From: a virus
Reading direction: 5' to 3' (one strand)
Length of the DNA: 24,277 bases
Virus record (IMG/VR): IMGVR_UViG_3300025889_018147
Span: 1 to 24,277 of that record
This document shows positions 1 to 24,277 of this stretch, piece by piece (the stretch's first letter is position 1; every line of letters begins with the position of its first letter). The translations under genes were made by a program, and so were the position numbers. Under the pieces are notes generated by a model. The model did no database searches, was not told where the DNA came from, and saw only the letters and a program-made list of their open reading frames with translations.

Positions 1-1
1 T

Positions 2-574
2 AATCCAGATTGTCGTGAAGATTCCGCATATCCTGCTAACCCAGATTCTGAGTATGGTTGGGAAAAACTGTTCTCGGAGCGTCTTTACTTTGCTTATCAT
101 CGCAACTATGGTATTCCTGTACGTGTTGCTCGATACCATAATATATTCGGACCAGAAGGAACCTGGGACGGTGGAAGAGAGAAAGCCCCAGCAGCAATTT
201 GCAGAAAGGTCGCATATCTGCCTGAGGAAGGAGGAACCATCGATGTATGGGGTGACGGTAAGCAAACTCGCTCCTTCTTGTATATTGATGAATGCATCGA
301 AGCAACCCGTAGAATGATGGATTCTGATTTCATCGGACCTGTAAATATTGGCTCAGAAGAAATGGTAACCATCAATCAACTTGTAGACACTGCCGCTAAG
401 GTTGCAGGCAAGACTGTAGAGAAGAATCACATTGACGGACCTCTTGGTGTTCGTGGTCGTAATTCCAACAACGATCTGATTCGTGAGAAATTGGGTTGGG
501 ATTATTCGCAAACTCTTGAAGAAGGTATTTTTAAGACTTACACTTGGATTTCCGAACAAATTGATAAAAAATGA
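2..574 (+). CDS. GDP-mannose 3,5-epimerase-like protein, C-terminal part (5' end outside window)
   Basis: An open frame enters from the left edge (codon phase starts at base 2) and ends at 574, so about 190 C-terminal residues are visible. It resembles plant-type GDP-mannose 3,5-epimerase (GME), an extended-SDR enzyme converting GDP-D-mannose to GDP-L-galactose. Seen directly: the YxxxK catalytic pair as YGWEK (bases 53-67), then RYHNIFGP, GTWDGGREKAP containing the family's active-site lysine, TRSFLYIDEC, PVNIGSEEMV, and a PLGVRGRNS segment with the expected arginine. The Rossmann glycine motif and the active-site cysteine would lie upstream of the window. The stop overlaps the ATG of the next SDR gene (ATGA). 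The most likely role is supplying a GDP-hexose to the glycosyltransferases that follow. A broader NAD-dependent epimerase function cannot be excluded. Confidence 0.88.
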   Translation, partial: NPDCREDSAYPANPDSEYGWEKLFSERLYFAYHRNYGIPVRVARYHNIFGPEGTWDGGREKAPAAICRKVAYLPEEGGTIDVWGDGKQTRSFLYIDECIEATRRMMDSDFIGPVNIGSEEMVTINQLVDTAAKVAGKTVEKNHIDGPLGVRGRNSNNDLIREKLGWDYSQTLEEGIFKTYTWISEQIDKK

Positions 575-1428
575 AAATTACAGTACTAGGTTCTAGTGGG
601 CAGATTGGTGCCTATCTAACAGAATATCTTCGTGATAAAGGTCACATTGTTCATGAGTTTGATTCTGTCAATGGTGCAGATCAAGACATGACTGCAATTC
701 CCAATCCAGAACTTGATCGTATTATTCAGGATTGTGATTTTGTATTCTTTCTTGCATTTGATGTTGGTGGTTCACGATACCTTAAAAAGTATCAGCATAC
801 TTTCCAATTCATTAATAACAACACTCGTCTAATGGCAAATGCTTTTGGATTGATTGAAAGGTATAATAAAAGATTTGTTTTTGCATCATCTCAAATGAGT
901 AATATGAGTTACTCCCCTTATGGTGTGATGAAGAGAGTTGGAGAACTTTATACCACTTCACTGAAAGGACTTACTGTTAAGTTCTGGAATGTTTATGGTA
1001 TTGAGAATGACCATGAAAAAGCACACGTCATCACTGATTTCATCCGTAAAGGATTTGAAGAGGGTGAATTTGAGATGATGACTGACGGTACGGAAGAACG
1101 TCAGTTCCTTTATGCAGAAGATTGCTGTGAAGCACTTGAGACGGTTATGGAATCTTATACCGATTTTAAACCAGAAGATCCGTTGCATATCACTTCATTC
1201 CGTGGTACTACTATTAGGGAAGTTGCTGATATTATTCAAGGGCAGTTTAGATTGATTGGTAAGGAGGTGAGAATTAAACCAGGACTTGCTAAAGATAGTG
1301 TTCAGATGGACAAAAGAAATGAGGCAGACACATATATCACTGGATGGTGGTTGCCAAAGACAAATATGCAAGATGGAATTGCAGCAGTATTCAAAGAAAT
1401 GAGTAAAGAATATGACAATATCGTTTAA
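571..1428 (+). CDS. NAD-dependent epimerase/dehydratase (extended SDR)
   Basis: This 285-residue protein begins with a nucleotide-binding Rossmann motif (GSSGQIG, residues 7-13) and carries the SDR catalytic YxxxK as YGVMK (residues 117-121). An AFDVGGSRYL segment followed by an Asn-rich stretch is reminiscent of the AADMGG region of GDP-mannose 3,5-epimerases, so it may be a diverged relative of the gene just upstream. Family knowledge says such enzymes epimerise, dehydrate or reduce nucleotide sugars; the substrate cannot be read from the sequence. It starts in an ATGA overlap with the upstream gene and overlaps the next gene by 17 bp, which suggests translational coupling. The length is a little short for the family (usually 300-340). 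Confidence 0.85.
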   Translation: MKITVLGSSGQIGAYLTEYLRDKGHIVHEFDSVNGADQDMTAIPNPELDRIIQDCDFVFFLAFDVGGSRYLKKYQHTFQFINNNTRLMANAFGLIERYNKRFVFASSQMSNMSYSPYGVMKRVGELYTTSLKGLTVKFWNVYGIENDHEKAHVITDFIRKGFEEGEFEMMTDGTEERQFLYAEDCCEALETVMESYTDFKPEDPLHITSFRGTTIREVADIIQGQFRLIGKEVRIKPGLAKDSVQMDKRNEADTYITGWWLPKTNMQDGIAAVFKEMSKEYDNIV

Positions 1429-2305
1429 TGATCTTGGTAGAGCTGGACGTTTGGGAAATCAAATGTTCCAGTATGCTGCTCTAAGGGGGATTGCAAAGAA
1501 TAGGGGATTTAACTGGATGATTCCAGATAAAAATGCTCCTAGACCAGATAATTATGGATTATTTGAGGCATTTAAACTTACTAATTGCAAATCAGAAAAT
1601 GTAGGAGAGCAAAACTCTAGACAAATTTCTTGGAGAGAGTTTCATTTTAATGAAGAGTTATATAATCAATGTCCAGATAATATTGACATTGATGGATATT
1701 TCCAAACTAAAAAGTATTTTCAAAACATTGAAGATGAGATTCGTGAAGATTTTACTTTTAGAGATGAGTGGTTAGAACCGTGTCAAAAGTATATTGAAAG
1801 TATTGGAAATGATAAACTGGTTTTTCTTCATGTAAGAAGAGGAAATCCAAGTCTTCAAGGTGTTCGTGGTGAGAAGTGGTCTTATCAACTACTTCAACAT
1901 ACTCATCCTTTAATGAAGAAAGAGTATTATTTAAATGCTTTAAGTCAGTTTGATGATTCATATCAAGTTATTGTATTTTCTGATGTGATTGATTGGTGTA
2001 AAAAACAAGATATTTTTCAGGGAGAGAGATTTTTATTTTCTGATAATTCAAAGCAATTGTTTGGTGATGGCGCATCCGTTCCTTATATTGATTTGTGTTT
2101 AATGTCTCTTTGTTCTGATGCTATTATTGCCAACAGTTCAATGAGTTGGTGGGGTGCATATCTGATCAATAATCCAAACAAAAAAGTTATTGCACCCAAA
2201 CCTTGGTTTGGACCTGCAGTGTCACACTATATTATGGATGATTTAATTCCAAATGAATGGATAGAATTATATAATGACCCATCTGAAGTTCCACCAGAAG
2301 TTTAA
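1412..2305 (+). CDS. GT11 alpha-1,2-fucosyltransferase-like glycosyltransferase
   Basis: The 297-residue protein has the GT11 layout. An N-terminal GRLGNQMFQYAA motif (residues 12-23) is followed by GYFQTKKYF, the donor-binding region FLHVRRGN (around residue 140), a FSDVIDWC segment, and IANSSMSWWGAY near the C-terminus. GT11 enzymes transfer fucose from GDP-fucose to a beta-galactoside or similar acceptor. The family signature HxRRxD reads HVRRGN here, with Asn at the usual Asp, whereas the second GT11 in this window (11565-12365) keeps HIRRGD. That may mean altered donor preference or reduced activity. It overlaps the upstream SDR gene by 17 bp and is followed one base later by the next gene. 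Confidence 0.88.
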   Translation: MTISFNDLGRAGRLGNQMFQYAALRGIAKNRGFNWMIPDKNAPRPDNYGLFEAFKLTNCKSENVGEQNSRQISWREFHFNEELYNQCPDNIDIDGYFQTKKYFQNIEDEIREDFTFRDEWLEPCQKYIESIGNDKLVFLHVRRGNPSLQGVRGEKWSYQLLQHTHPLMKKEYYLNALSQFDDSYQVIVFSDVIDWCKKQDIFQGERFLFSDNSKQLFGDGASVPYIDLCLMSLCSDAIIANSSMSWWGAYLINNPNKKVIAPKPWFGPAVSHYIMDDLIPNEWIELYNDPSEVPPEV

Positions 2306-2306
2306 T

Positions 2307-3176
2307 ATGAAAAACACTACATTTATAGTTCCACTTAGAATTGATACTGGTGATAGACTTAGAAATGTTATTTTAACAACTTCATATCTTCTCAATAACT
2401 TTGATACTAATATCATTATTAAAGAAGTTGATAGTGAGCATAGATTTGAAGAGTATGCTTTACCTGTCATCAAGAGATTGTGTGACGTATCAAATCTCAG
2501 GCATATCTTTGAAGAAGAGACTAGAGACGATGACTCTTTTCACCGCACCAAAGTCTTAAATGATATGGTATTTGAAGCAACAACAGATATTGTTGTTAAC
2601 TATGATACCGATATTATCTTACCATTAGATACTTATACTAAAGCTACTGAGATGCTTAATAATGGATATGAAGTTGTTTATCCATATAAGTTTGGCGAAA
2701 TGGGTGAGAAGAAAGTGAACTTGGATTTTACAATTCAAACTCAGGAAGATATTGATAACTTTGAAAAAAAAGAGTTTGTCAAAAAATGGAAGGAGAATAA
2801 TTTTACCTCAGAAAATTTTGAAGAAAGTTATTTCTATGCTCCAAATTCTAATGGAATTGGATGGGCAGAATATGGTATGGTTCAATTCTTTAATAAGAAA
2901 GTTTATATTAGTGGTTATTTGGAGAATGAGAATTTCATTGCATATGCGCCCGAAGACGTAGAGAGACATCACCGTTGGAAGACTCTTGGATATAATATTG
3001 GAAGAGTGAATAATTTTGCATACCATTTAGAACATGCAAGAACTCCAAATTCGTGGTATACTAATCCACATATGCAAAGAAACAATCAACTTTGGGAATA
3101 CTTAAAAACTCTTTCTAAAGAAGAACTTATTGAATATTATGAAAATCAGGAATATATTAAGGAGAGATTAAAATGA
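2307..3176 (+). CDS. GT-A type glycosyltransferase (galactosyltransferase-like)
   Basis: The ATG at 2307 sits one base after the previous stop; an upstream in-frame start would run deep into the preceding gene, so the 289-residue product is preferred. An N-terminal FIVPLRIDTGDR strand opens the fold. YDTDIILP (DxD at residues 100-102) is the expected metal/nucleotide-sugar binding motif. A later GWAEYGMVQFF and AYAPEDVERHHR region resembles the C-terminal acceptor/catalytic part of beta-1,4-galactosyltransferase-like and chondroitin-polymerase-like enzymes. The sugar transferred is unknown. It ends in an ATGA overlap with the next gene. Confidence 0.75.
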   Translation: MKNTTFIVPLRIDTGDRLRNVILTTSYLLNNFDTNIIIKEVDSEHRFEEYALPVIKRLCDVSNLRHIFEEETRDDDSFHRTKVLNDMVFEATTDIVVNYDTDIILPLDTYTKATEMLNNGYEVVYPYKFGEMGEKKVNLDFTIQTQEDIDNFEKKEFVKKWKENNFTSENFEESYFYAPNSNGIGWAEYGMVQFFNKKVYISGYLENENFIAYAPEDVERHHRWKTLGYNIGRVNNFAYHLEHARTPNSWYTNPHMQRNNQLWEYLKTLSKEELIEYYENQEYIKERLK

Positions 3177-3940
3177 ATTGGAACTTAGTTACACTTGCAA
3201 ATTCTGATTATAAACAAAAGCAAGATTATCTAACGAGTTATGCTGAGAATCTTGGTTTGAGCAACCTAGCATATTCTTTTGATTGGTTAAAGCAAACCAG
3301 TTTTTATCAAGAGAATAAAGAGATTTTGGATGAAAAAACTGGATGTGGATATTGGTTGTGGAAACCATATATTATCCTCGATGCAATGAATAAACTTGAT
3401 GATGGTCAGATGATCATATATTCTGATGTTGGTGATATTTTTCATCAAAATCTTTTTCCTTATGTTGAAAATATTATGGATGAAGATGATTCATGTCTTC
3501 TTCTTATTGGTGGATTTCCAAATAAATGTCTTACTAAAAGAGATTGTTTTGTATTCATGGATTGTGATGAAGAGGATTATTGGGACTGTATTCAGTTAGA
3601 AGCTGGTATGTCTTTCTGGAAAGTATGTGACAAGTCAAAACAAATTGTGAGTGAATGGTTAGAATATTGTAAAGATCGTAGAATTATTTCTGATGATGAG
3701 AACGTATCTGGTAAAGAAAATCTTTCAGGATTTCGTGGTCATTTTCATGACCAAAGTATTTTGACAAATCTTGCAGTTAAACATGGTCTTCCTGCAGTTA
3801 CACAACAAGATCAAATTAGAAATTATCTTGAGTGTAATGTTGATTATTGGTATGAAAGATTTTCTGAGAGCAATTATAATAGAAACCGAGATATAGAAAG
3901 ACTTCTTATAGAAATGAAGGAAGGTTCTCCCCATGCATAG
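3173..3940 (+). CDS. Probable glycosyltransferase (DxxD/WLWKP type)
   Basis: This 255-residue protein contains GCGYWLWKPYII (residues 57-68) followed by IIYSDVGDIF. That arrangement occurs in a group of small capsule/LPS glycosyltransferase-like proteins in which an acidic DxxD stands where GT-A enzymes bind the metal. A GHFHDQSIL segment near residue 190 is a plausible second part of the active site. No transmembrane segment is visible, so a cytosolic enzyme acting on a lipid- or protein-linked glycan is likely. It is coupled to its neighbours by ATGA at its start and an 8-bp overlap at its end. The assignment rests on motif resemblance and context; the sugar specificity is unknown. Confidence 0.55.
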   Translation: MNWNLVTLANSDYKQKQDYLTSYAENLGLSNLAYSFDWLKQTSFYQENKEILDEKTGCGYWLWKPYIILDAMNKLDDGQMIIYSDVGDIFHQNLFPYVENIMDEDDSCLLLIGGFPNKCLTKRDCFVFMDCDEEDYWDCIQLEAGMSFWKVCDKSKQIVSEWLEYCKDRRIISDDENVSGKENLSGFRGHFHDQSILTNLAVKHGLPAVTQQDQIRNYLECNVDYWYERFSESNYNRNRDIERLLIEMKEGSPHA

Positions 3941-4739
3941 TATTATTCTTACAGTTCATAATAAAGGATTTTTGATTGAAAAAGTATTGGAGTCAATTTA
4001 TAATAATACTATAGGCGATTATGAATTGATTGTTGTATTAGATGGATGTAGTGATAACTCCGAGCAAATCGTTACAGAACATAAACGAAGTAATACCACT
4101 GTTATTACAACTCCAGATGTATTTGAAACAAAAGCAAACAATGCTGGATTAAAGATTTCTAAGGGTAAGTATGTTATTATCGTTCAGGATGATATTATTA
4201 TTAAAGAACATGGATGGAATCTAAGAATGCAGAAACCATTTGATGCCTTTGATGATGTATTTGCGGTTACTGCAAGGACTGCCCATAATTGGGAGTTTAA
4301 TCCCAATACAAAGCATTTAAATATGAAAGAAGATCTTGATGATTGTTGGTCTGATATTTGCATTCACACTAATCATGCTGATAGAAAAAATATTTCAAGA
4401 GATACTTTTGCTATTCGTGCTTCTGTAAATCGTGGTCCTTTGATGATTGATCATGAAGATTTGAAAAAACTTAATTATTTGGATGAGGAATTTTCTCCTC
4501 AAGACATGGATGACCATGACTTAATGTATCGTATGCACAAACAACTTGAAAAAGTTTGTGGTTGTTATTGGATTGATTTTGAATCAAGGGAACAATGGGG
4601 AGGAACTAGAGTAAATGGTTCTCCAGCTCCTTGGTTGTTAAAATCAAATCATAAAAATATGAAAATATTTTATAATAGACATCAAGATCTTTTAAGCATG
4701 TCATACGAAAATGAAAACAGAACTTTAAAGGACGACTAA
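3933..4739 (+). CDS. Family 2-like glycosyltransferase
   Basis: The 268-residue protein opens like a GT2 enzyme: SIILTVHNKGFLIEKVLESI, then VVLDGCSDNS (UDP-binding region around residues 34-43), a KANNAGL motif and IIVQDDIII (residues 82-90, the acidic DD of the metal site). A later SPQDMDDHDLMYRM stretch matches the position of the catalytic acidic residue in the GT2 fold. An A/G-rich ribosome-binding site (GAAGGAAGG) lies just upstream of the ATG. It overlaps the preceding gene by 8 bp and is separated from the methyltransferase by 4 bp. The donor and acceptor are not evident. Confidence 0.85.
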   Translation: MHSIILTVHNKGFLIEKVLESIYNNTIGDYELIVVLDGCSDNSEQIVTEHKRSNTTVITTPDVFETKANNAGLKISKGKYVIIVQDDIIIKEHGWNLRMQKPFDAFDDVFAVTARTAHNWEFNPNTKHLNMKEDLDDCWSDICIHTNHADRKNISRDTFAIRASVNRGPLMIDHEDLKKLNYLDEEFSPQDMDDHDLMYRMHKQLEKVCGCYWIDFESREQWGGTRVNGSPAPWLLKSNHKNMKIFYNRHQDLLSMSYENENRTLKDD

Positions 4740-4743
4740 AATT

Positions 4744-5385
4744 ATGAAATTCTTAGATTTATTTGAAAAAGATTTCTATCAGAAAATGATATCACCTGCA
4801 GGAAACAATCCTGTACGTAATCGTGCTGATAGCCTCTCAAAAGTATTTGAAATATTAGATGAAAAGAAAGATAAAAACTTTTTTATTGTTGAGACTGGAT
4901 GTATGAGAGCAGACCATGGCCAACTTGCTTTTGGTGATGATGGAGCTTCAACTTTTATTTTTGATAAATTTATAAATTTTTATGACGGTGAAGTTGTATC
5001 TGTAGATATTAATGCAAATAATGTAGAACATGCAAGAAGTATGGTCTCAGGAAGGACATCTGTTTATTGCTCAGATTCTGTAGAGTTTCTGTGGAGTATC
5101 CCTGAGAAAAAGAAAATTGATTTTCTTTATTTGGACTCTTATGATTTTGAACCAAATAATCCTATCCCATCACAGAAACATCATCTTAAAGAATTGTGTG
5201 CTGTGATGAAGAACTTAAGAAAAGGATCTATTATTTGTGTAGATGATCATCTTAATACTCCAAACTTTGATCAATATAGAGCAACTCTTGCTCAAGGTGG
5301 AAAGGCAACATTCGTTGAAGATTTTATGAATAATATTGGTGCAGAGTGTCTTTATGATGGATATCAAATTATCTGGAGATTATGA
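4744..5385 (+). CDS. Class I SAM-dependent methyltransferase-like protein
   Basis: The 213-residue protein has a Rossmann-like methyltransferase core. FFIVETGCMR (motif I, around residues 46-55) precedes VVSVDIN (the acidic residue that usually holds the SAM ribose), then a CSDSVEFL segment and IDFLYLDSYDFE, followed by IICVDDHLN. This order matches Methyltransf_24/FkbM-like enzymes that methylate sugars or small acceptors. The GxGxG motif is degenerate (ETGCMR), so function is inferred rather than certain. It lies between glycosyltransferase-like genes and overlaps the next one in ATGA, which suggests O-methylation of a glycan residue. Confidence 0.7.
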   Translation: MKFLDLFEKDFYQKMISPAGNNPVRNRADSLSKVFEILDEKKDKNFFIVETGCMRADHGQLAFGDDGASTFIFDKFINFYDGEVVSVDINANNVEHARSMVSGRTSVYCSDSVEFLWSIPEKKKIDFLYLDSYDFEPNNPIPSQKHHLKELCAVMKNLRKGSIICVDDHLNTPNFDQYRATLAQGGKATFVEDFMNNIGAECLYDGYQIIWRL

Positions 5386-6155
5386 AAAAAAGTCTTGATG
5401 TTATTCTCGGTGCATGGAATGGGGGACTAGGAGATCAACTTCAATTTTCTACTCTTCCGGAAGAATTCTACAAGCAATATGGAAGAGAAACTTATCTATT
5501 GAGCAGCAGTAATTTTAGAAATAATGAAATTTATGATTTGGTTTGGGGATTGAATCCTTACATTAAGGGACATAAAACTGGGGGGTGGAATGCAGGAGAC
5601 ACCCCCCAAATCAAAGTTTTAAATTGTAATAATAATTGGATTAGTTCTTGGGAACTTGCTCATGGATTAGAACCTAAGAATAAATATCCTAAAATATACT
5701 ATCAACCAAATAAGATAAAAAGTTACGAAGATTCTATACTTGTTGATTTTACTGCAACCAGTTTAAAGTTTGACGGGATTGATAATGGATATGATATTGG
5801 AAAGGTCAAAGAATCATTTCAAAATTTAAAAAACAAGTATTCAAATAAAAAATTTGTATCTATTAAATTTGAAAAAAATATAAGTGGACAAAAAATTGAA
5901 GTTGACTGTGATGATGAAGTCATGGTAAAATCTATTTTTCACTATTGTGATCTTATGTATTCTTCTAGTGGATTATGTGGATTGCATAGCGGATCAACTT
6001 CTTTAGCCAGTGCTATTAAAGCATATAAAGAAGATCTTGATATCTTCATTTTTGTCTCAGAGACACTTCATAATAATATGAAAAGGTGGTTGAATAATGA
6101 ATTGCATTTTGGTGCATTCTATCTTGACTATGTAAATTATATTGTAACTAAATGA
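5382..6155 (+). CDS. Putative GT-B type glycosyltransferase-like protein
   Basis: I do not recognise this 257-residue protein with certainty. Its N-terminus, WNGGLGDQLQFSTLP, resembles the GGxGDxL(L/Q)xTP loop of ADP-heptose:LPS heptosyltransferases (GT9) and related GT-B enzymes. A C-terminal SGLCGLHSGSTSLASA stretch resembles the nucleotide-binding loop of the second GT-B domain. The protein is shorter than typical GT9 enzymes (about 320-350 residues). If it is a heptosyltransferase-like enzyme, the ADP-heptose genes further down (8989-11217) would supply its donor. It sits in ATGA overlaps on both sides. Confidence 0.45.
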   Translation: MKKSLDVILGAWNGGLGDQLQFSTLPEEFYKQYGRETYLLSSSNFRNNEIYDLVWGLNPYIKGHKTGGWNAGDTPQIKVLNCNNNWISSWELAHGLEPKNKYPKIYYQPNKIKSYEDSILVDFTATSLKFDGIDNGYDIGKVKESFQNLKNKYSNKKFVSIKFEKNISGQKIEVDCDDEVMVKSIFHYCDLMYSSSGLCGLHSGSTSLASAIKAYKEDLDIFIFVSETLHNNMKRWLNNELHFGAFYLDYVNYIVTK

Positions 6156-6793
6156 AAAGCATTGTTATTACTGGGTGTGGGTCTGGATTGGGTAAGGCAC
6201 TGCAAAAAAGTGCGTCCCATAAACATATAGTATTTCCCCATTATAGGAAAGGTGACTTTGGTTTGATTGGAGACATTACTGATTTAGACTTTCCGGATAA
6301 TTTTTTTAACTATCTTGTTAAATCAAATGCAGATGTTTTTATAAACAATGCTGGAGTATATTGTAACGGACCAGTAGAAAATATATCTGACGAACTTATA
6401 GAAAAAATCATCAATGTTAATTTGACAAGACAAATTCTTATGCTTAAGAGAGCATATAAGTTTTTTAAAAAAAAGAGTAATGGTTTGATTATTAATATCA
6501 ACTCTTTATCTGGAATTTATCCATCTAAAAATGAAACTATATATTCTGCAACTAAGTTTGCATTAAAAGGATTTTCAAAGTCACTTCAAATAGAAGCAAT
6601 TGGCACTGGTGTAGAAATTATTGATGTTTATCCTGGGGCTTTTCAAACAAGAATGACGGAGAGTAGATCAAATTACGATTCTCTAATGAAAGTAGATGAG
6701 GTTGCAGATCAAATCATAGATCTTATCTCTGAAAAAAATCACTATGTTAATGAATTAATTTTAAGAAAAAGAAATGAAAGCAGTAATTCTTGA
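6152..6793 (+). CDS. Short-chain dehydrogenase/reductase (classical SDR)
   Basis: This is a classical SDR of 213 residues with every core motif visible. TGCGSGLG (TGxxxGxG cofactor loop) is near the start. NNAG lies around residue 65, then NSLSG with the catalytic serine, YSATK with the catalytic Tyr and Lys, and a VYPGAFQT loop. It should carry out NAD(P)(H)-dependent oxidation or reduction of a carbonyl/alcohol. It is slightly shorter than usual (about 240-250). It overlaps the following zinc-type dehydrogenase by 20 bp, and the two precede a thiamine-diphosphate enzyme, so these three genes may form one branch for making an unusual sugar or acyl group. Confidence 0.9.
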   Translation: MKSIVITGCGSGLGKALQKSASHKHIVFPHYRKGDFGLIGDITDLDFPDNFFNYLVKSNADVFINNAGVYCNGPVENISDELIEKIINVNLTRQILMLKRAYKFFKKKSNGLIININSLSGIYPSKNETIYSATKFALKGFSKSLQIEAIGTGVEIIDVYPGAFQTRMTESRSNYDSLMKVDEVADQIIDLISEKNHYVNELILRKRNESSNS

Positions 6794-7787
6794 AGAAATA
6801 GATTCTCCTTTAGCAATTAAAGATGTTGAACTTACAGAATTAAAAGTCGGACAAGTCCTTGTCAAAATTTTAGTAAGTGGTCTTTGTGGTGCTCAACTTC
6901 ATGAAATTAGAGGTTATAAAGGAAATGCAAAGTTTCTCCCGCATTTAATGGGACATGAAGGTTGTGGTATTGTAGAAGAAGTTGGACCTGGTGTTACTAC
7001 TGTAAAAGTTGGTGATAAGGTTGTAATGCACTGGAGACCTGGTGCAGGTATTGAATCACCTTTCCCTTCATACGTTCTTGACGGCAAAAATATGAGTAGT
7101 GGTAAGGTAACCACCTTGAGCGAATATTCTATTGTTTCTGAGAACCGTGTGACTGTAGTTCCAGATGATACTCCACCTGAACTATGTGCAATTCTTGGAT
7201 GTGCTCTCACCACTGCGATGGGTATCATTGATAATGAAGTTGATTTAAAATTTGGCGAGAGTATTGCTGTAGTTGGATGTGGTGGCGTTGGTTTGAACCT
7301 ACTTCAAGGTGCTGCAATGAAAAGTGCATGTCCCATTTACGCAGTAGAGAAAAATTTTGACAAGAGAAACCTATGTTTTGTTGCTGGAGCAACAATTTTT
7401 GTTGATGATATTGCTGATATCGATGAGAAAGTTGATGTAATTATTGACACCACAGGCATTCCAGAAGTCATCAGTGCTTGCGTGTCTAAATTATCTGGTA
7501 AGGGTCGCATGATTCTTGTTGGACAACCTGCACCTGGTAGGGGTGTTGAGGTTATGAATGCAGTCAATCTCTTCAGTGGATTGGGCCAGACCATCAAAGC
7601 AACTCAAGGTGGTAAGACTAATCCCACAGAAGATATCCCTCGATATGTTCGTATGCATAAAGAAGGGTTGTTAGATATAGAATCATTTATTACGCATAGA
7701 TTTAAATTAGAACAAGTTAATGAAGCATTTGACTTGCTTAGAAGTGGAAATGCTGGTAGAATCATTATTGAAATAGGAGTAAACTGA
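6774..7787 (+). CDS. MDR-family zinc-type alcohol dehydrogenase
   Basis: The 337-residue protein is a medium-chain dehydrogenase/reductase. Catalytic-zinc ligands are present: Cys38 in SGLCGAQLHE, His61-Glu62 in GHEGCGIVEEVG, and Cys143 in LGCALTTA. The NAD(P)-binding loop is VVGCGGVGLNLLQGA (residues 167-181). The four-cysteine structural zinc lobe of classical alcohol dehydrogenases is missing. LGCALTTA recalls class III ADH-type enzymes. It starts inside the end of the SDR gene and ends one base into the next start. Its closeness to the ThDP enzyme suggests consecutive steps, but the substrate is unknown. Confidence 0.9.
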   Translation: MKAVILEEIDSPLAIKDVELTELKVGQVLVKILVSGLCGAQLHEIRGYKGNAKFLPHLMGHEGCGIVEEVGPGVTTVKVGDKVVMHWRPGAGIESPFPSYVLDGKNMSSGKVTTLSEYSIVSENRVTVVPDDTPPELCAILGCALTTAMGIIDNEVDLKFGESIAVVGCGGVGLNLLQGAAMKSACPIYAVEKNFDKRNLCFVAGATIFVDDIADIDEKVDVIIDTTGIPEVISACVSKLSGKGRMILVGQPAPGRGVEVMNAVNLFSGLGQTIKATQGGKTNPTEDIPRYVRMHKEGLLDIESFITHRFKLEQVNEAFDLLRSGNAGRIIIEIGVN

Positions 7788-8989
7788 TGCGAAAAGTTTG
7801 GACAAAAGAAGAACTGATTGCTTTCGAAGATAGGATTGGTGATCTTTATTTGGACAATCAGTTGCCATTTCTTTTTCACCTTTCTGGAGGAAATGAGGAT
7901 CAACTTATTGATATCTTTAAAGATATCAAAGAAGGGGATTATGTAATCTCTAATCATAGAAATCATTATCATGCATTATTGCATGGTATTCCTCCTGAAG
8001 AACTTGAGGAGAAAATTAAAGATGGTAGAAGTATGTTTGTTTATGATCGTAAACGCAACTTCTTCCTTTCTGCTATTATTGGAGGAACTCCTGCTATTGC
8101 TGCTGGTGTTGCGTGGGCACTTAAACGCAAAGGATCATCGCAGAAGGTCTGGTGTTTTGTTGGAGATGGTACAGAAGATAATGGTCATCTATCAGAAGCT
8201 GTTCGTTATGTTGATGGTCACGAACTACCATGCACTTTTGTAATTGAAAGTAATGATAGATCGTGTGAGGCATCTAATTCTGATCGTTGGGGAAAGACTG
8301 CACATCCGGTTTGGAATTCTCCATCAGTCATTCGTTATCAATATGAATGCACATATCCACACTGTCGCAAACCAGGTATGATTGATCTTGGTGCAGCACA
8401 GAAGTATAAGAAAACTGATGAAGAATATTTTCCACCACTTAAAGAGTTTGTATATCCTACTTATGATGTTGACAAAAATCTTTCATATAAAGATGCAATG
8501 TCTCAGTCAATGTCTGAACTTGGAGAGCAAGGTGCTATTTTTATTGGATACAATGTTCTTTATGGAAATGCGATTGGCACCCTTAAAGATGTTCCAGATG
8601 AACAAAAACTAGAAACACCTGTAGCAGAAAATCTAATGGCAGGACTTGCTATTGGAATGTCGTTTGAGGGATTCATCCCTGTGGTTTACTTTGAACGTCA
8701 CGACTTTATGTTGGTTGCAGCAGATGCAATTATCAATCATATTGATAAGATTGAAAGGATTTCTCGCGGGGAGTATAAAGTTCCTGTAATCATTCGCGCA
8801 GTCACTGCAGATGCTGGACCATTCTATTCTGGAATCACTCATTCCCAAGACTTTACAAATATGTTCCGAGAGTCGGTAAGTTTTCCTGTTATTGATCCTG
8901 TAACTGGATCGGATGTCATTAATGCCTTTAGGGGTGCAAAGGAAAGTGGAAGACCAGCAATTATCATCGAACGCAAGTCCAGATATTGA
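7787..8989 (+). CDS. Compact fused thiamine-diphosphate enzyme (2-oxoacid dehydrogenase E1 alpha+beta-like)
   Basis: One 400-residue chain carries both ThDP-binding halves. The N-terminal half is E1-alpha-like (YVISNHRNHYHALLHG, then GDGTEDNGHLSEA at about residues 126-138 and IESND at about 153-157, the GDG...N diphosphate/Mg motif). The C-terminal half is E1-beta/transketolase-pyrimidine-like (TPVAENLMAGLAIGMSFEG, with the expected cofactor-activating Glu at about residue 281, and AGPFYSGITHSQDF). Separate E1 alpha and beta subunits are each usually over 300 residues, so this is strongly condensed and has no C-terminal transketolase domain. No E2 or E3 gene is nearby, arguing against an oxidative complex and for ketol/acyl transfer in sugar synthesis. 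That last point is inference. Confidence 0.8.
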   Translation: MRKVWTKEELIAFEDRIGDLYLDNQLPFLFHLSGGNEDQLIDIFKDIKEGDYVISNHRNHYHALLHGIPPEELEEKIKDGRSMFVYDRKRNFFLSAIIGGTPAIAAGVAWALKRKGSSQKVWCFVGDGTEDNGHLSEAVRYVDGHELPCTFVIESNDRSCEASNSDRWGKTAHPVWNSPSVIRYQYECTYPHCRKPGMIDLGAAQKYKKTDEEYFPPLKEFVYPTYDVDKNLSYKDAMSQSMSELGEQGAIFIGYNVLYGNAIGTLKDVPDEQKLETPVAENLMAGLAIGMSFEGFIPVVYFERHDFMLVAADAIINHIDKIERISRGEYKVPVIIRAVTADAGPFYSGITHSQDFTNMFRESVSFPVIDPVTGSDVINAFRGAKESGRPAIIIERKSRY

Positions 8990-9720
8990 TGAAAAATAAA
9001 ATTCTAGTAATTGGTGAGAGTTGTCTGGACGTATTTGTTTATTGCGATGCTATTCGTTTAGCGCCTGATGTTCCAGTTCCGGTCTTGAATATTAAGGATC
9101 AAAATGAAAATCCTGGAATGGCTAAAAACGTTTATAGAAATATTAAAAGTCTTACTGATAAATGTGATTTGATTACAAATAATAGTTGGTTTAATATTAC
9201 TAAAACAAGATATGTTGATCAAAAAAGTAATCACATGTTTTTCAGGGTAGATTCTCCTCATGATATTGAGAGAATTGATATAAGTAAAATTGATTATGAT
9301 TATGAGATTATTGTTATCTCGGATTATAATCGTGGATTTTTAAATGAAGAAGACATCTCAGAAATATGTTCTAAGCATCCAAAAGTTTTTATTGATACTA
9401 AAAAAACAATAGGACCCTGGATTAACAATGCATACTTTATTAAAATAAATGATTATGAGTTTAACAATTCAAAAAAATTTATTAATAAAGATCTTCTTTC
9501 AAAAATTATTAGAACTAAGGGATCGGATGGATGCGAGTTTCAAGGTAATATGTATCCAGTAAAGAAAGTAGAAGTTAAAGATGTTTCTGGAGCAGGCGAT
9601 ACTTTCTTATCTGCTCTGGTTGTAAAATATTTTGAAACAGGTGATATTGTTGAAGGTATAAAATTTGCAAATATATGTGCTTCTAGTGTAGTTAAACAAA
9701 GAGGTGTGACTGTCATATGA
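8989..9720 (+). CDS. PfkB-family sugar kinase, HldE kinase-domain-like (heptose-7-phosphate kinase)
   Basis: I place the start at the ATG in the TGATG junction at 8989 rather than the TTG three bases earlier, giving 243 residues. The protein matches the N-terminal domain of HldE/RfaE. ILVIGESCLDVFVYCDAIRLAPD is the start strand and substrate loop, PGMAKNVYRNI follows, and DVSGAGDTFLSAL near residue 200 is the PfkB signature containing the catalytic Asp of GAGD. Known role: phosphorylating D-glycero-beta-D-manno-heptose 7-phosphate at O-1. It is shorter than the E. coli domain (about 318). The matching adenylyltransferase is a separate gene at 10493, with the HldD epimerase between them. Confidence 0.85.
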   Translation: MKNKILVIGESCLDVFVYCDAIRLAPDVPVPVLNIKDQNENPGMAKNVYRNIKSLTDKCDLITNNSWFNITKTRYVDQKSNHMFFRVDSPHDIERIDISKIDYDYEIIVISDYNRGFLNEEDISEICSKHPKVFIDTKKTIGPWINNAYFIKINDYEFNNSKKFINKDLLSKIIRTKGSDGCEFQGNMYPVKKVEVKDVSGAGDTFLSALVVKYFETGDIVEGIKFANICASSVVKQRGVTVI

Positions 9721-10496
9721 TTATTCTAACAGGGTCTTCTGGATTTATAGGAAAGAATTTTTCAAAGAAAATATATCAAGAGACTATTAAATTAGATATT
9801 GATAATTGCTGGACTTTTTTTGATACATTTGATAGGTGGAAAGAAGTAACTTTGATTATTCATCAAGGAGCAATATCTTCAACAATTGAAACTGATATTA
9901 GTAAGATTCATAAACTAAATGTTGATTATACTTTAAAGTTATTTGATTATGCAATAAAGTATTCAATACCGGTAAAGTATGCGTCTTCAGCATCAGTTTA
10001 TGGAAATCTTTATGGCATTGTAAATCCTCTAAACTATTATGCTATCTCAAAGTTGCAGATTGATTATTGGGTTCAGGACCATATTGAAGAGTTCTCTTTA
10101 ATTCAAGGATTTAGATATTTTAATGTTTATGGTGATGGTGAAGAAAATAAAGGTGACCAAGCAAGCCCAGTTAGTAAGTTTGCAAAGCAAGTTGAGGAGA
10201 CTGGTAAACTTAAACTGTTTGAAGGTTCTGATAAATTTTTAAGAGACTTTATATGTGTTGATGATATTGTTGACCTAGTTCTTAACAATAAAAAAAAGTC
10301 AGGTATATATGATTTGGGAACTAGTAATCCAGTTAGTTTTCAGCATGTTGCAGAATGTATTGCAAATAAGTATAATGGTGAGATAGAATATATTCCATTC
10401 CCAGATCATTTAAAGGGTAAGTATCAGGATTATACTTGTGCAAAACCTATGTGGGGTGATTATAAATTTACTACTATAGAGGACTATTTAAAATGA
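9717..10496 (+). CDS. hldD: ADP-L-glycero-D-manno-heptose 6-epimerase-like (HldD family)
   Basis: The 259-residue extended SDR has features specific to HldD: TGSSGFIG at residues 5-12, IIHQGAISSTIETD (E. coli has a HEGACSSTTE-type loop), ASSASVYG, YYAISK as catalytic YxxxK, and RYFNVYGDGEENKG followed by ASPVSKF. HldD inverts C6 of ADP-heptose. It is shorter than the cellular enzyme (about 310 residues). It overlaps the kinase and the adenylyltransferase in ATGA junctions, which supports a single coupled heptose-activation module. Confidence 0.87.
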   Translation: MIILTGSSGFIGKNFSKKIYQETIKLDIDNCWTFFDTFDRWKEVTLIIHQGAISSTIETDISKIHKLNVDYTLKLFDYAIKYSIPVKYASSASVYGNLYGIVNPLNYYAISKLQIDYWVQDHIEEFSLIQGFRYFNVYGDGEENKGDQASPVSKFAKQVEETGKLKLFEGSDKFLRDFICVDDIVDLVLNNKKKSGIYDLGTSNPVSFQHVAECIANKYNGEIEYIPFPDHLKGKYQDYTCAKPMWGDYKFTTIEDYLK

Positions 10497-10891
10497 AAAC
10501 AATCTGGACAAATGGATGCTTTGACATTCTCCATCCAGGGCATATTGAATTATTTAAATCATGCAAATCGCTTGGTGATCGTTTGATTGTTGGTTTGGAT
10601 ACTGATGAAAAGGTCAGAAAAGATAAGGGCCCAGAAAGACCAATTAATAATCTATGTCACAGATATTCTATTCTTAGTGCAATTAAGTATATTGATACTA
10701 TTCATACTTTTAATAGCAAGATTGAACTGGAAGAACTTATTCAGTTTTATAATCCAGATGTATTGGTTGTTGGTGGTGATTGGAGAAATGGTGAAGTCGT
10801 CGGCGCAAAATATGCTAAAGAAGTGAGATTCTTTAATCGTGTTGGTGGATATTCTTCAACTAAAATTATTGATAGATTAAAAAAATTATGA
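10493..10891 (+). CDS. Nucleotidyltransferase, HldE adenylyltransferase-domain-like
   Basis: This 132-residue protein matches the C-terminal domain of HldE (heptose-1-phosphate adenylyltransferase). TNGCFDILHPGHIELF holds the HxGH nucleotide-binding motif (HPGH, residues 14-17). GLDTDEKVRKDKGPERPIN, VVGGDWRNGEVVGA and GYSSTKII complete the cytidylyltransferase-like fold. Together with the kinase at 8989 it would form ADP-heptose from heptose 7-phosphate, given a phosphatase that removes the O-7 phosphate. Glycerol-3-phosphate cytidylyltransferase-like proteins look similar, but the heptose context favours the HldE role. It is coupled to its neighbours by ATGA overlaps. Confidence 0.88.
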   Translation: MKTIWTNGCFDILHPGHIELFKSCKSLGDRLIVGLDTDEKVRKDKGPERPINNLCHRYSILSAIKYIDTIHTFNSKIELEELIQFYNPDVLVVGGDWRNGEVVGAKYAKEVRFFNRVGGYSSTKIIDRLKKL

Positions 10892-11217
10892 GATACGTCG
10901 TTGACATTGATGGAACTATTTGCATTCCGGGTAAGAATGAGGAGTCTCGTTATACTGAAGCATTACCAATTCAATCTAGAATTGATAAAATAAATAAATT
11001 GTATGACGAGGGACATACCATCGTCTACCTTACTGCCAGAGGAATGGGTCGGTACAAAGACAATGCGGACCTGGCAAAGAAAGAGTTTTATAAATTTACT
11101 GAAGAACAGTTAAAAAACTGGGGATGTAGATATAATCAATTGTTTCTGGGAAAACCTTCTGCAGATTATTACATTGACGACAAGGGAGTTAATTCTGATG
11201 ATTTCTTCGCAATCTGA
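10888..11217 (+). CDS. HAD-superfamily phosphatase
   Basis: A short (109-residue) HAD-like hydrolase. VVDIDGTIC holds the nucleophile and general acid (Asp6, Asp8), YLTARG holds the motif II Thr49, LGKP holds the motif III Lys89, and YYIDDKG holds the motif IV acidic pair. The family removes phosphate from small substrates. The position directly after kinase, epimerase and adenylyltransferase genes suggests it fills the GmhB step (heptose 1,7-bisphosphate 7-phosphatase). It lacks the zinc loop and size (about 190) of true GmhB, so if so it would be an analogue. The ATG lies in an ATGA overlap. Confidence 0.82.
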   Translation: MRYVVDIDGTICIPGKNEESRYTEALPIQSRIDKINKLYDEGHTIVYLTARGMGRYKDNADLAKKEFYKFTEEQLKNWGCRYNQLFLGKPSADYYIDDKGVNSDDFFAI

Positions 11218-11563
11218 TCCAGTGAAGTTTGTCTCTAAGGGGTGGGGATATGAAAAATGGATTGTTAATAGTCCTCTTTATTGTGGGAAGATTCTTTGGT
11301 TTGCAAAAGGAAAGCAATGTTCTTGGCATTATCATAAGAAAAAGGATGAAGTTTTTTATGTTCGCAGCGGAAAACTTGTTGTATATTATAGTTGGGATGA
11401 TGTATTTGAATTTGCAAATGTAAAAGAATTATTTGTTGGTGACAAATTCCATGTTCCCGTTGGTATGAGGCATAGAATGTTTGCATTGGATGACACTGAA
11501 ATGTTTGAGTTTTCTACAGAACATTTTGATGAAGATAGCATTCGTATTGAAAAAGGAGACTAA
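11198..11563 (+). CDS. Cupin-domain protein
   Basis: The start chosen is the ATG at 11198, which has GGGAG about 8 bases upstream and overlaps the end of the HAD gene by 20 bp; an earlier in-frame TTG at 11174 is less likely. The 121-residue protein has both cupin motifs: SWHYHKKKDEVFYVRSGKL (HxH...E, a metal site) and GDKFHVPVGMRHRM (second His motif). This arrangement is like the C-terminal cupin of type II mannose-6-phosphate isomerase/GDP-mannose pyrophosphorylase and of small sugar-phosphate isomerases. The context suggests sugar-phosphate isomerisation. It is followed one base later by the second GT11 gene. Confidence 0.8.
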   Translation: MISSQSDPVKFVSKGWGYEKWIVNSPLYCGKILWFAKGKQCSWHYHKKKDEVFYVRSGKLVVYYSWDDVFEFANVKELFVGDKFHVPVGMRHRMFALDDTEMFEFSTEHFDEDSIRIEKGD

Positions 11564-11564
11564 A

Positions 11565-12365
11565 GTGATTGGATTTAATTATCTTGGCAAATTGGGACAA
11601 CTTGGAAATCAAATGTTTCAGTATGCAGCAACCTTAGGTGTTGCTAGACAACTTGGAGTTCCATTTATTATTCCAGATCATAATGAAGTTATTGTTGATA
11701 GTCTTGGTAATAAATTGAGAATTGAATTATTTGATTGTTTTGATATCAAACCAGACAATATTGGATTACTTAAGACAGATAATGTTTTTCCTGAAAAAGA
11801 ATTTGAATTTAATAATAGTTTTTTTAATCTAGATAAAAGAGACAATTTTACGTTATACGGATTTTTTCAAACTGAGAAATACTTTAAGCACTGTGTTAGA
11901 GAGATTAGAGAGCAATTTATATTTAAGAAACAAATTGTTGATGAGTGTAAAGAAGTTATTGATGAATGTTTTGATAATCCTATTGCTCTTCACATTCGTA
12001 GAGGAGATTTTTTAATAAACTCTGATAATCACTACAATCAACAATTAGATTATTATGAAAATGCTCTAAGTAAATTTGATTCTAACAGACAGGTAATTAT
12101 TTTTAGTGATGATCCTCAGTGGTGTATGAAACAAGAATTGTTTGCTTCTGACAGATTTATTGTTTCAGTTTCCGCAGGTCCTTATCATGACCTATACATG
12201 ATGACTCAATGTAGTGACTTTATTATTGCTAATTCTACTTTTTCTTGGTGGGGGGCATGGTTAGCTAATTGTGGCAAAGTTATTGCTCCATCTAAATGGT
12301 TTGGTCCAAATAACTCTCATTTAAATACTAAAGATCTTTATTGTGAACATTGGGAAGTTTTATGA
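11565..12365 (+). CDS. GT11 alpha-1,2-fucosyltransferase-like glycosyltransferase (second copy)
   Basis: A longer in-frame ORF begins at 11481, but the AAAAGGAGAC Shine-Dalgarno at 11551-11560 points to a GTG start at 11565, giving 266 residues beginning at the conserved GFNYLGKLGQLGNQMFQYAA motif. Further GT11 features are GFFQTEKYF, IALHIRRGDFL (the complete HxRRxD donor motif), IIFSDDPQWC and IANSTFSWWGAW. It is clearly related to the enzyme at 1412-2305 but has a more canonical active site. The two copies may act on different acceptors. It ends in an ATGA overlap with the GT25 gene. Confidence 0.88.
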   Translation: MIGFNYLGKLGQLGNQMFQYAATLGVARQLGVPFIIPDHNEVIVDSLGNKLRIELFDCFDIKPDNIGLLKTDNVFPEKEFEFNNSFFNLDKRDNFTLYGFFQTEKYFKHCVREIREQFIFKKQIVDECKEVIDECFDNPIALHIRRGDFLINSDNHYNQQLDYYENALSKFDSNRQVIIFSDDPQWCMKQELFASDRFIVSVSAGPYHDLYMMTQCSDFIIANSTFSWWGAWLANCGKVIAPSKWFGPNNSHLNTKDLYCEHWEVL

Positions 12366-13183
12366 TTAACTATAGTAATATGAACAAAAACAAATCAACG
12401 TATAAACTTAAAAATATTGGTCCAATTTATTACTTAAATCTTGATGATCAACCAGAAAGAAGAGAGTATATGGAGTCCCAATTTAAATATTGGGAAATTG
12501 AAACCTACGAGAGAATCTCTGCCTATGATGGTAGAGAAGATGACCTGAGTGATATTCTTATAGGTCGTTATCCTGAAATGATGAGTTCTGGAGAGATTGG
12601 ATGTACTACTTCACATCTTAAAGCACTTAAGCATTACTTAAAAACTTCTGATAGTCCTTATGCTGTCATCATGGAAGATGATTGTAGTTTAGATCTTGTT
12701 CGTTATTGGAACTTTACTTGGGATGATTTCTACGCACATTTTCCATATGATTATGATGTAATTCAAATTGCTATCATCTGTACCGGTGATATTCATGTAA
12801 AACTACACAAAAGATTTGTGAATGATTTCTCTACAGCTTGCTATGTAATTAATAGATATCATGCAGAAAAACTTGTTAGGCTACATTGCCGTGGAGAAAA
12901 GTATAAACTTGACAATGGTTGTAAGCCAAGACCTGTTGCTGATGATTTGATTTACAATTCAGGAAATACTTTTTCTATTCCTCTACTTCTTTATAGAACG
13001 GAACTGGGATCTAGTATTCATCCTGAGCATGTTGATGCTTTTCATAAAGGTAACTATGAAGCTCAGTCAAATTTTTGGCAACAAAATGGTGCGAGTATTG
13101 ATATTAAAGATTATATGAACTATGACCCATATCTTGGTAGAGTGACTGAGAATTCTGCTACCCAACCCCAAGAAAACACTTGA
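12362..13183 (+). CDS. GT25 family (LPS-type) glycosyltransferase
   Basis: The start is placed at the ATG of the ATGA overlap (12362), giving 273 residues. The protein has the GT25 hallmarks: IYYLNLDDQPERREYM at the N-terminus, SSGEIGCTTSHLKAL (residues 75-89), and AVIMEDDCSLD (EDD at 105-107, the metal-binding motif). A later DDLIYNSGNTFSI region follows. GT25 enzymes such as LgtB/Lex1 add galactose or related sugars to LOS/LPS. It is the last gene of the glycan cassette; its stop codon overlaps a TTGACA promoter hexamer. Confidence 0.87.
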   Translation: MINYSNMNKNKSTYKLKNIGPIYYLNLDDQPERREYMESQFKYWEIETYERISAYDGREDDLSDILIGRYPEMMSSGEIGCTTSHLKALKHYLKTSDSPYAVIMEDDCSLDLVRYWNFTWDDFYAHFPYDYDVIQIAIICTGDIHVKLHKRFVNDFSTACYVINRYHAEKLVRLHCRGEKYKLDNGCKPRPVADDLIYNSGNTFSIPLLLYRTELGSSIHPEHVDAFHKGNYEAQSNFWQQNGASIDIKDYMNYDPYLGRVTENSATQPQENT

Positions 13184-13209
13184 CACGATCCCAAAGAGAA
13201 TGTTAAAAT
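13180..13209 (+). promoter_or_regulatory. Sigma70-like promoter, overlapping the end of the GT25 gene
   Basis: TTGACA (13180-13185) overlaps the GT25 stop codon. TTAAAA at 13203 follows after 17 bases, or TAAAAT at 13204 after 18 bases, as a weak -10. The -35 is perfect but the -10 is poor, so activity is uncertain. A late-type motif lies in the same place. Confidence 0.45.
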
Positions 13210-13214
13210 AAATA
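13207..13214 (+). promoter_or_regulatory. T4-type late promoter motif AATAAATA
   Basis: AATAAATA matches the NATAAATA late promoter motif of T4-like cyanophages. It sits in the 144-bp gap before the beta-barrel-like gene, the largest intergenic gap but one. The long leader that would follow contains two hairpins. Confidence 0.55.
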
Positions 13215-13263
13215 CATTGACGTGACGAAGCCTCAACTACTCGCTAAGTGACGTGAATTAAAC

Positions 13264-13306
13264 GGAGTTTGTCGAAACTCCTTACATCCGCAGATATTAT
13301 TCTGCG
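13264..13306 (+). promoter_or_regulatory. Two consecutive hairpins in the 5' leader of the beta-barrel-like gene
   Basis: The first hairpin has a GGAGTTT/AAACTCC stem with a GTCG loop (13264-13281). The second has a perfect CGCAGA/TCTGCG stem with loop TATTAT (13289-13306). The ribosome-binding site TAGAGG (13315-13320) follows directly. Neither is followed by a U-run, so they are not terminators. They more likely stabilise the mRNA 5' end or control translation. Confidence 0.55.
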
Positions 13307-13327
13307 AGAAAATATAGAGGTACTATT

Positions 13328-13687
13328 ATGTTTAAATCCGCAATCGCAGCTGTTGCAGCTGCTCCTTTCCTTGCCACCGCTGCGTTCGCTGGCCCTTATG
13401 TTAATGTAGAAGCAAACACTGGTCTGACTGGTAGTGACTACGTTGGCACCGTAACCGAAGCACATATCGGTTATGAAGGAACTTCTGGCAAAGTCACCTA
13501 CTACGGTCAAGTTGGTCCCGCTCTGGTAACCCCTGATGGTGGTGATACTGATGTTCAGATCTCTGGTAAGATCGGTGCTTCCGTCGCTGCTACCGAGAAC
13601 CTGGGTATCTATGGTGAGTATGCTGCAATCAGCACTGATGCTGACCTTGCCAGCAATATCAAAGTTGGTGTGAAGTACACCTTCTGA
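13328..13687 (+). CDS. Small secreted outer-membrane beta-barrel-like protein
   Basis: This 119-residue protein begins with a clear Sec signal peptide (basic MFKS, hydrophobic Ala-rich core, cleavage likely after ATAAFA at about residue 22). The mature part consists of alternating beta-type segments (VNVEANTG, EAHIGYEG, KVTYYGQVG, VQISGKIGASV, LGIYGEYAAI) and ends in NIKVGVKYTF. A C-terminal aromatic strand ending in Phe is the typical BAM recognition signal of outer-membrane proteins. At about 97 mature residues it is smaller than an 8-stranded OmpA-type barrel. A role in the host envelope is inferred; I know no precise function. GC content is higher than in the glycan cassette. It has its own promoter region and terminator, suggesting strong independent expression. 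Confidence 0.75.
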   Translation: MFKSAIAAVAAAPFLATAAFAGPYVNVEANTGLTGSDYVGTVTEAHIGYEGTSGKVTYYGQVGPALVTPDGGDTDVQISGKIGASVAATENLGIYGEYAAISTDADLASNIKVGVKYTF

Positions 13688-13705
13688 AAACCAACATACG
13701 AAGAA

Positions 13706-13734
13706 CCTAACTGTCCACACTAAGATTAGTTAGG
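13706..13734 (+). other. Hairpin after the beta-barrel gene
   Basis: CCTAACT (13706-13712) pairs perfectly with AGTTAGG (13728-13734) across a 15-base loop, 18 bases after the stop codon. No U-run follows. It may protect the 3' end together with the terminator just downstream. Confidence 0.4.
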
Positions 13735-13744
13735 AATTCATAAC

Positions 13745-13772
13745 AAGAGGGGCTTGACCCCTCTTTCTTTTT
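13745..13772 (+). terminator. Rho-independent terminator
   Basis: A perfect 7-bp stem AGAGGGG/CCCCTCT (13746-13752 and 13758-13764) with loop CTTGA is followed by TTCTTTTT. It ends the beta-barrel transcript. The -35 of the next promoter lies inside this hairpin. Confidence 0.88.
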
Positions 13773-13782
13773 GCTATATAAT
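13754..13782 (+). promoter_or_regulatory. Sigma70-type promoter for the hli/photosynthesis island
   Basis: TTGACC (13754-13759), a 17-base spacer, and a perfect TATAAT (13777-13782), 28 bases upstream of the hli ATG. The -35 lies in the loop and 3' arm of the terminator. Host-type consensus suggests early transcription by host RNA polymerase. Confidence 0.75.
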
Positions 13783-13809
13783 TGTGTAACAATTCGTAAT
13801 AAAACGAAA

Positions 13810-14019
13810 ATGACTGTAACAAAAAACGAGTTTGGACAAGTGAATATGTGGGCTAAAGAGCCTTCCATGTATATGACCAAGGAAGATCTTGAGCGTTATG
13901 GTATTGAACCTTATGCTGAGAGGGCAGAGCGTCTCAATGGTCGTACTGCCATGATGGGTTTCGTAGCAGCCTTGATTTCTTATGCATTTACTGGTAAACT
14001 GTTCTTCGGCGTTCTCTGA
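13810..14019 (+). CDS. hli: High-light-inducible protein (Hli/Scp family)
   Basis: The ATG at 13810 gives 69 residues. The C-terminal half holds the chlorophyll-binding helix signature of the LHC-related Hli family: AERLNGRTAMMGFVAALISYAFTGKLFFGVL (residues about 38-68), with the Glu-Arg and Asn residues that coordinate pigment. The N-terminal 35 residues are hydrophilic. Hli proteins bind chlorophyll and carotenoid in the thylakoid and protect photosystem II assembly intermediates under stress. Phage copies are thought to sustain photosynthesis during infection. It lies just behind a sigma70-type promoter. Confidence 0.93.
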   Translation: MTVTKNEFGQVNMWAKEPSMYMTKEDLERYGIEPYAERAERLNGRTAMMGFVAALISYAFTGKLFFGVL

Positions 14020-14026
14020 AGAAGTG

Positions 14027-14332
14027 ATGAAACTGACTTACGTTGGTATTCCTGCCCCTGAAGTATTGGAAGATGACCCTTGGTTTGGTCCTGCTCCCTT
14101 TACAGAAAAGTCAGTTGCTTTGAAAGAAGCAAGAGACCAGGCAGAGGCAGATTTGCAATTAATTCCTGAGTATGAAGAACCTCAACCCAAAGAACCAGAA
14201 AACATTCATGAGGTTTTATATCAGATCGCAACACAAAATGTTGCTACAACTCTATCACTTGATCCTCTACCATCTTTGGGAGGTTCAGAAAACTTCCAAG
14301 AAGGTTGGATGTCTGGTGTAGGTTTCCACTAG
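14027..14332 (+). CDS. Conserved-looking protein of unknown function
   Basis: This 101-residue acidic, proline-rich protein starts at ATG 14027, 8 bp after the hli stop. It has no transmembrane segment or motif that I recognise. A charged middle (EARDQAEADLQLIPEYEEPQPKEPE) is flanked by Gly/Trp-containing ends (DPWFGPAPF and FQEGWMSGVGFH). A longer in-frame ORF starts at 13982, inside hli, but the ATG at 14027 is better placed. Its position inside the photosynthesis island is the only hint about function. Confidence 0.65.
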   Translation: MKLTYVGIPAPEVLEDDPWFGPAPFTEKSVALKEARDQAEADLQLIPEYEEPQPKEPENIHEVLYQIATQNVATTLSLDPLPSLGGSENFQEGWMSGVGFH

Positions 14333-14350
14333 TATTCTAGGAGACAGAAA

Positions 14351-14437
14351 ATGACCGAAACAATCTTTACAATCACAAGTGTTGCCTTCTTTGTTTTGTT
14401 GGCACACTCAGTTAATCAACTATCTGAAACTTACTGA
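14351..14437 (+). CDS. Small single-pass membrane peptide (28 aa)
   Basis: A 28-residue ORF with an AGGAGA ribosome-binding site about 5 bases upstream. Its sequence ([20 protein letters not shown] then VNQLSETY) is one hydrophobic helix with short polar ends. The stop overlaps the ferredoxin ATG (TGATG-type junction), so translation is probably coupled. I cannot assign it to a known photosystem or cytochrome b6f small subunit. Confidence 0.6.
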
Positions 14438-14730
14438 TGACTACTTTTAACGTTACTCTTCAATCCCCCGATGGCACCGAAACTACTATTCAGTGTCCAG
14501 ACGACCAATACATTCTTGAAGCCGCTGAAGAAGCGGGTGTTGACCTTCCTTCATCGTGTAAAGCAGGTGCTTGCTCGGCTTGTGCAGGAAAACTCATCTC
14601 TGGCACCGTAGATAATGAGGAGCAGTCCTTCCTTGACGACGATCAGATTGCTGATGGTTGGGTGCTTACTTGTGTGGCATATCCCACCAGCGATTGTGTG
14701 ATTCTTACTGAGCAGGAGGAAAACCTGTGA
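14437..14730 (+). CDS. petF: Plant-type 2Fe-2S ferredoxin
   Basis: The 97-residue protein is a standard photosynthetic ferredoxin. The four cluster ligands are Cys41, Cys46, Cys49 (CKAGACSAC) and Cys79 (LTCVAYP), in the expected Cx4Cx2C...C spacing, and [17 protein letters not shown] is close to the family consensus. It accepts electrons from photosystem I and passes them to FNR, thioredoxin reductase, bilin reductases or ribonucleotide reductase routes. The length matches cellular ferredoxins and no residue is missing. It is coupled to membrane peptides on both sides. Confidence 0.96.
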
Positions 14731-14810
14731 TTGGTATCGCCACTCTGGTCGGTGTTATCACTGCCATTGCTATTGGCGGTGCTGTTTACTTCACTAAGAA
14801 AGAATCATGA
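14727..14810 (+). CDS. Small single-pass membrane peptide (27 aa)
   Basis: A GTG start inside a GTGA overlap with the ferredoxin stop, preceded by AGGAGG at a good distance, opens a 27-residue ORF. It is one Gly/Ala/Ile-rich hydrophobic helix ([18 protein letters not shown]) ending in TKKES, so the C-terminus is probably cytoplasmic or stromal. The stop overlaps the plastocyanin ATG. No homologue recognised. Confidence 0.6.
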
Positions 14811-15130
14811 AAGCACTCTTCGCATTTCTGGCAGTAATGTTCCTTGCCCTTCCTGCCTGGGCAGTTGATGTAACGATGGGTTCTGGTGGTAACCTTGTGT
14901 TTGAACCATCTGAAATCTCCATCTCAGCAGGAGATACCGTTCACTTTGTCAATGGTATGCTCCCCCCTCACAATGTTATTGTTGAGGATCACCCTGAACT
15001 CTCCCACGAAGGTCTTATCTTCGCTCCTGGTGAGAGTTTTGATATTACCTTCACTGATGCTGGTGACTACACCTTCTGGTGTGCTCCTCACAAAGGTGCT
15101 GGTATGATTGGCACAGCACATGTTTCATAA
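14807..15130 (+). CDS. petE: Plastocyanin
   Basis: The 107-residue precursor has a signal peptide for lumenal export ([19 protein letters not shown]) and a type I copper domain. The ligands are His55 (LPPHNVIVED), Cys92, His95 and Met100 (FWCAPHKGAGM), in the exact Cx2Hx4M spacing of plastocyanin. It carries electrons from cytochrome b6f to photosystem I. It is encoded two genes after ferredoxin, so the phage carries both the donor and the acceptor side carriers of photosystem I. GC content is higher than in the glycan cassette. Confidence 0.95.
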   Translation: MKALFAFLAVMFLALPAWAVDVTMGSGGNLVFEPSEISISAGDTVHFVNGMLPPHNVIVEDHPELSHEGLIFAPGESFDITFTDAGDYTFWCAPHKGAGMIGTAHVS

Positions 15131-15243
15131 TGCATCATCACATTGAACATATGATTATCTGTTGTGTAGTTGGTATTGGTATTGGAACCCTAGCAGTTTG
15201 GGGTTACAATAAGATTAAACAAAATAAGGATCACAATTCATGA
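15130..15243 (+). CDS. Small His-rich membrane peptide (37 aa)
   Basis: The ATG shares a base with the plastocyanin stop codon (TAATG) and the stop overlaps the next ATG (ATGA). The 37 residues start MHHHIEHM, followed by one hydrophobic helix (IICCVVGIGIGTLAVWGY) and a basic tail (NKIKQNKDHNS). The His cluster with two adjacent Cys might bind a metal, but that is speculative. Confidence 0.6.
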   Translation: MHHHIEHMIICCVVGIGIGTLAVWGYNKIKQNKDHNS

Positions 15244-15515
15244 GTGCTGATATGCTTGGGCAACTTGGAGTTGCCCTCCAGAAACTAAACTGGAATAGTG
15301 ATGATGAACTTTCAGTTGAAATTGGTGGTTTAGCAGTCACAGGAACTGCTACAAGTCCAAATGCTAATCCAAAATGGGCAAAACCATTTGGAACAGTCAC
15401 TTATCAGAACGATGCTTTTATTGTAATCAAAAATAAAACACGTTCACCAAAACAGGAATCTATCCCTAATCCTGAACTTAAACAAAAACACCCTTATCAA
15501 GGAGAAAAACAATGA
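15240..15515 (+). CDS. Protein of unknown function (91 aa)
   Basis: A soluble-looking 91-residue protein with no recognised domain. The first 65 residues look beta-rich (LSVEIGGLAVTGTA, PFGTVTYQNDAFIVIKNK), and the last 25 are polar and Pro/Lys/Gln-rich. It begins in an ATGA overlap and ends in an ATGA overlap with the second hli, so it is tightly coupled within the photosynthesis/redox group. Confidence 0.65.
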   Translation: MSADMLGQLGVALQKLNWNSDDELSVEIGGLAVTGTATSPNANPKWAKPFGTVTYQNDAFIVIKNKTRSPKQESIPNPELKQKHPYQGEKQ

Positions 15516-15619
15516 ACGAAAAAGCAGAACGTATTAACGGTTGGGCAGCAATGATTGGTATTATTGCAGCGATGGGAAGCTATGCTGCCACTGGACAAAT
15601 TATTCCTGGAGTATGGTGA
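15512..15619 (+). CDS. hli: Short high-light-inducible protein
   Basis: This 35-residue ORF is a minimal Hli. ERINGWAAMIGIIAAMGSYAATGQIIPGVW covers the whole chlorophyll-binding helix and the GQIIPGVW tail typical of cyanophage hli genes. The usual NGR reads NGW here. The N-terminal extension seen in the first hli (13810) is absent. It starts inside the previous gene's stop and is preceded by AAGGAGAAAA as ribosome-binding site. Confidence 0.92.
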   Translation: MNEKAERINGWAAMIGIIAAMGSYAATGQIIPGVW

Positions 15620-15620
15620 C

Positions 15621-15755
15621 ATGTTGACGGAAATTGTCTCATCAGTTTTATTAGCATTTATTTTAGCACTTATTGTTTTTGATGGAAATGATACTGATGA
15701 TGACGATGACCATCAAGGTGGCAAAATGATTCCTGCCTATAATCCAACTAACTAA
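15621..15755 (+). CDS. Small membrane protein with acidic tail (44 aa)
   Basis: The ATG at 15621, one base after the hli stop, is preferred over an upstream in-frame start inside hli. The 44-residue product has an N-terminal helix (IVSSVLLAFILALIVF), then a run of acidic residues (DGNDTDDDDDHQGG) and a MIPAYNPTN tail. The tail resembles those of small membrane-tethered proteins. Function unknown. Confidence 0.6.
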   Translation: MLTEIVSSVLLAFILALIVFDGNDTDDDDDHQGGKMIPAYNPTN

Positions 15756-15756
15756 A

Positions 15757-16299
15757 ATGATAGAAGTAAAAATGCGTAAAGAACAGTATCAAGTTCCACA
15801 AGTACAATTTCAATTTCGTGAGAACGGTGAGTTTGTAACTCGCACTACTTCAGAATTGTTTGATAAGAAGCGTGTGGTTATTTTTTCACTTCCTGGTGCA
15901 TTCACTCCTACATGCTCTGCATATCAACTTCCTGGTTTTGAAGAGAAGTATGAAGAGTTCCAAGCACTTGGTATTGATGCCATCTATTGTATCTCTGTGA
16001 ATGATGCCTTTGTAATGAATGCATGGTCTCGTGATCAAGGAATTGAAAAAGTTCAATTGATTCCAGATGGCAATGCATACTTTACTCGTTCTATGGGACA
16101 ACTAGTTCTCAAATCTAATCTTGGATTTGGTGAGCGTTCCTGGAGATATGCTGCTGTTGTAGATAAAGGTATTATTGAGAAACTGTTTGAAGAACCAGGC
16201 AGACGTGATAATGCTTCGGATGATCCTTATGAAGAAACTACTCCTGAAATGGTTCTGGAGTATGTAAAATCAACTGTAAGAGAAACCGCAAACGTATGA
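15757..16299 (+). CDS. Type-5 (PrxII/AhpE-like) peroxiredoxin
   Basis: The 180-residue protein has the Prx active-site loop LPGAFTPTCSAYQLPGF, with peroxidatic Cys53, the Pro46 and Thr50 of the PxxxT/SxxC motif, and a supporting Arg in GERSWRYAAVVD (about residue 127). The PGAFTPTCS form is typical of Prx5/type II peroxiredoxins, which reduce H2O2 and alkyl peroxides using glutaredoxin or thioredoxin. It is the last gene of the photosynthesis/redox island and could counter peroxide made when photosynthetic electron flow is kept going. The ATG at 15757 has a weak ribosome-binding site; the ATG at 15772 is an alternative. Confidence 0.92.
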   Translation: MIEVKMRKEQYQVPQVQFQFRENGEFVTRTTSELFDKKRVVIFSLPGAFTPTCSAYQLPGFEEKYEEFQALGIDAIYCISVNDAFVMNAWSRDQGIEKVQLIPDGNAYFTRSMGQLVLKSNLGFGERSWRYAAVVDKGIIEKLFEEPGRRDNASDDPYEETTPEMVLEYVKSTVRETANV

Positions 16300-16302
16300 T
16301 TC

Positions 16303-16329
16303 AAAGCACCCGAAAAGGGTGCTTTTTTT
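16303..16329 (+). terminator. Rho-independent terminator after the peroxiredoxin gene
   Basis: A perfect 9-bp stem AAAGCACCC/GGGTGCTTT with a GAAAA loop runs into a T-tract (16323-16329), 4 bases after the stop. The last T of the tract is the first base of the late promoter. Confidence 0.93.
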
Positions 16330-16336
16330 ATAAATA
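16329..16336 (+). promoter_or_regulatory. T4-type late promoter TATAAATA
   Basis: An exact TATAAATA, directly abutting the terminator T-tract and 24 bases before the C39 peptidase ATG. It separates the early-type photosynthesis island from the late lysis/envelope genes. Confidence 0.85.
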
Positions 16337-16359
16337 CTGTGTGTTTTAAGTAATATCCA

Positions 16360-17031
16360 ATGACCTTAGATCTTCATAACTTTTTTAAGTATTATGATGA
16401 TAAGAACGCCAACCACGTTGCAGCGGTTCAGTGGTTGGAGGATAATCTTCCAGAAAAATATTTGGATGACTCTCAATGTGATTGGGTGAGTATTTTTAGA
16501 ACTAAACCACCAACTCCACCAGTTCTTCCAGTACCTTATTTTAATCAGGTAGACAATTACAGAGATGCACATAGAACTTGCAACTCTTCATCGTGTGCTA
16601 TGTGTCTTGCTTTCCTCAAACCAGGAAGTATTAAAGGTGACGACGAATACGTTAAGAAAGTATTCGCAATTGGTGATACAACGGACCACGCTGTTCAGAC
16701 AAAGGTTCTGGCGGGTTATGGAGTTAAGTCACACTTTAGTTACAATTTATCTTTTGCTGATATCGATAAAAGTATTGACGCTGGGAAGCCCGTTGTTATT
16801 GGCATACTCCATAGGGGTTCTCTATCTGCACCTACTGGTGGGCATATGTGTGTCGTCATTGGTAAAACCCCAGATGGAAAAGGATACTACGTCAATGACC
16901 CATACGGATCACTAAACGATAATTATAGTGGTCCTGTTGAGAACGGCAAGAAAACAATCTATACTAAAGCAGTTCTTAAGCACCGTTGGTGTCCAGGAGG
17001 CAACGATGGATGGGGTAGGATTTTCGACTAA
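16360..17031 (+). CDS. C39-like cysteine peptidase with N-terminal LHNFF module
   Basis: The 223-residue protein has two parts. Residues 1-49 form a module (LDLHNFFKYYDDKN, AAVQWLEDNLP, CDWVSIFR) that reappears at the start of the lysozyme gene at 17130. After a Pro-rich linker (TKPPTPPVLP), residues 57-223 look like Peptidase_C39_2: VPYFNQVDN (Gln63), TCNSSSCAM (candidate nucleophile Cys74), GGHMCVVIG (His162) and YYVNDPYG (Asp180). This family cuts peptide bonds, often next to Gly or in cell-wall peptides. With the lysozyme beside it, peptidoglycan cross-bridge cleavage or virion-associated entry is plausible, but unproven. It is expressed from a perfect late promoter. Confidence 0.8.
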   Translation: MTLDLHNFFKYYDDKNANHVAAVQWLEDNLPEKYLDDSQCDWVSIFRTKPPTPPVLPVPYFNQVDNYRDAHRTCNSSSCAMCLAFLKPGSIKGDDEYVKKVFAIGDTTDHAVQTKVLAGYGVKSHFSYNLSFADIDKSIDAGKPVVIGILHRGSLSAPTGGHMCVVIGKTPDGKGYYVNDPYGSLNDNYSGPVENGKKTIYTKAVLKHRWCPGGNDGWGRIFD

Positions 17032-17152
17032 TTTTAATCGCAAAATGCTCAAGGTGATAAAAGATCTCACTGATAGTGGGAGACATGTAGAAGCAAATCA
17101 ACTGTATCAAAGGTATTTCGGAGAAGACAATGGCAAGAGTAGACCTTCATAA
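17006..17152 (+). CDS. Possible small protein between C39 peptidase and lysozyme (48 aa)
   Basis: An ATG at 17006, with AGGAGG 6 bases upstream, opens a 48-residue frame that overlaps the end of the C39 gene and the start of the lysozyme gene. The product (FNRKMLKVIKDLTDSG, RHVEANQLYQRYFGED) is amphipathic and helix-like. The overlap and the good ribosome-binding site favour a real gene. However, the AGGAGG also encodes conserved-looking residues of the upstream protein, so it may be fortuitous. ATG 17045 is an alternative start. Confidence 0.4.
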   Translation: MDGVGFSTNFNRKMLKVIKDLTDSGRHVEANQLYQRYFGEDNGKSRPS

Positions 17153-17857
17153 CTTTTTTAAGTTTTATGATGACAGAAATCCAAGTCATGTTAATGCAGT
17201 TCAATGGTTAGAAGATAATCTTCCAAATGATTATCTTGAAGATGATGCTGATTGGGCAGATATTTACAGAGGCAAGAAGTCTGCTTCTGGGTCATCTGCA
17301 CCTGCTGAAGATGTTTGCCCTCACTGTGGCAAACCACTGGGAAAGTAGAAGGGGCAGCTCCTTCTGCTGGTGCTGCCCAAACTGGAAGTGACGATGTACC
17401 TATGATGGGCATCAAGTTAATCAAAGAATTTGAGGGATGTCATTTAAATGCATATCCCGATCCCTTGACTGGTGGACTTCCAATCACTATTGGTTGGGGT
17501 TCAACTAGAAATAAGAATGGGCAACCATTCCAAATGGGAGATAGTATTACACAGGCAGAAGCAGATGAACTTCTGATTAGTCAGTGTAAGAATCAGTTTC
17601 TTCCCGCTCTCCGCAAAATCCCACATTGGAATGAAATGTCAGATGGTAAAAGAGGTGCTCTATTATCTTTTGCTTACAATCTTGGTGCTGGTTTTTACGG
17701 TGGGGATAACTTTAATACCATTACTAAGCGACTTAAGAATAAGGAGTGGGATTTAGTTCCTGACGCACTATTCCTCTACCGTAATCCTGGTTCTAATGTA
17801 GAAGCAGGTCTGGCACGTAGAAGAAAGGCGGAAGGTGAAGCGTGGAAAAAAGGTTGA
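17130..17857 (+). CDS. GH24 lysozyme expressed as a -1 frameshift fusion (LHNFF module + linker + lysozyme)
   Basis: The zero frame (17130-17348, 72 aa, GGAGAA ribosome-binding site) encodes an LHNFF module nearly identical to that of the C39 peptidase, then CPHCGKPLGK and a stop. The -1 frame continues from that point to 17857 with an Ala/Ser-rich linker and a GH24 lysozyme (EFEGCHLNAYPDP... ITIGWGST). The catalytic Glu, Asp and Thr spacing is that of T4 lysozyme (E11, D20, T26); in the fusion they are E102, D111 and T120. A slippery GGGAAAG, a 6-base spacer and a GC-rich hairpin lie exactly where a programmed -1 frameshift needs them. The fused protein would be 242 aa. An unfused lysozyme could also start at ATG 17402. 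It cleaves peptidoglycan glycan strands. Confidence 0.8.
17339..17378 (+). promoter_or_regulatory. Programmed -1 ribosomal frameshift signal
   Basis: The slippery heptamer G GGA AAG (17339-17345) is in the correct phase of the zero frame. The zero-frame TAG follows at once (17346-17348). After a 6-base spacer comes a 7-bp stem GGGCAGC/GCTGCCC (17352-17358 with 17372-17378, 13-base loop). GGGAAAG is the slippery site of the lambda G-T tail frameshift. Confidence 0.75.
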
Positions 17858-17860
17858 TTC

Positions 17861-17868
17861 GACTAAAT
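17861..17868 (+). promoter_or_regulatory. Weak late-promoter-like motif ACTAAATA
   Basis: This differs from TATAAATA at two positions and lies 3 bases after the lysozyme stop, about 50 bases before the holin-like gene. It is reported only because of its position. Confidence 0.25.
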
Positions 17869-17918
17869 ATTAAAAGAAATCATCACGCGGATTGATGAAT
17901 AAGAACAAAGAGAATAAA

Positions 17919-18308
17919 ATGAGCACTTTGATTCGTATTTTAATCTTGAGTTGGTCTGCTGCTCTACTTACAGCAAGTTATGCTGGGGCTCTATCTAAGA
18001 TGGACCCTACATTTATTGCTACTGTCTTCACAGCATCTGCTGCCACATTTGGCATTAACACTATGAAGAAGGGTGGAGATGATGATGACGATGATAAAAA
18101 AACAGAACCCCGTAGAGAGGAGTTTGTAGAAACTCCTCCTCCACCTCCCCCCGTAAGAGAGGAACCTGTTTGGGAAGAACCCGTTCAGAATAGAACTGAA
18201 GAACTACCTTTAGTAGATACTGGATATGGTGATACCCTTGAAGAAAGAGTGGAAGCACTTGAGGCAAAGGTTGATGAAGAAAAACCATTCCAAAGAGGAG
18301 ACCTCTGA
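17919..18308 (+). CDS. Holin-like two-TM membrane protein with acidic coiled tail
   Basis: The ATG at 17919 is preferred (MSTLIRILILS, 129 aa); in-frame TTG 17892 or ATG 17895 would add a short polar leader. Two hydrophobic segments (ILILSWSAALLTASYAGAL and FIATVFTASAATFGIN) are followed by MKKGGDDDDDDKK, a proline run (ETPPPPPP) and a charged, probably coiled-coil C-terminus (DTLEERVEALEAKVDEEK). Two membrane helices right after a lysozyme gene fit a class II holin. The long acidic/proline tail is unusual for a holin, and a membrane scaffold is the alternative. Assignment is by topology and context only. Confidence 0.6.
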   Translation: MSTLIRILILSWSAALLTASYAGALSKMDPTFIATVFTASAATFGINTMKKGGDDDDDDKKTEPRREEFVETPPPPPPVREEPVWEEPVQNRTEELPLVDTGYGDTLEERVEALEAKVDEEKPFQRGDL

Positions 18309-18415
18309 TGTCTAAATCCCCAAACAAAGGTAAGAAAGGTTCTGCCAATAATAAGAAACAGAATCAAGGTAATGCAACTGCCAAGAAGGCAAAAAATGGA
18401 GGAAAGAAAAAGTAA
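18308..18415 (+). CDS. Very basic Lys/Asn-rich peptide (35 aa)
   Basis: A 35-residue ORF beginning in an ATGA overlap with the upstream gene, preceded by GAGGAG. Its composition is extreme: about 40 percent Lys with Asn and Gly (NKGKKGSANNKKQNQGNA, then KKAKNGGKKK), with only one acidic-free sequence throughout. Such peptides bind nucleic acid or act as disordered linkers. No family recognised. Confidence 0.5.
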   Translation: MSKSPNKGKKGSANNKKQNQGNATAKKAKNGGKKK

Positions 18416-18579
18416 TGATATTGGAAATTTTGATTGCTGGTCATGTAGTTATTGGACCAAAACTATGTCAAGTTGACATTATTCATAAAAACAAACTTCA
18501 CACATTTGAGTATGTATGCCCAGAGAATGGAACACTCCTAAGAGAGAGTGTTGGAATGCTCCCATTCATCAGATCCTAA
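18415..18579 (+). CDS. Small protein of unknown function (54 aa)
   Basis: The ATG overlaps the preceding TAA (TAATG), with GGAGG about 11 bases upstream. The 54-residue product has a hydrophobic start (MILEILIAGHVVIGPKLC) and a YVCPENGTLLRESVGML end. It overlaps the next ORF in another frame for 64 bases. A strong hairpin plus U-run begins 17 bases after its stop, as if it ended a transcript. Confidence 0.5.
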   Translation: MILEILIAGHVVIGPKLCQVDIIHKNKLHTFEYVCPENGTLLRESVGMLPFIRS

Positions 18580-18716
18580 AAGCCATAGATAATCACACCC
18601 GTCTCTTTATGGAGACGGGTGATTTTTGGCACGAGGAGCAGGCAAACATATTGCGAAAATATGTTAAAGATTTAAAAATTTGGATTCACAAACAAGAAGG
18701 ATGGTGGAATGAGTAA
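18516..18716 (+). CDS. Protein of unknown function (66 aa)
   Basis: A 66-residue helical, Trp-rich protein (APIHQILKAIDNHTRLF, then WHEEQANILRKYVKDLKIWIHKQEGWW). The protein-like composition and its position suggest a real gene. It starts inside the previous ORF at ATG 18516 without a clear ribosome-binding site, and it contains a terminator-like hairpin at 18596-18627 within its reading frame, which is odd. It has no recognised domain. Confidence 0.6.
   Translation: MPREWNTPKRECWNAPIHQILKAIDNHTRLFMETGDFWHEEQANILRKYVKDLKIWIHKQEGWWNE
18596..18627 (+). terminator. Terminator-like hairpin inside a reading frame
   Basis: A 10-bp stem CACCCGTCTC/GAGACGGGTG (18596-18605 with 18612-18621, loop TTTATG) is followed by ATTTTT. 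It lies 17 bases after the stop of the 54-aa gene but inside the 66-aa ORF, so it may be an attenuator that tunes expression of the second gene. Confidence 0.55.
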
Positions 18717-18719
18717 ATC

Positions 18720-18748
18720 TTGACAGAATCTAAATAATAACTTATAAT
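18720..18748 (+). promoter_or_regulatory. Perfect-consensus sigma70 promoter
   Basis: TTGACA (18720-18725), a 17-base spacer and TATAAT (18743-18748): an exact consensus promoter, the strongest in the window. Transcription would start at about 18755, right at the terminator hairpin below. Confidence 0.8.
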
Positions 18749-18753
18749 GTAAG

Positions 18754-18778
18754 AACCCACCTAAATGGTGGGTTTTTT
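18754..18778 (+). terminator. Rho-independent terminator
   Basis: A perfect 8-bp stem AACCCACC/GGTGGGTT (18754-18761 with 18767-18774, loop TAAAT) with a T-run TTTTTT. It ends transcripts from the upstream operon. For transcripts from the promoter at 18720 the same sequence would form the 5' end hairpin. Confidence 0.88.
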
Positions 18779-18878
18779 CGTCATGAGATCTTGAGTGACA
18801 TTTAGAGCCGAGGAAGGTGCCCACTGAGAGGTTGGGTGTACCCCCCTTCTATTCGGATGTAGAGTTCAATTAATTTTA
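18779..18878 (+). other. Structured non-coding leader before the tail-lysozyme-like gene
   Basis: About 100 bases with no supported ORF. They include an extended imperfect hairpin at 18808-18856: CCGA pairs with TCGG, GAAGG with CCTTC, and CCCA with TGGG closing a 9-base loop, with internal loops between. It lies directly downstream of a perfect sigma70 promoter, so it could be a 5' leader element or a small RNA. No known riboswitch class was recognised. Confidence 0.45.
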
Positions 18879-19523
18879 GTGCAAAACTTCTTTACTGTAG
18901 CCCTGCCCCTTCTGGCAACGGTTACAACCAATGCGGCAACACTGCCATTCGTCAACTACAAGATGCAGGGTCCACCACCCCCATTCACAACCGAAAAATT
19001 GAATCTTGTAGATGAGAAGACAGCGACCAAAGAGGTTGCTCCCGAAAAGCCAAAAGAAACAAGGCTAATTTGTAAAGGGTGTAATGAGAATGAAAACCAG
19101 ACGCTTGCATTCTTGCAAGAAGAAGGTATCTCTGACAGAAACGCCCTTGCTACCATCATGGGCAATATTAAACAGGAAAGTAATTTCCATGCTAATATTT
19201 GCGAAGGTGGTAGCAGGATCACATACAATGCCTGCCGTTGGGGTGGGTATGGTTTGATCCAATGGACATCTGCCAATCGTTATCATGGATTGGGTGAATT
19301 TGCTAGGAAGTATGGTGGTAATGCATCATCACTTCAGACGCAACTTCGTTATCTTACGAATGAAGTTCAGTGGCAAAGAATTGCTGATAGGATGAAAACT
19401 CCTGGCAAGTCCATCAATTCTTACATGAACTATGCGTATAGTTGGATTGGTTGGGGCATTCATGGTGCTCGCACACATTATGCTCATGAGTATGCTAACC
19501 GACTGATCACGGTAGAGGTTTGA
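18879..19523 (+). CDS. Secreted tail-lysozyme-type peptidoglycan hydrolase (Phage_lysozyme2-like)
   Basis: The only plausible start is GTG at 18879, which lacks a clear ribosome-binding site; there is no in-frame ATG before the domain. The 214-residue product has a signal-peptide-like N-terminus (FFTVALPLLATVTTNAA), a Pro/charged linker to about residue 62, a CKGC pair, and then a lysozyme-type domain. Key segments are LATIMGNIKQESNF (candidate catalytic Glu100), WGGYGLIQW, LGEFARKYGG, and SWIGWGIHGARTHYA. This matches the phage tail lysozyme family that degrades cell wall at infection or lysis. It is the third peptidoglycan-directed enzyme in 3 kb. Confidence 0.78.
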   Translation: MQNFFTVALPLLATVTTNAATLPFVNYKMQGPPPPFTTEKLNLVDEKTATKEVAPEKPKETRLICKGCNENENQTLAFLQEEGISDRNALATIMGNIKQESNFHANICEGGSRITYNACRWGGYGLIQWTSANRYHGLGEFARKYGGNASSLQTQLRYLTNEVQWQRIADRMKTPGKSINSYMNYAYSWIGWGIHGARTHYAHEYANRLITVEV

Positions 19524-19534
19524 TACAATAGAAT

Positions 19535-19542
19535 AATAAATA
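19535..19542 (+). promoter_or_regulatory. Late promoter motif AATAAATA (cassette copy 1)
   Basis: AATAAATA in the 55-bp gap before the HNH-like gene. It is part of a 22-base sequence that is repeated exactly at 20129-20150, and is immediately followed by a terminator hairpin. Confidence 0.65.
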
Positions 19543-19572
19543 GAGGGGAGTGCTGCAGACCTCCCCTTTTTT
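19543..19572 (+). terminator. Rho-independent terminator (cassette copy 1)
   Basis: GGGGAG (19545-19550) pairs with CTCCCC (19561-19566) across a 10-base loop and is followed by TTTTTT. It lies between the tail-lysozyme-like and HNH-like genes, with a late promoter just upstream. Confidence 0.75.
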
Positions 19573-19578
19573 AGTAAG

Positions 19579-20130
19579 ATGAAAACTTTTAGAGAGTTTA
19601 TTTTAGAAGCAAGGACTATACGTTCAAAGGAAGATGCTGAAGAGATGCGTCAGCAAAAAGATAATCCTGATGATTATGTGGTGAGGAATAAAGGTGGTGG
19701 ACATCATCACCCTATTCATAAAGACCGATTATCGGGACAACGAAAAAGAAGAGCTGCAAATTTAAAACCACTCACTACAAGAGAATTAGAAGATCACGCA
19801 AAGAGAAATCTTTATCCAACACCTAAAAAAACAGCAAAAAAAGCAATCCGAATTGAGGGTGGTAGAAAAAGAGCACAGCGAGATGATGCTAAAACTAAAT
19901 CACAACAAACAGGACAACAACATGATGTAGATCATATTCAGGGACAACCAAATAGAAGAAGTGAAGGTCTTAGATCAAGATTTCAAAAAATTCATCCAGG
20001 AGATGCTTCGGATAATAGGCAAGTAATGCATGGTGATGAAAACAGAACAAAAAATTCAAAAAATACTCAACGTTCAACTACAAGAGCAGGAGCTATTAGA
20101 GCAGCACTTCAAAGAGCAAGAGACAATTGA
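19579..20130 (+). CDS. HNH-endonuclease-like protein with T4 capsid-targeting-like N-terminus
   Basis: The 183-residue, very basic protein starts MKTFREFILEA, which closely resembles the capsid-targeting peptide of T4 internal head proteins (MKTYQEFIxEA type). FILE followed by A fits the T4 prohead protease rule (Ile/Leu-x-Glu, then cut). The C-terminal part looks like an HNH nuclease: HDVDHIQGQP (His119), ASDNRQVMHGDENRTKNSK (Asn146, His151, Asn159 and Lys161). If both readings are right, this is an internal head protein that is cleaved during maturation and injected with the DNA. The domain call is based on motifs and the basic, Gln-rich middle is unassigned. Confidence 0.7.
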   Translation: MKTFREFILEARTIRSKEDAEEMRQQKDNPDDYVVRNKGGGHHHPIHKDRLSGQRKRRAANLKPLTTRELEDHAKRNLYPTPKKTAKKAIRIEGGRKRAQRDDAKTKSQQTGQQHDVDHIQGQPNRRSEGLRSRFQKIHPGDASDNRQVMHGDENRTKNSKNTQRSTTRAGAIRAALQRARDN

Positions 20131-20150
20131 ATAATAAATAGAGGGGAGTG
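20129..20150 (+). repeat. Second copy of a 22-bp promoter/terminator repeat (first at 19531-19552)
   Basis: The identical 22-base block runs from GA-ATAATAAATA through GAGGGGAGTG and occurs at 19531-19552 and 20129-20150, each time containing a late promoter motif and the 5' arm of a terminator. The 3' arms differ. It flanks the HNH-like gene on both sides. Confidence 0.85.
20133..20140 (+). promoter_or_regulatory. Late promoter motif AATAAATA (cassette copy 2)
   Basis: AATAAATA within the second copy of the 22-base repeat, directly after the stop of the HNH-like gene (20128-20130) and before the 134-aa membrane protein gene. Confidence 0.65.
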
Positions 20151-20169
20151 TTGCTACTCCTCTTTTTTT
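20140..20169 (+). terminator. Rho-independent terminator (cassette copy 2)
   Basis: The same 5' arm as copy 1 (AGAGGGGAGT) pairs imperfectly with ACTCCTCT (20156-20163) and is followed by TTTTTTT. The next gene's ATG (20170) comes right after the T-tract. Confidence 0.65.
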
Positions 20170-20574
20170 ATGTTTAATTTTAACTTTGGAAAGAAGAAAC
20201 CAGATAAGAAGAAGATAATCCTTATAAGCATCGTACTCAGTGGTATTGTAGCAACCCTCTCCCAATGCACTGGAGTGTCTCAGAATGCCCTGTGGGACCT
20301 CCTAGATGAGGCACAGAGGACTCTGTTCCCTCAAACCATAATCAACGATATCCTGCTCCAAGATCCTGGTGTGGTAGAAAGGAGAGTTGAGAGAGATGTA
20401 GACAAAGCAATCAGAGAATATGAGAGCTTGACAGAGGGTTCTAATGACAGTAGACTACCTTTGTCACGGTTGATAGAGAAGGCTTCAGATAACTCTGAAG
20501 CCCAAAGATTATTAGGAGGTGAAATGAGGATCTGTGCTTCTTGGGTTGAAAATTGTATTATTGATGAAAATTAA
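20170..20574 (+). CDS. Membrane-anchored protein of unknown function (134 aa)
   Basis: The N-terminus is basic (FGKKKPDKKK), followed by one hydrophobic helix (IILISIVLSGIVATLS) and a charged, mostly helical remainder (DPGVVERRVERDVDKAIREYESL). This is an N-in, single-pass topology with a periplasmic helical domain, as in inner-membrane spanins, and it follows the lysis-type genes. The ATG is directly behind a terminator T-tract and has no visible ribosome-binding site, so translation start is uncertain. LSQC could be a poor lipobox. Function is not assigned. Confidence 0.6.
   Translation: MFNFNFGKKKPDKKKIILISIVLSGIVATLSQCTGVSQNALWDLLDEAQRTLFPQTIINDILLQDPGVVERRVERDVDKAIREYESLTEGSNDSRLPLSRLIEKASDNSEAQRLLGGEMRICASWVENCIIDEN
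20481..20502 (+). other. Perfect hairpin inside the 134-aa gene
   Basis: GGCTTCAGA/TCTGAAGCC with a 4-base TAAC loop, nine uninterrupted pairs inside the coding region, without a following T-run. It could be an mRNA processing or pausing element, or chance. Confidence 0.35.
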
Positions 20575-20801
20575 TGACCAATAAACAAAACGAAATTCTT
20601 AAGTGCCTCTTAGTTGCTGGTACTTTTGCAAATACTTTCATGTGTCTTAATCTTTATAATCAACTTGGATCTCTAGAGTATAGTCATTCGCAACTGGATA
20701 GCAATGTAATGTCTGCTATTCAAACTTTGAGTGTTGATGTATGGCAACTTAAAAGTTCTGCCGCAAACAATGCTATGAATTATTCTGGACAATTCGAATG
20801 A
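20574..20801 (+). CDS. Small membrane protein (75 aa)
   Basis: The ATG shares a base with the previous TAA. The 75-residue product has an N-terminal hydrophobic segment (ILKCLLVAGTFANTFMCLNLY) and a polar, helical C-terminus (SVDVWQLKSSAANNAMNYSG). It ends in an ATGA overlap with the RlpA-like gene. The pair of adjacent small membrane proteins (this one and 20170) could form a spanin-like complex, but nothing in the sequence proves it. Confidence 0.55.
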   Translation: MTNKQNEILKCLLVAGTFANTFMCLNLYNQLGSLEYSHSQLDSNVMSAIQTLSVDVWQLKSSAANNAMNYSGQFE

Positions 20802-21112
20802 TTGAAACTGTAATTGCTGGTCTCACATGCGGAATTGCAACTTTTTATGGAGTAGGAGATGGATTTCATGGTCAAACTACTGCAAACGGCGAAAGGTTTG
20901 ATGCTTATCGTTGGACTGCAGCTCATCCTTATCTACCTATGGGTTCAAAAATTCGGGTGACTAATCAGGACAATGGAAAGCAAGTTATTGTTCGTGTGAA
21001 TGATCGTGGTCCTTATTCTCACGCAGACTTGGACCTTTCTTATTCTGCTTTTGCTCATATTGCATCAACACGTAAAGGAAACGCTACTGTATGTTGGAGG
21101 GTTGTAGGTTGA
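20798..21112 (+). CDS. RlpA-like double-psi beta-barrel protein
   Basis: The 104-residue protein contains the RlpA/expansin-like DPBB fold signature. GIATFYGVGDGFHGQTTANGERFD, TAAHPYLPMGSKIRVTN, VIVRVNDRGPY and LDLSYSAFAHI follow the order of the septal-ring protein RlpA, a lytic transglycosylase that cuts peptidoglycan lacking stem peptides. Only a short hydrophobic N-terminus is visible, not a full signal peptide, and the SPOR domain of cellular RlpA is missing. It is coupled by ATGA to the upstream gene and shares its stop with the next start. Confidence 0.87.
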   Translation: MIETVIAGLTCGIATFYGVGDGFHGQTTANGERFDAYRWTAAHPYLPMGSKIRVTNQDNGKQVIVRVNDRGPYSHADLDLSYSAFAHIASTRKGNATVCWRVVG

Positions 21113-21492
21113 AAAAACTTTTGATTCTTGTTTCTATTTTGTTTGCGTCTCCTGTTTTTGCAGAAGAGACAGTCAAAACATATCGTCCATTTCGATATGA
21201 AACTCCATGTCTTTTAGATGCAGGTATTCAAACCTATCCTGATGTATGTGTAGTGATTGAAACCCGTGAAACTGGTGGAGCACTACGCACTCGTAACATT
21301 TTTTCTAATAAACACGGACTCACCATCAAAGGTCGGTTTGATAAAGAGAAAGGATATATGACTTGGGATAGTCACAATCAGTTTGAGTATAAGTGGGACT
21401 ATAAGGTTGGTGGATCTGGTGGTACTGATGGTCTTGGGGCATGGACTTATGTAATGCCAGGTTTTCTTGTTCAAAATGTTTCTTGGGATTAA
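21109..21492 (+). CDS. Secreted protein of unknown function (127 aa)
   Basis: I choose the TTG at 21109, because a perfect signal peptide (MKKLLILVSILFASPVFA, first residue read as Met) begins there, a GGAGG lies 8 bases upstream, and it forms a TTGA overlap with the RlpA stop; an in-frame ATG lies at 21091. The mature 109 residues look beta-rich (FRYETPCLL, DVCVVIETRETGG, GAWTYVMPGFLVQNVSWD) with two cysteines. No domain is recognised. It is probably periplasmic or outer-membrane-directed. Confidence 0.65.
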   Translation: MKKLLILVSILFASPVFAEETVKTYRPFRYETPCLLDAGIQTYPDVCVVIETRETGGALRTRNIFSNKHGLTIKGRFDKEKGYMTWDSHNQFEYKWDYKVGGSGGTDGLGAWTYVMPGFLVQNVSWD

Positions 21493-21499
21493 ATAAATA
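21492..21499 (+). promoter_or_regulatory. Late promoter motif AATAAATA
   Basis: AATAAATA directly overlaps the stop of the secreted protein and lies 23 bases upstream of the metallopeptidase ATG. The position just before a gene start supports function. Confidence 0.6.
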
Positions 21500-21521
21500 G
21501 AAAAAAATATTAATATTATTA

Positions 21522-22268
21522 ATGAAGAAATTATTAGCATCAGTTGGACTTTCATTAACTTTAGTATTTCCTACATTTGCTAATTCATTAGAACCAAAAC
21601 AACCAACAGTAAAACCATACAGTCTCGCAGCAATGGGTTGTATGATTTTACTTGAATGTACAGAAGGTGTTGAGAAACTTACGCCAGAATCTGCTGTATT
21701 TGATAAAGAAGATTTTGCCCCATTCAGAGAAGAAATCAAAAGGATTATCTCTGCTCTGAACAAACTAGAGATCGGAGTTTATCTAGCACCTACTAGATAC
21801 TTCACTCCTAGAACGGTAGGAATTTACAAACCAAATTACAATAGGTTTTTTATTAATGAAGTTCTCCTGAGAGATGAAAGAGAATTCTTAGGAACTCTTC
21901 GTCATGAAGGATGGCACGTAGTTCAGGATGCTATGGGTGGTGGATTAGATACATCATTCATGGCACAAGTTCATCAGGATTCTGAAATCCCTGCTTGGGT
22001 AATGAAGCAAACAAGATTGACCTATGAATCTATCGGCCAAAGTCGTGCTGTTCCTTGGGAAGCAGATGCTAACTGGGCAGAAGAACAACTCAATCAGACT
22101 GCTAGATACCTTGAGATGGCTGCTGAGAGACCACTATGGGAACAGATTACACCAACTCCACTTACTAAGGATTGGTTGATTGGTTGTGGATGGATGAAAC
22201 CACAAGATGGTTTGTATCCCTATTATCCCAACAAAAAAGTTCAATACTGCACTGAAGGAAAATACTGA
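21522..22268 (+). CDS. Secreted zinc metallopeptidase-like protein (HExxH)
   Basis: The 248-residue protein has a signal peptide (MKKLLASVGLSLTLVFPTFA) and a zincin motif TLRHEGWHVVQDAMGG (His128, Glu129, His132). WEADANWAEEQL, with Glu180, is a plausible third ligand as in gluzincins. The fold around it (IYKPNYNRFFINEVLL, then the HExxH helix) resembles small bacterial/phage metallopeptidase-like proteins. Several Cys residues (40, 46, 222, 243) could form disulphides after export. It probably acts in the host periplasm or on the cell surface. The substrate is unknown. Confidence 0.72.
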   Translation: MKKLLASVGLSLTLVFPTFANSLEPKQPTVKPYSLAAMGCMILLECTEGVEKLTPESAVFDKEDFAPFREEIKRIISALNKLEIGVYLAPTRYFTPRTVGIYKPNYNRFFINEVLLRDEREFLGTLRHEGWHVVQDAMGGGLDTSFMAQVHQDSEIPAWVMKQTRLTYESIGQSRAVPWEADANWAEEQLNQTARYLEMAAERPLWEQITPTPLTKDWLIGCGWMKPQDGLYPYYPNKKVQYCTEGKY

Positions 22269-22420
22269 TGGATGTGTTTCCTTGGGGAGTAGTTATAATA
22301 TTGGGCTGCGGTCTTATATTCACAGCATATATTATCTACTACATACTAAAGTTAGCAAACGAGGAGATGAAGGATGAAACATCTGAGTCTGATACTATCA
22401 CTCACAAGTCTGAGCATTAG
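22268..22420 (+). CDS. Small membrane protein (50 aa)
   Basis: The ATG overlaps the metallopeptidase stop (ATGA-type). One hydrophobic segment (VVIILGCGLIFTAYIIYYIL) is followed by a charged tail (ANEEMKDETSESD). It overlaps the next gene by 47 bp in another frame, and its end lies inside that gene. The overlap is long for a phage but both frames look coding. Confidence 0.5.
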   Translation: MDVFPWGVVIILGCGLIFTAYIIYYILKLANEEMKDETSESDTITHKSEH

Positions 22421-22583
22421 TGCTGCGATTGGTGTAGGAGCATATATCACCTATCAGAAAGCACAAAAGATTCTGGACAACCCAGAAGAGTTTGTTGGTG
22501 CTGTTGTAGAGAAACAAGTATCTAAGGCATTCGAAAAACTTCCTATTCCAGGTATAAATACTCAGAAGTTTAAACTTTTTTAA
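22374..22583 (+). CDS. Small N-anchored membrane protein (69 aa)
   Basis: Preceded by GAGGAGATGAAGG as ribosome-binding site. An N-terminal hydrophobic segment (LSLILSLTSLSISAAIGVGAYI) could be a signal anchor, followed by a polar, helical part (KAQKILDNPEEFVGAVVEKQVSKAF). No cysteine suggests a lipoprotein. Function unknown. A perfect late promoter lies inside its 3' end. Confidence 0.6.
   Translation: MKHLSLILSLTSLSISAAIGVGAYITYQKAQKILDNPEEFVGAVVEKQVSKAFEKLPIPGINTQKFKLF
22553..22560 (+). promoter_or_regulatory. Late promoter TATAAATA
   Basis: An exact TATAAATA inside the 3' end of the 69-aa gene, 27 bases upstream of the nuclease ATG, so it would drive the nuclease with a very short leader. 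Confidence 0.6.
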
Positions 22584-22586
22584 CGA

Positions 22587-23048
22587 ATGGGCGCAATGGT
22601 TCCTCCCAGCAGAAAGTCCTGCTATAACTTTAGAGTAAAGGAAATAGAAAAAGTTATTGATGGCGATACTATTGACGTTATTATTGATCTTGGGTTTGAT
22701 CTCTATAAGAAAGAACGTGTCAGAGTTGCTGGTGTTGATACTCCAGAGAAGCGCACCACGAATGATGAAGAGAAAGCATTGGGATATGATGCAACTCATT
22801 GGTTGGAAGAAAAACTTGATGGTGCTATTAAAGGTGAAGATGATCTTATTATTAGGACTGAGCTTGTTGGTGGTTTCGGCAAATATGGTCGTCTCTTGGG
22901 TTGGTTATATATCGGGGACGCAGAACTCTCACTCAATGAACAAATGATTACTGAAGGTTATGCTTGGAGTTACTCTGGAGGAACCAAGCAAAAGAATTAT
23001 GAGGAATTGAAAGAAATTAGACGTGTTAATGGTACTCTTGTAGAATAA
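22587..23048 (+). CDS. Staphylococcal nuclease-like (SNase) protein
   Basis: The 153-residue protein has the SNase-like signature: VIDGDTIDV (residues 23-31), RVRVAGVDTPE (Arg45, Asp51, Glu54, the S. aureus Arg35/Asp40/Glu43 equivalents) and FGKYGRLLG (Arg102, the Arg87 equivalent), then SLNEQMITEGYAW. It should be a Ca-dependent nuclease of DNA or RNA. No signal peptide is visible, unlike secreted nucleases, so an intracellular role in host-nucleic-acid breakdown is likely. The ATG at 22596 is an alternative start. The late promoter context suggests packaging into virions or late action. Confidence 0.9.
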   Translation: MGAMVPPSRKSCYNFRVKEIEKVIDGDTIDVIIDLGFDLYKKERVRVAGVDTPEKRTTNDEEKALGYDATHWLEEKLDGAIKGEDDLIIRTELVGGFGKYGRLLGWLYIGDAELSLNEQMITEGYAWSYSGGTKQKNYEELKEIRRVNGTLVE

Positions 23049-23051
23049 ATA
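23044..23051 (+). promoter_or_regulatory. Late promoter motif AATAAATA
   Basis: AATAAATA overlapping the nuclease stop codon, 25 bases before the next ATG. Confidence 0.55.
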
Positions 23052-23076
23052 ATGTGAAAATTTGGTTAAGGGGTGT

Positions 23077-23232
23077 ATGACTGAAACACCAATTAGTGTT
23101 GAACAAGAACAAGAAGTTAAAAAAAGAAAAGTAGAGAAGGATAATATCTTCCTGGATATTCTTTATAATCTTGTAGTTCAGATGCCTGTTCTGGTAATTT
23201 CCTGGATCATTTCCAAGATTGACTGGGACTAA
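23077..23232 (+). CDS. Small membrane-associated protein (51 aa)
   Basis: A 51-residue ORF with a charged N-terminus (VEQEQEVKKRKVEKD) and a hydrophobic C-terminal half (IFLDILYNLVVQMPVLVISWIISKIDWD). GGGGTGT just before the ATG is a possible weak ribosome-binding site, and a late promoter lies upstream. Its stop interlocks with the stop of the opposing - strand gene (CTAA). A role in host membrane takeover or lysis is possible but not shown. Confidence 0.6.
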   Translation: MTETPISVEQEQEVKKRKVEKDNIFLDILYNLVVQMPVLVISWIISKIDWD

Positions 23233-24062
23233 ATTGAGAACTTAGCAGATAGTTTTTTCGCTATCTTCTTAGCAGGGGCAAAGAGAGGTTTGAATCTTGC
23301 TTGCCCCTCTTTTGTAAATTTATCTGCTATTACATCGTCAATAATGATTTTGTTATCAATCTCATAGAGAGCATTGATTTCAACTTGGTCACGAATATAT
23401 TGCTCTACGTTATCTACCTGCTCTACAAGTCTGGTTCCTTCGGCGGAGTATTCAAAGATATCAATATGTCCCCCTTCAGCAAGCACATAATGCAGAACGG
23501 GTTTGACTTGTTTGATCTTGACCTTGAACTTCTTTTTGGTTGCTTCTTTGATGAGTGGCTCAGCAGCGTTCTTGACAGCGTTAAATGTCTGTGTGGCAAC
23601 CATCGTAGCAGCAGTTGTAACTACTGCGATAGAACCAGCCGTAGCAACAACAGAAGGGTCAGGTAGATTAATATCGACTCCATTGACAGTAAAGGTAGGT
23701 GGTTTGGTTGTTGGTGGAACCTCTATTACGGGGGTAATAGGTTGTGCTATTTGAGGTGCTACTACTGGGGCTGGTGGGGTAGGACTATCGGGTAACCCCC
23801 TGGTCTTATCTGCCTCTTCCTGTGCTTGCTTCTCACGTTCTGCTCTCACAGCAGCATCAAACTCTTCCTGTGTAGGAACATCTATTATTGGATAGTTGAT
23901 GGAAGGATCTGGTGCTTGAAATACTGGTAGTGCTAACCCTCTAACCACAGGAATCTCTGTTTCTCTAACAATCGGTGGTTCTATTGCTGGGATGACACTT
24001 GGACCTTCTATTCCTATCTTTGGAATGCCAGAACTAATGTTATCAATTGGATGTATTTCCAT
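23229..24062 (-). CDS. Protein of unknown function with Pro-rich N-terminal half (277 aa)
   Basis: The 277-residue protein reads leftwards. The first half is rich in Pro and Ile (PSVIPAIEPPIVRET, PTPPAPVVAPQIAQPI), with a charged helix (RAEREKQAQEEADKT) and a later VEVPP/TKPP stretch. A Thr/Ala hydrophobic segment (VVATAGSIAVVTTAATMVAT) follows, then a compact charged domain (KKKFKVKIKQVKPVLHYVLAEGGHIDIF...) and a Lys-rich tail (FAPAKKIAKKLSAKF). It may be a virion or membrane-associated structural protein, but I recognise no domain. It overlaps the upstream - strand gene by 20 bp. Confidence 0.7.
   Translation of the reverse strand: MEIHPIDNISSGIPKIGIEGPSVIPAIEPPIVRETEIPVVRGLALPVFQAPDPSINYPIIDVPTQEEFDAAVRAEREKQAQEEADKTRGLPDSPTPPAPVVAPQIAQPITPVIEVPPTTKPPTFTVNGVDINLPDPSVVATAGSIAVVTTAATMVATQTFNAVKNAAEPLIKEATKKKFKVKIKQVKPVLHYVLAEGGHIDIFEYSAEGTRLVEQVDNVEQYIRDQVEINALYEIDNKIIIDDVIADKFTKEGQARFKPLFAPAKKIAKKLSAKFSI
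23274..23314 (+). terminator. Possible + strand terminator inside the opposing gene
   Basis: AGGGGCAA (23274-23281) pairs with TTGCCCCT (23301-23308) with a 19-base loop and is followed by CTTTTG, about 40 bases after the last + strand stop. The long loop and short T-run make it weak. Confidence 0.35.
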
Positions 24063-24277
24063 TCACCACATCCTGAACTCTAGGATACTTCACAACAACA
24101 TCAGCACAGATTTTGTGGTAAGGACTATCAGGATGGAAACTAATACCATTCTTGATTGCTTCGCCACACTTAAGTAGTCTGACTAATTCAAAGTCAAGTC
24201 TTGCCTTATCTGCTTCTGCCTGTTGTCTTTTGATTTCAACTTGTGCTCTTGCCTTACAGATCTCTTGAAGTGATCCG
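24043..24277 (-). CDS. Partial protein of unknown function (C-terminal 77 aa, start outside window)
   Basis: An open - strand frame enters from the right edge and stops at 24043, overlapping the 277-aa gene by 20 bp. About 77 residues are visible. The first part is a charged coiled-coil-like helix (ICKARAQVEIKRQQAEADKARL), then LVRLLKCGEAIKNGISFHPDSPYHKICADVVVKYPRVQD. No domain is recognised. The overlap suggests that the two - strand genes form one operon. Confidence 0.65.
   Translation of the reverse strand, partial: GSLQEICKARAQVEIKRQQAEADKARLDFELVRLLKCGEAIKNGISFHPDSPYHKICADVVVKYPRVQDVVNGNTSN

Follow-up and report, generated by a model that had tools for sequence, protein, structure and literature searches.

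A putative −1 programmed frameshift in a cyanophage lysin gene and its mirror image in related lysins

In the dnaX gene of E. coli the zero frame encodes the long protein, and a slip of the ribosome yields its truncated N-terminal part. Lysins made as two polypeptides by means of an internal start have been described as well, namely CTP1L, CD27L, Lys170, LysIME-EF1 and phi2638A; the free C-terminal domain produced from this start sets the oligomeric state and, in CTP1L, also the activity (PMC4777826, PMC9430671). The heptamers G GGA AAG, A AAA AAG and C CCA AAG are characterized as highly shift-prone in E. coli (PMC5009743). No frameshift-made endolysin was found in the full-text literature searched, most subscription papers being outside its reach, and the terms 'endolysin' and 'lysozyme' are absent from the accessible passages of the Atkins 2016 review.

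The window, that is, the whole stretch of DNA that was analyzed, is a virus record of 24,277 bases. It carries many cyanophage genes and belongs to a T4-like cyanophage. The features of its lysin locus are the following:

16360–17031, plus strand: upstream paralogue composed of an LHNFF module and a C39 peptidase (PF13529), without a bacterial-type slip site; it serves as the negative control for the module
17120–17126, plus strand: Shine-Dalgarno-like GGAGAAG preceding the module gene (sequence)
17130–17348, plus strand: zero-frame ORF with the LHNFF module, a Ser/Ala linker and a CPHCGKPLGK tail, the putative short product of 72 aa (sequence, ORFs)
17130–17270, plus strand: LHNFF module proper, 47 codons, common to the neighboring C39 peptidase (alignments)
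17316–17330, plus strand: half-zinc-ribbon-like motif CPHCG, close to the C-terminus of the short product (sequence)
17339–17345, plus strand: in-phase slippery heptamer, G GGA AAG, invariant in 27/27 distinct loci
17346–17348, plus strand: zero-frame stop TAG directly 3' of the heptamer (in relatives TAA 20/27, TAG 7/27)
17346–17351, plus strand: 6-nt spacer TAGAAG, its length invariant among relatives
17352–17378, plus strand: putative stimulatory hairpin, GGGCAGC (17352–17358), a 13-nt loop and GCTGCCC (17372–17378)
17345–17857, plus strand: −1-frame ORF with the VEGAAPS... linker and a GH24 lysozyme, 170 aa, the distal part of a putative 242-aa product, ending with TGA at 17855–17857
17423–17833, plus strand: Phage_lysozyme domain (PF00959; Pfam profile, E 3.3e-22)

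The layout of this locus had been proposed in an earlier sequence-only reading, and it was borne out in full at these positions: the two frames in −1 register (module ORF at 17130–17348, −1 frame open from 17345 to the TGA at 17855–17857), the in-phase G GGA AAG followed immediately by TAG, the 6-base spacer and the 7-bp stem. The lengths claimed for the two products, 72 aa and 242 aa, also agree with the ORFs (72 + 170 = 242). The lysozyme expected downstream in the −1 frame was recovered by the Pfam Phage_lysozyme profile (E 3e-22, rounded) with 79.6 bits, above the curated cut-off of 22.3, and the product of this frame is thus a predicted GH24 phage lysozyme (PF00959). One predicted linker peptide of a long product of the window type is VEGAAPSAGAAQTGSDDVPMMGIK.

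Several other genes of the window may be mentioned. A phage tail lysozyme (PF18013; 18879–19523) is a further cell-wall enzyme candidate, and an RlpA-like double-psi beta-barrel protein (PF03330; 20798–21112) possibly also acts on peptidoglycan. The window also encodes a cyanophage outer-membrane-protein-like beta barrel with an apparent signal peptide (PF24653; 13328–13687), an apparently secreted protein of 248 aa with an HEGWH motif, possibly a metalloprotease, that has no Pfam match (21522–22268), and a Staphylococcal-nuclease-like protein (PF00565; 22587–23048).

Judged from the window sequence by itself, the frameshift signal is no more than suggestive. The heptamer GGGAAAG occurs three times in the window against 3.2 expected, GGGAAAGTAR once against 0.10 expected, and the hairpin folding alone is unexceptional (z = −1.6). 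As the heptamer appears at chance frequency, we relied on comparative evidence instead.

The 72-aa ORF of the window is 100% identical in loci L001 and L002 and is conserved across 27 distinct loci. In all 27 of these loci (layout A, the window type), which are found on related IMG/VR contigs from many metagenomes, we detected NNG GGA AAG TAR, so that the alignment with related loci, proposed earlier as a check on the heptamer, gave G GGA AAG in 27/27 loci of the same layout. Next to this we scanned for the amino-acid pattern C-P-H-C-G-K-x-L-G-K, which permits any Gly, Lys or other codon. Among 25 distinct matches 24 were window-type lysins, and all 24 had GGA AAG followed by TAA (17) or TAG (7); the codon preceding GGA always ended in G. 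With GGA AAG itself invariant, all three wobble positions of tandem slippage are therefore fixed. The Gly codon located four codons upstream in the same motif is spelled GGT, GGC, GGA and GGG.

The stem behaves similarly. After a spacer of exactly 6 nt, 27/27 loci have a stem of 7 bp or more (at most 2 G-U), against 1.9/27 expected when synonymous codons are redrawn and the linker protein of the −1 frame is kept. All seven pairs of the window hairpin are kept in every relative, with compensatory changes at 6/7 pairs; the variants include GGGCAGC/GCTGCCC, GGGCAGT/ACTGCCC, GGACAGC/GCTGTCC, GCGGCAG/CTGCCGC and GGGGTAG/CTGCCCC. The alignment of the stem is 100% paired, with 27 double-sided cells as opposed to 7.5 in shuffles; paired cells, double-sided cells and the covariation score each exceed all shuffles. 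It should be kept in mind that the relatives are related to each other, and the counts given here are therefore not independent. Two dissimilar linkers, VEGAAPS... and VSSGSGASAPA..., share identical spacing and stem, and indels in the layout A linkers preserve the −1 frame. It is this conservation across relatives that makes the window signal non-random.

A frame break of this kind could in principle be produced by a sequencing or assembly indel in an ordinary fusion gene, and fusions in one frame were indeed found among the relatives. However, many metagenomes contributed to the 27 distinct sequences in which the identical break, heptamer, stop and stem recur, and an equivalent break is present in two sequenced versions of the phage S-PM2. 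These recurrent sequences, together with both S-PM2 versions, already refute an artefact, to which we give practically no credence.

It could also be supposed that the lysozyme arises by separate initiation or by termination-reinitiation at the ATG ATG at 17402–17407, the overlap of frames being accidental. Such ATG ATG codons stand ahead of the lysozyme domain in most relatives, but a Shine-Dalgarno sequence is missing at the lysozyme start in 24/27 layout A loci. One locus (L014) has no ATG, GTG or TTG at all before the lysozyme domain, and another (L033) has only a late TTG without a Shine-Dalgarno sequence. The linker upstream of ATG ATG stays in the −1 frame through indels, and the three fixed wobble positions and the covarying stem are contrary to separate initiation as well, which makes this origin of the lysozyme very improbable. 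A two-polypeptide endolysin of the internal-start type was rejected on similar grounds: no conserved in-frame start with a Shine-Dalgarno sequence was revealed, and the short product would be N-terminal here.

The locus thus presents an in-phase X XXY YYZ heptamer, a covarying structure about 5–9 nt downstream and synonymous constraint, three sequence features of the tandem-slippage class of frameshifts, and these comparative data strongly support the interpretation of the window signal as a −1 programmed frameshift (PRF). What upholds the frameshift proposed by the sequence-only reading is that the slip codons are invariant, the stem covaries, linker indels stay in frame and the lysozyme frame has no conserved start.

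That reading had also named relatives with the lysozyme fused in one frame as a case against a frameshift. Such relatives exist, but they do not refute it, since they carry a mirror-image signal, in which A AAA AAG is followed by a stop in the −1 frame and by a stem at 6 nt. An enlarged sample comprised 180 distinct module-to-GH24 sequences, 27 of the window type and 153 in one frame (layout B). A heptamer of the form X XXY YYZ was revealed in 152/153 one-frame relatives, A AAA AAG in 148/153 and C CCA AAG in 4/153, with neither in one; L045 is a relative without a canonical heptamer.

In the 148 sequences A AAA AAG is in phase at one fixed codon position just past the module, and the slip site is spelled GGA AAA AAG in 146/148. 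Codons 48–50 (GGA in 146, AAA in 148, AAG in 148) are without synonymous variation, whereas the median relative entropy over the module is 0.72. The −1 frame is closed after one codon in 131/148 (TAG 91, TAA 38, TGA 2), the remaining −1 stops being 9 or 15 codons on. A 6-bp stem with at most one G-U begins exactly 6 nt downstream in 139/148, as compared with 52.5 expected under codon redrawing. Perfect Watson-Crick stems of 6 bp were found at the 6-nt spacer in 125 sequences, and the next best spacer gave 32. The stems differ in sequence (GCTGCA/TGCAGC, GCGGCA/TGCCGC, GCTGGA/TCCAGC, GCTGCG/CGCAGC, GCGGTA/TACCGC, GCTACA/TGTAGC), and their covariation score exceeds all shuffles. Many, but not all, layout B sequences contain a GCGGAG-like stretch about 10 nt upstream, the distance of a Shine-Dalgarno stimulator; the Glu44 codon is GAG in 116 and GAA in 30 of layout B, versus 8 and 11 in layout A.

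Lys-Lys is frequent in linkers, and the fused relatives give a complete protein without any frameshifting, so the lysine codons of layout B might be taken for a basic linker written in preferred codons. This is contradicted by the lack of any synonymous variation at three adjacent codons in 148 sequences, even though the usual Gly codon is GGT, and by the variation of the same codons in layout A (codon 48 is GGT, GGC or GGA; codon 49 is AAG or AAA). The −1 stop and the stem, which covaries and keeps a constant spacer of 6 nt, likewise oppose codon preference, which we regard as very improbable. The layout B signal would therefore follow the logic of dnaX, a slip giving a truncated free module; the cultured isolates DSL-LC02 and DSL-LC03 possess this dnaX-like arrangement, and their predicted free module would have roughly 51 aa and end in GKKV. 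The short product of layout B is devoid of the CPHCGK tail that is present in that of the window, and the free products are consequently non-identical.

Two more layouts were found in which the C39 peptidase is part of the gene. In layout C, observed in S-PM2 and several contigs, an LHNFF-C39 ORF has A AAA AAG and a stop, and GH24 lies in the −1 frame. The S-PM2 ORF (L474 779–1962 [LN828717.1]; also NC_006820.1) ends with GCA AAA AAG TAA, a complete GH24 domain is located in the −1 frame, a stem GCTCTAC/GTAGAGC begins at 6 nt, and the predicted linker peptide is VTSSTSR. The 'putative lysin' of S-PM2 is annotated as a 219-nt gene that starts within the lysozyme domain and misses its N-terminal part; most simply, it was truncated in the record because the frameshift was unrecognized. 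The S-PM2 arrangement with different stem sequences is present in L376, L377, L393, L453, L478, L507 and L547. Also in layout C, one sense codon separates the heptamer from the stop in L490 and L539, and in L534 the heptamer is C CCA AAG and the stem has 12 bp. Layout D is the mirror image of S-PM2 and was found in three ACG-2014f isolates: LHNFF, C39 and GH24 form one ORF, and the C39-GH24 linker contains A AAA AAG and a stem, the −1 frame being closed by TGA one codon past the heptamer. In total there are four layouts, in which the upstream part is either the module or module-C39 and the stop is in either the zero or the −1 frame. The predicted two-product arrangement is therefore family-wide, with a frame logic that reverses, a point that had been missed by the earlier reading.

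Three further cases should be mentioned separately. In S-CAM7 (L476 1458–1470, L560, L561) a T8 run, in phase as T TTT TTT and followed by a strong hairpin, precedes a GH24 domain in the −1 frame relative to LHNFF-C39, and the 'lysin' gene is truncated in the record; the slippage at the T8 run could be ribosomal or transcriptional, and S-CAM7 was left out of the PRF count because the run allows the latter. At the end of the C39 ORF in L084 (S-SRM01) and L460, AAAAAAGCAATGA, A AAA AAG adjoins an overlapping ATG/TGA start-stop. Coupled initiation and frameshifting could both contribute to their lysozyme, and the two were left out of the PRF count on account of the overlapping ATG start. In S-CRM01 (L083 2340–2420) a −1 break near AAAGAAAAAGATGG divides GH24 in mid-domain between two ORFs of the annotation; this break may be a sequencing error, a sign of decay or another recoding site.

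As a control served 187 LHNFF-C39 paralogues, which have the module in common with the lysins; in none of them was a bacterial-type heptamer found after it. The putative slip signals are thus shown to be exclusive to copies joined to GH24. As to the module itself, it had no match in Pfam or the PDB, and searches of PHROGs and of PDB sequences and folds gave no function. The first structural model was poor (pLDDT 64) and the second fair (78), with no match of the second in a fold search. Zinc-ribbon profiles in Pfam matched the CPHCG motif weakly, at sub-threshold scores only. The search for relatives in cellular genomes found none, and the window proteins match the cyanophage lysins of PHROG 3617 / 10051.

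To follow the history of the layouts we compared trees of the two parts. In the tree of lysozyme-domain DNA the window-type sequences are scattered among the one-frame ones, and no fewer than 8 changes are required by branches with good support; a single origin of layout A was rejected on this tree (AU p 0.0006). The lysozyme domain closest to that of the window in the tree set belongs to the one-frame L147, with 89% identity. The tree of the short module did not reject a single layout A clade (p 0.08). The trees would be explained by repeated flips of the layout, by recombination between module-linker cassettes and lysozyme domains, or by the two together; by either route, the predicted two-product frameshift signal is retained.

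The following scheme can be proposed. Most ribosomes on the LHNFF-module gene would stop at the TAG at 17346 and release a free 72-aa module. At G GGA AAG, with the hairpin 6 nt beyond it as stimulator, a fraction would slip −1 and continue into the lysozyme frame to give the 242-aa module-lysozyme fusion. In layout B the zero frame would produce the fusion, and a slip on A AAA AAG would reach the −1 stop and yield the free module. In the S-PM2 type the free part would be LHNFF-C39, to which the frameshift would append the lysozyme. Since an internal start cannot give rise to a free N-terminal domain, termination coupled to PRF would be the expected route. The free N-terminal module may then co-assemble with module-bearing lysins as a subunit or modulator. 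We infer that −1 slippage occurs at all these sites; that the free module plays such a part in LHNFF-bearing lysins is proposed with less confidence, by analogy with the free binding domains of two-polypeptide endolysins. The explanation as a whole, with the window frameshift and the reversed logic in relatives, we consider highly probable, its co-assembly step less so.

A real frameshift could, however, merely set the dose of lysozyme, acting as a translational throttle with the free module as an inert by-product. With the layout of the window, the majority of ribosomes should halt before the lysozyme, lowering the output of the enzyme, and the frameshift data alone are compatible with dosage control. 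On the other hand, the zero frame of layout B already yields the full lysozyme, a slip there merely diverting ribosomes to the module; 131/148 sequences have a clean −1 stop one codon on, and both predicted products are retained through the layout changes, which suggests that the short product is wanted; and throttling could be had more simply from a weaker ribosome-binding site. We therefore think dosage control unlikely, though worth keeping in view. The pattern suggests that selection across the lysin family favors production of the free N-terminal part as well as of the fusion with lysozyme, with a reversible frame logic. Whether the frameshift-made module and fusion are obligatory, the repeated frame swaps keeping both and the module being a working subunit of the lysin complex, we judge evenly balanced.

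The reversal of frame logic among relatives, with both products kept, makes it possible to separate a need for two products from throttling of the enzyme, which can seldom be done with single PRF cases. About 180 distinct sequences conserve the signal, as do the cultured S-PM2, ACG-2014f, DSL-LC02 and DSL-LC03, which makes it directly testable. Annotations would also be corrected, that of the S-PM2 'putative lysin' for example.

Comparison with known systems reveals the following. Cyanophage lysins of PHROG 3617 / 10051 consist of the same modules (LHNFF, C39, GH24) in differing orders, with no frameshift annotated. The tail chaperone G/GT of phage lambda and other G-GT sites of long-tailed phages have the same G GGA AAG and a shared N-terminus with or without a C-terminal extension; however, the window lysin is no tail-assembly gene, its slip site is abutted by a stop and followed by a stem that covaries, and its extension is an enzyme. 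The tau/gamma site of E. coli dnaX shares with layout B the A AAA AAG, the −1 stop after one codon and a hairpin a few nucleotides downstream, and the short product is likewise the N-terminal part of the long one. It belongs to a different gene, and the lysins are without a consistent upstream Shine-Dalgarno stimulator; in the window type the dnaX order is reversed, the short product being that of the zero frame and the long one that of the −1 frame. The two-polypeptide endolysins are alike in that one lysin gene gives a full-length enzyme and a free accessory domain. There the free domain is C-terminal, made by in-frame internal initiation, and the hosts are Gram-positive, whereas in the cyanophage lysin the free module would be N-terminal and made by means of a −1 frameshift.
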